Notes under the pieces: generated by a model
What the model saw: only the letters and a program-made list of their open reading frames with translations
What the model was told of the DNA's origin: nothing
The model's database searches: none
Shown: positions 1 through 64,000 of the stretch, one piece after another
How the letters are laid out: the number at the start of each line of letters is the position of its first letter
How positions within the stretch are numbered: position 1 is the stretch's first letter
Translations under genes and position numbers: made by a program
From: Halovivax asiaticus JCM 14624
Lineage (GTDB): Archaea; Halobacteriota; Halobacteria; Halobacteriales; Natrialbaceae
Length of the DNA stretch: 64,000 bases
Assembly (NCBI RefSeq): GCF_000337515.1
Contig: NZ_AOIQ01000006.1
Coordinates: 254,265 to 318,264, forward strand
Direction of reading: 5' to 3'

Positions 1-1
1 G

Positions 2-529
2 AAAGTCAACTACCTCGGCGCCTCGTCGATGGCCGCCTGGAAGTTGACCAAGGCGCTGTGGACCAGCGACGTCGAGGGGTTGGAGCGCTTCGACGTCACC
101 CAGCCGATGGTCAACGCCGCTCACTACGATCAGGTCGGGGACTACCTCGATCTCTGTGCCGATCAGGACCTCGCCGTCTGCCCCTACTCGCCGCTGGCCG
201 GCGGCTTCCTCACCGGGAAGTACGACCGCGCCGACGACGGCTCCGTCGAAGCCCCGGACGGGTCGCGCGCGACGCTCGAAGATCGCTTCGGCGAGTACTA
301 CGCGACCGACACCGCCTGGAACGTCCTCGACGCGGTCGAGGCCGTCGCCGACGAACGGGACGCGACGCCCGCGCAGGTCTCGCTGCGCTGGCTGATGGAC
401 CAGGATCGATTCACCTGCGTGCCGATCGTCGGCGCGCGGACGCCCGAACAACTCGAGGAAAACGTCGGTGCCGTGGACGTCGAACTTACCGACGACGACT
501 TCGACCGGATCGCCGACGCTCGGCAGTAA
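2..529 (+). CDS. Aldo/keto reductase, C-terminal part (5' end outside window)
   Basis: Open from the left edge of the window, so only about 175 C-terminal residues are present. The fragment covers the second half of the aldo/keto reductase TIM barrel: a YSPLAGGFLTGKY segment (the canonical post-strand loop near the middle of the family), an AQVSLRWLMDQ helix, and the late VPIVGARTPEQLEENV segment that binds the adenosine phosphate of NADPH. The family reduces aldehydes and ketones with NADPH; the catalytic Asp-Tyr-Lys-His residues lie partly upstream and cannot be checked. Substrate is unknown. It ends 60 bp before the convergent ctaB-like gene. The family call is firm; a specific function is not. 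Confidence 0.88.
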   Translation, partial: KVNYLGASSMAAWKLTKALWTSDVEGLERFDVTQPMVNAAHYDQVGDYLDLCADQDLAVCPYSPLAGGFLTGKYDRADDGSVEAPDGSRATLEDRFGEYYATDTAWNVLDAVEAVADERDATPAQVSLRWLMDQDRFTCVPIVGARTPEQLEENVGAVDVELTDDDFDRIADARQ

Positions 530-589
530 CAACCGCTACGGGTTTTCTTTGCCTCGTTTCGAGCGTCGATCGTCACCGGTGGGCTTGGC

Positions 590-2023
590 TTACAGGACGA
601 GCATCGCGTCGACGAGAATCGAGACGAGGACGGCACCGAGGAAGGCGTTCGAGGCGTGGAAGGTGCGCATCGCTGCGCGTTCAGTCTGGGTGAAGTGTAG
701 TTCCACGGCTGCCCAGAGGAAGATCGCCCCGAAGACGGCGACGGCTCCCGCGTAGATGGCGCCGAGGTCGGTGACCCAGGCGAGTCCGGCGGCGCCGACG
801 AGGGTCGCTCCGAGGTAGTAGACGATGTGTTTTCGCGTGACAGTTTCACCGCGAACGACCGATAGCATCGGAAAACCGCCACGCTCGTAGTCGTCGCGGT
901 AGGCCAACGCCAGGTTGTAGAAGTGCGCCGGCGTCCAGAGGAAGATAAGTCCCGCGAGCGCGAGGGCGGGGACGCCGATCTCGTTCGTGACGGCCGCCCA
1001 CCCGATGAGCGCCGGGAGCGCGCCGGCGAAGCCACCGATGACCGTATTCTGGACCGTATTGGGTTTCAACACTAGCGTGTAGACGACGCTGTAGAAGGCG
1101 ATCGCGAGCAGTCCGAGTGCGGCCGCGAGGACGTTGACGGTGAGAAAGACCGAGAGCGAGGCGCCCGCGAGGAGGAAGCCGAACAGGATGGCGTTTCTGA
1201 CCGGGACGAGATCCAGCGCCAGGGGTCGATCGGACGTCCGATTCATCCGTCGATCGACGTCTCGTTCGAGGACGTGATTGAACGTGCCCGACGCCCCGAT
1301 CGCGAGAACCCCGCCGGCAAGTGTCGCAACGACGGTCCCCGCGTCGAGAGCAGGGCCGGCGGCGAGTGCCATCCCAGCCGCGGCGACGAGACAGAGGAGC
1401 CACATCAATCGCGGTTTGGTCATCGAGAGATAGGCTTTCGCGAGGAGGCGAACGCGTCCGAGGCGGCTCTCGGGGAGTGATCGTCCGGCCGTTTCCGCGG
1501 CATCGACTACGGGTTCAGCGGGTGTCGTGGCGACGGAACGGTCGATCGACTCCGCCGTTCCCGTGGCCAGTTCCAGGTCCCAGGCGAGTGCGAGGACGAC
1601 GGCACCGAAAACGACCACGCCGAGCGCGAGGTGGAGGCCGGGAACGATCGCGTCAGGCCCCATCGTCGCCGTCACGGCGCCGACGGCGATCTGCACGCCG
1701 TAGAGGACGAGTCCGAGCGAGAGTGTGTAGCGAACACGTCGAGAGCTGTCCCCGAGCCAGGCGACCGCCGTCGAGACGAGAACGAGGCCGGCGACGACAA
1801 GTGCGGCGATCCGGTGTCCCAGGGCGATCGCCAGTTCGGTCTCGGTAATCGGATCGACCGGCTGGCCACACCCGGGCCAGGTCGAACACGAGGCAGCGGC
1901 CTCGGTGATCGACGTCGTCGCCCCAACGAGAATCAGTAGATAGACGCCAAGGGCCGTCGCCGTGAGGAGCCCCGTAAATCGCGAGGTGCTCTCGATCGGC
2001 GACGGGAAACGGGCTGAAGTCAC
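590..2023 (-). CDS. ctaB: CtaA-like domain fused to protoheme IX farnesyltransferase (heme O synthase)
   Basis: 477 residues, GTG start. The first about 150 residues contain four hydrophobic helices with a CSTWPGCGQP segment and conserved His residues (ALGHRIAALV, LHLALGV), resembling half of heme A synthase (CtaA/COX15). The rest is a UbiA-superfamily prenyltransferase with an NHVLERDVDRRMNRT motif (Mg-diphosphate binding, asparagine plus aspartates) and a second YRDDYERGGFPML motif, both typical of CtaB. CtaB adds a farnesyl group to heme B to give heme O for terminal oxidases in the membrane. A TATA-like CCTAAGTAA lies about 30 bp upstream, which supports the GTG start. Such fusions are known in haloarchaea; whether the N-terminal half is catalytic is not evident from the sequence. 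Confidence 0.93.
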   Translation of the reverse strand: MTSARFPSPIESTSRFTGLLTATALGVYLLILVGATTSITEAAASCSTWPGCGQPVDPITETELAIALGHRIAALVVAGLVLVSTAVAWLGDSSRRVRYTLSLGLVLYGVQIAVGAVTATMGPDAIVPGLHLALGVVVFGAVVLALAWDLELATGTAESIDRSVATTPAEPVVDAAETAGRSLPESRLGRVRLLAKAYLSMTKPRLMWLLCLVAAAGMALAAGPALDAGTVVATLAGGVLAIGASGTFNHVLERDVDRRMNRTSDRPLALDLVPVRNAILFGFLLAGASLSVFLTVNVLAAALGLLAIAFYSVVYTLVLKPNTVQNTVIGGFAGALPALIGWAAVTNEIGVPALALAGLIFLWTPAHFYNLALAYRDDYERGGFPMLSVVRGETVTRKHIVYYLGATLVGAAGLAWVTDLGAIYAGAVAVFGAIFLWAAVELHFTQTERAAMRTFHASNAFLGAVLVSILVDAMLVL

Positions 2024-2050
2024 GGTTCGTGCCGAATACTTCGGCCGGCG

Positions 2051-2059
2051 TTACTTAGG
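2051..2059 (-). promoter_or_regulatory. TATA-like box of the ctaB fusion gene
   Basis: On the minus strand reads CCTAAGTAA, centred about 32 bp before the GTG start, the spacing expected of a leaderless or near-leaderless haloarchaeal transcript. Confidence 0.5.
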
Positions 2060-2116
2060 GGTCCCGCTTTCGTGGCGGCGGTCTCGACCAAAGTGGTGGG
2101 TAGCTCGTGGGTGACA

Positions 2117-2404
2117 CTACATTCCCATGTCGCTGGCCGGGTCCGGAATCGGCAGTGCAGTTGGCGCGACAGCGAGGCGCTCTCCGACGTGATCGAGCGC
2201 CATGTCGAATCCGTAATAGCGTTCGAGTTCGTCTCCGTCGGACGCCGTACGGACCTTCAACATCGCGTATCCGTCGATGTTCTGGGCGACGGCCGCCGTC
2301 CCGTCTCCCGATTCGTCCTCAAATGTGAGAATCCGCTCGTCGTCGGTCTCGTGGTACCTCGCGACGATCCCATGTGCCCGTTTCGTGACCGCGTCGTCGG
2401 TCAT
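2117..2404 (-). CDS. Uncharacterised small acidic haloarchaeal protein
   Basis: 95 residues, very acidic, no membrane segment or signal peptide. It starts MTDDAVTKRAHGIVARYHE, has a central AAVAQNIDGYAMLKV strand-like stretch, and ends in a proline-rich tail. It looks like a small compact beta-rich domain of the kind common to haloarchaeal hypothetical proteins; I cannot assign a function. It is transcribed divergently from the PadR regulator 122 bp away and ends about 90 bp before the start of the ctaB gene, so it might share context with either. The codon usage and acidity match the neighbours, which supports it as a real gene. Confidence 0.7.
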   Translation of the reverse strand: MTDDAVTKRAHGIVARYHETDDERILTFEDESGDGTAAVAQNIDGYAMLKVRTASDGDELERYYGFDMALDHVGERLAVAPTALPIPDPASDMGM

Positions 2405-2526
2405 ACGTTCTCGTCACTCGCCGAGGTACGGGAACCTGTCGATAGCCGGCGGACACTCGATCGAGCGGGCGGTCGCGATCGGGCGAAACCGAAACACCCG
2501 ACACGACGCTCGCGTGAGAGTCCCGT

Positions 2527-2802
2527 ATGTCCAGGTGGCTCCAGAGCGGCCGGCGGCGCGACATCTGTTACCTGCTCGCCGGCTCCGAAGAACGGCGTGG
2601 CCAACAGGTGAAATCCGCCCTCGAATCACACTACGAGCAACGGATCGATCCGAGCGGCTTCTACGGCTCGCTCTCCGCACTGGTCGACGCCGGATTCGTC
2701 GAAAAGCGCACGGACGGCCTCCACGACGTGTACACACTCACCGACGCCGGCCAGGACCGACTCGACGAACACGTCTCGTGGCTCACGGAACAGACAGCGT
2801 GA
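2527..2802 (+). CDS. PadR-family winged-helix transcriptional regulator
   Basis: 91 residues forming essentially one winged helix. The order is an N-terminal helix (RRRDICYLLAGSEERRGQQV), a second and recognition helix (KSALESHYEQRIDPSGFYGSLSALVDAGFVEKR) and the wing (DVYTLTDAGQDRLDEH), the PadR pattern in which a GFYGSL-like segment precedes recognition. It lacks the C-terminal coiled-coil dimerisation helix of longer PadR proteins, as is common in haloarchaea. It probably binds DNA as a dimer. Targets are unknown; the divergent small gene at 2117-2404 is the nearest candidate. Confidence 0.82.
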   Translation: MSRWLQSGRRRDICYLLAGSEERRGQQVKSALESHYEQRIDPSGFYGSLSALVDAGFVEKRTDGLHDVYTLTDAGQDRLDEHVSWLTEQTA

Positions 2803-2877
2803 CCGACACGCACGGCGCATCCTCACCGGGAAAGATAGAACGGACCAACCGGAAAACGCGATTCGACGATCGACGCG

Positions 2878-4182
2878 TCAGTCGAACTCGAAGGCTGCCG
2901 ACGCGTTACTCCGGCGCTTGTTGAACGGTTTTGGGAAGAAGCCGTCGAAGTCGATGGCGACTTTGTCCCGGACGAATTCGGTGAGCAGCGCCCTGTCGTC
3001 GAAGTGAAGCAGGTTCGCAACCGCGAGCGGATTGCCGTTGTTCAGCTTCCGCATCGTCGCCTCGTCCATCCCGTGGAGGTCCTCCATGAACCGATCGTAT
3101 CGATCGTTGTCGGCCAGATAGAGCAGTTCGGTCATCAGGAGGCGCCGCCGCTGGTTGGGTGCGACGTCTCGATGCCAGAGCCGATCGTAGATGCTCATCT
3201 GCTCGGCGCTCGTGTCGGTCATCCCCTTGTCGAGGGCAGCTTCGACGGTGATGGCGGCTGCGCGTGCCGACTTCATACCTTTGTGGATTCCCTCCCCCCA
3301 GATCGGATCGATAGAGGGGACCGTGTCGCCGATGGCCATGAACCGATCCGTCGAGAGGTCGCCGGGCATCTGGATGTGGGCCGAACCGCGGTGCTGGACA
3401 CCTTCCTTGCGCTCGGCGTCGGCAAAGCGGGGGTCCCTATCGAGCCAGTACTCCATGTAGTCGTCGACCGAGAAGCCATCACGGGCGTTCTGTCTGTGAC
3501 TGTCGTTCTGGATGTAACAGAGGCCGACCTTGGCCTCGTCCGCCCCGGTGTGGAAGATCCAGGAGTAGCCGCCCGGAGCGAGGTCGTGATCGAGCCGGAG
3601 CATCATCGCGTCGGAGAGGTCACCGAAGTCTGGGTGATTCAGGTCGACGCCGGTGAGTTCGTACTCGATGCCGATGGCGTGGTTTTCCCGTTCGAGTTTG
3701 CTCACGTTCAGCGCTTTCGCGAGCGGTGCGCTGGGGCCCGTCGCGTCGATCGTGATCTCGGCGCGTACTTCCTCGGATCCGTTGTACTCGACGCCCGCGA
3801 TCTGGCCGTTCTCCATCACGGGGCCGGTAACGCGTGCATCGAACCGGTACTCGGCGCCCGCTTCGCGTCCGTCCTCGACGAGCCACTGCTTGAAGTCGGC
3901 AAATTCGAGGACCGCACCCGGATGGTGTCGCGTGTAGTGATTGTTCGGCGACTCGAGAACGACCTTGTCGGTGAAGTTCATCACCACGTCGTCGGGGACG
4001 CCGAACGAGGTGATCATCGACGGGAACGTTCCGGCCGTCGACTTGTTACTCGTCGTGGGGAAGGCGTCCTCGCTCTCCGTCTCGAGGACGACCACGTCGT
4101 ACCCCCGTGTCGCCAAGTCGCGCGCACACTGGGCGCCAGCGGGCCCAGCGCCCGCCACGATTACGTCGTACTGTTCGCTCAT
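2878..4182 (-). CDS. Geranylgeranyl reductase family protein (digeranylgeranylglycerophospholipid reductase-like)
   Basis: 434 residues. The N-terminus carries the Rossmann FAD motif GAGPAGAQCARDLA (residues 11-24), followed by the acidic end of the second strand (VVLETE). A second FAD contact GDTVPSIDPIWGEGIHKG is seen in the middle, the usual signature of this family. Members hydrogenate the double bonds of geranylgeranyl chains, producing the saturated archaeal diether lipids; some relatives act on chlorophyll or menaquinone side chains. A TATA-like box 25 bp upstream suggests a leaderless transcript. Haloarchaea carry several paralogues, so the exact substrate is not settled. The next gene upstream is acyl-CoA dehydrogenase, separated by a repeat-containing gap. 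Confidence 0.88.
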   Translation of the reverse strand: MSEQYDVIVAGAGPAGAQCARDLATRGYDVVVLETESEDAFPTTSNKSTAGTFPSMITSFGVPDDVVMNFTDKVVLESPNNHYTRHHPGAVLEFADFKQWLVEDGREAGAEYRFDARVTGPVMENGQIAGVEYNGSEEVRAEITIDATGPSAPLAKALNVSKLERENHAIGIEYELTGVDLNHPDFGDLSDAMMLRLDHDLAPGGYSWIFHTGADEAKVGLCYIQNDSHRQNARDGFSVDDYMEYWLDRDPRFADAERKEGVQHRGSAHIQMPGDLSTDRFMAIGDTVPSIDPIWGEGIHKGMKSARAAAITVEAALDKGMTDTSAEQMSIYDRLWHRDVAPNQRRRLLMTELLYLADNDRYDRFMEDLHGMDEATMRKLNNGNPLAVANLLHFDDRALLTEFVRDKVAIDFDGFFPKPFNKRRSNASAAFEFD

Positions 4183-4495
4183 TAGCGAATACTTATCCAG
4201 CCTGTATAATGAGTCTTGGTGAATCGATCCGGGATCCTGTTCGTCACTGCAGCAAGAATGCCAGTCGCTACGGAGGCTTCTCGGCAGGTTTCACGCTCCG
4301 GTCCAGCCCCGACACCAATCGTTTTTCTGTCACTTTTGCCCCCCGACGAAGACAGTTTCCGAGCCCCAGCCGGAGCGTCGAGGCCAACCGATCGCCCATT
4401 CGAACAATCGTTCGGCTCTCCCGAGCAGTCGATCGGCTCTCGAAGCAATCGACTCAGTCGTCCAGTCGATCGGCTCTCCTGAACGGTCGACCAGC
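4183..4495. other. 313-bp non-coding gap between two minus-strand genes
   Basis: Holds the promoter of the geranylgeranyl reductase at its left end and a degenerate 21-nt tandem array at its right end that abuts the acyl-CoA dehydrogenase stop codon. No convincing reading frame or structured RNA was found in between. Confidence 0.6.
4203..4211 (-). promoter_or_regulatory. TATA box of the geranylgeranyl reductase gene
   Basis: Minus strand reads CATTATACA, centred 25 bp before the ATG at 4182, consistent with a leaderless mRNA. Confidence 0.55.
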
Positions 4496-4520
4496 TTACT
4501 CGAGCAGTCGATCGCCGATC
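4400..4520. repeat. Degenerate 21-nt tandem array running into the 3' end of the acyl-CoA dehydrogenase gene
   Basis: Units start at 4400, 4421, 4442, 4463 (16 nt, shortened), 4479 and 4500. Unit 4421 reads CCGAGCAGTCGATCGGCTCT plus C. Unit 4463 is identical to it over 16 nt, and units 4400 and 4500 each match it at 17 of 21 positions. The last unit (4500-4520) is coding and specifies the final residues GDRLLE on the minus strand. The array therefore looks like decayed tandem duplication of the gene's own 3' end. Confidence 0.65.
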
Positions 4521-5668
4521 GTGTTCCGCAGGACTTCGCTCGTTCCCTCGTAGATCTCGTTGAGTTTCGCGTCGCGGTAGAAGCGTTCGGCGGGGAAGTC
4601 CTTCGTATAGCCGTAGCCGCCGTGGATCTGGATGCCCTCGTTGGCCACCTCTCGCGAGACCTCGCTGGCGTAGAGTTTCGCTTGTGCAGCCTCCTTGATG
4701 TACTCCTCGCCGCGAATCTTGTTGTCCGCCGCCTTGTGCATCAGGAGTTTCGCGGCCTGAATCTTCGTGTCCATGTCGGCGAGTTTGTGCTTGATCGCCT
4801 GGAACTCCCCGATCGGCTGGCCGAACTGTTCGCGGTCGGATGCATAATCGCGAGCCTCCTCGAACGCCGCCCGGGCGATGCCGACCCCGCGAGCGGCGAT
4901 CGTGATACGGCCGCCGTTCAGCGTCTTGAGTGCCTGCACGAACCCATCACCCTCGTCCCCGAGGCGTCGGTCGGCTGGAATCTCCAGGTCGTCGAACCTG
5001 AGTTCGGCGGTCGGACAGCCCTTGTCGCCGAGTTTGTCCTCCGTTCCCTCCACGTAGAAACCGTCGTCTTCCGACGGGCGGACGACGAACGACGAGATGC
5101 CTTTGTTGCCCGCTTCGGGATCGGTCTTCGCGAAGACGGTGACCGTCTCCGCTTCGGATCCGTTCGAGATCCAGAGCTTACCGCCGTTCAGGCGGTAGGC
5201 ATCCGGCTCAGCGTCGGCGTGGTCGGCACCGTCGCCGACCGGCTCCGCGGTGGTCTCCATCGCGGGGACGTCGCTTCCCGCACCGGGCTCGGACAGCGCA
5301 AATGCGCCGACATCCTGCCCCTCCGCAAGCGGCGTCAGGTACTGTTCTTTCTGGGACTCGTCCCCGAACTCGTAGAGCATGTTCCCCGCCAGTGAGGTAT
5401 GCGCGGCGACGATAGTTCCGAGTCCGCCGGAGCCGCGAGAGATCTCTTCGAGCCCGATCGCGTAGGAGTGGTAGTCGAGTCCGGCGCCACCGTACTCCTC
5501 GGGGAACGGCATCCCCATCAATCCAAGTTCGCCCATTGCGGTGACGAGATCGTGAGGGAACGCGTCCTCGTGGTCGATTTCGGCTGCGCGTGGGACGACC
5601 TCCTCGTCGACGAACTCCGCGACCATGTCACGGATCTGTTGTTGCTCCGGTGAGAGCGTGAAATCCAT
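4496..5668 (-). CDS. Acyl-CoA dehydrogenase
   Basis: 390 residues from MDFTLSPEQQQIRDMV; the frame stays open further upstream but the family begins exactly here and the extension would run into the divergent synthase gene. The order is the all-helical N-terminal domain, the beta domain with ALSEPGAGSDVPAMET and LNGGKLWISNGS (FAD/substrate contacts), then the C-terminal helical domain with REQFGQPIGEFQAIKHKLADM and QIHGGYGYTKDFPAERFYRDAK. The catalytic glutamate region IYEGTSEVLRNTIG is present near residue 370. It oxidises acyl-CoA to trans-2-enoyl-CoA using FAD, passing electrons to an electron-transfer flavoprotein. Chain-length specificity is not readable. Enoyl-CoA hydratase and hydroxyacyl-CoA dehydrogenase genes for the following steps lie elsewhere in the window. 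Confidence 0.95.
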   Translation of the reverse strand: MDFTLSPEQQQIRDMVAEFVDEEVVPRAAEIDHEDAFPHDLVTAMGELGLMGMPFPEEYGGAGLDYHSYAIGLEEISRGSGGLGTIVAAHTSLAGNMLYEFGDESQKEQYLTPLAEGQDVGAFALSEPGAGSDVPAMETTAEPVGDGADHADAEPDAYRLNGGKLWISNGSEAETVTVFAKTDPEAGNKGISSFVVRPSEDDGFYVEGTEDKLGDKGCPTAELRFDDLEIPADRRLGDEGDGFVQALKTLNGGRITIAARGVGIARAAFEEARDYASDREQFGQPIGEFQAIKHKLADMDTKIQAAKLLMHKAADNKIRGEEYIKEAAQAKLYASEVSREVANEGIQIHGGYGYTKDFPAERFYRDAKLNEIYEGTSEVLRNTIGDRLLE

Positions 5669-5748
5669 ACGCCCGGTAGCGGGCCGCTCTCCTTTACAGT
5701 TATCAATCGGCCACGCTCGACGCTGGTGTAGACCCGCTAGCCGCACCG

Positions 5749-6879
5749 ATGTCTGCAGCCGAATCGTCCCGGCCGTGGCTCGCCCCCGAGGTTTTTCCCA
5801 CCCAGGCCCGTACGTCCAGCAACCAGATGAGTTCCGGCTCCCCTTCACCAGCACTGTCGTCCGATCTCGACTGGTGTTTCGACGCGGTCCACGGCGTCTC
5901 GAGAACCTTTTCGATCACGATCGACCGCCTCGAAGAGCCGATGGCACGCCAGATCTGCGTCGGCTATCTCCTCTGTCGGATCGCCGATACGATCGAAGAT
6001 GCCGGTCACGTTCCCCCGTCCGCCCAGTCCGACCTCCTCACCGAGTACGATAGACTGTTGGATCCGACCGACGAGTACACCGTCGACCAGTTCGTGGACG
6101 CGGTCAGCCCGTGGCTCCCGGAGCCGGACGAGCGATCCGCCGACTGGACGGTCGTCGCGGAGACCGCGCGAGTCTTTCGGGCGTTCGAGACCCTCGACGA
6201 CGAACCTCGCGAGCTCATGCGCGACCCGATCCGGGAACTGGTCGGCGGCATGGCGATGTTCACCGAACGCTACGCCGACGAGGGTGGACTTCGTCTCCAG
6301 ACGATAGACGAACTCGAAGAATATTGCTGGTACGCCGCCGGCACCGTCGGGACGCTCATCACGGAACTCCTCGTCCGTGATAGTTCCCCAGAACGCACCG
6401 CGGAGCTCAGGGACAACGCACGGTCGTTCGCCCTGTTGTTGCAGCTCGTCAACATCGCGAAAGACGTCCGGTCGGACTACCACGAAGAGAACAACGTCTA
6501 CCTCCCCGCCGAGTGGCTCGCCGAGGAAGCGGTCGCGCCCGACGCCGTCACCGACACCGACAATCACCAGGAGGTAACCACGGTCGTCCGTCGCGTCGTC
6601 GATCGGGCGGAGCGCTACCTCGACGACGCGCACCGTTACCTCGAAATCCTCCCCGAGCACCGCGGAAACAACCTCTCTGCCTGGGCGATTCCGTATCTAC
6701 TCGCGGTCGGCACCCTCCGAGAACTGCGCCAGCGGTCGAAAGACGTCGTTCGAACGGGTGACGTCAAACTCGCGCGCGAGGAAGTCTACACCGTCATCCA
6801 GCGGTTCGATACCGGCGTTTCTCGAGGGGAACTCGACGAACTGCGCCAGACGATGGCGTCCGAACCGCTCCACCGATAG
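5749..6879 (+). CDS. Squalene/phytoene synthase family protein, squalene synthase-like
   Basis: 376 residues from the ATG at 5749; an ATG at 5827 (MSSGSPSPALSSDLDW) would give 350 residues and is also plausible. Family features are SRTFSITI near the start, the first aspartate-rich motif RIADTIEDAG, the CWYAAGTVG segment, and the second motif NIAKDVRSDYHEENNVYLP. The head-to-head prenyl synthases condense two prenyl diphosphates. The CWYAAGTVG and NNVYLP context is closer to squalene synthases than to the CrtB at 51.6 kb, so I infer farnesyl diphosphate to squalene. Squalene and its derivatives are abundant haloarchaeal neutral lipids. The gene is divergent from acyl-CoA dehydrogenase with only 80 bp between starts. 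Confidence 0.88.
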   Translation: MSAAESSRPWLAPEVFPTQARTSSNQMSSGSPSPALSSDLDWCFDAVHGVSRTFSITIDRLEEPMARQICVGYLLCRIADTIEDAGHVPPSAQSDLLTEYDRLLDPTDEYTVDQFVDAVSPWLPEPDERSADWTVVAETARVFRAFETLDDEPRELMRDPIRELVGGMAMFTERYADEGGLRLQTIDELEEYCWYAAGTVGTLITELLVRDSSPERTAELRDNARSFALLLQLVNIAKDVRSDYHEENNVYLPAEWLAEEAVAPDAVTDTDNHQEVTTVVRRVVDRAERYLDDAHRYLEILPEHRGNNLSAWAIPYLLAVGTLRELRQRSKDVVRTGDVKLAREEVYTVIQRFDTGVSRGELDELRQTMASEPLHR

Positions 6880-7001
6880 GCCTCATTCCCAGGCGTTCGA
6901 TCGACCAATCTAAAATTTACACTGGACTGCGGCCCTCAACGGAGAAATGGCGAGAAACGGCAAGAGGACGCTTGCGGGTGATCGGAGAGACGACAAACGA
7001 C

Positions 7002-7010
7002 AAAAAAAAA
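7002..7010 (-). terminator. Oligo-T terminator of the 3-hydroxyacyl-CoA dehydrogenase gene
   Basis: Nine A on the plus strand, hence T9 on the transcribed minus strand, 8 bp after the stop codon. Archaeal RNA polymerase terminates at T-runs, and this is the longest such run in this GC-rich region. Confidence 0.6.
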
Positions 7011-7018
7011 CGGAACCG

Positions 7019-7873
7019 TCAGTCGTACTCGTAGAATCCTTCGCCCGTCTTCTTCCCGAGATCGCCGGCTTCGACCTTGCGCTTCAGGAGGTACGCAGGC
7101 TTGTACCGGTCGCCGAGTTCCTCGTGCAGCGTCTCCGATGCGTGGAGGCAGATGTCGAGGCCGATGTGATCGGCGAGGGTGAGCGGCCCCATCGGCACGT
7201 TCGTTCCCAGTTCCATGCCGGCGTCGATATCCTCCTTCGAGGCGACACCCTCGTCGAAGGCGCGGATTCCCTCGTTGATCCACGGCATGAGGATGCGGTT
7301 CGTGACGAAGCCCGGTTTGTCGTCGGACTCCCAGGTCGTCTTCCCCAGATCCTCGGCCAACTCGTGGGCCAGGTCGACGGCGTCGTCGACGGTCTTCTCG
7401 CCGACCACGACCTCCACGCCCTCCATGATCGGGACGGGATTCATGAAGTGCAGGCCGACGACGCGCTCCGGACGATCGAGGTCGCCGGCGATCGACGTGA
7501 TCGATAGCGTGCTCGTGTTCGTCGCGAGCACGACGTCGTCGTCACAGGCCGCTTCGAGGTCGGCGAAGATGTCCCGCTTGACGTCGAGTTTCTCGAGGGC
7601 GGCCTCGATGACGACGTCGCACTCGGCCAGGTCTGCCAGGTCCGTCGTTCCCTCGATCCGGTCGCGAATCGTCTGTGGGTCGTCCGGGAGCGCGTCCCGC
7701 TCGGCGAGGCGATCGAGGCTGTCCTCGATCGTCTCGAACCCGCTGTCGACGTACTCGCGTTCGATATCTCGCATCACGACGTCGTAACCACCGGTCGCCG
7801 CCACCTGGGCGATGCCGCTGCCCATCGTTCCTGCACCGACGACGCCGATCCGGTCGAGCTCGTCTCGAATCAT
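7019..7873 (-). CDS. 3-hydroxyacyl-CoA dehydrogenase (NAD-dependent)
   Basis: 284 residues from MIRDELDRIGVVGAG; the frame is open for 54 more codons upstream but the Rossmann fold begins here. GAGTMGSGIAQVAATGG is the NAD-binding loop, and HFMNPVPIMEGVEVV contains the catalytic histidine, with a conserved asparagine in LMPWINEG. The C-terminal helical domain ends GLDICLHASETL...KTGEGFYEYD, typical of the single-function archaeal enzyme. It oxidises 3-hydroxyacyl-CoA to 3-ketoacyl-CoA in beta-oxidation or, in the other direction, in butyryl/PHA pathways. It is convergent with the squalene synthase-like gene. Substrate length is unknown. Confidence 0.95.
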   Translation of the reverse strand: MIRDELDRIGVVGAGTMGSGIAQVAATGGYDVVMRDIEREYVDSGFETIEDSLDRLAERDALPDDPQTIRDRIEGTTDLADLAECDVVIEAALEKLDVKRDIFADLEAACDDDVVLATNTSTLSITSIAGDLDRPERVVGLHFMNPVPIMEGVEVVVGEKTVDDAVDLAHELAEDLGKTTWESDDKPGFVTNRILMPWINEGIRAFDEGVASKEDIDAGMELGTNVPMGPLTLADHIGLDICLHASETLHEELGDRYKPAYLLKRKVEAGDLGKKTGEGFYEYD

Positions 7874-8099
7874 ACCTCTGCGTTCCAGCGACAATCTCAT
7901 TACGGTGACGATCCGACGTGGTCGTCGGCTGGCGATGACGGAGAGCCAGATGGATCGCGTACCGGTGAGTGGCCGATCCGGCACCCGATTACGCCGTTCA
8001 ACGACAGCCTGAATCGACCGGTGTCGGTCGTCCACTCGTTCAAGGGGCGCCGGGAGGGTAACGTTTTAGGTGACCGACCGTCAGAGTCAGACAACCTGT

Positions 8100-8687
8100 A
8101 TGGCGAGCGATAACGACGTCATCGAGACACCGAGCGTCCGACCACTCGAAGCCGACGAGCGGTCACGCCTCGAGGGTGCAGGCGTCGAGCCAGCCGATCT
8201 CGAATCCGTCGGGATCGATCCGGCGGGTGTCGCGGAGAAAGAGTACTCCTACCGGCAACTGCTCGATGGCGGACTGGAGGAATCGGCGGCTGAGGCGCTT
8301 CGACGCACCTTCTCCCTGCCCTGGTCGTACCAGACAGAAGGAGACCTCGACGATCGATCGGAGGCCGTCTCGGGACTGGGCGACGCAGAACGAGCCTGGA
8401 TCGCCGCCAGCGCGGACGAGGACTGGCAGGGGTTCGAACACGCGGGCGAGCGCTCGATCCCGACCACGACCGAAACGCCGGACGAACGGCCGTATCCCCG
8501 ACCAACCCCAGTGACTGCCGTGACCGGCGTCGGTGGCTCAAACGCCGACCAACTCGCCGAAGCTGGGATCCGCTCGGCCGAACGGCTGGCGACGATCCAC
8601 GCCGGCGAAGTCGCCTCCGTTCTCGACCTCGACGTGTTACACGTGCGCACCTGGCGACACAACGCACGCGAACTGCTTCGCGAGTGA
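8100..8687 (+). CDS. Helix-hairpin-helix domain protein of unknown function
   Basis: 195 residues from MASDNDVIETPSVRPLE; a GTG/ATG 30 bp upstream is also in frame. The C-terminal 60 residues contain VTAVTGVGGSNADQLAEAGI followed by ERLATIHAGEVASVLDLDV, a tandem helix-hairpin-helix fold like that of DNA-repair and transcription factors. The N-terminal half has a RLEGAGVEPADLESVGIDPAGVAEKEYSYRQLLDGG segment that could be another degenerate HhH. It is acidic, soluble, and probably a DNA- or protein-binding adaptor. It lies 75 bp upstream of the SAM hydroxide adenosyltransferase on the same strand and may be cotranscribed with it. No catalytic motif is visible. Confidence 0.75.
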   Translation: MASDNDVIETPSVRPLEADERSRLEGAGVEPADLESVGIDPAGVAEKEYSYRQLLDGGLEESAAEALRRTFSLPWSYQTEGDLDDRSEAVSGLGDAERAWIAASADEDWQGFEHAGERSIPTTTETPDERPYPRPTPVTAVTGVGGSNADQLAEAGIRSAERLATIHAGEVASVLDLDVLHVRTWRHNARELLRE

Positions 8688-8762
8688 GCCACGAGTGAGG
8701 CGACTGCGGAAGGACCCGGGCACGACCACAGTCTCAAGCGGACACGGATACTTCCCCGTCGT

Positions 8763-9521
8763 ATGATCACACTCGCTTCAGACTTCGGCTCGCTGTACCC
8801 GGCCGCGATGGCCGGCGTCATCTACAGTCAGAGCGACGCACGCGTCGTGGACGTCACACACGACCTTCCCAGGCAGGACGTTCGCGCCGGCGCCTTCTGG
8901 CTGCGGGAGATGCTCCCGTCCTTTCCGCCTGCAGTTCACGTCATCGTCGTCGATCCCGGGGTACGGACGGATCGACGGGCACTCGTCTGTGCCGCCGGCG
9001 AACACGTCCTCGTCGGACCTGACAACGGAATCCTCGCTCCTATCGCCCGTCGACTCGCCGGAACGGAATCCGTCGAGTGGTTCGCGATCGACGACGCGGA
9101 CGCCGAGGAGCACACGTTTCACGGTCGAGACGTCTTCGCCCCGATGGCTGCGACGGTACACGACCACGACTGGGACGACCTCGCCACGATCGACGGACTC
9201 ACGCCGATCGACGATCCGGTAGCGTACCAGCTCCCCGAGCCACAGGTCGAGTCCACCCGGGCCCGCGGTGAGATCCTGATCGTCGACGAGTTCGGCAATT
9301 GCGTGACGAACGTCCCTGGCGAGGTACTCGACGGGCGTGAGGCAGTTCACGTCGACGATTCGACCGCGACCGTCGGGCGGGCGTTCGACGCCGTCGATCC
9401 AGGCGATCCCGTCGTACTCTCGGGCAGTCATGGCCTCGTCGAACTCGCCGTCAATCGAGGGCGCGGCGAGGACGTGTTCGACGTGACCGCGGGGGACTCG
9501 GTCACCCTCACCTGGGACTGA
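8763..9521 (+). CDS. SAM hydroxide adenosyltransferase (DUF62 family, S-adenosylmethionine hydrolase)
   Basis: 252 residues. The start MITLASDFGS carries the conserved aspartate of strand one. VDVTHDLPRQDVRAGAFWL, HVIVVDPGVRT and VGPDNGILAP are the family signatures, followed by FHGRDVFAPMAA, the hallmark FxGRDxFAP loop. The C-terminal domain contains VDEFGNCVTNVP and VLSGSHGLVELAVN. Characterised members use water or hydroxide to split S-adenosylmethionine into adenosine and methionine; relatives are fluorinases and chlorinases. The D-R-H side-chain triad of hydrolases seems to be present rather than the halogenase insertion, so hydrolysis is the sensible call. The role in the cell (SAM homeostasis or metal-cofactor related) is not established. 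Confidence 0.9.
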   Translation: MITLASDFGSLYPAAMAGVIYSQSDARVVDVTHDLPRQDVRAGAFWLREMLPSFPPAVHVIVVDPGVRTDRRALVCAAGEHVLVGPDNGILAPIARRLAGTESVEWFAIDDADAEEHTFHGRDVFAPMAATVHDHDWDDLATIDGLTPIDDPVAYQLPEPQVESTRARGEILIVDEFGNCVTNVPGEVLDGREAVHVDDSTATVGRAFDAVDPGDPVVLSGSHGLVELAVNRGRGEDVFDVTAGDSVTLTWD

Positions 9522-9585
9522 CCCAGTGCTGTCCACAGGTGAGAGGGATCGAGTACGATCGATACAGGTGCGAACGAAGACACAC

Positions 9586-9966
9586 TCACTCCGGTGGAGA
9601 GACGCCATCAACCGGTGAGACGACGATTTCACCGCTCGCACTGATCGTAACGTCGCACCCTTCGTACGTGAACGAAAGGCGTGCAACTGGTTCGTCGTCC
9701 GTTCCGGAATCTGCCCAGTGAGCAACGAACCGTTCGAGGGCGTCCGGATCGACGACGTCGGTGAGCGGCGCGAGTTCGAGGCGGTCTCGATCCGTCGTTC
9801 GAGCGACGAGCGAGAGAAGGACTGTCAGCACGGGATCGCGCTGGTCGAACGGGATTCGAGCGTAGTACGTCTCGTGGCGCTCGTCCCGGTAGATGGCCGT
9901 CCCATCCACGGTGTCGATACGCCGAGTGTGTCCTCCCCGCTCGTTTCGGACCATCCCACCATACAT
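9586..9966 (-). CDS. HalOD1-domain protein
   Basis: 126 residues from the ATG at 9966; an in-frame start at 9954 is equally possible, and the longer frame upstream runs into an AT-rich promoter. The centre has LTVLLSLVARTTDRDRLELAPLTDVVDPDALERFV and the end FTYEGCDVTISASGEIVVSP, the HalOD1 output-domain layout found only in haloarchaea, often at the end of response regulators. Here it stands alone. Function unknown; presumed protein-protein output module. A second stand-alone copy is at 37366-37677. The upstream 190 bp are AT-rich and carry an inverted Bat-UAS-like element. Confidence 0.8.
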   Translation of the reverse strand: MYGGMVRNERGGHTRRIDTVDGTAIYRDERHETYYARIPFDQRDPVLTVLLSLVARTTDRDRLELAPLTDVVDPDALERFVAHWADSGTDDEPVARLSFTYEGCDVTISASGEIVVSPVDGVSPPE

Positions 9967-10042
9967 AGGTATATGATAACACTTAACACTATCGAGGAAT
10001 GTCACCCGAAACAGGGAGAGTTGCGCACATATCCTGCATTTT

Positions 10043-10057
10043 ACCTCACTAGTTAGT
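10043..10057 (+). promoter_or_regulatory. Bat-UAS-like sequence
   Basis: Reads ACCTCACTAGTTAGT. Compared with the Halobacterium bop-regulon UAS consensus ACCcnactagTTnGG as I recall it, it agrees at 11 of the 13 specified positions. A TATA-like GATATAGC follows at 10060, but no plus-strand gene starts nearby; the divergently placed HalOD1 gene begins about 80 bp away on the other strand. It may be a regulatory site or coincidence. Confidence 0.35.
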
Positions 10058-10111
10058 CGGATATAGCAGAATACGTTGTGAAAACCGACAGCGGGCGATA
10101 CCCAATTTGGC

Positions 10112-10117
10112 AAAAAA
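10112..10117 (-). terminator. Oligo-T stretch after the thermosome gene
   Basis: Six A on the plus strand (T6 on the transcribed strand) 45 nt downstream of the thermosome stop codon, in a locally AT-rich segment; a likely archaeal terminator. Confidence 0.45.
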
Positions 10118-10161
10118 GTTTGAGAGCGTATCGTATCGGCGGTAACCGACTCGGAGAGCGG

Positions 10162-11739
10162 TTATTCGGCGGCGATGACGTCGTCGATGCGCGCGATCAT
10201 CGTCGCGGCCTCGGCCGCGCTCTCGATCGCCTCGCGCTTGACGTCGGCGGGATCGACGACGCCGTGTTCGACGGGGTCGGCGATCGTGACCGTCTCGCCG
10301 TCGGTGACAAGGCCGGCGCGGCCCTCGGACTCGTGTTCGGCGCGGAGATCGACCAGTGTGTCGATCGGATCGCGACCGGTGTTCGAGGCGAGCGTGCGCG
10401 GGATCACGTCGATGGCGTCTGCGAAGGCGTTGACGGCGAGCTGACTGCGACCTTCGATGCCGGCCGCCTTGGCACGGATGCGGTCGGCGATGGCGATCTC
10501 GCTGGCGCCGGCGCCGGGGACGACCTCCCCGGACTCGCGGGCGGTCGCGACGACGTCCAGGGCGTCACCCACCGCGCGTTCGAGTTCGTCGACGATGTGG
10601 TCGGTGCCGCCGCGCACGAAGACGGTGACGGCCTCGGCCGCAGCACCGCCCTCGACGAAGGCGAGGTCGTCGTCGCCGTAGGAGTCCGTCCGGATCCGGT
10701 CGGCGTGGCCGAAGTCCTCGGTGTCCAGGTCCTCGAGCGCGCCGACGCGACGAGCGCCGGTGGCCGATGCGATCTTGCGCGTGTCCGAGTTCCCGAGCCC
10801 CTCGAAGACGAGGACGCCTTCGTTCGCCAAGAACGAGGCGACGCGGTCATCGACGTCGTCCGTGTTGAAGACGACGTCCACGCCGGAGTCGACGATCTCC
10901 TCGGCGTAGCCGCGCAGTTCGCTCTCCTCGGCGTCGAGTGCCGCGTTGAGCTGATCGATGGAGTCGATCGCGTACTCCGCGTCGATCTCGCCGGTCTGGA
11001 TCTCCAGCGCAACGTCGAGGATCGCGATATCGGCGTCCTCGACGGTCGATGGCATCGCGTCGTGAGCCGGCTCCTCGTCGAGAACGATGCCCTCGACCAG
11101 TTCGGTTGCACTCGAGGAGGCACCGACCTGCGTGTAGACGGAGACATCGTCGCGGCGGACGCCATCGTCGTCGGCGACGTGACCGATCGCGGTGACGACG
11201 GTCTCGGCGAGCTCGGCCGGGGTGAGGCCGCCGGTTCCTTTGCCCGTCATGCTCGACTTGCCGACCTGGGCGAGCAGCTCGTCGTCGACCTCGACGTCGA
11301 GTACCTGATCCTCGATGGCGTCGAGGGCGATGCGCGCGGCCTCGTGGTAGCCCTCGACGATGGTCGTCGCGTGGACGTCCTGTTCGAGGAGGTCTTCGGC
11401 CTCGGCGAGGAGATTGCCAGCGATGACGGCCGCGGTCGTGGTCCCGTCACCGACCTCGGCCTCCTGGGTTTCGGAGACTTCGACGATCATCTGCGCCGCC
11501 GGATGCTCGATGTCCATCTCCTCCAGAATGGTCGCGCCGTCGTTCGTGATGACGACCTCGCCACCCGAGTCGACGAGCATCTTGTCCATGCCGCGCGGGC
11601 CGAGCGTCGTTCGAACCGATTCGGCGACCGCCTTCCCGGCCATGATGTTCGACGACTGGGCGTCGCGACCCTCCGTTCGCTGACTGTCCTCGTTGAGGAT
11701 GAACATCGGTTGTCCACCCATGCGTTGCTGTTGTGCCAT
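10162..11739 (-). CDS. Thermosome (group II chaperonin) subunit without GGM tail
   Basis: 525 residues from [20 protein letters not shown]. The ATPase motifs are clear: [51 protein letters not shown] and, late in the protein, [18 protein letters not shown]. The order is equatorial, intermediate, apical, intermediate and equatorial, as in all CCT-type subunits. It folds proteins in an ATP-driven double ring. Haloarchaeal cct1 and cct2 products usually end in a Gly-Met-rich or Gly-Asp-rich tail; this one stops at [10 protein letters not shown], right after the last helix. It may be the third, minor, subunit type. A strong TATA box and G/C-poor leader precede it. Confidence 0.96.
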
Positions 11740-11773
11740 GGTGTATGCCTCACTAAATATATCATCAGCACTT

Positions 11774-11783
11774 CTATATAAGC
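11774..11783 (-). promoter_or_regulatory. TATA box and BRE of the thermosome gene
   Basis: Minus strand reads GGGAAACGC then TTATATAG, a purine-rich BRE followed by a strong TATA box centred 39 bp before the ATG, predicting a leader of roughly 13 nt. This is one of the strongest promoters in the window, as expected of a chaperonin. Confidence 0.7.
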
Positions 11784-11957
11784 GTTTCCCTCGGAATCGT
11801 CTCCCTCTTGCGATTGGTAGACAGTGACAGGGGAGGATCGACATGGGTCGTTCGGCGGGGAGACGAAATAGGTCGATCCCCCCACTCGATCGGTCGAGAG
11901 CGGACCACACACGACAGCCGGTAGTCCGATATGTGGGGGGCCCAAACAACCTGGTGA

Positions 11958-12773
11958 ATGCTGGAGCTGGAGCACGGGTTCCGGGTGGTCGACGTCAACG
12001 CGAGGCTGACTCCGGAGCGAGAGTCTGCCTATCGCGATCGAGGGAGACCGGTCTCCCCGGACCGACTCGAACGGGAGATGCATCAGGCGGGAATCGTCCG
12101 CGCCATCGTGAGTCCGACCCCCCGACCGGAGGCAAACTACCTGCAGGCGAACAACGGTGTCGCCCGATTGAGTGTCGACCGCCCGTTCGTCGCCTTCGCC
12201 CGGATCAACGGCCACCGATCGATCGGTGACGACCCCAGAAGTCGACTCACGAACGCGATCAGTCGCCGCCAGGAGTGTCACGTCGACCCCGAAGACGTCG
12301 AGCAGTACGCCTACGACGACCGGTTCCACGGCTTTACGCTGGATCCCGCGATCGACGGGTTGCCTGACGAGGCCGTCCTCGCGACGCTCGAAGACGTCGA
12401 CCTCCCGGTCGTCGTCTCGGGTGGAATCGACGCACCCCCAGGCGAACTCGCGGCGACGCTTCTGGACCGATCGTTCCCGATCGTCGTCGGTCACTTCGGT
12501 GGCCACCCGTTACAACGCGGACTCATGGACGAGATGATCGAGCTCCTCGATACCTACGACGGGTGTTACGTCGACACGAGCCTCGTTCGCTATCGCGACC
12601 AGCTCGAACGAGCACTCAGAGAACACCCCGACCGCGTCCTCTTCGGCAGCGGCACACCGGCGAGTCACCCGAATGTGGCCGTCATGGAACTGTTGACGCT
12701 CGACGTCTCCGCCGATAAACTCACCCGGGCGTTCTCGAAGAACGCCGTGCGCGTCGTCACAGCACTGGAGTGA
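11958..12773 (+). CDS. Amidohydrolase-like TIM-barrel protein lacking the N-terminal metal motif
   Basis: 271 residues. It resembles the amidohydrolase-2/TatD-like superfamily: VVDVNARLTPE at the first strand, GFTLDPAIDGLPDEAVLATLE mid-protein, then PIVVGHFGGHPLQRGLMDEMIELLDTYDGCYVDTSLVRY and a final LFGSGTPASHPNVAVMEL, the place where the superfamily has the DxP metal aspartate (GSD.P). The first strand has DVNARL where metal-dependent members have DxHxH, and the late aspartate is replaced by GT in GSGTP. The protein therefore probably lacks the usual metal site and may be non-hydrolytic or use another chemistry. A TATA-like box lies about 27 bp upstream. It is divergent from the thermosome gene. 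Confidence 0.72.
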   Translation: MLELEHGFRVVDVNARLTPERESAYRDRGRPVSPDRLEREMHQAGIVRAIVSPTPRPEANYLQANNGVARLSVDRPFVAFARINGHRSIGDDPRSRLTNAISRRQECHVDPEDVEQYAYDDRFHGFTLDPAIDGLPDEAVLATLEDVDLPVVVSGGIDAPPGELAATLLDRSFPIVVGHFGGHPLQRGLMDEMIELLDTYDGCYVDTSLVRYRDQLERALREHPDRVLFGSGTPASHPNVAVMELLTLDVSADKLTRAFSKNAVRVVTALE

Positions 12774-12904
12774 GTCCACACGCTGGACGACGGAGCCGTC
12801 CTGGAGAGAAACCAGCCCTAAAACGGGTTACCACACCCCTCGCCGAGCCTCGAGAGGCCGCCCGGTCCTGGCAGTCCCTCGATGGAATCGATGGACCGTC
12901 GGGG

Positions 12905-12914
12905 AGATTTAAGA
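12905..12914 (+). promoter_or_regulatory. TATA box of the enoyl-CoA hydratase gene
   Basis: GATTTAAGAG centred 28 bp before the ATG at 12938; predicts a leaderless transcript and supports that start. Confidence 0.6.
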
Positions 12915-12937
12915 GTGGTGGGTAAGACCGTCCGAGT

Positions 12938-13723
12938 ATGCGATCAGTGGGAAGTGGCCTCGCGGCGATCCAGCGTGCTGGACACCGGGCGGACATCTAC
13001 CTGTCCCGCCCGGGGAAACGAAACGCGATGACGACCGACCTCGTCAAGGACCTCACCGAGGCCTTTCGTCGCCTCGACGCCGACGACGACATCCGAGCTA
13101 TCGCGCTCCTTGGAGAGGGACCGGTCTTCTCGGCCGGAATGGACCTCGAACTGGTCAGCCAGCGTGCGGAATCGGACCCGATCAGCGACGACGCGTTCCC
13201 GCAGTTGCTCTCGCTCGTCGAATCCGTCCGACAACCCGTCGTCGCGGGCATCAAAGGCGCTGCCCCGGCGGCCGCGTTCGAACTCACGCTCGCCTGTGAC
13301 CTCCGTGTGCTGGGCAGCGACGCGACGTACGGACTCGTCGAGACGAATATGGGACTGTTTCCCCAGGGTGGCGGCACACAACGGCTTCCGAGATTGATCG
13401 GGCTCTCGAAGGCGACGGAGCTGGTCCTGACCGGCGACTACATCGACCCCGACGAAGCCGAACGCATCGGGCTCGTCCACGAAGTCTGCGACCCGGGCAC
13501 CGTCGACGACTGCGCGAAAGCGCTCGCGGACGACATCGCCGAGAAGGCACCACTGGCGATCCAGAACGCCAAGAAAGCGCTCACTGCCGCGTTAGAAATG
13601 CCGCTCGAGCGTGGGCTCGCCTACGAACGGTCACTCGGGGAGACGCTCAGGGACACGCGAGACGTCACCGAAGGGGTCGCTGCTCACATCGAGGATCGCG
13701 ACCCGGAGTTCACTGGTGAGTGA
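12938..13723 (+). CDS. Enoyl-CoA hydratase/isomerase family protein
   Basis: 261 residues, crotonase fold. The oxyanion-hole segments are FSAGMDLELV (residues about 64-73) and IKGAAPAAAFELTLACDLRV, and LVETNMGLFPQGGGTQRLPRLIG follows with a GTQRLPR signature. Catalytic residues in true hydratases are two glutamates; the first position region reads AAFELTLACD, the second VETNMGLFPQGGG, so only part of the catalytic set is clearly canonical and a related crotonase reaction is possible. It hydrates trans-2-enoyl-CoA to 3-hydroxyacyl-CoA in beta-oxidation. It stands alone, driven by its own promoter, rather than in an operon with the other beta-oxidation genes in this window. Confidence 0.9.
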   Translation: MRSVGSGLAAIQRAGHRADIYLSRPGKRNAMTTDLVKDLTEAFRRLDADDDIRAIALLGEGPVFSAGMDLELVSQRAESDPISDDAFPQLLSLVESVRQPVVAGIKGAAPAAAFELTLACDLRVLGSDATYGLVETNMGLFPQGGGTQRLPRLIGLSKATELVLTGDYIDPDEAERIGLVHEVCDPGTVDDCAKALADDIAEKAPLAIQNAKKALTAALEMPLERGLAYERSLGETLRDTRDVTEGVAAHIEDRDPEFTGE

Positions 13724-13811
13724 TACCGATCGAAGAGCTGCCAGTCGATCGAGACGAAGTGGCCGGCCGCTCGACACTAAAGCATCACCTGCGTCCCAGA
13801 ATCCGCCCACG

Positions 13812-14708
13812 TCACCGCCGGTCGTACACCTGGACCGCCCGGTCCTGTCGACTCGAGACGCCGCGGGGATTCCGTCGAGGTGAATCGCCCCCGTATCGCG
13901 CTTTGAGGCCGTCTCGAAGGCCACGGATGGCGTTCGACGTCACGTCGACGCCGTTTCTGACCCACCCCGTGAGCGCCGTCTCGCCACGGAGGACACAGCG
14001 GGCGTCGTCGAACCCGTCGAGTAACGCTCTGCCGAGAGTCCGGGCAAGAATAGCCGGGTGGATCCCGTAATTTTTCGCCAGCCGATAGCCGATCGATCGG
14101 TATCGTTTCCCCCACTCCGGCGCTTCCCCCTCGGATGACTCGCCGGCCCACCGGGCCGTCATGTTCCCGGACGAGACGACGTCGAAGTCACCGCCTGCAA
14201 GCCGGTGTGCACAGTCGATCGTGCTCCCGGGGTCGAGATATTCGTCGAATCCGTCGAGACAGTCGAGGACGGGCACAGTAAACGCAACGTTGTTGCCAGG
14301 AATCGGGGTCACGGTCCGACCGGCGACGGCGAACACCTCCATGGTCTCCGAACTGTCGGGGTTTCCGGTGACAGGGCCAGTGACGACGTCGGCACCCGCC
14401 GAGAGGGCCGTCTCGATGCCGTCGCGCCAGCCCGATTCCACGAGACACGCGTCGTCGAGGAAGGCGACCGCATCGCCACGGACGTGATCGAGCCCGGCGT
14501 TACGCGAGACACTCAGACTCCGTTCCGAGATCTCGACGAGCACGTCTACGTCGTCGCGCGCCCGGATCGTTCCGGTCGTCCCGTCCGTCGAGGGGCCGTT
14601 GACGACGATCACTTCGTCGTCAGCTCCCAGGACGGTCGCCAGTTCGTCGAGCGCCCCGCAGAGTCGCTCCCGGTTGTTGAGTGTCGAGAGGACGACCGAG
14701 AGCTTCAT
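13812..14708 (-). CDS. Family 2 glycosyltransferase
   Basis: 298 residues from MKLSVVLSTLNNRERL; the in-frame codons upstream overlap the promoter and were excluded. GT-A fold with VVLSTLNNRE at strand one, EVIVVNGPSTDGT (nucleotide binding), SVSRNAGLDHVRGDAVAFLDDACLVESGW with the DD metal motif, then GNNVAFTVPVLDCLDGFDE for acceptor binding. GT2 enzymes use nucleotide sugars to extend glycans, here probably on the cytoplasmic face during N-glycosylation or exopolysaccharide synthesis. The next gene upstream on the same strand is a methyltransferase with its own promoter. Donor and acceptor cannot be inferred. Confidence 0.88.
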   Translation of the reverse strand: MKLSVVLSTLNNRERLCGALDELATVLGADDEVIVVNGPSTDGTTGTIRARDDVDVLVEISERSLSVSRNAGLDHVRGDAVAFLDDACLVESGWRDGIETALSAGADVVTGPVTGNPDSSETMEVFAVAGRTVTPIPGNNVAFTVPVLDCLDGFDEYLDPGSTIDCAHRLAGGDFDVVSSGNMTARWAGESSEGEAPEWGKRYRSIGYRLAKNYGIHPAILARTLGRALLDGFDDARCVLRGETALTGWVRNGVDVTSNAIRGLRDGLKARYGGDSPRRNPRGVSSRQDRAVQVYDRR

Positions 14709-14732
14709 AGCGAACAATCTGACGGCGGGGGT

Positions 14733-14741
14733 GTATAAATT
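14733..14741 (-). promoter_or_regulatory. TATA box of the glycosyltransferase gene
   Basis: Minus strand reads AATTTATAC, centred 29 bp before the ATG at 14708. It lies between the methyltransferase stop and the glycosyltransferase start, so the two genes are probably separately transcribed. Confidence 0.6.
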
Positions 14742-14779
14742 CGCCGCCTCGGACCGCTCGCAGGGCCCCAATCTGGTAA

Positions 14780-15499
14780 TTACTCGACAGGCTCGTCCAC
14801 TGTCGCATCCCAGTACGAGACTGACGAGAGTCGATCGACGAATGGAGCGTTGCCAAGAAGACGATCCAGCGACCGTAGCGGCGACGCGAGCACGTTCGGC
14901 GTAATGCGATACAGCCCGTACGGCAGGAGGAAATCGTCCGAAACGTTGGACAACGACAGATCGTTCGCCTCGAGGAGCGCGTGTACCTCCCGCGCGGAGT
15001 AGAGGCGCGATCCCATCGGCAGCGCCCAGTTGTAGATGCTGCGAGTCGAATAGCGGTTGAACGTATCGAAGACGATCTGGTCGCGACTCACCCGTCGCAT
15101 CTCCTGTAAGAACGCGTGCGGATCGTCCGCGAGGTGGAAAAACCGCATCGCAACGACGGTATCGAAGTGGTCGTCCGGGAACGGCAGTCGCCCAGCATCA
15201 CCTCGGAGGAACTCCAGATTGTCCGCGACGCCCGCAGCCTGGGCCTTCGTCCGGCCTTGCTGGAGCATCGCGGCGGAGATATCGAGCCCCACGACGTCGG
15301 CGCCGCGATCGGCGAGCATCACGGTAAACCGACCGGTCCCACAGGCGATTTCCAGCACCCGTTTGTCCTCGAGCGGGGAGAGCGCGTCCAACACGGCGGC
15401 CTTTTCCCTGAAGTCGATGAGCTGTCCACCTCTCGAAAACCGTTTATCGTCGTACTCAGCGGCGACGTCGTCGGCCTGGTACCACTCCTGTCCCTTCAC
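14780..15499 (-). CDS. Class I SAM-dependent methyltransferase
   Basis: 239 residues from the GTG at 15499 (VKGQEWYQADDVAAEYDD). A TTG at 15535 extends the frame but falls inside the TATA box, so the GTG with leaderless transcription is preferred. The SAM-binding core is RVLEIACGTGRFTVMLADRG (motif I), VVGLDISAAMLQQGR, LRGDAGRLPFPDDHFDTVVAM and an ALLEANDL helix, as in UbiE/COQ5-type enzymes. It transfers a methyl group from SAM to a small molecule or lipid. The acceptor is unknown; the adjacent glycosyltransferase hints at a surface-glycan or lipid role but this is only inference. Confidence 0.85.
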   Translation of the reverse strand: MKGQEWYQADDVAAEYDDKRFSRGGQLIDFREKAAVLDALSPLEDKRVLEIACGTGRFTVMLADRGADVVGLDISAAMLQQGRTKAQAAGVADNLEFLRGDAGRLPFPDDHFDTVVAMRFFHLADDPHAFLQEMRRVSRDQIVFDTFNRYSTRSIYNWALPMGSRLYSAREVHALLEANDLSLSNVSDDFLLPYGLYRITPNVLASPLRSLDRLLGNAPFVDRLSSVSYWDATVDEPVE

Positions 15500-15817
15500 G
15501 CTAGTGGTTGATAGATTCCCGGGGGGATAAAACAATACTGGACTTGCCCCACCGCTGTATTCGTATCCAATTTACAAGCGGAAATCACACGAACGTTCGT
15601 ATCGGAACCACGTGTCGAAGGCCTGCCAGGCCGTGGCCAGCACAGAGTCGAGTGGACGTCCAACTGCCGGGAATCAGCACTAACCGCGGGAAAACAAGGG
15701 TCGACAGCCTCGGACTACACCATCGGAATTAACCGACCTAATATACATTAAACAGCATAAACAATATGGACCTCAATAGGGAGAACCTTTACCAACACCG
15801 ACGGCGCGCTGTCAGAC
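15500..15817. other. 318-bp divergent intergenic region with a 12-bp palindrome
   Basis: Between the methyltransferase and the winged-helix gene. It contains the perfect palindrome ACGAACGTTCGT (15589-15600), an AGGCCTGCCAGGCC inverted repeat near 15620, an AT-rich stretch around 15736-15775 and a TATA-like CCTTTACCA (15786-15794) 28 bp before the winged-helix ATG. No open reading frame is supported. Confidence 0.5.
15525..15533 (-). promoter_or_regulatory. TATA box of the methyltransferase gene
   Basis: Minus strand GTTTTATCC centred 30 bp before GTG 15499. It decides the start choice, because the alternative TTG codon at 15535 lies upstream of this box and would not be transcribed. Confidence 0.55.
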
Positions 15818-16108
15818 ATGAGCACTCGTACCCCGAGTGAACGTCCGCAAGCCACCGAAGGACTGACGCCGACCGAATACCGCGACCGATTGCGTGACCT
15901 TCCGCCGAGTGCGAAGCTCGTCGCGAAAGTGCTCGAAACCGACGAGCCCCTCGCCCAGGGGGAACTCGTCGAGGAAACGTTGCTCCCGGACCGGACGGTC
16001 CGATACGCGCTGAACCGCCTAGAAGACGTCGGACTGGTCGACTCTCGACACAGTTTCGACGACGCCAGAAAACTCGTCTACTTCCGGACCATCGCCCCGG
16101 GCCGATAG
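15818..16108 (+). CDS. Winged-helix DNA-binding protein (MarR/TrmB-like)
   Basis: 96 residues. After a disordered N-terminus comes PTEYRDRLRDLPPSAKLVAKVLE, then a winged helix: GELVEETLLPDRTVRYALNRLEDVGLVDSRHSF with the RTVRYALNRLEDVGLV recognition pattern typical of haloarchaeal TrmB/MarR-like regulators, ending in a short wing LVYFRTIAP. No ligand domain is present, so it acts either constitutively or with partners. The next gene, an MBL hydrolase, follows after 31 bp on the same strand, suggesting an operon. The AT-rich palindrome-bearing region upstream is a possible autoregulatory target. Confidence 0.83.
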   Translation: MSTRTPSERPQATEGLTPTEYRDRLRDLPPSAKLVAKVLETDEPLAQGELVEETLLPDRTVRYALNRLEDVGLVDSRHSFDDARKLVYFRTIAPGR

Positions 16109-16139
16109 ACATTTCGTCGTCCTGAGACTACGGCGAGGT

Positions 16140-16934
16140 ATGGACGTCGTCCGAAGCGCGATCACGACGGACACGCGGGCTCCGGGCGGTCGAACGAACG
16201 CGTACGTTCTCGGTCGAGATCCAGCGATACTGGTTGATCCCGCCGACAGCAGTGAGACGCTCGACGAACTAGTTCGCAACCGCGGGGTCGAGCACATCGT
16301 CGTGACGCACGCACATCCGGACCACGTCGGCGCAGTCGGCCACTACGCGACACACATCGATCGACCTGTGACCTGCTGGGCCCTCGATGGGGTCGAATCT
16401 CGCTTCGAGCGGGCCACCGGTCGCCCGCCCGACGACACGTTTACCGACGGCAACCGTCTCACTGTCGGCGACGGAACCGTACGCGTCATGGCGCTACCAG
16501 GGCACGCCCCGGATCACGTCGGGCTGGTCGTCGGCGACGACGGGCCGGTCTGCTGTGGCGACTGTGCCGTTCGTGACGGCAGCGTGGTCGTCGGTGGCGA
16601 GGGGGCGGACATGCGAGCGTACCTCGCCTCGCTACAGCGGCTTCGCACGCTCGACCCCCCGACGTTGTTGCCAGGCCACGGGCCGCCGATCGAGGATCCG
16701 GAGGGGACGATCGATCGGCTCGTCACCCATCGAGAGCGGCGAGAACGACGGATCAAGGACGCCGTCGAGCGGGGTGGAAGGAAGCCGGAAGAGATTCTCG
16801 AAATCGCCTACGACAAGGACCTGACCGGCGTCAGAGACCTTGCACAGGCCACCGTCGTCACCCACCTCGACAAACTCGCGGCGGACGGCGAGCTGTCCTG
16901 GGACGGATCGACGGCGACGCCGACGGACCGGTGA
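16140..16934 (+). CDS. MBL-fold metallo-hydrolase
   Basis: 264 residues. The metallo-beta-lactamase metal motif is THAHPDHVGAVGHY (HxHxDH), with further ligands in LPGHAPDHVGLV, CCGDCAVRDG and LLPGHGPPIEDP. The C-terminal about 70 residues form a helical winged-helix-like extension (RKPEEILEIAYDKDLTG...VTHLDKLAADGELSW), the layout of LACTB2/hydroxyacylglutathione hydrolase-like proteins. Such proteins hydrolyse thioesters, nucleic acids or phosphodiesters; the LACTB2-like tail hints at a nuclease or thioesterase but is not decisive. It probably shares a transcript with the winged-helix gene before it and the cysteine-cluster gene after it (37-bp gap). Confidence 0.9.
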   Translation: MDVVRSAITTDTRAPGGRTNAYVLGRDPAILVDPADSSETLDELVRNRGVEHIVVTHAHPDHVGAVGHYATHIDRPVTCWALDGVESRFERATGRPPDDTFTDGNRLTVGDGTVRVMALPGHAPDHVGLVVGDDGPVCCGDCAVRDGSVVVGGEGADMRAYLASLQRLRTLDPPTLLPGHGPPIEDPEGTIDRLVTHRERRERRIKDAVERGGRKPEEILEIAYDKDLTGVRDLAQATVVTHLDKLAADGELSWDGSTATPTDR

Positions 16935-16971
16935 ACGGCGGACTTTTGCCCCTCGCCGTCTACGTGCAGTC

Positions 16972-17736
16972 GTGAGCGATTCGGACGACACGAGCGACGG
17001 TGAGGCCGCATCGACCTCACTCGAAGACGCACTCGAACGGGCACGGTCACTCTCCGTCGCGGAGCTCGCGGACGCCGTCCAGTCGATCGGGTTCGAGTGC
17101 ACCCACTGCGGCGCCTGCTGTCGTGCAGAGACCGACTGCGGAGGCGACACGGGAAGCGGGAACGCCGACACATCGCCCCACACGGCCACCGTCTTCCCCG
17201 ACGAGATCAGAACGATACGCGAACGCCTCGCAGAGACAGCCGATGAGGAAGTCAATGTCGACTGGCGAGACGTCGCCCGGCCGATGCCGTTCGGCGTCGA
17301 GACGAACGACGATGGAACGACGAGCGGCGAGACGTTCGAGTGGGCGCTCCAGACCGACGCCTGCGGCGACTGCGCGTTTTACGACGGGGGAAGCGGCGAG
17401 GGTGGCTGTACCATCCACGAGGATCGCCCGCTCATCTGTCAAACCTACCCGTTCAGCATCGCCCTCGACGGCACGACGCAACCGCTCGGCGACGCAGTCG
17501 ACGAAGCGGGACTCGTCCGGGCCCACGAGTGTGAGGGACTCGGTCGATCGATGGATCGGGACGCGGCCGAATCGATGGCCCGGGCGTTACGAGAACGCGC
17601 GATCACGGAACTTGAAGAGGCGATCGCCGTCACGGATGCCTACGAGCCCATCGATCAGGTCGACGAGGTTGTCGTCCACGACTCGGAAGGGGCAAAACGG
17701 CCCGATGGACGACCAGTGCAGAGAGAACTCGAATAA
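16972..17736 (+). CDS. YkgJ-family cysteine cluster protein
   Basis: 254 residues from a GTG (VSDSDDTSDGEAAST); upstream frame is non-homologous. The cysteine cluster comprises CTHCGACCRAETDCGG (residues about 43-58), TDACGDCAFYD, GGCTIHEDRPLICQTYPFS and a distal HECEGLG, which is the CxxCxxCC... CxxxRPxxCxxYPF pattern of the YkgJ/Flagellin-N-methylase-like family. The cysteines are expected to bind zinc or an iron-sulfur cluster. The family is widespread but biochemically almost uncharacterised. It follows the MBL hydrolase gene closely on the same strand. Confidence 0.88.
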   Translation: MSDSDDTSDGEAASTSLEDALERARSLSVAELADAVQSIGFECTHCGACCRAETDCGGDTGSGNADTSPHTATVFPDEIRTIRERLAETADEEVNVDWRDVARPMPFGVETNDDGTTSGETFEWALQTDACGDCAFYDGGSGEGGCTIHEDRPLICQTYPFSIALDGTTQPLGDAVDEAGLVRAHECEGLGRSMDRDAAESMARALRERAITELEEAIAVTDAYEPIDQVDEVVVHDSEGAKRPDGRPVQRELE

Positions 17737-17835
17737 CTACCGCTGCGCTGTCGTCGAGGCCAACTGACAGACGCCATCGGTCCGGGACACACCCGGGCTT
17801 CGAGCTGGTGGCCCCGATCGGCGTGGACTGACAGA

Positions 17836-18240
17836 TTAGAACGTCTCTTCGATGATCTCGCCGACAGCGAAGTTCGACTTGACCTCACTCACCTCGACTT
17901 TGACGCGTTCGCCGACGTCGGCACCGGGAACGATGATGACGTACCCGCGCTCGACACGGGCGATGCCGTCGCCCTGTTTGCCAATGTCCTCGATTTCGAC
18001 GTATCGCGTCTCGCCGATCTCGACCGGGGGACGGGGCTCGCCGGGGTTCGACGTCGGAGTCGTACTCACCGAATCGGTCGACTCGGCCGTCTCGCGAGCG
18101 ATCAGGGCAACGCGATAGATCGAGTCCGGATCGACGTCGCCGGTCTCGATCTCGTGTTTCGGTACCTCGATGACGTACCGGTCGTCCTCTTCGGAAATAT
18201 CCGTGCTGAACAGACACAGTAACTTTTCAGAGATTTCCAC
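17836..18240 (-). CDS. TRAM-domain protein
   Basis: 134 residues. The last 65 residues form a TRAM domain: VEIGETRYVEIEDIGKQGDGIARVERGYVIIVPGADVGERVKVEVSEV, a small beta-barrel that binds RNA. In archaea stand-alone TRAM proteins act as RNA chaperones resembling bacterial cold-shock proteins. The N-terminal half has a CLFS segment followed by YVIEVPKHEIETGDVDPDSIYRVALI, which is conserved in the haloarchaeal version, and a Pro/Ser/Thr-rich linker. It is convergent with the cysteine-cluster gene. Confidence 0.9.
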   Translation of the reverse strand: MEISEKLLCLFSTDISEEDDRYVIEVPKHEIETGDVDPDSIYRVALIARETAESTDSVSTTPTSNPGEPRPPVEIGETRYVEIEDIGKQGDGIARVERGYVIIVPGADVGERVKVEVSEVKSNFAVGEIIEETF

Positions 18241-18333
18241 AGGTAAACCCTCACGTGGCCAGTACAGATCGACCCTAATAGTTCTACCGGCACCACAAGC
18301 CGGGGAATCGAGGATTCTCCGGAGGCTGCAGCC

Positions 18334-20046
18334 TCACTGCGAGGCGACAGTGAACGGGGAAAGGTCGAGGTCGTCGCCGACGTCGACGTCGGTGACCGAC
18401 GAGTACGGCCGGTTGACGACGATATCACCGGCTCGGGAACGGCCGATTCCGGGGATCACTTCGAGTTCGTCGAGCGACGCCTCGTTCAGATCGAGCGGGT
18501 GTGGGACGCCAGTCACAGAGCGATACCCGTGGTCGACGATAGCGACGTCCAACGTCTGTCCGAGCGGTCGCTCGCCTGGAATCGCCACCAGGAGCGGGTA
18601 CGTGCCGAGCTGGCGGCCGAACGTCTTGCCGTCCTGGTGGTACTCGAGGTGGACGTCGGGGAGCACGGTTCCCGGGGGCGCCAGCCGCTGTAGCATCGGA
18701 TTGTCGATCTCCTCGCGGACCTGGCGTTTGTACGGTTTGAACTGCTGTTTGTGCTCGATCGCGATGTCCGCGCCCGTCTCTGACATCTCAGTGCCGGCGA
18801 ACGCCATCACCTGGCGGATGTTCACGCGTCGCAGGAGTAGTCCCTCGTCGTAGACACGGTGGAGAAAGTCGAGATTGTGCTCGTAGGTCTCCGGGCGTTC
18901 GCCCTGCAGCCCGTGGACGAGGTTGATCCCGGGGAGCAACTTCGGCAACCGATCGGCCGCATCGTCCCCGAACGTCGGAGCTTCCGCCGGATCCTCGCCG
19001 GGTCTCCAGCCGCCGGCCTCGTTGACGATACGAACCGCCTCGAGACACTCCTCGGTCGAGACCGCCAGATTGTTCGCTTCCTGGACGACCGGATCGGCCG
19101 ATTCCAGGCCGAACGCAGCCGTGTCCCCCGGTGTGTTGTACCGGGCGATGATCTCGAGGCCGCGGCGGGCGGCCTCGGGCCAGCGAGCGATCGTCACTGG
19201 GTTGATATTGTCGAGGTGGAGCGTCTCGAGGTCAGGAGCGACCTCACGGATACCGCCGTACAGGGCCTCCAGCGCGTCGGGGTTGGGCGCTTCGCCGTCG
19301 CCACCGTAGGCGAGCATATCCGCCTGCCGTCCGAGGCGAAAGTGGGAGACGCCGTACGCCGAGAGCGCGTCGACTTCGTCGACGACGGTCTCCGGCGGTC
19401 GGAACGTCGGGTCGCCGTACAGCGGTTCCGTGCAAAACGAACAGCGGTACGCACAGCCGCGCGAGGTCTCGAGTTCGCAGATCAAGTACTCGGGATGGTT
19501 CGGGTGCTGTTCGACGACGAAGGCGCCCTGGCGCGCCCAGCGCGTTACCTCCGAGACGTCGCGCATCCGGTCGCCGAATCCCTCCAGTCCGTTGTCAACG
19601 AGGTCGTACGCGGCCGCCTCAACGTCGCCCTTCGCGACGAAGTCGAAGTCGAGGTCCTGTCGTTCGGTCTCGATCGCCCCCTCGTTGGCGTCGCCGACGC
19701 CGAACTTGACTGGGCCGCCCATCAGCGTCGTTCCGCTCGCTGTCCAGGCGAGTTCTTTCACTTCGTCTGGTTCGGCTGGCGTTCCCCCGACGTACTTGCC
19801 GGGGACGGTGATCCCACCCAAGTAAATCAGCAGATCCGCTTCGTCGACGTCGCGCCAGCGGGGCTGCTCGTCCCGGAGTCCGTCGATCGTGTGATACGTG
19901 ATCGACTCGGCCGGCACACCGGCGTCGACTAGCGCACCGGCCGTGTATCGCGGATACGTCGAAATGTACGGCGGTACCCCGAAGTGAGCCGGTTCGTCGA
20001 CGTAGCCATCGACGAGCGTCACGGAGAGCGTCTCGGGGTCGGTCAT
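18334..20046 (-). CDS. Radical SAM protein with C-terminal helix-hairpin-helix
   Basis: 570 residues from MTDPETLSVTLVDG. An N-terminal B12-binding-like Rossmann region (residues 1-170) precedes the radical SAM core with TSRGCAYRCSFCTEPLYG, the CxxxCxxC that binds the catalytic [4Fe-4S]. At the C-terminus DLNEASLDELEVIPGIGRSRAG forms a helix-hairpin-helix DNA-binding motif. This combination (UPF0313-like radical SAM plus HhH) occurs in archaea as a conserved family of unknown reaction. The HhH suggests that it acts near nucleic acids. An in-frame upstream extension was rejected because it lacks homology-like character and overlaps a promoter-like region. Confidence 0.88.
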   Translation of the reverse strand: MTDPETLSVTLVDGYVDEPAHFGVPPYISTYPRYTAGALVDAGVPAESITYHTIDGLRDEQPRWRDVDEADLLIYLGGITVPGKYVGGTPAEPDEVKELAWTASGTTLMGGPVKFGVGDANEGAIETERQDLDFDFVAKGDVEAAAYDLVDNGLEGFGDRMRDVSEVTRWARQGAFVVEQHPNHPEYLICELETSRGCAYRCSFCTEPLYGDPTFRPPETVVDEVDALSAYGVSHFRLGRQADMLAYGGDGEAPNPDALEALYGGIREVAPDLETLHLDNINPVTIARWPEAARRGLEIIARYNTPGDTAAFGLESADPVVQEANNLAVSTEECLEAVRIVNEAGGWRPGEDPAEAPTFGDDAADRLPKLLPGINLVHGLQGERPETYEHNLDFLHRVYDEGLLLRRVNIRQVMAFAGTEMSETGADIAIEHKQQFKPYKRQVREEIDNPMLQRLAPPGTVLPDVHLEYHQDGKTFGRQLGTYPLLVAIPGERPLGQTLDVAIVDHGYRSVTGVPHPLDLNEASLDELEVIPGIGRSRAGDIVVNRPYSSVTDVDVGDDLDLSPFTVASQ

Positions 20047-20261
20047 GCCACTTCGTACTGACCCGAGCGGGAAAACGCTGTCTGACCGACACCGCCGCCG
20101 GGTCCTGGCTGGTACGGATGTCCGGAGCGGACAACGTGACGCACTCACCACGTCCACACCGCACCGACCGCAAACACGCTGCCTTTTTCCACGATCACCG
20201 AAACCGGACAGCCGTGGACGCCATCCCAGTGGCTAAGGGCGATCGGTCCCAAGGGAGTGAC

Positions 20262-20420
20262 ATGCCATCAACCGCCGAAGTCCGCTGTCCGAACGACGAG
20301 TGTTTTCTGGACATGTTCGAACTCCACTACACCTACGATCGACCGGACGACCACGACCCTGCCACGGTCTCCTGTCCAGTCTGTGGCGAAACCGAGTCGC
20401 TCGAACAGATCGAACTCTAG
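20262..20420 (+). CDS. Small zinc-ribbon protein, 52 residues
   Basis: Reads MPSTAEVRCPNDECFLDM, then CPVCGETESLEQIEL; two CxxxxC/CxxC knuckles about 26 residues apart form a compact zinc ribbon. It is the short haloarchaeal type of two-knuckle zinc protein, whose members are often involved in regulation or translation but whose individual roles are mostly unknown. The start was chosen at the ATG immediately before the first conserved block; the upstream in-frame codons would give an unrelated Arg/Thr-rich leader. It is divergent from the radical SAM gene. Confidence 0.78.
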   Translation: MPSTAEVRCPNDECFLDMFELHYTYDRPDDHDPATVSCPVCGETESLEQIEL

Positions 20421-20571
20421 AGCGAGTCGAACCCGCAGCTGGCGGGGACCCGCCACGCGCACGTTTGTGCATTCCGTTACACAGAGTCAGAAGACATCGA
20501 GCCGTTACACGGGCCCAGTCGATGGGATCAACGGCGCGAACGTCTGACGATTATTTTGTCCGAACACAAGA

Positions 20572-20580
20572 GATATAATT
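20572..20580 (+). promoter_or_regulatory. TATA box of the Hsp20 gene
   Basis: GATATAATT in an AT-rich stretch, centred 24 bp before the GTG at 20600. It fits either a leaderless mRNA from that GTG or a 75-nt leader to the GTG at 20675. Confidence 0.6.
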
Positions 20581-20599
20581 GGGGGCGGCGTAGCCGCTC

Positions 20600-21100
20600 G
20601 TGACAGACGATGGCACGTTTTCCGTCACCCACCACGGTCCCCGCTCGCCCCGCCCCTCCACGAGGTGCGTGCCCGTGAACCTGCGGACGCTCCCCGCCTC
20701 GGTCACCACCCAGCTGTATCGAGGAACCGGTCGCCTCGCAAGCGCCGTCCAACACGTTCGATCGCTCGATGCCGATCTCCTCGAAAACGATCGAAGTTAC
20801 CTCCTCATCGTCGACACGCCCGGCGCCGACGCGGCCGGACTCGACATCCGCTACTACGACGGACACGTCCAGGTCACCGTCGAGCGAGAGCGTCCGAACG
20901 AGGAGTCGACCGGGGCCAGCTACCGCGGCCGGGCGGTCGAACTCTCGACCGAGATTACCCTTCCCGACGACGCCGTCGTGGATCCGGAGGCCGGAACAGC
21001 ACGGCTCAGCCCCGTTGGAACGGTGAAGATCGAACTCCCCAAAGCGACGGAGGCAGAACCAGCCGAAGTCGCAGGCGAAGAGATTCCGATCGACGACTGA
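20600..21100 (+). CDS. Hsp20/alpha-crystallin family protein
   Basis: 166 residues if read from the GTG at 20600, or 141 from the GTG at 20675 (VNLRTLPASVTTQLYR), which is where related haloarchaeal Hsp20 proteins usually begin. An alpha-crystallin domain follows: DADLLENDRSYLLIVDTPGA, DIRYYDGHVQVTVERERP, and the closing LSPVGTVKIELPKATEAEP with the IxI/V motif region. Small heat-shock proteins bind unfolding proteins without ATP and hand them to chaperonins such as the thermosome at 10-12 kb. A good TATA box sits upstream. Convergent to the DAO oxidoreductase gene. Confidence 0.88.
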   Translation: MTDDGTFSVTHHGPRSPRPSTRCVPVNLRTLPASVTTQLYRGTGRLASAVQHVRSLDADLLENDRSYLLIVDTPGADAAGLDIRYYDGHVQVTVERERPNEESTGASYRGRAVELSTEITLPDDAVVDPEAGTARLSPVGTVKIELPKATEAEPAEVAGEEIPIDD

Positions 21101-21157
21101 CTTCGATTCGGTGATCAACCAATAGTCCACGTGTCGAGACGTCAGCCCGCAATCTCG

Positions 21158-22348
21158 CTATTCTGGAATCGTCATACCGGCACTGATCTCGAACGACTCG
21201 GTGCCGTCGAATCGGGTTGGGTCGAATGCATCCAGCGTCTCCTCCCCGAGTACCTGTGCGGCCAGCCTGTCCCCGATCTCGGGCGCGCGCATGAATCCGT
21301 GGCCCTGGAAGCCGGTCGCGACGTACAGGCCGTCGGCAACCGCGCCGACGAGCGGGTCGTGGTCCGGCGTGGCCGTACAGAGCCCCGACCAGGCGCGTTC
21401 GACCGTCGGTTCGAGCGACGGAAACCGGTGGGTGACGCGCTCGGCGAGCGACGATGCAAAGTCGGCGGGCGCCGACCGTTCCCAGTCGTCCGGATCCGCT
21501 TCGACCAGTTCCGTCCCGTTCCCGGCCAGGAGTCCCTCGGGGTGGGGCCTGACGTAGAAGTCCTCGGTCGCGTCGAAACACATCGGTTCCGGGTAGGCGG
21601 CGTCCGCGACGAGCGCTTTCACCCGATAGGGCTTCATCGCGATATCGATCCCGGCGTCGGCGAGGACCGCTTTCGAGTGCGCGCCGGCCGTGACGACGAC
21701 GGCGTCGTACTCGGTCGTCGTGTCCGACGCCGATTCCGTGACGGCCGCCGGATCCGTCGACACCGAGACGGGCGTCTCGGGGCGAAGCGTCGCCCCGGCC
21801 CCGTCGGCGGCCGCCGCGAGACAGGCCGTGTATCTGCCGGGATCCGTGTAACCCGCTGCTCCCGCGACGCCGGCGACGGCGACGTCGTCCGTCCGAAGCG
21901 TCTCGAAGCGCTCGCCCAGCGCGTCGCCGTCCATCGCGACCGCAACGACGTCCTGTGCCTGCATGCGTTCGACGTCCTCGCGGATCACCGCGGCTCGCTG
22001 ATCGTCTCCTTCGCGAGCAAGCCAGACGTACGGACACTCGACGAACGGGAACGTCTCGTCGCCCGACAGGTGACGGAATCGTTCGATCGACTCGCGACCG
22101 ATCTCCGCATCGAGCCCGTCGGCGAAGGCGGCGTAGCAGATCCCGGCCGCACGGCCACTCGAACCGCTCGCTATCGAGCCACGGTCGTACAGCGTCACGT
22201 CAGCGCCGCGTCGGGCGAGATCGTAGGCGCAGGTCGCCCCGATCGCGCCCGCGCCGACGACGGCGATCGTCCAGCCGGCGCCCTCGTCGACGAACGCGTC
22301 CGCACCCACGGCGAGTTCCGCCTCGGCGGGAGGAGTGTCTGCCGTCAT
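21158..22348 (-). CDS. FAD-dependent oxidoreductase, DAO family (sarcosine/glycine oxidase-like)
   Basis: 396 residues. AVVGAGAIGATCAYDLARRG is the Rossmann FAD loop, with LYDRGSIASGSSGRAAGICY, the usual SGxS(G)RA(A)G substrate-side loop of the D-amino-acid/sarcosine oxidase family. Late in the protein GLCTATPDHDPLVGAVADGLYVATGFQGHGFMRAPEIG is the family's C-terminal FAD-binding signature. Such enzymes oxidise N-methyl or amino acids. It overlaps the creatininase gene by 4 bp (ATGA), so the two are translationally coupled. Together they may act on creatine/sarcosine-like compounds, but that is only inference. Confidence 0.88.
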   Translation of the reverse strand: MTADTPPAEAELAVGADAFVDEGAGWTIAVVGAGAIGATCAYDLARRGADVTLYDRGSIASGSSGRAAGICYAAFADGLDAEIGRESIERFRHLSGDETFPFVECPYVWLAREGDDQRAAVIREDVERMQAQDVVAVAMDGDALGERFETLRTDDVAVAGVAGAAGYTDPGRYTACLAAAADGAGATLRPETPVSVSTDPAAVTESASDTTTEYDAVVVTAGAHSKAVLADAGIDIAMKPYRVKALVADAAYPEPMCFDATEDFYVRPHPEGLLAGNGTELVEADPDDWERSAPADFASSLAERVTHRFPSLEPTVERAWSGLCTATPDHDPLVGAVADGLYVATGFQGHGFMRAPEIGDRLAAQVLGEETLDAFDPTRFDGTESFEISAGMTIPE

Positions 22349-23109
22349 TTGTGCGCTCGCTGCCAGCAGTCGTCGATCGGTCGTTCGGCCAGCCAGTCTG
22401 CCAGCGCCGACAGCGCCGTCGCAGCCTCGTCGAACAGCTGTTCGCCCTTCTCGGGCGAGGCCTGTGTCGGCTTTCCCACGGCGCCGCTCTCGGTGAAGTC
22501 GATGGTGTCGAAACCGATAGTGGCGCCGTGAACCCGTTCTCCCCAGGCATCCGCGCCGTCTGCCTCGGCCATTTCGAGTGAATCAGGATCCACGTACTCC
22601 TCGTGAAGGTGCCAGACGAGACTCGATTCGGCTGCGTCCGCGTGCCCGCCCGCTTCGTCGAAGAGGTCGTCGGCGAGATCCTCGACCGCGTCCCACCAGT
22701 TCCACGTCGGCGCATAGGCGGTTTCACTCGCTCGCAGATCGCGTGCGACCTGCGAGAGCGCGTCGATGTTGCCGCCGTGCCCGTTGACCACGATCACCTT
22801 CCGGAGCCCATGCGAGGACAGGCTCTCGATCGTCTCACGAACGTACGCCGCGAACGTCTCCGGGGAGACGGTGAGCGAGCCGTCGAACTGCATGTGATGC
22901 GGGCTGACGCCGACCGGAATCGTCGGCAGTGCGAGAACGGTGTCGTCCGTCGCTGCCTCTTTGGCGAACGCCCGGGCTGCGTAGTGGTCCATCCCCAGCG
23001 GGAGCGCCGGGCCGTGCTGTTCCGTACTCCCGGTCGGGAGGACCGCCACCTCCGCCCGTTCGATCGCCTCGGCCGAATCGGGACTCGACTTCGTCGCGAG
23101 TGTTGGCAT
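22345..23109 (-). CDS. Creatininase family protein
   Basis: 254 residues from MPTLATKSSPDS. VLPTGSTEQHGPALPLGMDHY holds the glutamate, histidine and aspartate metal ligands, and VIVVNGHGGNIDALSQVARDLR and HADAAESSLVWHL (second-site histidine and glutamate) complete the binuclear metal centre. The family contains creatinine amidohydrolase, mycofactocin protease and the archaeal formamide hydrolase ArfB of riboflavin/F420 synthesis; ArfB is therefore a serious alternative. The translational coupling to a sarcosine-oxidase-like gene speaks for small N-methylated substrates but does not settle it. Confidence 0.88.
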   Translation of the reverse strand: MPTLATKSSPDSAEAIERAEVAVLPTGSTEQHGPALPLGMDHYAARAFAKEAATDDTVLALPTIPVGVSPHHMQFDGSLTVSPETFAAYVRETIESLSSHGLRKVIVVNGHGGNIDALSQVARDLRASETAYAPTWNWWDAVEDLADDLFDEAGGHADAAESSLVWHLHEEYVDPDSLEMAEADGADAWGERVHGATIGFDTIDFTESGAVGKPTQASPEKGEQLFDEAATALSALADWLAERPIDDCWQRAHK

Positions 23110-23244
23110 GCCTCGGAGTGAGTTCGGCACCCACTTACGTGTGGGTGGTTGCCACCGAGAATCCGGAACCCCGCGCCGCCCAAAACGATTCGGTTCGCGC
23201 CTCGATGGAACGTGATCAGCGTCGAAACGCGGACCGAACGCGAC

Positions 23245-24048
23245 TCAGGATTCGAGAAGGGTGTCGAGACCGCGAGCCGGGTAGCCCACGACCGTCGTGA
23301 CGCCGATCGATCGCAGTCGGTCGATGCGCTCACTGACGGTTTCCACGGTGCCGGCCAGGGCGAAATCGTCGATACCGGCGAGCAGCGTTTCTCTGGCCTG
23401 GCCGGTCGCAGTCGCGTCGGTCGGCGCGTCCGTCGGCAGCGCGTTCGCGACCGCCGGCCGGCGCGAGACGTAGTCGCCGACGGCGTCCAGCAGGACGTCC
23501 TCGTCGTCGGAGAGGACCGTCGGCGCGTAGACGGCGACGTCGCCGTCGAATCCGGCCGCCCGAAGCGCCCGTACTTCGCGTTCGGTGGTGGCCGTGAGGA
23601 GGTCGAACTGCCCGGCACCGGTCGCCATGGCGATCCGTTCGATGCTCTCGGAGCCGACCCAGGCGTCGGGATCGGTCTCGAGTGCCGACCCGAGTCGCGG
23701 GGCGACGGCCCGTCGGCGCTCGTCGGCCGAGAGATACGCCGGATGACCGGCGACCAGCACGCGGCCGACCTCGCCCGGGAGCGCCGTCGCTAGCGAATCG
23801 TCACCCAGCGGGTCGAACCCGTCGGCTCGCACCGGCGTCGTCACGCGGACGTCGGCGTCCGCCCCGAGGCGAGCCAGCACCTCGGCCGACGGGAGTGATT
23901 CGGTGCCTTCGTAATCGATCGTCAGCGTCTCCACCGGGACGGACTCGAGCGCTTCGATCGCCGTCTCCGTGGGCTTGAGTGCGAGCCCGTCGAGTCCGAT
24001 TCGTTCGACGCACCTGCCGGTACCGTGTGTGGTATTTTCGGTCAACAT
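23245..24048 (-). CDS. Haloarchaeal luciferase-like/TIM-barrel protein of unknown function
   Basis: 267 residues without a recognisable catalytic motif. The ends are suggestive: GLDGLALKPTETAIEALESVPVETLTIDYE near the N-terminus and ETVSERIDRLRSIGVTTVVGYPARGLDTLLE at the C-terminus resemble strands and helices of the luciferase-like monooxygenase/F420 oxidoreductase barrel, in which the last segment carries the SERIDRLRSIGVTTVV pattern. The middle is shortened relative to the roughly 320-residue family. It may be a degenerate, F420-less relative. It lies upstream of the creatininase/DAO pair on the same strand with a 135-bp gap. Confidence 0.6.
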   Translation of the reverse strand: MLTENTTHGTGRCVERIGLDGLALKPTETAIEALESVPVETLTIDYEGTESLPSAEVLARLGADADVRVTTPVRADGFDPLGDDSLATALPGEVGRVLVAGHPAYLSADERRRAVAPRLGSALETDPDAWVGSESIERIAMATGAGQFDLLTATTEREVRALRAAGFDGDVAVYAPTVLSDDEDVLLDAVGDYVSRRPAVANALPTDAPTDATATGQARETLLAGIDDFALAGTVETVSERIDRLRSIGVTTVVGYPARGLDTLLES

Positions 24049-24248
24049 CGTCGATCACCGGTCGAGACGACGGCAGTGCTAGAATCGGCGCGGAACTCGA
24101 TCCATCGTCTGTGAGACCATGTAGTACAGGCAAGTTCGTCGCCGTACAAAAGGGTGACGTTCGACCCCCTCTCGTGGGGACCACTCACGGGGCCGTCGTC
24201 ACAGGGAGCCAGGTTCGTGTCAGACGTGGTCACCGCCGAAAGAGTCGA

Positions 24249-24836
24249 CTAGCCATCGACACGATCGACGTCGGTGGTGGGCTGAAAGTCGGTCGCGAGA
24301 TCCAGAAACTGGACGAGGATGCGCGCCGTTGCGCCCCAGACCGTGTACTCGCCGACGTGGAAGTAGTGGATGATCGTCGGCCCCTCGGTCGGGTGGTCGT
24401 GTACCTCAGTCGTGTACGTGGCCGGATCGAGCAGTTCCGACAGCGAGATGACGACGATCTCGGCGACCTCGCCGTCGTCCGGCTCGTATTCCCTGTCCAG
24501 AACGCGTGCGACGAACGGCGTCACCGCGTAGCCGGTAATGGTGCTGATGTCGTCGAGGCGGCCGATCACCGTCGGTGCCGCCGGATCGAGGCCGATCTCC
24601 TCGTGGGCTTCCCGGAGCGCGGTGTTCCGGAGCGTGTCGTCTTCCGGTTCCACGCCACCGCCGGGGAAGCTCATCTGCCCGGGGTGCTCGCCGAGGTGCT
24701 CCGCGCGTTTGGTGAACAACAGGGCTGGCCCGTCGGGTCGATCGATGATCGGAACGAGGACGGCGGCGTCGCTCGGCTGGTCGTCGATCGACGTGGGCGA
24801 GTGGCGAGCGATCGGTTCGATGTCGAACCCGTCCAT
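24249..24836 (-). CDS. NUDIX hydrolase (CoA pyrophosphatase-like)
   Basis: 195 residues. The extended Nudix box is SFPGGGVEPEDDTLRNTALR followed by EAHEEIGLDPAAP, matching CoA diphosphatases, which have GG..P.D.....TALREA.EEIGL. LLFTKRAEHLGEHPGQMSFPGG just before it is the family's LLxxRS...HPGQIsFPGG feature. It splits CoA or acyl-CoA into phosphopantetheine and adenosine 3',5'-diphosphate, or removes damaged dinucleotide cofactors. It begins 3 bp after the stop of the gene at 24840-25298, so the two are very likely one transcript. Confidence 0.92.
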   Translation of the reverse strand: MDGFDIEPIARHSPTSIDDQPSDAAVLVPIIDRPDGPALLFTKRAEHLGEHPGQMSFPGGGVEPEDDTLRNTALREAHEEIGLDPAAPTVIGRLDDISTITGYAVTPFVARVLDREYEPDDGEVAEIVVISLSELLDPATYTTEVHDHPTEGPTIIHYFHVGEYTVWGATARILVQFLDLATDFQPTTDVDRVDG

Positions 24837-24839
24837 CGC

Positions 24840-25298
24840 TCAGGACGTGAGCTCGTCGAGACGGGATCGTTCGTCCGACAGCTCGACCGGTGCCCACGCC
24901 TCGACGTCGTAACTCAGGTCGAGGAGCTCGCGCGCCCGCTCGGTATCGTCCGCTGCGATCGCGTCGGCGACCTCGTCGGCGAATCGCTCACCGGCCACGC
25001 GGCCGAGTTCGGCTGCGTCGGGCGAGCGATGTGGCACGTCGAGGATGTGTGGGAGGTCCTCCGCGTGGGGCGGCAGCGTCGGAAATGACGTCGGGCCAAC
25101 CGCATACCCAGGTTCGCCGTCGACCTCGTACGCGAGCAACGTGAACGATTCGAGCGCAGTCTCGATCGCCGCGGCGTCGGCGAGCGCCGACTCACCGGTT
25201 CGGGCGGCGAGCTCGTCGAGCGCCCGCCCGAGTTCGTCGTCGGTGACCGCGCCGAAGAGGTCGACGATCCCTGCTAGCTCGTCCGCCGTCAGGTCCAT
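24840..25298 (-). CDS. Uncharacterised haloarchaeal acidic protein
   Basis: 152 residues from MDLTADELAGIVDLFGAVTD. The first 30 residues look like a short helical domain, and AAIETALESFTLLAYEVDGEPGYAVGPTSFPTLPPHAEDLPHILDV follows, with a glycine/proline-rich loop, then a long C-terminal helix pair (RVAGERFADEVADAIAADDTERARELLDLSYDVEAW). It has no membrane segment, no cysteines, and no match I recognise to a characterised family. It is upstream of the NUDIX hydrolase with almost no gap and likely shares its transcript. It could be a partner or substrate-handling protein, but that is speculation. Confidence 0.72.
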   Translation of the reverse strand: MDLTADELAGIVDLFGAVTDDELGRALDELAARTGESALADAAAIETALESFTLLAYEVDGEPGYAVGPTSFPTLPPHAEDLPHILDVPHRSPDAAELGRVAGERFADEVADAIAADDTERARELLDLSYDVEAWAPVELSDERSRLDELTS

Positions 25299-25356
25299 AC
25301 CGGTGGGAGTCACGGCGGACAGTTAGCGCTTTCTGACTCGTGCGCGCGCCAGGACC

Positions 25357-25428
25357 GGTGACCGACCTGCGAGGGTGATCGATGACCGAGCCGTGAATGT
25401 GACCAGTGACCGAGGTGTCATCACCCCA
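25357..25428. repeat. Degenerate 24-nt tandem repeat, three units
   Basis: Units begin at 25357, 25381 and 25405; all share a GTGACCGA or ATGACCGA core near the unit start. Units 1 and 2 agree at about 17 of 24 positions. It sits in the gap between the DUF-type gene start and the stop of the next gene. Confidence 0.5.
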
Positions 25429-25448
25429 CCCGATCATTTTCCAATCGA

Positions 25449-26543
25449 TCACTGCTCCCACTCGGTCGCGGCCGCGAGGACGTCGTCGGGGGAGAGATCG
25501 ACGCTCGACCAGGACGGGAGGCGACGATCCGGACCGGGGGCTTCGATCGCCGTCGCGTACCGGTCCACTTGCGCACTCTCGTCGGCGGCGTCGTACTCGA
25601 GGCCGTTGAACAGGGCGTCCGCACGGTACTGCGAGACGAGCGTCCGACCGGCCTCCCTGTACGCATTCGTCAGCTCGTCGTAGGTCGGCCGAACGCCGTG
25701 GTCGGCGAGGACGTGAAACAGGGTCTCCCCCACGCGTCGGCTCATCCCCTCGAGGCCGGTCTCGCCGGCGACCGCCCGGTGGTCGTGCTCGTGGTGGCCG
25801 AGGTCGACCTGTGCCGAGCCCTCGAACCCGACTTCTTCGAACGCATCACCGAGGACGCCGACTTCGAGCCCCCACGATCGAGGCGCGCGGACCTCCTTCG
25901 CCAGGTCGGCGGTCATCGCGAACTCGCCCGCGAGCGCGTACCGAAACGAGGAGAGGTACGAGACGATCGGCGCGTCGTGGCGATCCGCGAGCGAGCGCAC
26001 GAGGGGTTCGTAGAACAGCCTGACGAGTCGGCCGTACAGTCGCTCGTTTTCGACGCGCGCGTAGTACCCCTTGACGAAGGAGTGCTCCAGCATAATGGGA
26101 GCGAGCAGCCGCGCCACGTGGTCGCCGTCGAAACTACTGGCGTCGGCGTCGTGCACCACTACGGTTTCCCCACGGTCGGCGGCCGGCCCGAGCGCGAGCC
26201 AGACGTCGTGCCCCTTGCCGGAGCCGCCATCGAGGCCGGCCGATTCGAGCGTTCGTTCGACGGCCGGCGCGTTACACCACATGACGGACAGCGAGAGGTC
26301 GAACGAATCGAGCCAGGTCCGGACCGCCTCGATTCGCTGGGCCGGTGCCCTGACGGGAACGAACACGGCCGCCGGGTCGAGCCGTTCGAGTTCCGAGAGG
26401 ACGCGTTCTGCGGCCAGGCTCGCGTGTTCGCGAGCCGTCATCGGAACGACGACGGCGGTTTCCTCGAGGGCCCTGTCGACGTCGGGGAGCCCACCCCGAC
26501 CGAAATCGTGCAGGGTCGTGATCCGTTCCTGGACGTACTCCAT
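25449..26543 (-). CDS. Glycosyltransferase, GT81-like (glucosyl-3-phosphoglycerate synthase-related)
   Basis: 364 residues from MEYVQERITTLHDFGRG. The GT-A core starts TAVVVPMTAREHASLAAERVLSEL, with KGHDVWLALGPA, VVVHDADASSFDGDHVARLLAP (the DxD metal motif), VKGYYARVENERLYGRLVRLF and HHEHDHR. These features fit mannosyl/glucosyl-3-phosphoglycerate synthases (GT81), which start the synthesis of the compatible solutes glucosylglycerate or mannosylglycerate from NDP-sugar and 3-phosphoglycerate. Haloarchaea use this type rarely, and the substrate is uncertain. The upstream gene (26670) is an MFS transporter on the same strand, 126 bp away. Confidence 0.8.
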   Translation of the reverse strand: MEYVQERITTLHDFGRGGLPDVDRALEETAVVVPMTAREHASLAAERVLSELERLDPAAVFVPVRAPAQRIEAVRTWLDSFDLSLSVMWCNAPAVERTLESAGLDGGSGKGHDVWLALGPAADRGETVVVHDADASSFDGDHVARLLAPIMLEHSFVKGYYARVENERLYGRLVRLFYEPLVRSLADRHDAPIVSYLSSFRYALAGEFAMTADLAKEVRAPRSWGLEVGVLGDAFEEVGFEGSAQVDLGHHEHDHRAVAGETGLEGMSRRVGETLFHVLADHGVRPTYDELTNAYREAGRTLVSQYRADALFNGLEYDAADESAQVDRYATAIEAPGPDRRLPSWSSVDLSPDDVLAAATEWEQ

Positions 26544-26669
26544 CGCTCGTGTCTTGGCGCCGTCCGTGAAAACAGCCACGGCTCCGGGTCGAACCGAGTC
26601 GAGTCACCGATGAGTTCACGCCCGGCCAGGAAACCGAGACTCGATCCGTCCCCCGGACCCTTCCTCGTC

Positions 26670-27887
26670 TCACCCGTTCGTTCCCGACGGGACGCGTCCG
26701 AGCAGTGCCAGGCCGAAGAGACCGGCTGTGAGAACGGCAACACCCAGCGAGAGCGCCGTGAAGACGACGTCGTACGAGAGCCCGCTATCCACGAGGACGC
26801 CGACGACGACGCTGCCGATCGCCTGGATCGGCATCATCGCGCCGCTGAAGACGGCGTAGCCGCTGCCGCTGTGTTCCGCGGGGAGCGACGCGAGAATGTA
26901 CGTGTCGGTGGCCGGAAACAGTGAGTGGATGACGAACCCGAGGATCGCAGAGACCAACAACACCGGAACGAGCGACTGGACGGCGACGAGCGAGAGCATC
27001 GATCCGACGAAGACTGCCAGGATGGCGAGCATGAGCGGCACGAACCTGAGTCGATCCGCCACGACACCAGCGGCCCAGAACGCGGGGACGCCAGCTGCGA
27101 ACACCACGGTCAACGCGGTTCGTGCGTTCCCGCTGGAGAGCCCCTTCGCCTCGATCAGGTAGGTGACGTAGAAGTTGAAGACGCCGTTCCAGACGAGGCC
27201 GGCGAGTCCGACGACCGCGATCCCGGAGAGGATGAGTCGCCAGTGGGCGACGAGCGCGACACGCATGTCGAGATCCAGTTCCTGCGGGCCCGTGATCGTC
27301 GATCGACGGGCGGCGAGCCAGAACAGGATGGCCGATCCCAGCGCGGCGAGCGAGAGGAGGACGAAGATCCCCCGCCAGGCCGCGAAGGGCCAGCGGTGGA
27401 GGGCGAGCACGACACCGACGAAACCGGGTGCCACGACGGCGGCTACCTGGCTCGCGGTTCCGTGAATGCCGATCGCCCGCCCGACCTGGTCCGGGTAGAG
27501 TTGCCCGATGAGTGGGCTCGCGGCGACGAAGTAGACCCCGCTGCCGACCCCGACCAGCACCGTCGCGGCTGCGAGCGTCCCGAACGAGGGCGCCGCCGCG
27601 GCGATCGCTGACGCGCCCGCGAGGACGAGTCCCGAGCCGAGGACGATCCGGTGACGAGGGTATCTGGTCAGCAGATACCCGGTCGGGAATCGTGGTGCCG
27701 CGCTGCCGATCCAGACCAGCGTCGCGAGTAACCCGACGGCCGCCTCGCTGACGCCGAAGGCCGCCCGAAACGGTTCGAGCAGGGGCGCGTACACCACCCG
27801 GGCGAAGTTGACGAGAAAGACCAGTACGCAGAGCGACCCGAAGACGCCAGTTCTGGCCCCGATCGACCGGCCGTTGGCTGAGAACAC
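26670..27887 (-). CDS. MFS transporter
   Basis: 405 residues from a GTG at 27887 (VFSANGRSIGARTG); longer frames start up to 28007 but overlap the divergent zinc-protein gene and lack a TATA box. Twelve hydrophobic helices can be followed from FGSLCVLVFLVNFARVVYAPLL to VLTAGLFGLALLG. The motif A-like loop PTGYLLTRYPRHRIVLG after helix 2 and WRGIFVLLSLAALG after helix 5 are normal for the family. It likely exports or imports a small organic compound; substrate unknown. A TATA-like AACTTTGAAT about 30 bp before the GTG supports this start. Confidence 0.87.
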   Translation of the reverse strand: MFSANGRSIGARTGVFGSLCVLVFLVNFARVVYAPLLEPFRAAFGVSEAAVGLLATLVWIGSAAPRFPTGYLLTRYPRHRIVLGSGLVLAGASAIAAAAPSFGTLAAATVLVGVGSGVYFVAASPLIGQLYPDQVGRAIGIHGTASQVAAVVAPGFVGVVLALHRWPFAAWRGIFVLLSLAALGSAILFWLAARRSTITGPQELDLDMRVALVAHWRLILSGIAVVGLAGLVWNGVFNFYVTYLIEAKGLSSGNARTALTVVFAAGVPAFWAAGVVADRLRFVPLMLAILAVFVGSMLSLVAVQSLVPVLLVSAILGFVIHSLFPATDTYILASLPAEHSGSGYAVFSGAMMPIQAIGSVVVGVLVDSGLSYDVVFTALSLGVAVLTAGLFGLALLGRVPSGTNG

Positions 27888-27985
27888 GGTCGAATCGAGG
27901 GACGGCTCCGATTCAAAGTTTTCGAACCGAAATGTCTGTCCACCGACCCGGGTCTTTTTCTCCCCCACGTTCGTATGACCGAGAC

Positions 27986-28156
27986 ATGAAATCCATCCGA
28001 AAGGCACTCCGGGAGGGGGAACTCGTCAAGGACACCTACGAGCGTGTCACGTGTGCGACCTGCGAGAAGACGCTGAAGACGGAGAACGACCCGGACACGA
28101 TCACCACCATCAGGACGTGTCCGGAGTGTGGATCCGAGTGGAAGGAGATTCGCTAG
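27986..28156 (+). CDS. HVO_0758-type zinc finger protein, 56 residues
   Basis: Starts MKSIRKALREGELVKDTYER and carries CATCEKTL and CPECGSEWKEIR, a two-knuckle zinc ribbon. It closely follows the Haloferax HVO_0758 family pattern, whose start (KGLRDGELEKDTY) and end (CPDCxREWKELR) resemble it. Structural studies of such haloarchaeal microproteins show one bound zinc; the cellular role remains unclear, with links to biofilm or growth phenotypes for some members. The ATG at 27986 is the last in-frame start before the conserved block. It is divergent from the MFS gene and just upstream of the convergent DHH gene. Confidence 0.88.
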   Translation: MKSIRKALREGELVKDTYERVTCATCEKTLKTENDPDTITTIRTCPECGSEWKEIR

Positions 28157-28174
28157 AGCGATCGCCCCCTGTTC

Positions 28175-29374
28175 TCACCGTTCGCCGGAGAGGGCCGTAA
28201 AGAGCCGTTCGCCGAACTCCGCTTTACTGACGCCGTCTGACGGGCCGAGACCGGCCATGTGATCGATCGATATTTCGCCGCCACCCATTCGGGCGTGGCC
28301 ACCCGCCGAGGCCATGGGGATGTCGCTGACGACGTGTCTGAGCGTCTCACCCATGTGAACGCGATCGTCGCGCGATCGGCCCGAGAGATGTAACGTGCCG
28401 TCGTGTTCGCCGAAGACGACGACAGCCGTCACCCCTTCGAGGTGCATGAGCTCGTCTGCGGCCTGCGGAATCGCGTCGACGATGTCGATCTCGCCGACGT
28501 CACAGATCGCGAACGAGCCCTCGACGTGACGATTTCTGATCGCGTCCGCCTTGATCTCGAGGACCTCGTCGGCCACCTGCGGGTTGGCAATCCGATCGAG
28601 CAGGTCCTCGTCGATGCCCGGGAAGAGCGTCGCGCTGGCGTCGAACTCCGCTTTCGTACAGCCTTTCGTCAACTGATTCGTGTCGGACTGGATGCCATAC
28701 AGCAGGCCGGTCGCGAGCGATTCGGAAATGAGCGGCCCCGACGACCCGTCCTCGGCTTCGGCCTCGAGCGTCGCGCCGATCTCGGTCAGGTACTCGACGA
28801 CGATCGTCGAGGCGGCGCCGTATCCGGGCCGAACGTCGGTAAACTGCGTCCCGGCACCGTTTCCGGGATGGTGGTCGACGACGGCGATGGGTTCGATCTT
28901 CTGTGCGCCGGTAAAGCCCCGGGCCGTGTTGTGGTCGACGAGGACGATGGCATCGGCCGCGACTTCGGACGCCGCTTCGATCTGTTCCAGTTCGAGTTCC
29001 AACAGCGTCCTGAATGCCCGGTTCTCCTGATGGCGGATCTGGCCCGGATACTGCATGGTAAACTCCGTACCGACCGTCTCCGCTACCCGCGCGACACCCA
29101 TCGCACAGGCCATCGCGTCCGGATCAGGGTTCGGGTGCATCAGGATGGCGACCTCGTCTTCCGTCGCCAGCAGTCGGCGAAGTCGGTCACCGGGCGATCT
29201 ATTGAACCACCGGTAGACCACCCAGAGCCCCGCCGCGAGGAGGACGATCACGAGGACGACCGCCGAGACGACGAGCGGATCCGTGGCGGTTATCGTCTCC
29301 ACATCCAGGCCACCCACCGTGGCCACCCCACCAGACGGATCACCGACGGGTCCTGCGGTGAACCGATCGATCAT
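28175..29374 (-). CDS. Membrane-anchored DHH-DHHA1 phosphoesterase
   Basis: 399 residues. One transmembrane helix near residues 33-52 (LVVSAVVLVIVLLAAGLWVV) is followed by the DHH domain: ILMHPNPDPDAMACAMGVAR, IVLVDHNTA and AVVDHHPGNG supply the manganese ligands. A DHHA1 domain follows, ending GGHARMGGGEISIDHMAG (the GGH motif). Bacterial proteins with this layout are nanoRNases or c-di-AMP/pApA phosphodiesterases. With haloarchaea making c-di-AMP through DacZ, a nucleotide phosphodiesterase role is an attractive inference, not a demonstrated one. It is a haloarchaeal variant with an N-terminal anchor that places the active site in the cytoplasm. Confidence 0.88.
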   Translation of the reverse strand: MIDRFTAGPVGDPSGGVATVGGLDVETITATDPLVVSAVVLVIVLLAAGLWVVYRWFNRSPGDRLRRLLATEDEVAILMHPNPDPDAMACAMGVARVAETVGTEFTMQYPGQIRHQENRAFRTLLELELEQIEAASEVAADAIVLVDHNTARGFTGAQKIEPIAVVDHHPGNGAGTQFTDVRPGYGAASTIVVEYLTEIGATLEAEAEDGSSGPLISESLATGLLYGIQSDTNQLTKGCTKAEFDASATLFPGIDEDLLDRIANPQVADEVLEIKADAIRNRHVEGSFAICDVGEIDIVDAIPQAADELMHLEGVTAVVVFGEHDGTLHLSGRSRDDRVHMGETLRHVVSDIPMASAGGHARMGGGEISIDHMAGLGPSDGVSKAEFGERLFTALSGER

Positions 29375-29510
29375 ACGTCAGTCTCCAAGTCGGTCACCAT
29401 GAAAGTTCCCCTCACAGACGGAAAGGTGAATTTGGGCCACAGATGGCCTATAAACCGGGTTCACCGCAATGTATCGGGTCAGGATGGGAACACGACCGAC
29501 AGCTGTCCGC

Positions 29511-30398
29511 TCACGACAGTCGCGATTCGATCGCCGCTCGGTAGCCGTCGCGATACGTCGGATAGGTGAATTCGTAGCCCGTGGTGACGAGTCGGTCGTT
29601 GGCACACCGTTTGCTCGTCAAGAGCCGTCGGCGGGCCCGCTCGGACAGGTCGTCGTCGGCGAGGCGTTCCGCAGTCGTGCGCTTGGGCGGCGGGTCCCGA
29701 CCGCACTGGTCGGCGAGCCAGTCGGCGAATTCCCACTTCGAGACGGGCTCGTCGTCGACGAGCTGGACCACCTGCCTGCGACACGCGTCGGCAGTCAGGA
29801 GCCACCGAATCGCTCCCGCCGCGTCGTCGCGGTGAAGCAGGTTCAGGTATCCCTCGGTCACCGGCCCGTCCAGATATCGCGACAGACGGTAGCGATCGGG
29901 GCCGTACAGGCCGGCCAGTCTGGCGACGGTCCCATCCATCCCGTCCGTTTGCGGCGCGTCGAGTGCGACCCGTTCGGCCTCGGCCAGGACGGCCGCCTTG
30001 GGCGTCGCCGGCTCGACGGGTGTCGTCGAGTCGACCCAGTCACCGTCGTGGTCGCCGTGGACGCCGGTCGAAGAGGTGTAGAGCAACCGGTCGGGAACCG
30101 ACTCTCGTCCGCCGAAGTGATCGACGACGGTCCGGAGCCCGTCGACGTACACGGCTCGTGCCTGCTCTGCGTCCCCGCCACCGCTGCTCGCGGCAAAGAC
30201 GACCGCGTCGACGTCCGGGACTGCCGACAGGGAGTCGGGGTCGGTCACGTCCGCCTGTACGGCGTCGAATCCGGCATCTTCGATCGCCGCGATACCGGCC
30301 TCGCTCCGGCGAACGCCGACAGCCTCGTGCCCCGCCTCGGTCAGCTGTCGCCCGAGCTCGAGTCCAACGTACCCACAGCCGAGGATCGCCACGCGCAT
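29511..30398 (-). CDS. Extended SDR (NAD(P)-dependent epimerase/dehydratase-like)
   Basis: 295 residues. MRVAILGCGYVGLELGRQLTE is the N-terminal GxGxxG motif, ADVTDPDSLSAVPDVDAVVFAASSGGGD the second strand and following loop, YTSSTGVHGDHDGDWVDSTTPVEP the central strand with the active-site Ser/Thr; the YxxxK tyrosine is not clear (the segment reads PATPKAAVLAEAERVAL). C-terminal RLAGLYGPDRYRLSRYLDG and LNLLHRDDAAGAIRWLL are typical of the YeeZ-like group of atypical SDRs. These are NAD(P) binders of unknown substrate. The missing canonical tyrosine suggests that it may not be a normal epimerase. Confidence 0.82.
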   Translation of the reverse strand: MRVAILGCGYVGLELGRQLTEAGHEAVGVRRSEAGIAAIEDAGFDAVQADVTDPDSLSAVPDVDAVVFAASSGGGDAEQARAVYVDGLRTVVDHFGGRESVPDRLLYTSSTGVHGDHDGDWVDSTTPVEPATPKAAVLAEAERVALDAPQTDGMDGTVARLAGLYGPDRYRLSRYLDGPVTEGYLNLLHRDDAAGAIRWLLTADACRRQVVQLVDDEPVSKWEFADWLADQCGRDPPPKRTTAERLADDDLSERARRRLLTSKRCANDRLVTTGYEFTYPTYRDGYRAAIESRLS

Positions 30399-30598
30399 AG
30401 GGACCGCTTGGGCGTCAGGCGGGAAAATGGCAGCGCTCTCCGCTCCACATCCACACGTGTTTCAGCTGAACGACTACGGGCCCCAACCCCGCGGCGAAAC
30501 AGGGAGGTACGAAATCACCACGGCGTGCGACGAGGCTACCGGCGTTCATCGCTCACTACTGGCGGTGTAGATCCGTCGACAGCGACGGCGAACCGTCG

Positions 30599-30604
30599 AA
30601 AAAA
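30599..30604 (-). terminator. Oligo-T tract downstream of aconitase
   Basis: Six A on the plus strand (T6 on the transcribed strand), about 48 nt past the aconitase stop codon; a likely archaeal terminator. Confidence 0.4.
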
Positions 30605-30651
30605 CGAGATCGGGTAGTCGCGCTAGACGTCCAAGTATTGGACGGTCCTGC

Positions 30652-33390
30652 TCAGGCGTCGAGTTCCTCGGTCAGGAGCTGGCGAAGCACCATGTGGAGG
30701 ACGCCGCCGTGTTCGACGTAGTCGACGGCGGACGGCGTCGCGACCTGCGCCGTGACGTCGAAGGTCGTGGTATCGCCGTCTTCGGATTCAGCGGTGACGG
30801 TGAGACGCTCGCTCGGTTCGAGGCCGTCCTCGAGTCCCTCGATCGTGAAGGACTCCGTGCCGTCGAGGCCGAGTTCCTCCCAGCCCTCGCCGTCGTCGAA
30901 CTGCAGCGGGAGGACGCCCATCCCGATGAGGTTGTCGCGGTAGATGCGCTCGTAGCTCTTCGCAATGGTGGCGCGGACGCCGAGCAGGTCCGTTCCCTTC
31001 GCCGCCCAGTCGCGGCTGGAGCCGGTCCCGAACTCGATGCCGGCGGTGACGACCAGCGGGGTGTCGTCCTCGCGGTAGCGCTCGGAGGCCTCGAAGACTG
31101 TGGTCTCCTCGCCCGTCGGGTGGTGGACGGTGTAGCCGCCCTCTTTGCCGTCCAGCAGCTGATTCTCGATTCGGACGTTCGCGAACGTCCCGCGCATCAT
31201 GACCTCGTGGTTCCCGCGTCGGGAGCCGTAGGTGTTGAACTCGTAGGGTTCGACGCCGCGCTCTTTCAGCCACTGGCCGGCGGGTAGGTCCTCGCCGAAC
31301 GGACCGGCGGGGCTGATGTGGTCGGTCGTGACGGTGTCACCGAGGGTGAGCAGCGTGCGGGCGTCCTCGACGTTCGAGACACCGGGTTTCTCGAGCGGGA
31401 AGTCCTTGAAGAACGGCGGCTCGCGGATGTACGTCGACTCCGGATCCCAGTCGTAGACGTCGCCGGTCGGCGCGTCGAGCGACTCCCAGCGGTCGTCACC
31501 CTCGAACACGCTCGCGTACTTCTCCTCGAAGAGTTCCGGCGAGACGCTCTCGTGGATGGTCTGGCGAACTTCTTCCGGGTCCGGCCAGACGTCCTCCAGA
31601 TAGATTTCTTCGCCTGCGTCGTTCGTGCCGATCGGCTCTTCCTCCAGGTCGATATCCATCTTCCCGGCGAGGCCGTAAGCGACGACCAGCGGCGGGCTGG
31701 CCAGGTAGTTCGCGCGGATCTTCGGGTGGATGCGCGCCTCGAAGTTGCGGTTACCCGAGAGGACACTCGTCGTCCAGAGGTCGTGTTCGTCGATCGCCGC
31801 CTCGATCGGCTCCGCGAGGGGGCCCGCGTTGCCGATACAGGTCGTACAGCCGTAGCCGACGACGTGGTAGCCCAGTTCTTCGAGATCGTCGAGCAGGTCG
31901 GCCTGTTCGAGATACTCCGTGACGACGCGGCTGCCGGGTGCGAGGCTCGTCTTGACGTAGTCGGGGACCTTGAGTCCGGCCTCGGCCGCGTTGCGCGCGA
32001 GGAGGCCGGCGGCGACCATCACCGACGGGTTCGAGGTGTTCGTACAGCTCGTGATCGCACTGACGAGGACGTCGCCGTGACCGATCTCGATCTCGGTGCC
32101 ATCGTCGAGCGTGACGGGGACGTTCTCGTCGAGTTCGGGCGGATTCTTCGAGACGAGTCCGCCGTCGCTCTCGGCCGTACCCGAGTCGATCACACCTTCT
32201 TCCTCGAGTAGCGTCGGGAAGTGCTCGTCCAGGTCGCCCATCGGGATCCGGGCGTGGGGCTTCTTGTGGCCGGCGAGGCTCGGTTCCACGTCGCCGAGAT
32301 CGAACTCGACGGTCTCGGTGTACTCTGGGTTCTGTTCGCCGAAGAGGCCCTGGGCTTCGAGGTACGAGCGAACGAGGTCGATGTGCTCCTCGTCGCGGCC
32401 GGTGAGTTCGAGGTACTCCAGGGTCTTCTCGTCGACCGGGAACATGCTGATGGTCGAGCCCTGCTCGGGCGCCATGTTCGAGATAGTCGCGCGGTCGGCG
32501 ACCGACAGCTGGGAGACGCCGGGCCCGTAGAACTCGACGAAGCGGTCGACGACGCCGACCTGTCGGAGCTTCTCCGTGATGTGAAGCACGAGGTCCGTCG
32601 CGGTCGCGCCCTCGGGGAGTTCGCCGGAGAGGCGAACGCCGACGACCTCGGGCAGTTGCATCGTGATGGGCTGGCCGAGCAGCGCGGCCTCGGCCTCGAT
32701 CCCGCCGACGCCCCAGCCGACGACGCCGATCCCGCCGATCATCGGGGTGTGGCTGTCGGTGCCGACGAGCGTGTCGGGGTAGAGCCACTGTTCGCCGTCC
32801 TGTTCTCGTTCGTGGACGACGCGACCCAGGTGCTCTAAGTTGACCTGGTGGACGATCCCCGTCCCCGGCGGGACGACGTTGAAGTCTTCGAACGCCCCTT
32901 CGGCCCACTTGATCGCGCGGTAGCGCTCTTCGTTGCGCTCGTACTCGAGTTCGACGTTCTTCTCGTAGGCCTCGTCGCTGCCGAAGTAGTCGACCTGCAC
33001 GCTGTGGTCGATGACGAGGTCACAGGGAACCTCCGGTTCCACGACCGACGGGTCGACACCTTTGCGGTCGGCCGCCGACCGCAGTGCCGCGAGGTCCACG
33101 ACCGCCGGGACGCCGGTCAGGTCCTGCAGGACGACGCGCGACACCGTGAACGGCACCTCGACGTTCGGGACGTCGGGGCGCCAGCTCGCGGCGTTTTTCA
33201 CGTCCTGGACGTCGATGGTGTCGCCGTCGGCGTTGCGCAGCACCGATTCGAGCATGACGCGAATGCTCACCGGGAGCGAGTCGAGATCACAGAGGCCTTC
33301 CTCCTCTAACACCGTGAGGTCGGCCATCTTGTATGACGAACCGTCGTGTTCGAACGTTCCTATTGCGTCCGAAACGTCGTCGAATGACAT
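30652..33390 (-). CDS. acnA: Aconitate hydratase
   Basis: 912 residues from MSFDDVSDAIGTFEHDGS, matching the AcnA/IRP1 type length. The [4Fe-4S] ligands are ITSCTNTSNPSVMVAAG and GYGCTTCIGNAGPLAEP. Substrate motifs are LYPDTLVGTDSHTPMIGG, SVLSGNRNFEARIHP and, in the swivelling C-terminal domain, NTYGSRRGNHEVMMRGTFAN and GIEFGTGSSRDWAAKG. It isomerises citrate to isocitrate in the TCA cycle. IRP1-like proteins can also bind RNA in other domains of life; nothing here shows that. It has its own transcription unit, as in most haloarchaea. Confidence 0.98.
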   Translation of the reverse strand: MSFDDVSDAIGTFEHDGSSYKMADLTVLEEEGLCDLDSLPVSIRVMLESVLRNADGDTIDVQDVKNAASWRPDVPNVEVPFTVSRVVLQDLTGVPAVVDLAALRSAADRKGVDPSVVEPEVPCDLVIDHSVQVDYFGSDEAYEKNVELEYERNEERYRAIKWAEGAFEDFNVVPPGTGIVHQVNLEHLGRVVHEREQDGEQWLYPDTLVGTDSHTPMIGGIGVVGWGVGGIEAEAALLGQPITMQLPEVVGVRLSGELPEGATATDLVLHITEKLRQVGVVDRFVEFYGPGVSQLSVADRATISNMAPEQGSTISMFPVDEKTLEYLELTGRDEEHIDLVRSYLEAQGLFGEQNPEYTETVEFDLGDVEPSLAGHKKPHARIPMGDLDEHFPTLLEEEGVIDSGTAESDGGLVSKNPPELDENVPVTLDDGTEIEIGHGDVLVSAITSCTNTSNPSVMVAAGLLARNAAEAGLKVPDYVKTSLAPGSRVVTEYLEQADLLDDLEELGYHVVGYGCTTCIGNAGPLAEPIEAAIDEHDLWTTSVLSGNRNFEARIHPKIRANYLASPPLVVAYGLAGKMDIDLEEEPIGTNDAGEEIYLEDVWPDPEEVRQTIHESVSPELFEEKYASVFEGDDRWESLDAPTGDVYDWDPESTYIREPPFFKDFPLEKPGVSNVEDARTLLTLGDTVTTDHISPAGPFGEDLPAGQWLKERGVEPYEFNTYGSRRGNHEVMMRGTFANVRIENQLLDGKEGGYTVHHPTGEETTVFEASERYREDDTPLVVTAGIEFGTGSSRDWAAKGTDLLGVRATIAKSYERIYRDNLIGMGVLPLQFDDGEGWEELGLDGTESFTIEGLEDGLEPSERLTVTAESEDGDTTTFDVTAQVATPSAVDYVEHGGVLHMVLRQLLTEELDA

Positions 33391-33589
33391 TGGGTCAGCT
33401 AGAAGGCGAACACATTTCAATCCTCCGAGACCGGCCGTAGGACCGACCAGCACCCCAAATATTGCGGGATCTTCGGTAGCACGGGAGTGAGAGAGTGACA
33501 GATACGATCGAAACCGGTCAGACCGGGATTACAACGGGTACGCCGACTCCGCCCGATGACGCCCTGTGGAGGCTGCGACGGGTAGCGCC

Positions 33590-34015
33590 CTATGGAGACT
33601 GTTCCGCGATCGTGTGCTGGATGTGGACGAATTCCTCGAAGGAGATGGGCGCGCGACGTTCGATCTTCTGTTGAATCTCCGTCGGGTCGAGATCGAGGTC
33701 GAGTTCGATCGCGAGGCGCTCCACGTCGAGCACCGCAGTCGTCATGCCGAGCAGAAGGTGTTCACAGGCTTCGATCTCGATCGACTCCGCGTCCGGCTGG
33801 TCGGGATCGAGGGCAGTGATAGCGGCGGCGTCCGTGAGCGAAATCGGAGGTGAATCCCCATCGAGCAGCGTCTGCAATTCGTCTCGGTTCACATCCGTCT
33901 CCGCGACGGCCTGATCGAGACCGGCGGATTCGACGATGGCCGCGAGTTCCCTGTCATACTCGGCCCGGAGCGCCGCCGGCGACGCTGGGACCTCCGTACG
34001 GAGTTCGGCAAACAT
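33590..34015 (-). CDS. DUF5791-type protein
   Basis: 141 residues from MFAELRTEVPASPAALRAEY. It begins with the SPAALRAEYDRELAAIVESAGLDQAVAETDVNRDELQTLLDGD pattern and then ISLTDAAAITALDPDQPDAESIEIEACEHLLLGMTTAVLDVERLAIELD, an all-helical two-part protein seen throughout haloarchaea. The DAAAITAL segment and the last LDLDPTEIQQKIERRAPISFEEFVHIQ segment each resemble short helix-turn-helix-like units. Function unknown. The frame extends upstream into the divergent GH2-like gene, so the internal ATG was chosen. Confidence 0.78.
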   Translation of the reverse strand: MFAELRTEVPASPAALRAEYDRELAAIVESAGLDQAVAETDVNRDELQTLLDGDSPPISLTDAAAITALDPDQPDAESIEIEACEHLLLGMTTAVLDVERLAIELDLDLDPTEIQQKIERRAPISFEEFVHIQHTIAEQSP

Positions 34016-34230
34016 ACGTGGTGGCAGGTGACGGCCCCGGAAAGCCGTTGTTATCCGCATCGACGGCTCCCGTTCGTGGCCGACGGACCGTCGCCGTTCG
34101 GACGCGGCGGGACGGGCTGCAATCTGACCGAGAGCGCCTACCACTGTCAGTCGTGGTGGCCCCGACGAACCCGACAGCGTTGACACGATCGTCGCAACAG
34201 CTTTGACGCCGGCGTTCAGTTGCTGTGGTG

Positions 34231-36114
34231 ATGGCCGATACGTGGAGCGGTGGCGTGGTCGCGTCGATGAACGGCGAGTCGCCACCGACGGTACGATCGT
34301 GGCAGGACGTGTCGGTTCCGGGTGTCTCGACGGTGTTTGCCGACGAGTCGAGCCCGATCGCCTACAGGCGAACGTTTCCCGACCCCAGAGCTGGGGACGA
34401 CGAACGGGCCGAACTCGAACTGACGGGTGTCTACGGGCGGGCGCACGTGTGGATCAACGATCGGTTCCACGGAACCCACGACGGACCGATCGAACCGGCT
34501 CGGTTCGCATTCGAGCCACAGACGACGAACGAACTGGTGATCGCGTGCGAACCATCCGCGAGTACGGCCGCCGTTGCCGAGCGAGACGACGTTCCAGCCG
34601 AGTTTGCCGTGCCTGGCATCCGTGATGGGGTCTCGGTCCATCGGATTCCCACCGCCGGCGTTCGGTCGTTGCAGGTGCAACCGACGGTCGAGGACGATCG
34701 AGCGTCGCTGGCAGTGGCGGCAACCGTCCAGACCGTCGAGCCGGTGGACGACGTGGTGACGTTCTCCCTGCGCCCGAACGGCTTCCGGGGCGGCGGCTCC
34801 ATGGACAGAACGCCCATCGAGGCCGGTCCCGGAGAGCAAGTGACCGTCGAAACCGAGATCGACGTTCGCGATCCAGTCCTGTGGTGGCCACGCGGGCTCG
34901 GCCCCCAGCACCGGTACACGCTCAGAGCCAAGGTGGGCGACCGATCGCTGGAGCGGTCGATCGGACTGCGAACGATCGACAGTGACGACTCGGGGCTGCG
35001 GATCAACGGCCGGCCAGTCCCCGCCCGCGGCGTTAGCCTTCCGCCCGGTACGGCGTCCCCAGCCACGATCGAGGCAGCGGCCGCGGCGGACGCGACGCTG
35101 GTTCGGTTCAGCGGTCACGTCCCCTCCCGGTCGCTCTACGAGGCCTGCGACGAGGCGGGACTGCTGGTCTGGCAGGACCTCCCGATCGCCCCGTCGACCG
35201 ATACCGAGCAGGCGACGACCGTGGCCGATCAGCTCTACGGCCACCGATACGGCAATCCGAGTCTGTCGGTGGTCGGGATCAGAGACGGCGGATCCGCACC
35301 GTTCGACGACGCCCTCGGAACGGGACTGCTCGCGAGAGCGCGCGTCCGCTGGCGCGCCTGGCGCGCAGACGACGATCGAGGGACGGTCGACGACATCGCG
35401 GCGGCGGTCCCAGCCGATCTGGTCCCGATTCCGCTCGTCGGACCGCCGGGGACCGGTCCGGACGTCGTTCGACTCGCTCCGGGCTGGCGATACGTAGACG
35501 AGGCATCCGTCGAGTGGCTGCTCGATCGCTACGTCGACGACGACACGATGGGTGCCATCGTCAGTTCACCGGTACCCACACCCACATCAGACCGTCCCAA
35601 CTTGGACGCGACACCACCCGGTTCGGCCGAACCGGACGAATCCAGTACGGCCGTTTCGGCAGACGGCGGCGCTTCGACGGCACTCGACGAGCAGCGATCG
35701 ACGGCGCTCCGGTCCACCGTAGAGGCGCTCCGACGGCACAAATCGGAGGTCGTCCTCGTCGAACCCGGGCGGGAAGGTGGCTCGAACAGTGCCATTGCAG
35801 ACGAAGCCCACCGCGTCGAAGCGTGGCTCGGCGGTGACGATATCGCCGGTATCTTCGAACCGGTACGGGCTGTCGTCGACGGGCGTCCGTCAGCCGGTGG
35901 AACGACGACGATCTGGCTCGTAAACGAGACGAGCGACCGCGTGGACGCGACGGTCACCTGCCGTGCAGCCGATGCGACCGAGCAGCTATCGGTGGATATC
36001 GATGCCGGAGGGGTAGCCGAGCTCGGGACGTTCACCATCCCGTCGGGCGCTTCGACCCTCTCACTCGTCGTCGAAACGGACGGAGGTTCGAGCGTGAATG
36101 AGTATCGGTTATGA
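34231..36114 (+). CDS. Glycoside hydrolase family 2-fold protein lacking the acid/base NE motif
   Basis: 627 residues. It has an N-terminal jelly-roll (residues 1-105, ELTGVYGRAHVWINDRFHGT), an Ig-like domain containing DPVLWWPRGLGPQHRYTLRA (about 213-232, as in beta-mannosidases), LRINGRPVPARGVSLPPG at the start of the barrel and LYEACDEAGLLVWQDLP (about 302-318), the GH2 hallmark. In active GH2 enzymes the next segment is NHPSVVxWSxGNE with the acid/base glutamate; here it reads GNPSLSVVGIRDGGS (about 341-355), so the NE pair is missing. No second catalytic glutamate is recognisable and the barrel seems truncated. It is probably a non-catalytic carbohydrate-binding relative. Confidence 0.75.
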   Translation: MADTWSGGVVASMNGESPPTVRSWQDVSVPGVSTVFADESSPIAYRRTFPDPRAGDDERAELELTGVYGRAHVWINDRFHGTHDGPIEPARFAFEPQTTNELVIACEPSASTAAVAERDDVPAEFAVPGIRDGVSVHRIPTAGVRSLQVQPTVEDDRASLAVAATVQTVEPVDDVVTFSLRPNGFRGGGSMDRTPIEAGPGEQVTVETEIDVRDPVLWWPRGLGPQHRYTLRAKVGDRSLERSIGLRTIDSDDSGLRINGRPVPARGVSLPPGTASPATIEAAAAADATLVRFSGHVPSRSLYEACDEAGLLVWQDLPIAPSTDTEQATTVADQLYGHRYGNPSLSVVGIRDGGSAPFDDALGTGLLARARVRWRAWRADDDRGTVDDIAAAVPADLVPIPLVGPPGTGPDVVRLAPGWRYVDEASVEWLLDRYVDDDTMGAIVSSPVPTPTSDRPNLDATPPGSAEPDESSTAVSADGGASTALDEQRSTALRSTVEALRRHKSEVVLVEPGREGGSNSAIADEAHRVEAWLGGDDIAGIFEPVRAVVDGRPSAGGTTTIWLVNETSDRVDATVTCRAADATEQLSVDIDAGGVAELGTFTIPSGASTLSLVVETDGGSSVNEYRL

Positions 36115-36354
36115 TCGCCGACCCAGATCGGTTCCTGGCCGCGTATACGCCCCAGACGGCCCGTGCTAACGATATTCACAGGGTGATTTTCGGTACCTTT
36201 AACTAGGCGGCGACGGTAGTTGGAGGTACCAGAGCGTCACCGGCGTGGCGCGTATCGCTCGATAACCGATGACAGGGAATCTTACTGACCGAGATTTCGC
36301 TGCTTTTGAGCGGTTGCGCCAGCCGGTGCGGGTATGGCACAGAGGTTTGAATAC
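36115..36354 (+). other. 240-bp gap upstream of the coiled-coil gene
   Basis: Contains an AT-rich patch (TACCTTTAACTAGG near 36194-36208) that could be a TATA region and a second weaker one (GCTTTTGAG near 36301). No convincing coding frame apart from the in-frame ATG at 36334, seven codons ahead of the chosen start of the next gene. Confidence 0.4.
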
Positions 36355-37236
36355 ATGGTAGACGAATCGAAGAACATCGAACTGACAGAGGACGATCTCG
36401 CAAACAAATCGAAGGGACAGCTCATCAAGAAGGCTGGTCAACTCCGTGATCGGCGAAACGAGCTGAACCAGATGGCTTCTGATCGCGCGTCGAAGCGTGA
36501 CGATCTCAACGCCAAGACGCGTGAGAAGGTCGACGAGGCCCAGGAGCATCGCGAAAAACGAGACGAGTTGAACGAACAGGTCCAGGAACACAAAGAGAGC
36601 CGAAACGAGCTCAACGCCGAGGCGAACGAGCTCTTCGACAAGGTCGACGAGCTGAAGTCCGACCTCGAACTCGACGAAGGCAAGGACCTGGAGGAACTCG
36701 AATCGGAGATCGAAGATCTCGAGTTCAAACAGCAGACGGAGGTGCTCTCGACGGACGAAGAGCGCGAACTCATCGAGAAGATCGAAGGCAAGCGCGAGGA
36801 GTACGCCGAGCGCAAGGACAAACTCGACGGCAGTGAGGAGTTAGAAGACCTCCGAGCAGAGGCCGAAGAGGTCCGATCGGAAGCCTCCCAGCACCACCAG
36901 AAAGTCACGGAGCTCGCCGACAAGGCCCAGGAGCACCACAATCAGATGATCGAGGCCTACCGAGAGGCCGACGACATCCGTGACGAGGCCGACGACATGC
37001 ACGACTCCTTCGTGGAGGCCCAGGAGGCGGCCGACCGCCACCACGAGGACTTCGTCCGCGTCCAGAAGCGCCTGCGCGAGATGGACAAGGAGGAAGAAGA
37101 AGAGCGCAAGTCCGCCCGCGACAAGAAGAAAGAGGAGGCCAAAGAGGAAGCCGAGGAGATTTATCAGAAGTTCAAGGAAGGCGAGACCCTAGAGACCGAG
37201 GACCTGATGAAGCTCCAGAAGACCGGTCTGCTGTAA
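36355..37236 (+). CDS. Coiled-coil protein (archaeal COG1340-like)
   Basis: 293 residues, almost entirely heptad-like Glu/Lys/Arg/Ala/Leu sequence from about residue 20 to 270, with no membrane segment. Conserved stretches such as GQLIKKAGQLRDRRNELNQ, RDDLNAKTREKVDEAQEHRE and KRDELNEQVQEHKESRNELN recur in archaeal homologues of this broad coiled-coil family. The terminal KFKEGETLETEDLMKLQKTGLL is the typical end. No enzymatic motif exists. The family is universal among euryarchaea, which hints at a structural or ribosome/membrane-related role, but its function is unknown. The start ATG at 36355 gives MVDESKNIELTEDDL; an ATG seven codons earlier is possible. Confidence 0.87.
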   Translation: MVDESKNIELTEDDLANKSKGQLIKKAGQLRDRRNELNQMASDRASKRDDLNAKTREKVDEAQEHREKRDELNEQVQEHKESRNELNAEANELFDKVDELKSDLELDEGKDLEELESEIEDLEFKQQTEVLSTDEERELIEKIEGKREEYAERKDKLDGSEELEDLRAEAEEVRSEASQHHQKVTELADKAQEHHNQMIEAYREADDIRDEADDMHDSFVEAQEAADRHHEDFVRVQKRLREMDKEEEEERKSARDKKKEEAKEEAEEIYQKFKEGETLETEDLMKLQKTGLL

Positions 37237-37365
37237 GCAGCGTCGAAGCGAAATTTTCTCCGCACTCACCGACGAACGAGCGGCGCCACCGGGAACGAAC
37301 GACGCCATCGGAGTCGTCGGCGGGTGATATTGCAGTGTGCAGACAGTCGCGGCGCAAACGACAGC

Positions 37366-37677
37366 TCACGTCAGCGACTGAACGACGATCCGTCCGTCCG
37401 CGTAGACGGTCACGCCGTAGTCGTCGACGGGGATCCACAGGTGGCCGCTGTTTCGAGCACCCGACTGCGTCGTCGGGGAAAAGAGCGACTCCAGCGAGTC
37501 GGGATCGAGGCGCTCGTACAGGTGCGAGACGTCTTCGGGGTCGACACCGGCGCGCTGGGCGATTGCGGTGACGATCGAGACGGTGATCGACTCGTCGGAC
37601 GCCCAGTCGTGCTGGACGGTGGTCGACGTCGTCGGGTCGAGATCGGGGGCGATGGTGGCGTCGTCGATTGCGTTCAT
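37366..37677 (-). CDS. Stand-alone HalOD1-domain protein
   Basis: 103 residues from MNAIDDATIAPDLDPTTST; upstream codons are not family-like. DESITVSIVTAIAQRAGVDPEDVSHLYERLDPDSLESLF and a C-terminal DDYGVTVYADGRIVVQSL match the HalOD1 pattern (helical start, PLYdaiDPdaLd, small beta hairpin). It is the second such protein in this window, and both lack a receiver or sensor domain. Function unknown, probably a signalling adaptor. Minus-strand TATA-like GGTTTTATCC lies about 70 bp upstream. Confidence 0.82.
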   Translation of the reverse strand: MNAIDDATIAPDLDPTTSTTVQHDWASDESITVSIVTAIAQRAGVDPEDVSHLYERLDPDSLESLFSPTTQSGARNSGHLWIPVDDYGVTVYADGRIVVQSLT

Positions 37678-37985
37678 TGTTACCTCCCCGTCCGCCGAGC
37701 GGGCGACGGACCCAGGGAATAACGGGGTATGCCAGGGGAGAGGATAAAACCCTGTCAGACAATATTCAGCGATTTGTCGTACAAAACGAAGACGGGTGAC
37801 ACCCGGCACTCGGTTTCGCTCGGTCGCTGTCATACACCAGTTGACCGATACGTCACTTGGAATCGGTGACGCGCCGCTGGCGCCGACCGTCACCCGAAAC
37901 CGACGACAAGTACGGCGTCCGCCGGGCGAAACCCGGCCGAAAGAGGACAAAGGATTTTACCCGGGAGCGAGGAGGACCAGACACC
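37678..37985. other. 308-bp divergent intergenic region
   Basis: Contains a TATA box for the HalOD1 gene (37742-37751, read on the minus strand) and one for the DUF373 gene (GATTTTACC, 37953-37961, 29 bp before its GTG), plus a GGGTGACACCCGG inverted repeat near 37794. No coding frame is supported. Confidence 0.5.
37953..37961 (+). promoter_or_regulatory. TATA box of the DUF373 gene
   Basis: GATTTTACC centred 29 bp before the GTG at 37986, which supports that GTG as the start of a leaderless mRNA. Confidence 0.55.
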
Positions 37986-39143
37986 GTGACTTCGCTGGTC
38001 GTCTGCCTGGACCGGAACGACGACGTCGGTCGGAAGACCGGGCTCTCCACGCCGATCGTCGGCTGGGAAGCGGTCAGAGCGCTCGTCACCGACGTCGGAC
38101 TCGCCGACCCAGAGGACTCCGGCGTCAACGCCCTCCTCGAGACGCTTTCCGTCGCCCAGCAACTCCGGGACGACAACGAAGACGTCGTCGTCGCCGTCGT
38201 CTCTGGCGAACGCGAGTCCATGGTGAGCGCCGATCGTGCGGTCGCCCGACAACTCGACGACCTCGCTGCCGAGTACGACCTCGACTCGGCCGTCGTCGTC
38301 CTCGACAGCACCGACGACGAGCAACTCGTACCCGTCGTCGAAAGTCGACTCCGCGTCGACTCGGTCGATCGGGTCGTCGTCAGGCAGGCCCGGGACATCG
38401 AGTCCACGTACTACCTGCTGAAGCAGTTTCTCGGCGACGAGGAGCTTCGACAGACGATCCTGGTCCCCGTCGGGTTGACGCTGCTGGTCTTCCCGATCCT
38501 CGCGTCGGTTACCACGCTCGCACAGGGAGCCGCGGCCATCACCACCGTCATCGGCCTCTTCTTGCTCTACAAGGGGTTCAACATCGACGAAATCGTCACG
38601 GCGCTGGCGATCAAAGCACGCGAGTCGATCTACTCGGGCCAGGTGTCGGTCGTCACGTACGTCGTCGCGGCCGGCTTGACGCTGATCGGGCTCTTCGTCG
38701 GCGGACTCGGTGTCTCGGGACTGGACGACACCGGCGGAGTGTTGCTCCCCACGATGCAGTTCGTCAACGACAGCGTTCCCTGGATCGCGATGGCCGCCCT
38801 CGTCGCCAGCGCGGGACGCCTCTTAGACGAAACCATCGAGGACGAACCGCTCCGCCGGTCGTACCTCAACTTACCGTTCGTCGTCGTCTCGGTCGGTCTC
38901 GTAGTGCGGGGCTTCTCTGCGTACTTCCTCGAACAACAGGATCTCATCGAGCCGATCGTCGTCCCGCCGATCTCGATCGGGACGACGACCATCGAGGCCA
39001 TCTCGCTCTCCGCCAGCCAGCGTCTCGCCCTCTACGTCTCCGTCGCGTTCATCCTGAGTATCGTCGGCGTTCGGCTGACGTCGCATCTCGCGACGGCTGC
39101 GATCGAGGATTCCGAGTTCACCGAGCACACGGACTCAGATTGA
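37986..39143 (+). CDS. DUF373 family integral membrane protein
   Basis: 385 residues from GTG (VTSLVVCLDRNDDVGRKTGL). A soluble N-terminal Rossmann-like domain of about 150 residues (VVCLDRNDDVG, VVVAVVSGERESMVSADRAV, RVVVRQARDIESTYYLLKQF) is followed by about seven membrane helices, starting TILVPVGLTLLVFPILASVT and ending LALYVSVAFILSIVGVRLTS. DUF373 is a conserved archaeal membrane protein family of unknown function. The N-terminal part has the geometry of a nucleotide-binding or phosphatase-like fold. It stands as a single gene. Confidence 0.9.
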   Translation: MTSLVVCLDRNDDVGRKTGLSTPIVGWEAVRALVTDVGLADPEDSGVNALLETLSVAQQLRDDNEDVVVAVVSGERESMVSADRAVARQLDDLAAEYDLDSAVVVLDSTDDEQLVPVVESRLRVDSVDRVVVRQARDIESTYYLLKQFLGDEELRQTILVPVGLTLLVFPILASVTTLAQGAAAITTVIGLFLLYKGFNIDEIVTALAIKARESIYSGQVSVVTYVVAAGLTLIGLFVGGLGVSGLDDTGGVLLPTMQFVNDSVPWIAMAALVASAGRLLDETIEDEPLRRSYLNLPFVVVSVGLVVRGFSAYFLEQQDLIEPIVVPPISIGTTTIEAISLSASQRLALYVSVAFILSIVGVRLTSHLATAAIEDSEFTEHTDSD

Positions 39144-39312
39144 GCGGAACCACCCCGTAACGAGCCGTAATCAACGGTCGAGTGAGCGGCGTCTTCCGTT
39201 ACGGCGCGCGTACCTTGTCGAGCGACGGAGACGTGCATTAGCGGTGAATCGACATAGTCGAGTGGGCCGTCAGCTTCCGGCCGTCGCTGTCAGTGATGGC
39301 GGAAACCGCCAG

Positions 39313-39321
39313 CAATTTAGC
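39313..39321 (+). promoter_or_regulatory. TATA-like box of the Dph6-like gene
   Basis: CAATTTAGC centred 26 bp before the ATG at 39343 and preceded by a GGCGGAAACCGCC inverted repeat (about 39298-39310), which could be an operator or RNA hairpin. Confidence 0.5.
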
Positions 39322-39342
39322 CGGGCGTCGCCAGGTGCCCGT

Positions 39343-40068
39343 ATGACGGAGGCCTCCGGCGCTTGGGTGTCACTCTTCTCCGGCGGGAAGGATTCCTCGT
39401 ACGCACTCTACCGGGCGCTCGAACGCGGTATCGACGTCGATCGGCTGCTCACGATCCACCCGGATGGTGATTCGTACATGTACCACGTCCCGGCGACCGA
39501 GCTGGCGACGCACGCGGCCGAGAGCATCGGAATCGAGTCACTCGACGTCCATCCCGACTCGTTCGAGACCGACGAGGCGACGGATTCGGGCACGCAGGGC
39601 GATCGGGAAGTCGAGCCACTGGAAACGGCACTCCGCTCGCTCGCAGCCGACACACCCGGCGGGATCGCCGGCCTCGTCGTCGGCGCCGTCGAAAGCGAGT
39701 ATCAACGCGACCGGGTGGAACGCCTCTGTACGGAGTTCGACTGTGAGCTTTTCGCACCGCTCTGGCAGGCCGATCCCCGCGCGCTTGCAGCGGACATGCT
39801 CGCGGCCAACTTCGAGATCGTGATCGTCCAGGTGGCAGCCCACGGTCTCGACGAATCCTGGCTCGGCAGACCCCTCGACCACGCAGCGATCGACGAACTG
39901 GGAACACTTGCCGACTCCCACGGCGTCCACCTCCTCGGCGAGGGCGGCGAGTTCGAGACGATGGTACTCGACGCGCCCCACATGGACCGGCGGCTCGACA
40001 TCGAGTACGAGACGACGTGGGACGGCACGCGCGGTTCGATAACCGTCACCGACGCGTCGCTCGAGTAA
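39343..40068 (+). CDS. Diphthine--ammonia ligase-type ATP pyrophosphatase (Dph6-like)
   Basis: 241 residues from MTEASGAWVSLFSGGKDSSY. FSGGKDSSYALYRALERG is the PP-loop that binds ATP pyrophosphate. The following features are family-like: GIAGLVVGAVESEYQRDRVERLC, CELFAPLWQADPRALAADML and the closing LLGEGGEFETMVLDAPHM, the conserved GExGEFET motif of diphthine ammonia ligases. It amidates diphthine on elongation factor 2, the last step of diphthamide synthesis. Upstream in-frame codons were rejected because a TATA box sits just before this ATG. Confidence 0.92.
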   Translation: MTEASGAWVSLFSGGKDSSYALYRALERGIDVDRLLTIHPDGDSYMYHVPATELATHAAESIGIESLDVHPDSFETDEATDSGTQGDREVEPLETALRSLAADTPGGIAGLVVGAVESEYQRDRVERLCTEFDCELFAPLWQADPRALAADMLAANFEIVIVQVAAHGLDESWLGRPLDHAAIDELGTLADSHGVHLLGEGGEFETMVLDAPHMDRRLDIEYETTWDGTRGSITVTDASLE

Positions 40069-40118
40069 CGGCGCCGCCAGAACAGGACGGATAGGAGCCG
40101 ATACCGATCGGGCAGGAG

Positions 40119-41087
40119 CTACCGATCGTTCGAAATCTGCGTGTGGGCGCCGATGAGGGCGGTCGCCAGATCGACGTCCTCGAGGAGCGTATCCTCGTCG
40201 ATGATCGACCCGCGGATGTCCGCGTGCTTCAGCGTGACGTTCGGGAAGACGACGGTGTTTTCTAAGTGCGTGTCGACGATCTCGGCGTCGGCCATGACGT
40301 GAACGTCGTTCCCGATGGTCGCGTCGTCGAGGGTCGCCGTCTCGGAAATGAGCGAGTCGCCGTCCAGATACCACGCGACGGCGTCGAGGTAACTCTCCGG
40401 GGTGCCGATATCGAACCAGGCTTCCTCGAAGGTGTAGGCGTAAGTCGGCCGGCGCTCCTGGAGCCACTGGATGAACCAGCCCGGTTCGTCGGGGTTGTTG
40501 CCGTCTTCGAGATACGTCGAGATCAGCCCGACGGCTTCGCGCGGGAAGCCGTAGCAGGCGATCGAGACCAGCGTGCTGTTCGGATCATCGGGTTTCTCCT
40601 GAAAGTCGACGACCCGGTCGTCCTCCAGTTCGACGAGGCCGTACTCGCTGGCCCGGTCGAGCGACCCCACGTCGTAGGCCGCGATCGTCGGCGCCTCGCG
40701 TGTTTCGAAGTAATCGAGGAAGTCGCCGACAGAGAACGAGAGGAGGTTGTCCCCTGCGATCACGAGCAGGTCGTCGTCGACGTTCTCGCGGTCGATGAGC
40801 TGGGCCAGCGCCCCCATCACGCCGAACTTCTCGTCTTCCTCGGTCGTCTCCTCGACTGAGAGCTGCGGTTTCTCGTAGTCGGCCTCGGCCAGGTGCGCCT
40901 CGAACTCCGCCGCGAACCGCTCGTTCGTACTGACGTAGACGGTGTCGATCCGGTCGTCCGCCTCGAGATCGTCGAAAATTCTGTCGACGACGGTCGTCTC
41001 GCCGATCGGGAGAAACATCTTGGGGCGATTCTTCGTGATCGGCCACAGTCGTGTCGCGTAGCCACCGGCAAGGACGACGGCCTTCAT
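40119..41087 (-). CDS. NDP-sugar synthase (nucleotidyltransferase with left-handed beta-helix)
   Basis: 322 residues. MKAVVLAGGYATRLWPITKNRPK is the GT-like pyrophosphorylase loop (GGxATRLxPxTxxxPK), VIAGDNLLSF the metal aspartate, and AYDVGSLDRASEYGLVELEDD, FQEKPDDPNS and FDIGTPESYL follow. Residues about 240-320 form a left-handed beta-helix of hexapeptide type (SLISETATLDDATIGNDVHVMADAEI...). It makes an NDP-sugar from NTP and a sugar-1-phosphate; the sugar and base cannot be read, but UDP- or dTDP-glucose for glycan synthesis is likely. It is convergent with the Dph6-like gene. Confidence 0.93.
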   Translation of the reverse strand: MKAVVLAGGYATRLWPITKNRPKMFLPIGETTVVDRIFDDLEADDRIDTVYVSTNERFAAEFEAHLAEADYEKPQLSVEETTEEDEKFGVMGALAQLIDRENVDDDLLVIAGDNLLSFSVGDFLDYFETREAPTIAAYDVGSLDRASEYGLVELEDDRVVDFQEKPDDPNSTLVSIACYGFPREAVGLISTYLEDGNNPDEPGWFIQWLQERRPTYAYTFEEAWFDIGTPESYLDAVAWYLDGDSLISETATLDDATIGNDVHVMADAEIVDTHLENTVVFPNVTLKHADIRGSIIDEDTLLEDVDLATALIGAHTQISNDR

Positions 41088-41107
41088 ACCTCCCGATTCA
41101 GCGGGGC

Positions 41108-41116
41108 CTGATAAGA
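41108..41116 (-). promoter_or_regulatory. TATA-like box of the NDP-sugar synthase gene
   Basis: Minus strand TCTTATCAG centred 25 bp before the ATG at 41087. Confidence 0.5.
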
Positions 41117-41186
41117 CAGTTACCCTTGAGATCCGTCGGCGTAGCCGCCTCTAGCGTGTGAATGTATGGCAACCGGTGTCACCGCG

Positions 41187-44100
41187 TCAGGCCCCCGAAG
41201 ATTCGACGGCGAGGGCGTCCGCCAGCACTTCGATTGGCGTCGGCGGTGCTTCGGCGTCGGGATCGCGTGAGGCCAGTTGGGTCCGACAGGAGGCCCCCGG
41301 TGCGACGACCCGATCGCCGTCGCTATCGGCCACCTGCTCGAAGAGGATCGAGCCGATCGCGTCGCTCATCGAGGCGTGTTCGGCCTCGTACCCGAAGCTT
41401 CCGGCCATGCCACAGCACCCCGAGTCCAGGTGGTCGACGTCGAAGCCAGCCCGATCGAGGACGGCGCTGGCGTGAGCGGCCGTTTTCGTCGCTTTCTGGT
41501 GGCAGTGGCCGTGGTACGTGATCGAGGAGGTGACTGCCGGATCGACGGAAAGGTCGTCGACGAGGTCGAATCCATCTACGTACTCACAGACACCGTAGGT
41601 GGCGGCTGCGACTGCCCTGGTCCGCTCACCCGGGTGAAGGTCCAGGTAATCCGACTGCAACATGACGGCGTCGGAGGGTTCGATCACGACCACGTCCCAC
41701 CCGTCGTCGACGAACGGTGCCAGCGCGTCGACGGTTTCGGCTGCACGCGACCGGGCCTGTTCGAGGAATCCCTTCGAGTAGGCCGGTCGGCCGCTGTCGC
41801 CCGACACCGGTGCAAGGGCCACCTCGACACCGGCAGCTTCGAGCACCGAGACGGTCGCGACACCGGCTTCCGGGTTCGTGAAGTTCGTGTACGTGTCCGG
41901 GAAGACGAGGGCTTTCCGCCCGCCTTTCGGGGAGGACGTCGACCCGCCTGTCGGTCGCCGCTCGAACCGGTCGGTGAACGTCTCCCGATGGAACGTGGGG
42001 AGTTCTCGATCAGCGTCGATTCCCAGCGTTCGCTCGAGGAGCCAGCGAGCCCCGGGAACGGCCGACGCCCAGTTCGACAGTGGCGCGAGCCGACTCCCCA
42101 CCACCGACAGGGTGTGGACGTTCGCGAAGAGCCGATCGCGAAGCGAAGCGCCGTTTCGCTCGTGGTACTCGTTGGTCACCTCGGCTTTGAGCTTGGCCAT
42201 GTCGACCCCGCTCGGGCAGTCGACGGCACAGCCCTTGCAGCCGATACAGAGGTCGAGCACTTCCTCGACGAACTCGTCTTCGAACTGCTCACCGTCAGGC
42301 AGGTCGCCGCTCATGGCCTGTCGGAGAGCGTTCGCCCGCCCACGCGTGCTGGTAATCTCCTCCTGGCTCGCACGATAGGTTGGACACATCACCCCGCCGG
42401 TCGTCGACTGGTCGCCCCGACAGCCACCGCAGCCATGACAGAGTTCGACCATCCCTTGGAACCCGTTGTCGTTGTCCCACTCGAGTGTGGGTTCGAAGCC
42501 CGCCTCGAACTCGTAGTCGGGATCGAATCGGAGGTGCTCGCGCATGTCCGCGGTTCTCGACCGGGTCGGCGGCGTCGATTCGGCCCCGGAGGACGCCGAT
42601 AGGGCGTCGTCACCGCTTTCCGTCTCCGCCTCGGCGTAGCCACAGACGGTCCCGGGGTTGAGCAGCCAGTCGGGATCGAACGCCGTCTTCAGCTCGCGGA
42701 ACGTGTCCCAGACGCGGTCGCCGTAGAGGCGGCGGTTCCACTGGGTCCGGGCCCGGCCGTCACCGTGTTCGCCCGAGACCGACCCGCCCAGTTCGACCAC
42801 CAGTTCCGTCACGTCGTCGGCGATATCGTGGAATTGGACGACGCCGATCTCGGTCTTGGTGTTGACGAGCGGCCTGACGTGTAACACGCCGGGACCGGCG
42901 TGGGCGTAGAACGACGCGTACGTGTCGTGCGATTCGAGAATCGTCTCGAAGCCGTCGACGAACTCGGGGAGACGGGCCGGTGGCACCGCCGTGTCCTCGA
43001 TGAACGAGATGTGCTTCGCGTCGGTCGTGCGCGAGAGCAAGATCGGGAGGCCCGATTTTCGCAGATCCCACAGCGTCGCGCGCTCATCGGGTTCGTGTGC
43101 TTCGAGGGCGTCGAACGCGCGAGCGGGTTCGTCTGTGGTCGTCTCCCCGCTGGTCGTCGCCCCCTCGACAGCGGACCCATCCTCGGCCGAGACTGTACCG
43201 ACTGGTTCGACGCCGGGACAGCGATCGGCGAGGAGGGTCGCGACCGCGTTCTCGCCGTCGGCGTCCGAGTCGGCGTAGAACTCGACGAGCAGCGTCGCGT
43301 TCGTCCCGTCGGGGAGCCGGTCGGCGACGGGGCCGAACTCCGCCGTCTCGCGGGCGAGATCGATGAGTACGTCGTCGAGCACTTCGACGGCGGCAGGGTC
43401 GTGTTCCAGGATCGCCGAAACGTCTGCCATCGCGTCGTGGAGGTCTCGGTAGCACAGCATCGCGACCGACTTCGTCGCCGGGAGGGGTTCGAGCGAGACG
43501 GTCGCTTCAGTGACGATCGCGAGCGTCCCTTCGCTGCCGGCCAGGAGTCGAGCGAGGTTGACAGTGCCCGGCTCACCGGTCTCCTCACCGCCGGGCAGCG
43601 TCGAACCACGCGCTTCGGCCACCAGCCTGTCGAGGTTGTACCCGGAAACGTTCCGTTTGAGGTCGGGATAGGCGTCGTCGATCGCGTCGGCTTCCTCGTC
43701 GACGATTCGGGCGACCGTGGCGTAGATCCGTTGTTCGAGCGTGCCGTCAAGGTCGCCTCGTTGTTCGAGCGTCTCGATCGTCACCTCGCCGAACTCGGTC
43801 ACCGTCCCATCGGCGAGGACGACCTCGCACGATTCGACATAGGCGTCCGTCTTACCGTACAGGAGGGAGTGCGAGCCGGTCGAGTTGTTGCCGATCGCGC
43901 CGCCGATCGCGCTCTTGTCGCCCCAGGCCGGATCCGGCGCGAACGTGAGCCCGTCGGGTTCGACGGCCTCGTTCAGCCGGCCGAGGATCGCCCCCGGCTG
44001 GACAGTCGCCAGTTTCCGGTCGGCGTCGATGGAGACGATCTCCCCCATATACCGCGTGAAATCCAGGACGACCGCTCGATTGACCGTCTGGCCCGCCAGA

Positions 44101-44381
44101 CTCGTCCCCCCGCCACGGGGGAGAACGGGAATCGTCCGCTCGGCACAGTAGTCCATCACGGCGGCAACGTCCGCGGTCGATCGCGGGAAGACGACCCCGA
44201 TCGGCGTCACCTCGTAGGCGCTCGCGTCGGTCGCGTACAGCGAACGCGAGTAGTTGTCCATTCGCACCTCGCCGTCGATCCGTCTCGCGATCGCGTCGGC
44301 GAGCGCCGGACGCTCGACCGTCTCGCCCCGATAGTCGTAGGTCGCCCGCCGGTCGGCCGCCGGCCCGCGCTCGGTCGCCAT
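41187..44381 (-). CDS. FAD-linked oxidase fused to Fe-S domain (D-lactate/glycolate dehydrogenase type)
   Basis: 1064 residues. The N-terminal FAD-binding part has PRGGGTSLAGQTVNRAVVLD and GDKSAIGGAIGNNSTGSHSL, followed by the FAD-oxidase C-terminal domain with GSVSGEHGDGRARTQWNRR. Then come two ferredoxin-like clusters, CHGCGGCRGDQSTTGGVMCP and CIGCKGCAVDCPSGVDMAK, and a cysteine-rich CCG-type domain with YHGHCHQKATKT and LDSGCCGMAGSFGYEAEH. This is the single-chain version of the GlcD plus GlcF pair. It oxidises a D-2-hydroxy acid (D-lactate or glycolate) and passes electrons via the clusters to the quinone pool at the membrane. The substrate is not certain. Confidence 0.95.
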   Translation of the reverse strand: MATERGPAADRRATYDYRGETVERPALADAIARRIDGEVRMDNYSRSLYATDASAYEVTPIGVVFPRSTADVAAVMDYCAERTIPVLPRGGGTSLAGQTVNRAVVLDFTRYMGEIVSIDADRKLATVQPGAILGRLNEAVEPDGLTFAPDPAWGDKSAIGGAIGNNSTGSHSLLYGKTDAYVESCEVVLADGTVTEFGEVTIETLEQRGDLDGTLEQRIYATVARIVDEEADAIDDAYPDLKRNVSGYNLDRLVAEARGSTLPGGEETGEPGTVNLARLLAGSEGTLAIVTEATVSLEPLPATKSVAMLCYRDLHDAMADVSAILEHDPAAVEVLDDVLIDLARETAEFGPVADRLPDGTNATLLVEFYADSDADGENAVATLLADRCPGVEPVGTVSAEDGSAVEGATTSGETTTDEPARAFDALEAHEPDERATLWDLRKSGLPILLSRTTDAKHISFIEDTAVPPARLPEFVDGFETILESHDTYASFYAHAGPGVLHVRPLVNTKTEIGVVQFHDIADDVTELVVELGGSVSGEHGDGRARTQWNRRLYGDRVWDTFRELKTAFDPDWLLNPGTVCGYAEAETESGDDALSASSGAESTPPTRSRTADMREHLRFDPDYEFEAGFEPTLEWDNDNGFQGMVELCHGCGGCRGDQSTTGGVMCPTYRASQEEITSTRGRANALRQAMSGDLPDGEQFEDEFVEEVLDLCIGCKGCAVDCPSGVDMAKLKAEVTNEYHERNGASLRDRLFANVHTLSVVGSRLAPLSNWASAVPGARWLLERTLGIDADRELPTFHRETFTDRFERRPTGGSTSSPKGGRKALVFPDTYTNFTNPEAGVATVSVLEAAGVEVALAPVSGDSGRPAYSKGFLEQARSRAAETVDALAPFVDDGWDVVVIEPSDAVMLQSDYLDLHPGERTRAVAAATYGVCEYVDGFDLVDDLSVDPAVTSSITYHGHCHQKATKTAAHASAVLDRAGFDVDHLDSGCCGMAGSFGYEAEHASMSDAIGSILFEQVADSDGDRVVAPGASCRTQLASRDPDAEAPPTPIEVLADALAVESSGA

Positions 44382-44471
44382 GTCCGACGACAGGCCGTGC
44401 GGTCACTTAACAGCCCTGACGCGGATCGACGCACCGACCGAGCGCCACCAGTGGCGATTCAGGCCCGACGA

Positions 44472-44480
44472 TTTATATCC
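44472..44480 (+). promoter_or_regulatory. TATA box of the DUF3006 gene
   Basis: TTTATATCC centred 27 bp before the ATG at 44503; predicts a leaderless mRNA and fixes the start. Confidence 0.6.
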
Positions 44481-44502
44481 GAAGGCGCGGCCAGCCCGGG
44501 TC

Positions 44503-44886
44503 ATGGCCACCGAGCCAACACGAACACGCCGCACCGTCTGCCAGGGACTCGCCATCGCCGCAGGAACGCTCGTTCCGACGACGATCGCACGTGGCACAAA
44601 AAACTACCACGGTGACAACGACGGCCAGAATCGACCGGGCGACTCCGACGACCAAACGCAGCCGACCGATCGAGCGGACCGATTCGCGGTCTATCCGGGC
44701 GTCGTCGATCGAATCGTCGACGACACGTGGGTCGTCATTCTGCTCGAAGCAGCTGGTGAAGTCGTCGACGAGGGCGTCGAACGACGCGAGGAACTGCCAC
44801 CGCTCGCCGAAGGGCAGCGAGTCATCGTCGTCCTCGACGACGGCGACACACGCTGTGTGCTACCGACGGCAGGATCCGGCGAGTGA
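44503..44886 (+). CDS. DUF3006-domain protein with probable Tat signal
   Basis: 127 residues from MATEPTRTRRTVCQGLAIAA. The start has a twin-arginine and a hydrophobic stretch (RRTVCQGLAIAAGTLVPTTIA), suggesting export by the Tat route, the default in haloarchaea, though the motif is not perfect. A polar linker then leads to the domain FAVYPGVVDRIVDDTWVVILLE and LPPLAEGQRVIVVLDDGD, the compact beta-rich DUF3006 fold found in bacteria and archaea. Function unknown. It is convergent with the HxlR gene, with only 5 bp between stops. Confidence 0.75.
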   Translation: MATEPTRTRRTVCQGLAIAAGTLVPTTIARGTKNYHGDNDGQNRPGDSDDQTQPTDRADRFAVYPGVVDRIVDDTWVVILLEAAGEVVDEGVERREELPPLAEGQRVIVVLDDGDTRCVLPTAGSGE

Positions 44887-44891
44887 CGGAC

Positions 44892-45239
44892 TCAGCCGTC
44901 GATCCACTCGGTCGCCCAGTCTTCGAGATCGGAGAGAACGGGACACAACGCCTCGCCCTTCTGGGTGAGGCTGTAGTAGGTCGCGATCGGCTGATCCTCG
45001 ACGCGACGGGTGACGAGAGAGGTATCGGCGAGATCGTCGAGCACACGCGAGAGGGTCCGCGAGTTCGCCTGCGTGGAGCGCTTGATCTCGTTGAATCGCT
45101 TCTCGTCCGTCTCACGAAGATCGTAGAGGACAAGCAATCGCCACTTCGATCCGATCTGATCGATCGCCTCCACCGTCGGACAGGCCGCCTCGTTCACGCG
45201 TTCGACGCTCGCGTCGGACTGCTGGGCGTGCTGGGACAT
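44892..45239 (-). CDS. HxlR-family transcriptional regulator
   Basis: 115 residues from MSQHAQQSDASVERVNEAAC. The family's CPTVEAIDQIGSKWRLLVLYDLR opening has the conserved cysteine and KW pattern, followed by the winged helix KRFNEIKRSTQANSRTLSRVLDDLADTSLVTR with wing PIATYYSLTQKGEALCPVL. HxlR proteins regulate by small-molecule or redox signals, often through that cysteine. A divergent flavoprotein gene starts 186 bp away, so it is a plausible target. A TATA box (ATATAT, 45272-45277) is about 35 bp upstream. Confidence 0.9.
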   Translation of the reverse strand: MSQHAQQSDASVERVNEAACPTVEAIDQIGSKWRLLVLYDLRETDEKRFNEIKRSTQANSRTLSRVLDDLADTSLVTRRVEDQPIATYYSLTQKGEALCPVLSDLEDWATEWIDG

Positions 45240-45271
45240 AGGTCGGGTGGTCGCCCATTGTCTCTGATCCG

Positions 45272-45277
45272 ATATAT
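45272..45277 (-). promoter_or_regulatory. TATA box of the HxlR regulator gene
   Basis: ATATAT centred about 35 bp before the ATG at 45239, in the 185-bp divergent region shared with the flavoprotein gene. Confidence 0.5.
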
Positions 45278-45424
45278 GGGTTCGGATTCGAACCTGCTTT
45301 CGTCGTGCCACCGAGGTCGGCCGCCGAGTCGGTCCCTGATAGGTCCCCCTGGCAAGACGGTTCCGGGCATCGAGGGAGGGATCCGCAACAGGTTTTTGCC
45401 GAGCGACCGGACATTGTACACCGT

Positions 45425-46006
45425 ATGTCCACAGTACACGTCGTCGGCGGCGGGCCAGCCGGCCTGTCGGCCGCACTGTTCACCGAGAAGAACGGACTCG
45501 AGACGACCGTCTACGATTCGGACGAGACCTGGATGCACAAGGCACACCTGTTCAACTACCCCGGTATCGGCTCCGTCGACGGGTCGGGCCTGCTGGAGAC
45601 GATGCGGAATCAGGTCGACCACCTCGGCGTCGACCGTCGCCAGGGAGCACACGTCGAGCGCATCGAGGGGACCGACGACGGCTTTGCGATCGAGACGGAC
45701 GAGGGCAAGGAGACGGCCGACTACGTCGTGCTCGCGACCGGTGCGAACCGCGATCTCGCCGAGGAGCTCGGCTGTGACTTCGATGGGGACATCGTCGACG
45801 TCGACGTCACTATGGAGACGTCGATCGACGGCGTCTACGCGACCGGTGCGATGGTCCGCGCCGAGGAGTGGCAGGCAGTCATCTCCGCCGGCGACGGCGC
45901 TGCCGCTGCCCTGAACATCCTCTCCGGCGAACGGGGCGAACACTACCACGACTTCGACGTGCCAGCCGATGCCGAAGCGGTCTTCGGGTCGATGGCCGAG
46001 GAATAA
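45425..46006 (+). CDS. Small thioredoxin reductase-like FAD/NAD(P) oxidoreductase
   Basis: 193 residues from MSTVHVVGGGPAGLSAALFT. It contains one FAD-binding Rossmann fold (GGGPAGLSAALFTEKNGLETTVYD) and the second FAD motif TSIDGVYATGAMVRAEEWQAVISAGDGAAAALNIL, but no NADPH domain and no CxxC disulfide; the protein is only 193 residues versus about 310 for TrxB. Such single-domain TrxB-like proteins are common in haloarchaea and often accept electrons from ferredoxin-like partners or act as redox sensors. It is divergent from an HxlR regulator. The reaction is unknown. Confidence 0.85.
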   Translation: MSTVHVVGGGPAGLSAALFTEKNGLETTVYDSDETWMHKAHLFNYPGIGSVDGSGLLETMRNQVDHLGVDRRQGAHVERIEGTDDGFAIETDEGKETADYVVLATGANRDLAEELGCDFDGDIVDVDVTMETSIDGVYATGAMVRAEEWQAVISAGDGAAAALNILSGERGEHYHDFDVPADAEAVFGSMAEE

Positions 46007-46119
46007 CGGCGACAACACGTTTTCGAGAAGGGAACTATCCGATTCACTCGGCTAGCGTTCAGACTGAGTGGAAGCGAGTCGGATCGAACAGTGCGGACCG
46101 AACCGACCGGGACCCAGCG

Positions 46120-46290
46120 CTATCGTGGACTGACGACGTCCTCACACGCCGGGCACTCCGCGTATGCCGTTTTTCGGTCACTCACTTCGTATTCGATGAT
46201 GACGGCTGTCTCGTCGATCGTCGCCCCACATCGCGGACAGTCACCGACCGATCGACGCGCCGCGAGTCGATCACCCTCGTCATCCATCAT
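46120..46290 (-). CDS. Small zinc-knuckle protein, 56 residues
   Basis: I translated this short frame directly: it starts MMDDEGDRLAARRSVGD and contains CPRCGATIDETA and CPACEDVVSPR, with a VIIEYEVSD strand between. Two CxxC knuckles 28 residues apart form a zinc ribbon typical of haloarchaeal microproteins. The stop is the TAG at 46120-46122. Both ATG codons at 46290 and 46287 are possible starts. Acidic residues, codon choice and the paired knuckles support coding capacity. It is divergent from the HFX_2341-type regulator (153 bp apart). Function unknown. Confidence 0.72.
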   Translation of the reverse strand: MMDDEGDRLAARRSVGDCPRCGATIDETAVIIEYEVSDRKTAYAECPACEDVVSPR

Positions 46291-46412
46291 TGGTTACTCG
46301 ATCAATACCACTCCGGGCACATGAAGTCGACCAGACCGGAGTGAAAGTGTAACTAACGACCAGTCGAACGAAGACGGGTACCCATCGACGATCCGGGCGA
46401 CGTCTTTCAGCA

Positions 46413-46421
46413 GAGTTAACA
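46413..46421 (+). promoter_or_regulatory. TATA-like box of the HFX_2341-type regulator
   Basis: GAGTTAACA centred 27 bp before the ATG at 46444. Confidence 0.5.
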
Positions 46422-46443
46422 GGTAACCGATCGCGGGATCAGT

Positions 46444-47211
46444 ATGGACGTCACGCAGCGCGTTCACATCGCTCCAGTGAGTTCGGAGTACGATCGGGTA
46501 CTCCACCCGATCGAAGAGCAGCGGGCCGACGTCGCCCACATCCTCGTCCACGAGAATCCAGCCGAGGTCCCAGCCTACGTCGAAGACCTCTGCGACGAGA
46601 TCGCCGAGTCTGTACAGGAACTGACGGTCACAGAAACCGACTTTGCGGACGTATACAGCGTGCTCGGCGACGTCACGACGCTCGCAGCCCGTCACGACGG
46701 CGACGACGTCTACGTCAACGTCTCCGGTGCGGGAACCATCCCGGCGATCGGCGCGACCATCGCCTGTATGGACGTCTCCACCGACGCGACGGCGTACTAC
46801 GTCACGCCGGAGTCCTACGCCCACGACGCGGACGATCACCCGATCACGTCAGGTATGGAATCGACGACGCCCGTTCCGACGTACCCGATCGACTCCCCGA
46901 CACCCGACCAGATCGCGATCATGGAACTGCTGGCCGATCCGGCCGCTATCGACGACCGGTTCGAGACGACGCAGCCGAACAAGAGCGACCTGATCGAGTA
47001 CGCGAGAGAGCTCGGCCTCTCGTTCATCGCCGACCGGAATCCGTCGACGGACAAGGGCGCGTTCAGGTTGCTGGATACGCACATCGTCAAGCCCCTCCTC
47101 GAAGACGGCTACGTTACCGTCGAACAGGTTGGTCGACGTCGGCTGGTCGAACTGACCGAGCGCGGCGAGAACGCCTACCGCGCGTTCCACCACAAGTTCG
47201 ACGAACGCTGA
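46444..47211 (+). CDS. HFX_2341-family (DUF6293) regulator: CARF-like domain plus winged helix
   Basis: 255 residues. The N-terminal about 140 residues form a Rossmann-like fold (QRVHIAPVSSEYDRVLHPIEE, VYVNVSGAGTIPAIGATIAC) with the VSGAGT segment similar to the ligand loop of CARF domains. The rest is a winged helix: LIEYARELGLSFIADRNPSTDKGAFRLLDTHIVKPLLEDGYVTVEQVGRRRLVELTERG. CARF proteins bind cyclic or linear nucleotides; in this family a small-ligand-controlled transcriptional regulator is inferred. No CRISPR locus is nearby, so the ligand need not be a cyclic oligoadenylate. Its 3' end flanks a degenerate tandem array. Confidence 0.83.
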   Translation: MDVTQRVHIAPVSSEYDRVLHPIEEQRADVAHILVHENPAEVPAYVEDLCDEIAESVQELTVTETDFADVYSVLGDVTTLAARHDGDDVYVNVSGAGTIPAIGATIACMDVSTDATAYYVTPESYAHDADDHPITSGMESTTPVPTYPIDSPTPDQIAIMELLADPAAIDDRFETTQPNKSDLIEYARELGLSFIADRNPSTDKGAFRLLDTHIVKPLLEDGYVTVEQVGRRRLVELTERGENAYRAFHHKFDER

Positions 47212-47310
47212 TTCAAGTCGACGAGTGCTGATCCAGTTCGAGGCCGGTGATCGAGTTCGACGCTCGATGATGGATCTCGACAAACGGTGATCGAACTCGA
47301 TGTGCACTAA
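47192..47310. repeat. Degenerate 20-nt tandem array beginning with the regulator's own last codons
   Basis: Units begin at 47192, 47212, 47232 (19 nt), 47251, 47271 and 47291. Unit 1 is coding and ends in the stop codon: ACAAGTTCGACGAACGCTGA. The others keep the TTCGAC/CTCGAC core and five of the six end TGA, for example TCGAGTTCGACGCTCGATGA and TGGATCTCGACAAACGGTGA. This looks like a decayed series of tandem duplications of the gene's terminus. Confidence 0.65.
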
Positions 47311-47363
47311 CCGGCGAATCTCACTACCTCGCCGGATTGACGAAGCAACCGTTCCACACCCAC

Positions 47364-47933
47364 TCAGTCCGCCGGGTCGACGTGCAACTGGACGTAGAGG
47401 TCGGCACCCAGTCTGGCGAGCGACAGGTCCGTCGCGAACCGGCGACGGTCCCGCCGAAGGGCATCCTCGTCGACGGCCGACAGGGGCTGTGCGGCCAGTG
47501 CCCGTATTCGGGGATCGACCGCCGCGAATCCCGGACCGGCGAGCCGCGGCGGGTTCGTCCGTCCCGCTTCGATCGCGGCGAGTAGCTCGTCGATCGCCAC
47601 GAGCGTTTGCCGGAGGCGCCGCCGTTCGGCTGCCGGTGCTGGCTCGGCGAGCTTCGCCTCGAGCAGCTCGACTGCGTGGGCGACCTCGCTCGGATCGAGG
47701 CCAAGGGTGTCACAGGCCGACCGGCGATCGATCGACCGACGGTCGGACCGGCGACTCGCCACGATCACCGCCGCGGCTGCCGCCGTCTCGTTCCCGTAGC
47801 GGCGCGCTGGTATCGACCCACAGCACGCGCGGACGGCACGGGCGGACTCGAGCAACCAGGTCGCGTCGAGCGCCGCTGCCACCTGGTCGATCGGCCCCTC
47901 GTCGTCATCCGTGGAGAGCCCACTTTGTGACAT
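47364..47933 (-). CDS. Uncharacterised helical haloarchaeal protein
   Basis: 189 residues, mostly helical and Arg/Ala-rich. ATWLLESARAVRACCGSIPA and AAAAAVIVASRRSDRRSIDRRSACDTLGLDPSEVAHAVELLEAKL recall the helical repeat of cyclin folds (TFB-like) but without clear diagnostic residues. The middle ERRRLRQTLVAIDELLAAIEAGRTNPP and the end VDEDALRRDRRRFATDLSLARLGADLYVQLHVDPAD add further helices. No signal peptide, membrane helix or metal motif. It may be a nucleic-acid or transcription-related protein; this is a guess. The 158 bp upstream carry a pair of direct repeats. Confidence 0.6.
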   Translation of the reverse strand: MSQSGLSTDDDEGPIDQVAAALDATWLLESARAVRACCGSIPARRYGNETAAAAAVIVASRRSDRRSIDRRSACDTLGLDPSEVAHAVELLEAKLAEPAPAAERRRLRQTLVAIDELLAAIEAGRTNPPRLAGPGFAAVDPRIRALAAQPLSAVDEDALRRDRRRFATDLSLARLGADLYVQLHVDPAD

Positions 47934-47972
47934 ACCCGAACCCAGACGTGGTGGGGCATTACGATCTACGAA

Positions 47973-48004
47973 GACAGTATCAATACAATCGACAGTATCG
48001 ATAC
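47973..48004. repeat. Pair of direct repeats upstream of the helical-protein gene
   Basis: GACAGTATCAATAC (47973-47986) and GACAGTATCGATAC (47991-48004) differ at one base and are 18 bp apart, in the region between two minus-strand genes. They lie 40-70 bp before the ATG at 47933, a position suitable for a regulator-binding site. Confidence 0.4.
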
Positions 48005-48091
48005 GCTCTGCACTATAGAAACTGACGTGGAGAGCGACGGTCGCGGTCCATCAGTCGATGAGACCCGTTCGTCGATCAGGGACGGCCCGAG

Positions 48092-49228
48092 TTAGCCTTC
48101 GTAGCCGGCGTATCCCATAATCTCGGCGAAGATGTCGGTGTCCATCGCCTCACGGTAGACGATGCCGGAGACCATCCCGCCGGGGTAGACGTTCCCGTTC
48201 ATCGCGTGGTCGACCTTGTGACAGTGCATCAGGTAGATTCCCGGGTCGGCGTCCGCCTCGAACTCCACCGTGTGTCGCTGGGCCGGGGCGACGTTCGTCA
48301 CGTCCTGTTCGTACCGGGCCGCCTCGGGGACGACCCCACCGTCGCGCTCGACGACCTGGAACCGGTGGTTGTGCGTGTGCATCGGGTGAGACATGTAGCC
48401 AGCGTTGACCATGTGGAGGCGGACTGTATCACCCTGATCGACGATGATCGGCGAGCCGTCTTCGGGGTGGAGCGTCCGCGGGAGGCTCTTCCCGTTGATG
48501 GTGAAGACGTCGGGATTGCGGTTTCGGGCGCTGTAGCTGACGTCCTCACCAGCAATCTGGCGGTTCAGACGGGAGTCCCAGTCCTTGATGGTGAAGAAGT
48601 ACTCCTTGTCGGCCGGTTCGTACCCCTTCGGATCGACGCGGAAGATGCCGTACATCCCCATGTCGATGTGGCGATGGGTCTGGAAGTGACAGTGATAGAA
48701 GTGCGTCCCGGGGACGTTCGCCGGGATGGTGTAGGTGTGTTTCTCGCCCGGCTGGACCGTGATCCCGGTGGTCGTCGGCACGCCGTCGTTCGCCCAGGTT
48801 TTTCGCACGCCGTGGAAGTGCAGCGTGTGGGGCATGTCCGCGTTCGTGTTGTCGAGGGTTACCTCCATGTCGTTGCCCTCGGTCGTCCGCAGGATCGGGC
48901 CGGGCACGCTCGGCTCACCGTCGTCGGCTTTGAAGGCCCACACGCGCGGGAGTTCGACGGGGCCGCCCATCGAGTCGAGTGGATGGACCGCATGACGAGC
49001 CGTCTCAGAGCCGATCGTCACGCGACCGCCCTGTTCGTCGACCTGGACGACCTCGGGTGGACTCGTCAGGGGTAAGTCACTCGACGAGTCGCCCGCCGAC
49101 GGCTGGGCGGCCGGCGTGGTGGACTGCGACATACATCCTGCAGCGGCGACGGTCCCAGCACCGCCCGTGGCTGCGAGAAACTCACGTCGAGACAGGCCCG
49201 TTCCGGGTGCACCGATAAGATCAGCCAT
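48092..49228 (-). CDS. Tat-exported multicopper oxidase (nitrite reductase-like, two-domain)
   Basis: 378 residues. The signal GLSRREFLAATGGAG has the twin-arginine motif and VAAAGC is a lipobox, so it is a lipid-anchored exported protein. Two cupredoxin domains follow. Copper ligands appear in TLHFHGVRKTW, GTHFYHCHFQTHRHIDMGM, MSHPMHTHNHRFQVV and YLMHCHKVDHAMNGNVYPGG, i.e. the type 1 and trinuclear/type 2 histidines. It resembles the laccase-like/NirK two-domain group. It probably oxidises phenols or metals on the cell surface, or reduces nitrite. It is divergent from the Bat-like gene. Confidence 0.9.
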   Translation of the reverse strand: MADLIGAPGTGLSRREFLAATGGAGTVAAAGCMSQSTTPAAQPSAGDSSSDLPLTSPPEVVQVDEQGGRVTIGSETARHAVHPLDSMGGPVELPRVWAFKADDGEPSVPGPILRTTEGNDMEVTLDNTNADMPHTLHFHGVRKTWANDGVPTTTGITVQPGEKHTYTIPANVPGTHFYHCHFQTHRHIDMGMYGIFRVDPKGYEPADKEYFFTIKDWDSRLNRQIAGEDVSYSARNRNPDVFTINGKSLPRTLHPEDGSPIIVDQGDTVRLHMVNAGYMSHPMHTHNHRFQVVERDGGVVPEAARYEQDVTNVAPAQRHTVEFEADADPGIYLMHCHKVDHAMNGNVYPGGMVSGIVYREAMDTDIFAEIMGYAGYEG

Positions 49229-49254
49229 TGTTACATCTCGTCCTACGAAGACCC

Positions 49255-49265
49255 CACGTATAGCG
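49255..49265 (-). promoter_or_regulatory. TATA box of the multicopper oxidase gene
   Basis: Minus strand CGCTATACGTG centred 32 bp before the ATG at 49228. It shares the 167-bp divergent region with the Bat-like gene. Confidence 0.5.
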
Positions 49266-49364
49266 GGTCCAACCGATTCCTGCTGGCCGAGAACACCACG
49301 AACGTGTTCGCGTTCTCCTACATATGGATTCGCCAGCGGGCTCGATCCATCGGTCCGGACGGGC

Positions 49365-49373
49365 GCTATTTAC
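49365..49373 (+). promoter_or_regulatory. TATA box of the LOV-Bat gene
   Basis: GCTATTTAC centred 27 bp before the ATG at 49396, which supports that start rather than the in-frame ATG at 49324. Confidence 0.55.
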
Positions 49374-49395
49374 GGGTCGAGTACCAGCACCCGCC

Positions 49396-51420
49396 ATGGA
49401 GGACGGAGCGCGACCGACTTACGTCACGTTCTGGGCGGACAGCGCTCGGGACTCGGATCCGGTTCGAGACCACCTGGAGAATACGCCCGACATATCCCTC
49501 ACGACTACCTCCGTCAGAGAAGAAATACCGCCGGATCAGTACGATCGGCTCGACTGTGTGGTATATGCACCCGACTCCCGCTCGAACTGGATCGATCACC
49601 TCGAACAGCTCCGAGAAACGCTACCAGCACTGCCGATCGTGCTCCTCACAGACGACCCCGACGGGGACAGTCTCAGCCGCGCAATTGCGGCCGGCATCGC
49701 CGGGTACGTCGCCCGATCCGCCGACGACGCACCAGCCAGAGTCTACGCCGAGATCGAACGAGTTTCCGCCCCGGATCGTTCGGCGGCCGGCCAACAGACG
49801 CCACGAATGCCACTCGAACAGCTCGACGATCGAGAAGAACGACGCGTCAAAGAACGGGCGATGGACGAGGCCCCGGTTGGGATCGCGATCACCGATCCGG
49901 ATCGGCCCGACAATCCGCTGGTCTACGTCAACGACTCGTTCGAAGCGCTGACCGGCTACAGCCCGTCGGAGACGATCGGACGGAACTGTCGCTTCCTCCA
50001 GGGACCGGAAACAGATCTCGAAGCAATAGCGAAACTCCGGGCCGCAATCGACGCGGCTGAACCGGTCGCCGTCGAGTTGCGGAACTATCGGGCGGACGGC
50101 GAAGTTTTCTGGAACCGTGTCGAGATTGCGCCCGTCACCGAGGACGGACAGGTCACGCACTTCGTCGGCTATCAGACGGACGTGACGGCACGCAAGGAAG
50201 CAGAAATTCGACTCGCGCGCCAACGCGAGACACTCGAAACGGTTCTCGACCGGATCAATGGCCTCCTCAACGACGTGACGAGCGACCTCGTCGAAGCCGA
50301 AGACCGCGACGCCGCCGAACGGGCCGTCTGCGATCGACTCGTCGAAATCGGCGCCTATCAGGCAGCCTGGATCGGGAACCCTGACCTCGCGACCGGCGAG
50401 ATTACGGCTGCGACCGTCTCGACCGACTGGGGGAATCCATCGGACGAAAGTGCTCCCGTAGCGGGCGACGACGACCCGATCGTCGCGGCCGTGACGCGGG
50501 CCGAGGAGACGGGTCGAACGCAACTCGTGACCGGGGCGGCAGCGCTCGACCGAATCGAGGCGGCCGACTGGTACGACGGTGACGGACTCGAAGGGATTGC
50601 CGCTCTCCCACTGTCGAATGGCGAGACGGCGCACGGCGTCCTCTGTGTGTACGCCGGCGAGGAGGGAGCAGTCGCCAACCGGGAAGCGGTCGTCCTCGAA
50701 GCGCTGGCGAGGGCCACGGCGACGACGATAGACGCGATCGAGCGCGGACGACTCCTGCTCGCCGACGAAATCGTCGAACTCGACATCGAGATCACCGATC
50801 CATCGTTCCCGTTCGTCACGCTCGCCGAACGCGCCGGGCCGACGATTTCCTACGACGGAGCCGTCAGTGCGGACCACGGCCGTGTCCGATTGTTTCTCAC
50901 TATCGACGCCGAACCCGCCGCCGTCTCGGCCGCCGTGGACGCCCTGTCGGCCGTCGCCGAGGCGACGCTGATTCACGAATACGACGAGGGCAACCTCTAC
51001 GAACTGGTGATGAGCGAAACCTCGATCGTCGCCGCGCTCGCGGCCCGGGGAGCGACGACGCGATCGATTTCCGCTGCAGACGGGGCGACCCGTCTAACGG
51101 TCGAAATCTCGAGCGATCGCGACGTACGCGAACTCGTCGACGACATACGAGCGCGGTACGACGGCGTCGAACTGCGTGGCCGACGAGACTGCGATCGACC
51201 ACCGACGACCCGGCAAGAGTACCTGGCCGAACTCGAGAACGCGCTGACCGACAGACAACACCTCGCGCTCCGAATCGCCCACGCGAGCGGGTACTACGAG
51301 TGGAACCGATCGGTCTCGGGCGACGAACTCGCGAGCACGATGGGTGTCGCCCGGTCGACGTACCACCAGCACCGACGGGCCGCCGAGCGCAAACTGGTTT
51401 CGGCGTTCCTCGATCGGTAG
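49396..51420 (+). CDS. bat: Bat-like regulator with LOV photosensor, GAF and HTH-10 domains
   Basis: 674 residues from MEDGARPTYVTFWADSARDS. Residues 1-120 resemble a response-regulator receiver fold but no phosphoacceptor aspartate is obvious. Residues about 157-265 form a PAS domain of LOV type: IGRNCRFLQGPETD holds the flavin-adduct cysteine at about 198, and ELRNYRADGEVFWNR and FVGYQTDVT supply the asparagines and glutamine around the flavin. A GAF domain spans about 300-450 and a Bat-specific middle region about 455-610. The C-terminus LTDRQHLALRIAHASGYYEW with STMGVARSTYHQHRRAAERK is the HTH-10 domain. Bat is the activator of bop and brp in Halobacterium. Here it precedes the carotenoid operon and has the chemistry needed for blue-light sensing. 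Confidence 0.9.
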   Translation: MEDGARPTYVTFWADSARDSDPVRDHLENTPDISLTTTSVREEIPPDQYDRLDCVVYAPDSRSNWIDHLEQLRETLPALPIVLLTDDPDGDSLSRAIAAGIAGYVARSADDAPARVYAEIERVSAPDRSAAGQQTPRMPLEQLDDREERRVKERAMDEAPVGIAITDPDRPDNPLVYVNDSFEALTGYSPSETIGRNCRFLQGPETDLEAIAKLRAAIDAAEPVAVELRNYRADGEVFWNRVEIAPVTEDGQVTHFVGYQTDVTARKEAEIRLARQRETLETVLDRINGLLNDVTSDLVEAEDRDAAERAVCDRLVEIGAYQAAWIGNPDLATGEITAATVSTDWGNPSDESAPVAGDDDPIVAAVTRAEETGRTQLVTGAAALDRIEAADWYDGDGLEGIAALPLSNGETAHGVLCVYAGEEGAVANREAVVLEALARATATTIDAIERGRLLLADEIVELDIEITDPSFPFVTLAERAGPTISYDGAVSADHGRVRLFLTIDAEPAAVSAAVDALSAVAEATLIHEYDEGNLYELVMSETSIVAALAARGATTRSISAADGATRLTVEISSDRDVRELVDDIRARYDGVELRGRRDCDRPPTTRQEYLAELENALTDRQHLALRIAHASGYYEWNRSVSGDELASTMGVARSTYHQHRRAAERKLVSAFLDR

Positions 51421-51519
51421 CGTCACGTCGAACCCGACGTCGACGCGACTTACGACGACAGTCCGGACCGGCGGACCGGATCGAGCGTCCCAACAGTCTT
51501 CGCGGTAAGACACTCACTG

Positions 51520-51529
51520 ACTAGTTAGG
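51520..51529 (+). promoter_or_regulatory. Bat-UAS-like core element upstream of crtB
   Basis: ACTAGTTAGG matches the core of the bop-regulon UAS consensus (actagTTnGG) exactly as I recall it; the ACCcn part of the consensus is not conserved (CACTG). It lies directly upstream of a TATA box, at about the spacing seen in the bop promoter. This is the candidate site through which the adjacent Bat-like protein would control the operon. Confidence 0.55.
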
Positions 51530-51537
51530 TACACCCC

Positions 51538-51546
51538 TGTTTATCC
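51538..51546 (+). promoter_or_regulatory. TATA box of the crtB-crtD-lyeJ-cruF operon
   Basis: TGTTTATCC centred 48 bp before the crtB ATG, predicting a leader of about 20 nt. A GGGG-caata-CCCC hairpin (51567-51579) falls in or at the start of this leader. Confidence 0.5.
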
Positions 51547-51589
51547 CGCGGGCCGTGGTACGTCGTGGGGCAATACCCCGCGTATCCGC

Positions 51590-52699
51590 ATGATCGACGC
51601 CGAAAACCTAGAGCGAAGCAAGGCCATCCAGCAACGGACCGGACGGACGTTCCACCTCGCGACGCGCCTGCTCCCCGAGCGGATCAGGCACGCGACGTAC
51701 GTCCTGTACGCGTTCTTCCGCATCGCGGACGACGTGGTGGACGACCCGGATCCGCCGCCAGCCGAGCGACAGCTCGCCGAACTCGAGCGAATTCGCGAGA
51801 GCGCACTCGGCACGCGCCAGACGAACGATCCCGTCCTGGAGGCGTTCCTGACGGTCCGTGACCGGTACGACATTCCCGACCAGGAGATCGACGAGTTCGT
51901 CGACGCGATGGCGCGTGACGTCTCGACCGACCGGTACGAGACGCACGACGAACTGGCGGGCTACCTCAGGGGATCTTCCGTCGCCGTGGCGAACATGATG
52001 CTGTGCGTGATGGATCCGGACGACAGTGAGGCGGCCCGCCCACACGCGAAAGCACTTGCCGAGGCCCTGCAGTTGACCAACTTTCTCCGGGACGTCCGCG
52101 AGGACGTCTGCGAGTACGATCGGATCTACCTTCCGCGTGCGCGCCGCGAGGCATTCGGCGTCAGCGAGACGCAGATTGTCAACCTGGAGAGTTCTCCCGA
52201 GTTCGAGGCGCTGATCCGGGACGAACTGGCCCGAACGGAACGGCGTTACGAGACCGGGGTCGATGGGATCACCTACCTCCCGGAGGGGTGCCAGTTCGCC
52301 GTACTACTGGCCGCCGTGCTCTACGCGGATCACCATCGAGCGATCCGTGCGCAGGGGTGTGACGTCCTCTCCGAACGGCCCTCACTCAGCATGCCGCGCC
52401 GACTGTTCCTCGCGGCGAAGACCTGGTGGCACTGGCGACGTACCGACGACCCTCGCACCGCGTTCGACGCGGCGAGTTCGATACCAACCCGTGACGGGGG
52501 AGACCGGCCGATAGCATCCGAATACCGCTCCGCAGCTGCTGGTCCGAACGAAACCGACCAGCCACCCCGGTCCACTGACGTGCGCCGACGCGACGAACGA
52601 ACACCCCGGTCCACCGCCGACAATTCCCTGGGTCGACCGACGGTGCGACGGGTCGTTTCGCGTGTACGCGCAGCGATTTTCCCGGGGGAGTCCAAATGA
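51590..52699 (+). CDS. crtB: Phytoene synthase
   Basis: 369 residues. The two aspartate-rich motifs are YAFFRIADDVVDDPD and LTNFLRDVREDVCEYDRIYLP, exactly the DxxxD pattern of phytoene synthases. It condenses two geranylgeranyl diphosphates head-to-head into phytoene, the first committed step to carotenoids. From about residue 300 to the end there is a polar, low-complexity, Arg/Ser/Thr/Pro-rich extension (SSIPTRDGGDRPIASEYRSA) not needed for catalysis. It overlaps crtD by 4 bp (ATGA), so the genes are translationally coupled. It differs from the squalene synthase-like protein at 5.7 kb. Confidence 0.95.
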   Translation: MIDAENLERSKAIQQRTGRTFHLATRLLPERIRHATYVLYAFFRIADDVVDDPDPPPAERQLAELERIRESALGTRQTNDPVLEAFLTVRDRYDIPDQEIDEFVDAMARDVSTDRYETHDELAGYLRGSSVAVANMMLCVMDPDDSEAARPHAKALAEALQLTNFLRDVREDVCEYDRIYLPRARREAFGVSETQIVNLESSPEFEALIRDELARTERRYETGVDGITYLPEGCQFAVLLAAVLYADHHRAIRAQGCDVLSERPSLSMPRRLFLAAKTWWHWRRTDDPRTAFDAASSIPTRDGGDRPIASEYRSAAAGPNETDQPPRSTDVRRRDERTPRSTADNSLGRPTVRRVVSRVRAAIFPGESK

Positions 52700-54207
52700 C
52701 CGCACCGACCAGCGTGCAAGATCGGTCGGTCTGCGTGGTCGGCGGCGGATTCGGTGGGCTGGCGACGGCGTGTTACCTGGCCGACGCCGGCTTCGACATG
52801 ACGGTCGTCGAGAAGACCGACCAACTCGGGGGTCGTGCGAGCACACTCGAACGAGACGGCTTCACGTTCGACATGGGACCGTCGTGGTACCTCATGCCCG
52901 ACGTGTTCGAGCGATTCTTCGCGGCGTTCGACCGGACGCCGACGGACTACTACGACCTGACGCACCTGAACCCACACTACCGCATCTTCTGGAAGGATGG
53001 CGAGCGGATGGACGTCACCGAAGACATCGACGCGACGAAACGCACGTTCGAACGGTACGAGACGGGTGCCGGGGACGCGCTCGAACGATACCTCGCGAAG
53101 GCGGCCGAGACGTACGAGATCGGGATGGAACACTTCGTCTACACGGACCGGCCGCGGTTCCGGGACTACGTCGACGTGGACGTTCTCCGAAACGCGAACG
53201 GGCTCTCCTTCCTCGGGTCCATGGAGGACCACGTCGCCGAGTACTTCGAACACCCGAAACTCAGACAGGTCGTCCAGTACTCGCTGGTCTTCCTCGGCGG
53301 CAGTCCGACGAACACGCCGGCGCTGTACAACCTCATGAGCCACGTCGACTTCGGCCTCGGCGTTCACTATCCGGACGGCGGCATGGGCGCCGTCGTCGAC
53401 GCGCTCGTCGAACTCGGCACGGAGCTGGGGGTCGACTACCGGACCGGCTTCGAAGTGAGTGCCATCGACGGCGGCCGCGGTTCCTTCACCGTCCACGACC
53501 ATGCCGACTCGATCGAGGCCGACCTCGTGGTGAGCGACGCCGATTATGCACACACGGAACAGCAACTTCTCGCGGTCGACGACCGCCAGTACGACGCCGA
53601 GTACTGGCACGAACGAACGTACGCTCCGTCGGCGTTCCTCTGTTATCTGGGCGTCGAAGGCGACCTCGACGAGTTAGCCCACCACTCGCTCGTCCTCCCG
53701 ACGGCCTGGGACGGCCACTTCCAACAGATCTTCGACCAGCCGGCGTGGCCGGACGATCCTGCCTACTACCTGTGTGCACCCTCGAAAACCGATGACACCG
53801 TCGCCCCGGACGGCCACAGCAGCTGCTTCCTCCTCGTTCCCATCGCACCCGGGCTCCCCGATGGACCGGCCGTTCGCGACAGATATCGCGACCAGATTCT
53901 CGCGGACGTCGCGGCAAACACGGGCGAAGATCTCAGGGACCGGATCGTCGTCGAGGAGACGTTTTCCGTCTCGGACTTCGCCACCCGGTACAACAGCCGT
54001 GAAGGGACGGCACTCGGCCTCGCCCACACGCTCCGGCAGACGGGACCGCTCCGTCCTGGGCATCGCTCCAGCGCGCTCGACGGTCTCTACTTCACCGGCT
54101 CGTACACGACGCCGGGGATCGGGGTACCGATGTGTCTCATCAGCGGCGAGCACACGGCTGCCGCGGTCATTGAAGACGAACGCGCTCGAAACCCCCACGT
54201 CGTATGA
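52696..54207 (+). CDS. crtD: Carotenoid desaturase (CrtD/CrtI type)
   Basis: 503 residues. VGGGFGGLATACYLADAG is the FAD Rossmann motif, followed by VVEKTDQLGGRASTLERDGF, and LDGLYFTGSYTTPGIGVPMCLISGEH near the C-terminus is the family's second FAD contact. Both phytoene desaturase (CrtI) and carotenoid 3,4-desaturase (CrtD) share this architecture. In Haloarcula japonica the order crtD-lyeJ-cruF encodes bacterioruberin synthesis, and the same order is found here, so CrtD is the better guess; a bifunctional CrtI role cannot be excluded. It overlaps both neighbours by 4 bp. Confidence 0.9.
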   Translation: MTAPTSVQDRSVCVVGGGFGGLATACYLADAGFDMTVVEKTDQLGGRASTLERDGFTFDMGPSWYLMPDVFERFFAAFDRTPTDYYDLTHLNPHYRIFWKDGERMDVTEDIDATKRTFERYETGAGDALERYLAKAAETYEIGMEHFVYTDRPRFRDYVDVDVLRNANGLSFLGSMEDHVAEYFEHPKLRQVVQYSLVFLGGSPTNTPALYNLMSHVDFGLGVHYPDGGMGAVVDALVELGTELGVDYRTGFEVSAIDGGRGSFTVHDHADSIEADLVVSDADYAHTEQQLLAVDDRQYDAEYWHERTYAPSAFLCYLGVEGDLDELAHHSLVLPTAWDGHFQQIFDQPAWPDDPAYYLCAPSKTDDTVAPDGHSSCFLLVPIAPGLPDGPAVRDRYRDQILADVAANTGEDLRDRIVVEETFSVSDFATRYNSREGTALGLAHTLRQTGPLRPGHRSSALDGLYFTGSYTTPGIGVPMCLISGEHTAAAVIEDERARNPHVV

Positions 54208-55040
54208 ATCGCGTCCGCCGATTGCTCACGCGATCCCGACCGCTGTTCTGGCTCTACCTGGCTGGACCAGCGCTCGTCGGGGCGGTGTACGCAGCAGACT
54301 CGCCATCGACGCTCACGTCACCCGTCGTGATCGGGATCGTCTGCTACTTCCTGCTACCGGCGAACCTCTTCCTCTACGGCGTCAACGACGTCTTCGACGC
54401 CGACGTCGACGCCGAGAACCCCAAGAAGGAGGGGATCGAGACGCGCTACGAGGGCGAACGACTCACGATCGTCGCGGTCGTCGCCAGTGCCATCGTCGGG
54501 TTCGCACTGGTTCCCGTCCTCTCACCGCCGGCGACGTACTACCTCGGTGGGTTCCTCTTCCTCGGTGCAGCCTACAGCGTCCCACCGATTCGATTCAAGA
54601 CCAGACCGCTGCTCGACTCGGTCTCGAACGGCCTATACGTGCTCCCCGCTGGCGTCACCTACGCCACCATCGCTGGTACGCACCCGCCAGCACTCGCGGT
54701 CCTCGGTGGCTGGTTCTGGGCGATGGGCATGCACACGTTCTCGGCGATCCCGGACATCGATCCCGACCGCCAAGCCGGGATCCGGACGACGGCGACCGTC
54801 CTCGGCCAGCCTGCAGCCCTCGGCTACTGCGTTGCGTGCTGGGCGCTCGCTGCGGTAACGTTCGGATTCCTGGACGTCCGAATCGGGGCGCTCCTGCTCG
54901 TCTACCCGCTCATCGTCGGCGCCATCGCCACGGCGAGCGTGACCGTCTCGCGCGCGTACTGGTGGTTCCCGGCGGTCAACTCGACCGTCGGGATGGTCCT
55001 GACCCTGGGCGGTCTCTGGCGGGTGGTCTATGGATCGTAA
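54204..55040 (+). CDS. lyeJ: Lycopene elongase/1,2-hydratase (UbiA-family prenyltransferase)
   Basis: 278 residues with eight to nine membrane helices. The UbiA-type motif LYGVNDVFDADVDAENPKK (NDxxDxxxD) binds the diphosphate, and SAIPDIDPDRQAGIRT is the second aspartate motif. In haloarchaea the product of this gene attaches C5 (dimethylallyl) units and water to lycopene, giving the C50 skeleton. Synteny with crtD and cruF makes this identification strong. It starts in the ATGA overlap of crtD and overlaps cruF by 11 bp. Confidence 0.92.
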   Translation: MNRVRRLLTRSRPLFWLYLAGPALVGAVYAADSPSTLTSPVVIGIVCYFLLPANLFLYGVNDVFDADVDAENPKKEGIETRYEGERLTIVAVVASAIVGFALVPVLSPPATYYLGGFLFLGAAYSVPPIRFKTRPLLDSVSNGLYVLPAGVTYATIAGTHPPALAVLGGWFWAMGMHTFSAIPDIDPDRQAGIRTTATVLGQPAALGYCVACWALAAVTFGFLDVRIGALLLVYPLIVGAIATASVTVSRAYWWFPAVNSTVGMVLTLGGLWRVVYGS

Positions 55041-55869
55041 CCGCCGGTCACAAACCGAGCGCCTGGATCGGTTCGTCCGCGACAACCGGGTGACGATCGC
55101 CGTCGTCTTCCCCCTCGTCGGGGCGGCCCTGCTCGTCGCCAGCGCGGAGGGATTGCTGTGGGACCCGCTCGCGTTCAACCCCTTTCTCGTCCTCGTCGGT
55201 ACCGCCGTCATGCGACTGCCGCTCATCGCAGGGCTTCTCCCGGTCGTAGACAGGCGTCTCGTCGGCGTCCTCATCGCGTTGACTGGCTACACCTACGCGA
55301 TCGAGTACGTCGGGCTGACCACCGGCTGGCCCTATGGGGAGTTTCAGTACACCGTGGCGCTCGGGCCGATGCTGGGTGGCGTCCCACTCGCGCTGCCCCT
55401 GTTCTTCCTCCCGCTCGTCCTGAACGCCACGTTACTCTCGACGCTCCTGACGGACTCGGAAACGACCAACTGGCCGGTCCGGGTCGTCGGGGCCGTCCTC
55501 GCCGTCATCACCATCGACCTCGTCCTCGATCCGGCCGCCGTCTCGATCGGCTTCTGGGCGTACGACGGCGCCGGCCCGTACTACGGCGTGCCACTCTCGA
55601 ACTATCTCGGCTGGCTCCTGAGCGGGACGATCGCCGTCGTCGCACTCGAATACGGACTCCGGACCGACCAGCTCCGGACGCGCCTGCGATCGTGTGAGTT
55701 CGCCCTCGACGACCTCGTCAGCTTCGTCGTGCTCTGGGGTGGTATCAACGCACTCTACGGCAACTGGATCCCCGTCAGTCTCGCGGGCGCCCTCGTCGGC
55801 GCGCTTCTCTGGACCGGCCGAATCGATCTCACGACCGACAGCCATCGACTCCCGACTGGCAACCGATAA
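55030..55869 (+). CDS. cruF: Bisanhydrobacterioruberin hydratase (CruF)
   Basis: 279 residues, an integral membrane protein with about eight helices: TIAVVFPLVGAALLVASAE, LVGTAVMRLPLIAGLLPVV, and later LGWLLSGTIAVVALEYGL. The family (DUF422) is the C50 carotenoid 2'',3''-hydratase, which adds the terminal hydroxyl groups of bacterioruberin. GYTYAIEYVGLTTGWPYGEFQYTV and SIGFWAYDGAGPYYGVPLSNYLGW are the conserved blocks. It begins inside the end of lyeJ, the fourth gene of a translationally coupled operon, and no further gene follows on this strand before the tRNA. Confidence 0.93.
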   Translation: MDRNRRSQTERLDRFVRDNRVTIAVVFPLVGAALLVASAEGLLWDPLAFNPFLVLVGTAVMRLPLIAGLLPVVDRRLVGVLIALTGYTYAIEYVGLTTGWPYGEFQYTVALGPMLGGVPLALPLFFLPLVLNATLLSTLLTDSETTNWPVRVVGAVLAVITIDLVLDPAAVSIGFWAYDGAGPYYGVPLSNYLGWLLSGTIAVVALEYGLRTDQLRTRLRSCEFALDDLVSFVVLWGGINALYGNWIPVSLAGALVGALLWTGRIDLTTDSHRLPTGNR

Positions 55870-56131
55870 TCGGGCCGATCGACATCGGGACGCCGACGGA
55901 AGTCCACTCGAATTCCACTAGTGTGGATTACTAACTTCGTCCGTCACGGAACGCACACGGATGTAAGGGCCGTCGGTCACGAGATCGTTCGTCAGCAAGA
56001 AATGGGCCAACTCGGATTTGAACCGAAATCAGACGTGCTCGCTCACTTCGTTCGCTGTGCGCGACTGATAGGGCTCAAATCCTCGTTCGATCCACCACCT
56101 GTGGCTCGCGTCTTTGCTCGCCGCAAAATGA
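55870..56131. other. 262-bp gap containing a partial tRNA-Ile copy
   Basis: Lies between cruF and tRNA-Ile. It contains the tRNA 3' fragment copy at 56002-56026 and TCGCTCACTTCGTTCGC-like palindromic sequence (near 56040), but no gene. It looks like the scar of a mobile element that once used tRNA-Ile as its target. Confidence 0.5.
56002..56026 (-). repeat. Duplicated 3' end of tRNA-Ile (possible attachment-site remnant)
   Basis: 25 nt identical to 56131-56155, which covers the 3' acceptor strand, discriminator and T-arm/loop region of the intact tRNA-Ile. Integrases of the SSV/pNOB type commonly leave such tRNA 3' duplications. No integrase gene was found between or near the copies, so this would be an old scar. 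Confidence 0.6.
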
Positions 56132-56205
56132 TGGGCCAACTCGGATTTGAACCGAGAGCCTCCACCTTATCAGAGTGGCGCTCAACCTAATTGAGCTATT
56201 GGCCC
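56132..56205 (-). tRNA. tRNA-Ile (GAU)
   Basis: 74 nt on the minus strand, starting GGGCCAATAGCTCAA. The acceptor stem GGGCCAA pairs with TTGGCCC; the anticodon loop CTGATAA has anticodon GAT; stem CCACT/GGTGG closes it; T-arm CTCGG-TTCAAAT-CCGAG is perfect. The CCA end is not encoded. A partial copy of its 3' part sits 105 bp downstream on this strand. Confidence 0.95.
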
Positions 56206-56263
56206 GCTCCGCACTCCATGGTAGCGGGGAGGGACCTTTAAACGTTTCTTTCTGTCCGAGCGA

Positions 56264-56872
56264 TCATCGCCCCACGGCGTCGCGGTCATCACTGTCGTCG
56301 GGGCGCGCGTCCGTCTCGCCAGACTCGTCGATCGTGTAGGAACCGTCCTCGTTCTGGGTCACGTCGTCTGGGTCGATCCGGTACGAATCCGCACCCAGAT
56401 TGACGGTGCCCGAATCGGAAGGGCTGGCGTCCTGCTGGCTCGATCCGTCGGGGAAGCCGGCCGTCCAGACCTGGCCAGTGGCGAATCCGCCCGTCTTCCG
56501 ATCGAGGTAGGGCGTGACGACGACCCGTTTGACGAACAGCCGGATCGGGATCCGGGTGAGCGGAATGGCGATCAGGAAGCCGATGGCGTCGGTCACGAGC
56601 CCAGGCGTAAGCAAGAACGCCCCTGCGGCGATGAGGAGGCCGCCGTCCAGTAGTTCGTCGGTCGGGGGCTCGCCGGCGGCGAGTCGCCGCTGCATCTTTC
56701 GCAGGGTCCGCCTGCCCTCCGCGCGGACGAGCAAGAGTCCCACGAAGCCGGTGAGGACGACGAGCGCCACCATCTCGAGAAACCCGATGGCGTCGACGTA
56801 GACGACGACCGCACCGAGCAGGATGGCGTCGAGAAACGGAATCGAGAGCAACGCGAGTATCCACCGAAGCAT
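56264..56872 (-). CDS. FxsA-family membrane protein
   Basis: 202 residues from MLRWILALLSIPFLDAILLG. Three or four membrane helices, with VALVVLTGFVGLLLVRAEG, LLIAAGAFLLTPGLVTDAIG and PLTRIPIRLFVKR, are the FxsA core (a bacterial gene that relieves phage exclusion when overexpressed). The C-terminal 60 residues are acidic, hydrophilic and Ser/Asp-rich, likely cytoplasmic. FxsA-like proteins occur widely in bacteria and archaea, with unknown normal function. It is divergent from the thioredoxin-domain protein. Confidence 0.87.
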   Translation of the reverse strand: MLRWILALLSIPFLDAILLGAVVVYVDAIGFLEMVALVVLTGFVGLLLVRAEGRRTLRKMQRRLAAGEPPTDELLDGGLLIAAGAFLLTPGLVTDAIGFLIAIPLTRIPIRLFVKRVVVTPYLDRKTGGFATGQVWTAGFPDGSSQQDASPSDSGTVNLGADSYRIDPDDVTQNEDGSYTIDESGETDARPDDSDDRDAVGR

Positions 56873-57003
56873 TGGGCGTACTTGAATCTGCACGCTCAAA
56901 ACCCTTTGTTTCACCGGGTTCTGGTGGCGACGGCGCACGAACAGGGGACAACGCACTGCTGGCGAACGATGGACTTACCCGCCTCACCGGCCTCGAAACC
57001 GAC

Positions 57004-58701
57004 ATGGCCGACGAGATGCTCGTCGAGTGGAACGACTGGGAGGCCGACGCCTTCGCCACTGCACGAGCGAACGATGCACCGATCTTGCTCTCGATCACCG
57101 CCAGCTGGTGTCGTCCGTGCGACGAGATGGACGCGGAGACCTACGCCGATCCCCGGATCGCCGCCGCGATCGGTGACGACTTCGTCCCCGTGCGGGTCGA
57201 CGCCGATCGCCATCCACGTGTACGCGACCGATACAACTCCGGTGGGTTCCCGTCGACGGTCGTCCTCACGCCCGACGGCGAGGTGATCGCCGGCGCTGGC
57301 TACCTCGATTCGGACGGAATGCGACAGGTGCTGACACGAGTCCGCGAGCGGTGGGACGAAGATGGACGCGACGCCGGCCGAATTCCCCGAGCGCTCGAAA
57401 CAACCGACACACCGGCGGGAGCGCTCGAATCGACGATCGTCTCGCAAATGATGGGTGCTCTCCAGACTGCCGCCGACGACCGGGCGGGTGGCTGGGGTGA
57501 TGCACCGAAGTTTCCCTACCCGGCCGCGCTCGAGTTCGCGCTCAAACGCGACATCGACCAGGCGCGACGAGCCTTCGATGCCGTCGGAACGAACCTTCTC
57601 GACGACTACGACGGCGGCTTCTACCGCTTCGCGACCGAACGCGACTGGTCCGGGCTCCAGCACGAGAAACTGCTCGACGAAAACGCCGCGCTCGTCCGGG
57701 CGTTCGCCAACGCATACCTCCATACGGGCGAGGACTCCTATCGAACGATCGCCGAGCGAGGTATCGAGTATCTGACGACGACCCTGTGGCGGCCGCAAGC
57801 CGAGACGACCGACGGCGCAGTCAACGGGACGAGAGACGAGACGGCCGGCGCGTTCGCTGGAAGTCAGGCACCCGGCGATCCGGCACAGTACGTGCAGGAC
57901 GCGACCGGTCGCGAACGGGCCGACGATCCGCCGGTCGATGAGACGATCTACACCGGAAAGAACGCCCTCGCAATCGACGCCTTGCTCACGTACGCGGCCT
58001 ATACGGACGACGAGCGAGCCACGCGATACGCCGACCGGGCCCTGCAAACGATCCGAACCAGCGGGGTAACCGACGGTGTTGTCGACCACGTCATCGACGA
58101 CACAGCTGGCACCGGCCCGACGTGCACCCTCGTCGATCAGACGCGCGTGCTTCGGGCGCTCGTGACTGCTCGCAGCGTCGTCGGCACCGACACAGTCGCC
58201 GACGCACAGGCTGTCGCCGACGAAACGATCGCCCGCTTGCGAGACGGCGACTCGTTCGTCGATGGACCGACGGAGGGACCCGGCCTGCTCTCGCGACCGC
58301 TCCGGCCACTCTCCGTGACGGCGGAGTTCGCCGACGCACTGCTAGACCTCGCTCTCCTCACCGGCGAGGATCGCTATCGAACGATTGGCCGATCGGCGCT
58401 CGAAGCCTTCGCCGGGGCGAGCGATCGCCTCGGCGTCGGTGCCGCGGCGTACGGGACTGCCGTCGCGAGATATCTCGACGAGCCCCTCGTCATCCGAGTC
58501 GGGACCGACCCGGGCTCGGATCTGCACCGGGCGGCGATGCGAATCGCCGATCACGAAAAACTCGTCGTCCCGAACGCGACCGACGTCGATCCCGACACAG
58601 CCGTCGTCAGCAGAGGGACAAACACGGCGGAGCCGGCCACCGATCCCGAATCGCTCGGGACTCGTGTCACAGCGGTGCTGGACGGAGACGGGAGCGACTG
58701 A
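57004..58701 (+). CDS. Thioredoxin-domain/DUF255 protein with six-hairpin-type domain
   Basis: 565 residues from MADEMLVEWNDWEADAFATA. The first 120 residues are a thioredoxin fold with ITASWCRPCDEMDAETY (active-site CxxC) and RYNSGGFPSTVVLTPDGEVI (cis-proline region). After that a long helical region with PAALEFALKRDIDQ, LLDENAALVRAFANAYLHTG, YTGKNALAIDALLTYAAYT and AEFADALLDLALLTGEDRY repeats the alpha/alpha-barrel found in spermatogenesis-associated protein 20 and related DUF255 proteins. It might reduce or quality-control disulfides or act as an epimerase-like hydrolase; the biochemical role is unknown. Confidence 0.87.
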   Translation: MADEMLVEWNDWEADAFATARANDAPILLSITASWCRPCDEMDAETYADPRIAAAIGDDFVPVRVDADRHPRVRDRYNSGGFPSTVVLTPDGEVIAGAGYLDSDGMRQVLTRVRERWDEDGRDAGRIPRALETTDTPAGALESTIVSQMMGALQTAADDRAGGWGDAPKFPYPAALEFALKRDIDQARRAFDAVGTNLLDDYDGGFYRFATERDWSGLQHEKLLDENAALVRAFANAYLHTGEDSYRTIAERGIEYLTTTLWRPQAETTDGAVNGTRDETAGAFAGSQAPGDPAQYVQDATGRERADDPPVDETIYTGKNALAIDALLTYAAYTDDERATRYADRALQTIRTSGVTDGVVDHVIDDTAGTGPTCTLVDQTRVLRALVTARSVVGTDTVADAQAVADETIARLRDGDSFVDGPTEGPGLLSRPLRPLSVTAEFADALLDLALLTGEDRYRTIGRSALEAFAGASDRLGVGAAAYGTAVARYLDEPLVIRVGTDPGSDLHRAAMRIADHEKLVVPNATDVDPDTAVVSRGTNTAEPATDPESLGTRVTAVLDGDGSD

Positions 58702-58849
58702 GCTGGCGGGCCGAGACGGTTCGATACTGCTTCTTGCGTGTGCCAACGGACAACGAAATCGAACCACCGGATCGGCCATCGAACGAGGTGGTGACTGAAG
58801 AACCGGTTCATGAGGGGAACAACTCGAAACGCCATCAAACTACCGAATT

Positions 58850-58858
58850 GTTTAAGTC
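58850..58858 (+). promoter_or_regulatory. TATA box of the TrmB-family gene
   Basis: GTTTAAGTC centred 27 bp before the ATG at 58881 and preceded by an AT-rich CGAATT BRE-like element; this fixes the start and predicts a leaderless mRNA. Confidence 0.6.
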
Positions 58859-58880
58859 GGACGGGCGGGTTGGCAGCGGT

Positions 58881-59684
58881 ATGGCGAACCTCAGGGACCT
58901 CGGGCTGTCAGAGTACGAGGCACGCGCATACAGGTCTCTGCTCAAGACCGGACCAACAACGGCAAAAGAGTTGTCACGGGCGAGCGACGTCCCGATGGGC
59001 CGCATCTACGACGTTCTCAACTCGATCGAACAGTACAATCTGGTCAGAACGCAGACGGCGAGTCGACCGAAGAAGTACGTCGCCGTCGAGCCGTCGACGG
59101 CCCTCGATCGATTGCTGGAGGACAAGAAACGGGAACTGGCCGAGAAGGCCGACCAGTACCAGTCGATCGTCGACGAACTTTCGAACGAACTCGTGGTGAG
59201 CGAACCCGTCGAGGAGCAGTTCTGGACGGCCGCGATCGGACCGTCCGACACGTTCGACCTCCTGCTCGAACGGTTGACCGCCGCGGACGACACGATCGTC
59301 ATGGTCGCGGCCGATCCGTCCCCGCAGATCGACATCCGAACGGTGGGCGAAACCGTCCTCGACGAACTCGAGGCGTCGCTCGATCGCGGCGTCTCCGTCG
59401 ACGTCCTCATGAGCCGAACGCTCGTCGACGAGCTCTCACCCAACGTCGGGAAACGGTATCGGCGAACGCTCCAGAATCGAGATGCGTTCGACGTCAGAAC
59501 CTCAGAGCAGGTGACCGGTTCGTTCAACGTCATCGACGGAACGGAGGTCTGCATTCAGGTCCCGAATCCGCTCTCGACGGGCGAGATCTTCGGCATGATC
59601 GACCTCAAGGACCCGGACTTCGTCTCCGAAGTGTACGACGAGTTCCTTCCGCAGTGGCAACAGGCGACACCGCTCGAGCTGTGA
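58881..59684 (+). CDS. TrmB-family transcriptional regulator
   Basis: 267 residues from MANLRDLGLSEYEARAYRSL. The winged helix at residues 5-75 (LSEYEARAYRSLLKTGPTTAKELSRASDVPMGRIYDVLNSIEQYNLV) is typical TrmB. A coiled-coil linker (LEDKKRELAEKADQYQSIV) leads to an effector domain (about 110-267) of the phospholipase-D-like TrmB C-terminal type with MVAADPSPQIDI and VDVLMSRTLVDEL; the HKD motif is not evident. TrmB regulators sense sugars or other metabolites. Target genes cannot be inferred; it ends just before a (GA)20 tract and the MptA gene. Confidence 0.9.
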   Translation: MANLRDLGLSEYEARAYRSLLKTGPTTAKELSRASDVPMGRIYDVLNSIEQYNLVRTQTASRPKKYVAVEPSTALDRLLEDKKRELAEKADQYQSIVDELSNELVVSEPVEEQFWTAAIGPSDTFDLLLERLTAADDTIVMVAADPSPQIDIRTVGETVLDELEASLDRGVSVDVLMSRTLVDELSPNVGKRYRRTLQNRDAFDVRTSEQVTGSFNVIDGTEVCIQVPNPLSTGEIFGMIDLKDPDFVSEVYDEFLPQWQQATPLEL

Positions 59685-59686
59685 GC

Positions 59687-59734
<48 letters not shown>

Positions 59735-59754
59735 CCTAAACCCGTTCGTCGCAG

Positions 59755-60687
59755 TTATTGATTCGTTCGAACTTCCGAGCGAAGCGTCCCGACGTCGACG
59801 ACGCGTTCGGCGTGGGCGTTGTGCTGGTGGATCGACTCGTCGTTGGATTGCTTCATCGTGACGACGGCATCGTCCGGCAAGTGGTGGAACTCGTCGACGA
59901 CGCCCTCGGCCATCGAACGGACGCAGTCCTCGACGAACTTGGCGTCGGCGTGGGACTCGTAGGTCATGTGATCTTCGTCCGGGCGTTTTGCCAGATTGTA
60001 GATACGCGCACTCATGGCGTCGCGTGCGATGTCGATGACGTCGTCGAGATCGACCTGCGGGTCGCCGTCTGCTTCCACCGTGAGCGTCGCGTGCCCGCGC
60101 TGTGAGTGACCCGGCTGTGGGACCTCGTCGAGGAACGTGTCGATGGTGGCGTCGTCGACGCCGAGGTCCTCCAGGGCAGTTCGTGCGCGGGCCTCGGACA
60201 TGCCCTGCGAACACGGACAGACGGTCATGCCGTCGACGCGCGCGCCGATCTCCTCGCGGGTCCCCTCGTCCGTCGCCGTGGCAGCGGCGATGATATCGAC
60301 CGTGTGCTGGGTTTCGCGGTCGCTCTCGGGTGTTTGCTCGCGTTTCATGAACGCGGCTTCCATGGAAACCTCGGCGCGAGATGTGTAGTCGTGTTTCTCG
60401 AGGAGCCGTTCGGCGGCGTCCCCACAGACCTCTTCTGCACGGTAGGCCTCCTCGCGGGTCGCCTCCTCTAAAATTTCGTCGACGACCTCCATGTTCCGGC
60501 TCATGTCGGCACCTTTTCGCCAGGACGGAAGGTCGACGAAGACTTCGAATTCGGCCATCAACACGATCGGTCGCTTCCCGTTACGTGCGATCTTGACGAG
60601 TTTCTCCACGCCGGTGACGCCCACCTGACTCAAGCCGACGGTCACGTCGGGAGCGCCCGCCTGGACGTCCGGCAGTTGCTGGCTCAT
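59755..60687 (-). CDS. mptA: GTP cyclohydrolase MptA (FolE2 type)
   Basis: 310 residues, the standard MptA length. [37 protein letters not shown] and [16 protein letters not shown] (metal cysteine loop) together with the ending [15 protein letters not shown] identify the iron-dependent archaeal GTP cyclohydrolase that makes 7,8-dihydro-D-neopterin 2',3'-cyclic phosphate. In haloarchaea the product feeds tetrahydrofolate and tRNA-modification (queuosine-like) pathways. The (GA)20 tract is directly after its stop codon. It is followed upstream by the M24 peptidase gene on the same strand, 128 bp away. Confidence 0.95.
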
Positions 60688-60720
60688 TAGATGGATTCAG
60701 GGACGAGGCGCGATTAGGCC

Positions 60721-60804
60721 TTTCGGAACGAGCAACATCGAAGGCGGAACGGGCAACGTCGAACGTGGAACGAACGTTATCCGGGGACGAACGGTACAGC
60801 TGAC
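60721..60804. repeat. Degenerate 21-nt tandem repeat between mptA and the M24 gene
   Basis: Units start at 60721, 60742, 60763 and 60784. The first two (TTTCGGAACGAGCAACATCGA and AGGCGGAACGGGCAACGTCGA, written here only as cores GGAACGxGCAACxTCGA) agree at 16 of 21 positions; the third keeps GGAACGAACG and the fourth GACGAACGG. It covers the start region of mptA and may influence its promoter. Confidence 0.45.
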
Positions 60805-60815
60805 ACGCAGATGAG

Positions 60816-61982
60816 TCAGCGCATCGTATAGCCGCGCGGCGAGTCGTTCAGACGCCGGCAGCCGTTCTCGGTGACCGCGACGAGATCCTCGATCCGGACG
60901 CCGAACGAATCCTGTACGTAGATTCCCGGCTCGATGCTGAAGACCATGCCCGGTTCGAGCGTGCGCTCGTTCCCGGCGACGATGTACGGTGGCTCGTGAA
61001 CTTCGAGGCCGACGCCGTGACCCGTTCGGTGGACGAACTGCTCACCGTAGCCGGCCGCCTCGATGACGTCTCTGGCGGCCCGGTCGACGGCTTCCGCCGC
61101 GATCCCGGGTTCGACGGTGGCGACGGCCGCTTCCTGGGCCTCGCGGACGGTCTCGAAAACTCGGCTGAATTCGTCCGGTACCGTCTCCGGCCCAGCGCTG
61201 TCTCCCGCTGTCGTCGAACCGGCGTCCCCGAAGACGACCGTTCGTGTCTGGTCGCTCGGATAGCCGTCGACGCGCGTTCCGAAATCGAGGACGACCGGGT
61301 CGGCGGCTCGGATCTCTCGAGCACCGTGCCGGTGGTGGGGCTTCGCTCCGTTCGGCCCGGCACCGACGATGGTCTCGAACGAGGGACCGTCACCACCGTA
61401 ATCGGCGAGTCGCGTCTCGATCTCCCGAGCGAGTTCGGCCTCGGTCATCCCCACCGCCGACGCGCCGAGTTCGCGAATTTCGACGCTGACGTCGTCCGCG
61501 ACAGTGGCCGCCCGGGCCATCGCTTCGAGTTCCACCTCGTTCTTGGTCAGTCGGAGCTCGGTCAGGACCTCGCTCGCGAGGCCGAACGTGGCGTCGGGCA
61601 GGGCGTCCCGGAGATCCTGGGTGAAGAGCGCCCACATTCGATCGTCGACAAGGACGCGCCCGCCGACGAGGTCGAGGTCGGCGACGATCTTGGTCAACGC
61701 GTCCGTCGGATCGTCGCCGTCGTCCCAGAGCCGACGCCGCGTAACCCACGAGTCCGCCCGAAGCTGTTCGTCGTACATCGTCGGCGCGAGGAAGATCGGC
61801 TCGCCGGACCGCGGGACGAACAACAGGAGGTGGCGCTCCATGGGCTCGTCCACGAATCCGGAGAGGTAGGTCATGTTCGGCCCCGGGGAGAGGACGACAC
61901 ACTCGACATCGCGATCTGCGAGTACCTCCTGGCACGATCGGGTTCGAGCTTCGTAGTCGAACGACGGCTGGGACTCGGTCAT
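60816..61982 (-). CDS. M24 family Xaa-Pro peptidase
   Basis: 388 residues from MTESQPSFDYEARTRSC. The creatinase-like N-terminal domain (residues 1-140) contains CVVLSPGPNMTYLSGFVDEPME. The pita-bread metallopeptidase domain has VLDFGTRVDGYPSDQTRTVV (two metal aspartates), FVHRTGHGVGLEVHEPPYIV and MVFSIEPGIYVQDSFGVRIEDLV (glutamates), i.e. all five ligands. It removes N-terminal residues preceding proline or, less likely, hydrolyses creatine. Members are cytosolic dimers that help recycle peptides. Confidence 0.95.
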   Translation of the reverse strand: MTESQPSFDYEARTRSCQEVLADRDVECVVLSPGPNMTYLSGFVDEPMERHLLLFVPRSGEPIFLAPTMYDEQLRADSWVTRRRLWDDGDDPTDALTKIVADLDLVGGRVLVDDRMWALFTQDLRDALPDATFGLASEVLTELRLTKNEVELEAMARAATVADDVSVEIRELGASAVGMTEAELAREIETRLADYGGDGPSFETIVGAGPNGAKPHHRHGAREIRAADPVVLDFGTRVDGYPSDQTRTVVFGDAGSTTAGDSAGPETVPDEFSRVFETVREAQEAAVATVEPGIAAEAVDRAARDVIEAAGYGEQFVHRTGHGVGLEVHEPPYIVAGNERTLEPGMVFSIEPGIYVQDSFGVRIEDLVAVTENGCRRLNDSPRGYTMR

Positions 61983-62147
61983 TGGTGACGCTTCGAACGG
62001 GGCCTTCAAGGCGTTTGCTCACCGCGCCAGTCGGAACGCACTTCGATGGATTCGGGTCGGCACAGAACGTACGTGGGATTCGCGTACGTAGATAACCTTC
62101 GCGTACCTTCCCACCTGTGGACAGGCTACCGCTAAACCACTGCCTAT

Positions 62148-62185
62148 GTTTTAGGATTGCCAAAATCTGGTTTCCGAATTGGAAA
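62148..62185 (+). promoter_or_regulatory. Two adjacent palindromic elements upstream of the ZIP gene
   Basis: GTTTTAGGATTGCCAAAATC (62148-62167) is an imperfect inverted repeat with arms TTTTaGG/CCaAAA, and TTTCCGAATTGGAAA (62171-62185) is a near-perfect one. They sit 32-69 bp before the ATG, where a metal-dependent DtxR/SirR-type repressor would bind. The TATA box is not clear. Confidence 0.5.
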
Positions 62186-62216
62186 GTGTTTTTGCACAGC
62201 TGTCCATAGGGAGGGT

Positions 62217-63137
62217 ATGGTAGCGATCGAGAACCTCGTCCTCGTCTTCGTCGCCGGCCTCATCACCGCGCTCGCGACGGGGCTCGGTGCGATTCCGTTC
62301 TTCTTCGTCGAGGATTTCAGCGATCGATGGAACGTCGGCCTGTGGGGAACCGCGTCGGGGATCATGGTCACGGTCTCGGTCTTCGGGCTCGCGGACGAGG
62401 GACTCGCCTACGCCTCGGGTGGCATCCCGACGATGCTCATCCTCGGACTGCTGGCCGGCGTCGCCCTCGTCGAAATCGGCGACGTAGTACTCAACTGGGT
62501 CGACATCGACGACGGCACCGAGAGCACACACGATCACCAGCACGAGCACGACGGCGACGTTCCGGAGACGGAGGACATCCAGACCGACGGTGCTGGCCAC
62601 GGCCACGACGACCACGCCGTCGAAGCGAAGGCCATCGCCGAGGGCAACCCCAAGACGCTCCTGCTTATCCTCGGCATCCTCACGATCCACAGCTTCCCCG
62701 AGGGTGTCGCCGTCGGCGTCTCGTTCGCCGAACTCGGGTTCGACGGCGGGCTCGCCGTCCTCGGCTTCTCGATCCCCCTGCTCGCCGTGTTCATGACCGT
62801 CGCGATCTCCATCCACAACATCCCGGAGGGAACCGCCATCGCGATCCCGATGCGCGCGATGGGCCTCTCGAAGTGGCGGATGGTCGGCGCCGCCATCTTC
62901 TCCAGCCTGCCCCAGCCCATCGGCGCGGTCATCGCCTACGGGTTCGTCTCCTGGGCGCGGGACTTCCTCCCGTTCGGCTTTGGCTTCGCCGCCGGCGCGA
63001 TGGTCTACCTCGTCGCGACGGAGTTCATCCCCGAAGCGTTAGCAACCGGTGAGGAGCTGCCGGGCAAGGGCTACAGGGAGCTCGTCGCCGGGTTCGGGAT
63101 CGGCGCCCTCGCGATGTTGCCGCTGATGGTGATCTAA
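62217..63137 (+). CDS. ZIP family divalent metal transporter
   Basis: 306 residues from MVAIENLVLVFVAGLITALA, with a GAGGGT Shine-Dalgarno-like sequence just before the ATG. About eight helices, HSFPEGVAVGVSFAELG and HNIPEGTAIAIP contain the metal-binding signatures (H..PEG) of ZIP helices 4 and 5. The loop between helices 3 and 4 is histidine/aspartate-rich (THDHQHEHDGDVPETED...HGHDDH), a metal-collecting loop. It imports Zn(II), Fe(II) or Mn(II). The palindromic elements upstream suggest control by metal availability. Confidence 0.95.
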   Translation: MVAIENLVLVFVAGLITALATGLGAIPFFFVEDFSDRWNVGLWGTASGIMVTVSVFGLADEGLAYASGGIPTMLILGLLAGVALVEIGDVVLNWVDIDDGTESTHDHQHEHDGDVPETEDIQTDGAGHGHDDHAVEAKAIAEGNPKTLLLILGILTIHSFPEGVAVGVSFAELGFDGGLAVLGFSIPLLAVFMTVAISIHNIPEGTAIAIPMRAMGLSKWRMVGAAIFSSLPQPIGAVIAYGFVSWARDFLPFGFGFAAGAMVYLVATEFIPEALATGEELPGKGYRELVAGFGIGALAMLPLMVI

Positions 63138-63352
63138 GAGATCCATCGGAACGAGCTTCGAGCAGCGGAATCAACCCGCTCGGTCAACACACGACCGATC
63201 GTGGGAAGAAAATAGACCCGCACACTAGGCACATAGGTTCGGGATTGACGAGGAACTCGTTCTCACACCAACACGTATGCGAAGACGACAGTCACCCGCA
63301 CGGGTGTATCGAGACTCACTGTGGCGACGTACCGATGCGACGACGGAGACAG

Positions 63353-64000
63353 ATGCCTGAGAAGCCGAACCGACGAACCGTACTGGAAACGCTGGGCTGG
63401 GTAACGGTCGCCGCCATCGGAACGGGCAGCGCAGCAGGGACTACGGGGTTGTCGATCGAGGCCGGACGCCCCGATTCCGACGAGTACCGCTGGCGCTTCG
63501 TCCCGCCAGCGGAGAAAAGGGGGCTGCAGACCATGGGGACGACTTCCCCCACGGTCGTCGACGGTACCGTTTATATGGGGACCGCCTGGCAGGACGACCG
63601 ACCGTCCGAGCCGGCTGACGGGTACCGAGGCGGTCTGTATGCGATCGATGTCGAGACCGGCGCCGCAGACTGGGAGTTCGAGACGAACGGAAGCGTACTC
63701 GGGGCACCCCACGTCGTCGACGGGACCGTCTACGTGATCGCAAGCGTGGGGCCGACGGAGAACAGCCAGGAACCGCCGTACTTCGACCTCTACGCTCTCG
63801 ACGCCGAATCGGCCGACGTGGAGTGGAAGTCAACCGTCGGCCACTGGGCGAACTCGACCTCGTCGTACCTGCGAGGCGGCAGCTCCTCGGGCGGTTGGGG
63901 ACCGTCGCCGACAGTGTACGACGGCACGTTGTACGTATCGTCGCTGGTCGATCCCGCCGATCCGGGAAAGTCGGCGAGCGGCGGCTTCGTCGGTGCTTTC
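63353..64000 (+). CDS. PQQ-like beta-propeller repeat protein, N-terminal part (runs off window)
   Basis: At least 216 residues, from MPEKPNRRTVLETLGW; an in-frame ATG at 63335 (MRRRRQMPEK) is also possible. The start has a Tat-like signal (NRRTVLETLGWVTVAAIGTG). The rest is propeller repeat: TSPTVVDGTVYMGTAW, GGLYAIDVETGAADWEFETNG, APHVVDGTVYVIAS, FDLYALDAESADVEWKSTVG and PSPTVYDGTLYVSSLV, i.e. the [YxxDxxTGxxxW] pattern of PQQ-like blades. It is exported and may bind ligands or hold a complex, or be a PQQ-type dehydrogenase relative; the catalytic part, if any, is outside the window. Confidence 0.85.
   Translation, partial: MPEKPNRRTVLETLGWVTVAAIGTGSAAGTTGLSIEAGRPDSDEYRWRFVPPAEKRGLQTMGTTSPTVVDGTVYMGTAWQDDRPSEPADGYRGGLYAIDVETGAADWEFETNGSVLGAPHVVDGTVYVIASVGPTENSQEPPYFDLYALDAESADVEWKSTVGHWANSTSSYLRGGSSSGGWGPSPTVYDGTLYVSSLVDPADPGKSASGGFVGAF

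Follow-up and report, generated by a model that had tools for sequence, protein, structure and literature searches.

The closest described system is the Bat regulon of Halobacterium salinarum, in which Bat activates bop and crtB1 (PMC1502140, PMC3184054) and a Bat upstream activating site (UAS) is shared by bop, brp, bat, and crtB1 (PMC1502140). Low oxygen is the main signal with which Halobacterium Bat has been associated, and one study did not regard a direct response of Bat to light as definitively established (PMC4682037). As PMC6212597 reports, bacterio-opsin acts as an inhibitor of lycopene elongase in Halobacterium, so that the bop regulon of that organism works against bacterioruberin. 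Two further proteins are relevant to the sensor. BAT-LOV* of Halorubrum is a LOV-like domain of a Bat that also has REC, GAF, and HTH domains; flavin binding was shown for it, but proline replaces its adduct-forming cysteine (PMC4682037). ALovD-1 from Lake Diamante is a haloarchaeal LOV domain with a demonstrated photocycle at high salt, although neither Bat nor carotenoid genes are connected with it in that paper's main text (PMC12202551). The regulation of the desaturase gene crtD has been described as largely unknown (PMC13358004). Bat, its UAS, Bat control of crtB1, and LOV domains in archaea (PMC12202551) were already known; new here are a LOV-Bat and its candidate site on a complete C50 carotenoid operon, the recurrence of that arrangement, and the differing ancestries of the regulator and its operon. 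A search of the open-licence literature, with subscription journals mostly outside its scope, brought up no publication that connects Bat with the bacterioruberin operon.

The window analysed here is a 64,000-nucleotide stretch of Halovivax asiaticus JCM 14624 DNA. It contains a bat gene whose stop codon lies 169 bp before the start of crtB, followed by crtD, lyeJ, and cruF. The features are as follows.

49396..51420, + strand, bat, LOV-containing Bat-type transcription regulator of 674 aa; the open frame reaches back to an ATG at 49324
49417..49785, + strand, divergent receiver-like N-terminal domain of Bat (residues 8-130), alternating beta/alpha by AlphaFold2 secondary structure
49828..50181, + strand, LOV domain of Bat (residues 145-262), from PAS profile, structure matches, and predicted model
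49987..49989, + strand, codon of the predicted adduct-forming cysteine C198 (GRNCRFLQG), from LOV residue alignment
50185..50295, + strand, long helix from LOV to GAF (residues 264-300), probable signalling helix, from the predicted model
50305..50760, + strand, GAF domain of Bat, from Pfam GAF_2 and predicted model
50767..51195, + strand, BAT domain of Bat (PF15915), from Pfam and predicted model
51211..51414, + strand, HTH_10 DNA-binding domain of Bat (PF04967) with recognition helix RSTYHQHRRAAERK, from Pfam and predicted model
51516..51529, + strand, predicted Bat-type upstream activating site ACTGACTAGTTAGG (consensus CCYNACTAGTNRGG), from promoter comparison
51540..51545, + strand, TATA-like element TTTATC of the crtB promoter, from the sequence and its conservation in the two congeners with the same layout
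51590..52699, + strand, crtB, phytoene synthase, SQS_PSY family
52696..54207, + strand, crtD (CrtID), phytoene desaturase/3,4-desaturase, NF058655 above cut-off
54204..55040, + strand, lyeJ, lycopene elongase/hydratase, UbiA family, NF009516 above cut-off
55030..55869, + strand, cruF, bisanhydrobacterioruberin hydratase, NF041333 above cut-off

Two start candidates share the bat stop at 51420, the ATG at 49396 (674 aa) and the first ATG of the frame at 49324 (698 aa). The pigment genes overlap by 4 bp (crtB/crtD, 52696-52699), 4 bp (crtD/lyeJ, 54204-54207), and 11 bp (lyeJ/cruF, 55030-55040), and both these overlaps and the 169-bp spacing match exactly the layout given in an earlier note on this DNA. 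On the basis of open reading frames and family profiles, crtB, CrtID, lyeJ, and cruF form a contiguous bacterioruberin operon. CrtID is the most fitting name for the desaturase, predicted to be a bifunctional phytoene/3,4-desaturase, and the operon by itself would therefore span the route from GGPP to bacterioruberin.

The Bat protein showed the Pfam order PAS, GAF_2, BAT (PF15915), and HTH_10, with the GAF, BAT, and HTH_10 matches all above cut-off. Its N-terminus gave no Pfam REC match, and the AlphaFold2 model places five alternating strand/helix units there, mostly with high confidence; a divergent receiver (REC) domain has been described for Bat proteins (PMC5847659). The model runs from this receiver-like region through the LOV domain, a 37-residue helix, and the GAF domain to the BAT and HTH domains, with a mean pLDDT of 83 and a pTM of 0.47 that leave the packing of the domains unsure. 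All ten LOV-defining residues, as listed in PMC4682037, are present (G195, N197, C198, R199, F200, L201, Q202, N230, N240, and Q260), and the full signature claimed in the earlier note, namely the adduct cysteine (C198), two asparagines (N230 and N240), and the glutamine (Q260), was thereby borne out. The cysteine was invariant across 30 aligned LOV-Bats, as were most of the other LOV-defining residues, and it distinguishes the window protein from the proline-containing Halorubrum domain. The nearest solved structures to this region, whether sought by sequence or by fold, were LOV photoreceptors, and Foldseek confirmed the LOV fold by a match to 9vf7_A, a Meiothermus LOV protein (TMt 0.94, of target; rmsd 0.9 Å). 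To judge from its sequence, the light sensor of Bat looks intact. Tyr259, beside Q260, could quench the flavin, which would count against LOV light sensing.

In its architecture (a GAF-BAT-HTH_10 regulator with a PAS/LOV domain and a putative divergent REC), in having crtB under an ACTAGT-centred site, and in its grouping on the tree with brp/opsin-linked Bats, the window system resembles the Halobacterium regulon. It differs in its target, which is a contiguous C50 operon with no opsin or Brp/Blh detected. No opsin (PF01036) was found in the window genome, a 24-contig draft, by a search that detected one in 280 of 391 haloarchaeal genomes, and no Brp/Blh (PF15461) was found in the window genome or in two congeners (G100 and G043) by a search that was positive in genomes G036 and G237. 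Opsin and brp/blh, the mark of the bop regulon proper, were thus not among the targets, and an opsin/retinal link in this draft genome was ruled out by the lack of PF01036 and PF15461 matches. These results uphold the proposal that Bat is tied here to C50 carotenoid genes rather than to retinal genes, and the logic of Halobacterium, in which the bop regulon opposes bacterioruberin, would be reversed at this locus.

The candidate Bat site ACTGACTAGTTAGG lies 10 bp upstream of TTTATC, with the crtB ATG at 51590, and differs from the palindrome CCYNACTAGTNRGG by one mismatch. An ACTAGT-centred site 5' of the TATA box, as found in promoters of the Bat regulon, is present. Congeners G100 and G043 both retain the ACTAGTTAGGTA core and the TATA-like element. 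The exact pattern CNNACTAGTNNGGTA occurred once in each of these two genomes, both times in the crtB promoter, and twice in the window genome; the second of these, on the minus strand at 10042-10056 of the window, was absent from G100 and G043 and was rejected as a conserved target. The consensus of the Halobacterium Bat UAS is reportedly ACCcnactagTTnG, with which the palindrome CCYNACTAGTNRGG agrees.

A test pattern derived solely from the three Halovivax-like promoters, allowing at most one mismatch, was then compared with the other crtB loci. The pattern was present at 25 of the 39 loci with an adjacent Bat (11 of 14 promoters beside LOV-Bats and 14 of 25 beside non-LOV Bats) versus 1 of 43 without one, with a chance expectation of about 0.2-0.6% from shuffled promoters. 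Fisher's test gave p values of 6.5e-10 for site versus adjacent Bat and 2.2e-8 for the LOV-Bats only, uncorrected for kinship and with the non-LOV loci forming one clade. A looser palindrome test found the site at 25 of 38 crtB genes with an adjacent Bat versus 6 of 40 without. The palindrome CCYNACTAGTNRGG occurred 45 times in 1.87 Mb of loci versus 2, 6, and 3 times in simulations, and nearly all of these sites were right 5' of crtB, 5' of an opsin gene next to a LOV-Bat, or directly past the bat stop. Many, though not all, Bat-linked opsin promoters had the site, and several opsin genes next to LOV-Bats were preceded by the palindrome. The promoters of the highest-scoring opsins, which mostly do not adjoin Bat, had no site. 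The test pattern was likewise absent from eight separate crtD promoters. Predicted control of the bacterioruberin operon by Bat is well supported by the sequence evidence, and the motif would let Bat targets be listed across the class.

Among 60 loci of the host family (Natrialbaceae-like), only those of the window genome and of congeners G100 and G043 (the two congeneric Bats being 94% and 59% identical to that of the window) combined a LOV-Bat with contiguous crtB-crtD-lyeJ-cruF downstream of it. The further congeners G361 and G207 lacked both the LOV-Bat and the contiguous operon. The usual family layout places crtD-lyeJ-cruF convergent to crtB, and in somewhat fewer than half of the 60 loci a non-LOV PAS-GAF-BAT-HTH_10 regulator of 540-590 aa is found immediately 5' of crtB. 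Where the family has a crtB-linked regulator, it nearly always belongs to this type, which resembles the window Bat in its position and, in most cases, in having the same site, but differs in forming a separate single clade without the LOV residues. Inheritance of the LOV-Bat/operon linkage as a family trait was ruled out, since the relatives use a non-LOV regulator or none. The combination of LOV-Bat, site, and contiguous operon recurs in other families, including Halarchaeum rubridurum (two copies), H. nitratireducens, strain HArc-gm2, and several metagenome bins, and H. acidiphilum has the same arrangement with a broken Bat frame. One host-family genome (L188) has a LOV-Bat/crtB/crtD/lyeJ set in addition to an ordinary crtB locus, and further genomes have a LOV-Bat with crtB alone, among them a plasmid of Halorussus aquaticus (L297). 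Because the arrangement is kept in two congeners and recurs in other families, chance was ruled out as its origin. The synteny comparison called for by the earlier note favours a real Bat-carotenoid linkage here but not one peculiar to this locus, since Bat beside crtB is widespread.

The window Bat and those of the two congeners fell within an 11-row clade (100/99) together with Bats that adjoin opsin genes and, in the loci examined for it, also brp; the crtB-linked LOV-Bats of the Halarchaeum type and the single clade of non-LOV crtB-linked Bats lay elsewhere on the tree. A topology uniting the crtB-linked LOV-Bats of the main clade with those of Halovivax was rejected (AU p = 0.012, a value that is indicative because the group was named after the first tree), and the Bat tree calls for at least two changes to account for the LOV-Bat/crtB linkage. 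The CrtD proteins of contiguous operons, that of the window included, formed one clade (97), and in a FastTree analysis a branch with support 90 separated the CrtB proteins of contiguous operons and of most LOV-Bat-linked loci from host-family CrtB. Since CrtB and CrtD group with those of contiguous operons and Bat groups with Bats of bop/brp loci, the bacterioruberin operon appears to be a transferred one that is paired with a Bat of the bop type; in the simplest reading, the operon moved between families and its regulator in Halovivax would be a bop-type Bat. At about even odds, haloarchaea may possess a modular light/redox cassette, consisting of a Bat gene, a palindromic site after the bat stop, and then a target, in which sensor and target have been exchanged in evolution; in Halovivax a bop-type LOV-Bat would have been placed on a horizontally acquired operon as a direct light switch for a photoprotective pigment. 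If so, a regulator of the proton-pump pigment was turned into one acting on bacterioruberin, which reddens brines and protects haloarchaea from light.

The Bat gene and the conserved site before the operon suggest that light and/or oxygen may control the pigment directly. Our main reading, to which we assign a probability of roughly two in three, is that the LOV-Bat directly controls the adjacent four-gene bacterioruberin operon, with blue light sensed through the LOV flavin and a likely further input from oxygen/redox. A probable Bat dimer would bind the near-palindromic site at 51516-51529 just 5' of the TATA-like element and promote transcription of crtB-crtD-lyeJ-cruF into a single mRNA. 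The state of a LOV flavin would change under blue light through a cysteine adduct at C198, and the signal would run along helix 264-300 to the GAF, BAT, and HTH domains. The locus makes a small testable unit: its Bat retains the LOV cysteine, the site is defined, the four pigment genes offer a read-out that can be seen by eye, and no opsin was detected in the window genome to confuse the light response.

The main rival to blue-light input is redox sensing alone, in which Bat would still control the operon through the site but the signal would be oxygen/redox, received via the flavin and/or the GAF domain, with light playing a minor part. This rival stems from the response of Halobacterium Bat to low oxygen (PMC3184054, PMC2253796) and from the change of shape that a cysteine-less Bat LOV domain undergoes on flavin reduction (PMC4682037), and most crtB-linked Bats of the host family have no LOV domain. 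A pure redox sensor, however, would need neither the cysteine that is invariant in 30 LOV-Bats nor the other flavin-pocket residues kept with it, and we regard this alternative as unlikely, if the most serious of those considered. Much less probable is that Bat represses the operon until a change in light or redox state relieves the repression. The sequence cannot tell the direction of control, but the site precedes the TATA-like element, a position from which activators act, and neither overlaps nor follows it, and Halobacterium Bat is an activator (PMC3184054, PMC1502140).

Slightly more doubtful still is an incidental linkage, with Bat acting elsewhere and another HTH_10 protein using the site. 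With 35 HTH_10 matches in the window genome, a protein other than Bat could bind there, and a site with no adjacent Bat was seen at one crtB locus in the strict test (L129) and at a few more in the looser test (e.g., L106 and L136). Against these cases, the site tracks an adjacent Bat across families, by the association given above that is uncorrected for kinship, and the linkage of LOV-Bat to crtB needs more than a single change on the tree. Direct control by the adjacent LOV-Bat is the reading that we prefer. Bats without a LOV domain also sit on the site, and light would thus be no general requirement of the module.

Each of the congeners G100 and G043, in which LOV-Bat precedes the contiguous crtB-crtD-lyeJ-cruF genes as in the window, encodes one divergent opsin (loci L232, 1423-2313, minus strand, and L231), and the retinal lysine of helix G is present in the L232 protein. 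Brp/Blh (PF15461) was searched for in both genomes and none was found, despite the opsin in each.

The window contains the Halovivax-type Bat site a second time as an exact match, at 10042-10056 (minus strand), within the 5' part of a short ORF (9586-10113, minus strand) whose product looks like a HalOD1-type protein; this copy has no counterpart in G100 or G043. Besides crtB, the window encodes another squalene/phytoene synthase family protein (5749-6879), which is probably a squalene synthase.

Other genes also follow the site. At loci L166, L168, L171, and L180, from another family, LOV-Bat and the site are followed by a gene for a Tat-signal protein, a possible Bat target, with two repeated domains that resemble DUF4397. 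At L161, L164, L165, and L178 the site is followed by small genes for zinc-finger proteins of the CPxCG type, which recall Brz, and one of these genes, with its site, sits between LOV-Bat and crtB. The Natrialbaceae-like family of the host contains a large clade of LOV-HTH_10 proteins (L186, L187, L279, L290, and similar) with a different recognition helix (RPTFHEH); their genes have no adjoining site and are unlinked to crt or opsin genes.

The LOV-Bat copy of Halarchaeum acidiphilum (L334, 5065-7553) is broken into two frames, and the site behind it appears intact. A plasmid of Halorussus aquaticus (L297) bears LOV-Bat, the site, and crtB, a location consistent with a mobile module.

Follow-up and report, generated by a model that had tools for sequence, protein, structure and literature searches.

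A predicted Bat-type UAS in front of the bacterioruberin operon of Halovivax asiaticus, beside a gene for a LOV-containing Bat regulator

The window analysed here, a 64,000-nucleotide stretch of the Halovivax asiaticus JCM 14624 genome, encodes a carotenoid operon on the forward strand (51590-55869), which the first-pass annotation had correctly placed downstream of a candidate regulatory site. Its first gene is a phytoene synthase (crtB; 51590-52699), followed by a bifunctional phytoene desaturase/3,4-desaturase (crtID; 52696-54207; NF058655, over the cut-off), a lyeJ-type UbiA prenyltransferase (lycopene elongase; 54204-55040) and a bisanhydrobacterioruberin hydratase (cruF; 55030-55869; NF041333, over the cut-off), all on the forward strand. 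The genes crtB-crtID-lyeJ-cruF make up the full bacterioruberin set. No opsin (PF01036) was detected in the genome by a search that was positive in 280 of the 391 genomes of the class, and no Brp/Blh (PF15461) by a search that was positive in two Halobacterium genomes. The assembly, in 24 contigs, reaches 99.3% completeness; a gap may exist but would be unlikely to conceal both genes. Since neither gene was found, a regulatory circuit at this locus is unlikely to serve bacteriorhodopsin in H. asiaticus; it would serve C50 carotenoids. Brp/Blh was found in none of five genomes of the genus, though three of them have an opsin.

Directly upstream of crtB, a gene on the same strand (49324-51420) encodes a Bat-type regulator of 698 amino acids. 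The protein contains a LOV-type PAS domain (about residues 177-290, with GRNCRFLQG), a GAF domain, a BAT domain and HTH_10, and thus has the architecture of the Bat family. The PAS domain matches LOV photoreceptors (best solved-structure match, E 6e-35) and holds the LOV signature GXNCRFLQ with the adduct-forming cysteine. With these markings, the protein is a predicted blue-light sensor. The cysteine is also kept in Bats encoded beside crtB in the related species G100 and G043, in G035, G351 and G236, in Halarchaeum and on a Halorussus plasmid. The Halobacterium Bat examined reads GANHRFLQG, with histidine in place of the photoactive cysteine, and a different PAS was found in the Natrialbaceae and Haloarcula types as well as in two species of the same genus (G207 and G361). 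The recognition helix of the HTH is conserved throughout the Bats compared. Because the PAS types vary while the DNA-binding helix is conserved, sensor domains appear to have been exchanged between lineages with the DNA site kept.

The first-pass annotation had read ACTAGTTAGG at 51520-51529 as the core of a Bat UAS. We found the core at exactly these coordinates, in the intergenic region between the bat-type gene and the crtB operon. The predicted UAS, CACTGACTAGTTAGGT, spans 51515-51530 on the forward strand, with an intact TATA-proximal half (AGTTAGGT) and a decayed distal half. Scored against ACCNNACTAGTTNGG, which we take to be the Bat-UAS consensus, the site (CACtgACTAGTTaGG) matches 10 of the 12 specified bases. 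The ACTAG-TT-GG core is present with its TATA-proximal GG half. The ACC half had been described as not conserved, and indeed only its last C is kept, two of the three bases being lost. The site lies just 5′ of a TATA-like box, TTTATC (51540-51545, forward strand), which starts 10 bases past the GG. A TATA element had been placed after about nine bases; the element, TGTTTATCC, does follow (51538-51546), and eight bases separate it from the GG. A second block, GCCGTGGTACGT (51552-51563, forward strand), is invariant across three species and may represent the promoter-proximal or initiator region, with a transcription start predicted at about 51566-51570 and the crtB ATG at 51590. In the crtB 5′ leader, GGGGCAATACCCC (51567-51579) could form a hairpin; its counterpart at the same place in G043 is GGGGCAACTGCCCC.

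For comparison, we collected 230 haloarchaeal crtB loci, of which 148 remained after near-identical ones were removed. A bat gene lies directly upstream (bat end less than 450 bases upstream of crtB, on the same strand) in 42 of these 148 loci, and this synteny recurs across families. A de novo ZOOPS motif search was performed on 40 bat-adjacent promoters, leaving out the window and G043 sequences; those of the more distant congeners G207 and G361 were kept in training (sites TTACCAGTAAGG and AGCTAGTAAGG). An initial 16-bp run locked onto the GG/TATA part, and a 30-bp run was used instead. The resulting motif, aCCnnACTAGTgaGGgAtagntnTTTTAta (also rendered aCCnnACTAGTgaGG-n8-TTTTATA or aCCnnACTAGTgaGGg...TTTTATA), recovered the window site at the position given by the first-pass annotation, with 12.97 bits (5,000 shuffles: mean -5.4, maximum 14.3). 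Most haloarchaeal bat-crtB loci, drawn from several families, have the same element 7-10 bases away from a TATA-like box, yet no motif was found in this search at L006 and L139, where bat is adjacent. In a training-free count, matches to the literal UAS at 9 or more of its 12 bases were present in 33 of the 42 bat-adjacent loci versus 25 of the 106 others and in 8% of shuffles (Fisher’s exact test: p = 1e-9, indicative only, because related sequences are not independent). The roughly one quarter of loci without an adjacent bat that reach this threshold count against a Bat UAS. So do the two lost ACC bases and the two bat-adjacent loci without a motif. Between the GG and the TATA-like box lie 9 bases in most bat-crtB loci and 7 or 10 in the rest, a clustering that counts for a Bat UAS; the window and G043 have 10, off the modal value, and for the window site this counts against it. 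A natural comparison is provided by a Salinarchaeum MAG (L061), in which crtB is convergent with crtI-lyeJ-cruF and both bat and the UAS are absent; we count this locus in favour of a Bat-type UAS.

The UAS is dyad-symmetric (CC-nn-ACT|AGT-nn-GG), with 61% of mirrored cells complementary versus at most 39% for slid centres, as counted on sites picked by the matrix. Covariation between the half-sites was weak, with a single pair at an uncorrected p of about 0.01. This symmetry bears on the idea that the block belongs to the basal promoter, as BRE/TATA context kept for TFB/TBP recognition, with no regulator site in it. Such an origin would fit the closeness to the TATA box, the nearly fixed spacing and the joint recovery of GG and TTTATA in the first de novo run. 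However, the element reaches 20-25 bases beyond the TATA box on its upstream side, and crtB promoters that lack bat have it far less often; together with the dyad, these features make a purely basal role improbable. Other bat-crtB loci, for example L029 and those with ACATAGTGAGG-type sites, likewise have a degraded distal ACC half. Therefore, this half may not necessarily define a Bat UAS, and its recurrent decay suggests that the TATA-proximal half probably carries the main contact.

The site is rare in both the window and the genome. CTAG had been noted as scarce, and it is depleted about three-fold in the window, with 24 occurrences against 76 expected from dinucleotide shuffles. A genome scan with UAS strings, proposed as a check by the first-pass annotation, found ACTAGTTNGG as a single copy in the 3,238,452 bases, namely the window copy, and the looser ACTAGTNNGG 12 times. 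The uniqueness of ACTAGTTNGG counts for a Bat-type UAS; the string was not found in print in the literature searched. With the 30-bp UAS+TATA matrix, the window site ranked first among 127,942 window positions (12.97 versus 12.78 bits). The margin is narrow and the matrix by itself is therefore not very specific; a non-CTAG site at 15785 on the reverse strand, with a nearly equal score, counts against the Bat-UAS assignment. The 16-bp UAS part of the matrix gave p = 0.0004 when the upstream region was shuffled 5,000 times. In G100 and G043, the longest conserved intergenic block shared with the window is ACTAGTTAGGTACACnCCTGTTTATC, followed by GCCGTGGTACGT, while the flanks diverge; this conservation across three species also counts for a Bat-type UAS. 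One could still suspect a chance match within an AT-richer intergenic region, given that the ten-base core is short on its own, the distal half is not conserved and one near-equal matrix match exists elsewhere in the window. Coincidence is nevertheless very hard to reconcile with a single-copy sequence that is retained in two related species amid diverging flanks, recurs in unrelated bat-crtB loci and reaches p = 0.0004 in its upstream region.

Several other candidate sites were considered and set aside. ACTAGTGAGG at 10044-10053 (reverse strand) is absent from other genomes of the genus and was taken as chance; it lies 5′ of a short reading frame (start near 9966, reverse strand) that matches the DdfA family below threshold. 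ACTAGTGTGG at 55917 is directly past cruF and before a tRNA-Ile gene, and no gene is placed to use such a site. The other genomic ACTAGTNNGG sites (L275-L282) mostly had low matrix scores; the best of them (L277, 14.8 bits) is a weak candidate, with a possible gene for an HTH regulator some 300 bases away. No UAS above the matrix threshold was found before bat itself.

The crtB-derived matrix also bears on the bop regulon. Its UAS part had its best match at ACCTGACTAGGTTGG-type sites before Halorubrum-type opsins, 110-116 bases ahead of the opsin domain match, and at ACCATACTGATTGGG before the opsin gene in a Halobacterium genome; over both groups the sites lie at -110 to -117, and the lineage labels are inferred from named loci. 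The matrix was poor at detecting the ACC-ATATATTTT-GGG sites of Haloarcula-like opsins. The first-pass identification of a Bat-type UAS thus finds sequence-level support in the bat-crtB conservation, the spacing and the match of the crtB matrix to bop-promoter UASs. We conclude that the element is probably a working Bat-type UAS that would drive the promoter of the complete bacterioruberin operon.

With less confidence, we take the adjacent Bat as the likely binder of the UAS and light as the likely signal. The genome encodes 25 BAT-domain proteins, and the cognate binder among them is therefore not certain. The adjacent Bat has the top score of the 25, and this, with the conserved recognition helix, counts in its favour. 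A true regulatory site might instead be recognised by another factor, either a BAT/HTH_10 paralogue or a zinc-finger protein resembling Brz, perhaps acting jointly with Bat. Besides the number of paralogues, the UAS at some crtB genes without an adjacent bat and the dependence of bop and crtB1 mRNA on Brz in Halobacterium (PMC2253796) would fit such a binder. We consider it rather unlikely, given that the presence of the UAS is strongly tied to an adjacent bat and that bat-crtB synteny recurs across families. For the adjacent LOV-GAF-BAT-HTH_10 protein, the most likely course is that a dimer of it would bind the UAS and contact mainly AGTTAGG, the intact half-site next to the TATA box. Bound Bat would then sit beside the TBP/TFB platform at TTTATC and may activate crtB-crtID-lyeJ-cruF upon blue light and/or in response to redox state (low oxygen).

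Bat-UAS control has been discussed mainly with bacteriorhodopsin. Here its predicted target is the synthesis of photoprotective C50 carotenoids, and rhodopsin was not detected in the genome. For haloarchaea, this offers a simple link from light to pigment that can be tested, and regulon searches gain a clear UAS consensus. Tentatively, LOV-Bat and the UAS may form a self-contained photoprotection circuit leading from light to bacterioruberin without any rhodopsin. The bat-crtB-UAS arrangement might then be a widespread, perhaps older, use of Bat in which the sensor was swapped between lineages and the DNA site kept, the purple-membrane regulon being a special case.

Published work on Halobacterium reports that Bat acts through the UAS to co-regulate bop, brp, bat and crtB1 (PMC1502140, PMC1447603, PMC1885257). 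The UAS was described as the sole cis-regulatory motif experimentally verified in Halobacterium at that time (PMC1502140). The window system shares with that regulon the ACTAG..TT-GG core 5′ of a TATA box, a Bat-type regulator and a crtB-type target. It differs in its target, a C50 carotenoid operon of four genes with bat directly upstream of crtB, in the decayed distal ACC half of the UAS, and in a LOV domain with cysteine where the Halobacterium Bat examined has histidine. Opsin and Brp/Blh, hence the targets bop and brp, were not found in this genome; the system resembles the bop regulon in the way it would operate without being one itself. With the bat-crtB promoters of Natrialbaceae, Haloarcula and Halarchaeum relatives, it has in common the gene order, the UAS and a similar spacing to TTTATA. 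Unlike the window, those promoters usually have an intact distal ACC half, and most of the Bats examined at those loci carry another PAS without the LOV signature. Because Bat-UAS control of crtB1 is already known in Halobacterium, the window system represents a variant form of an established regulon and regulatory element.
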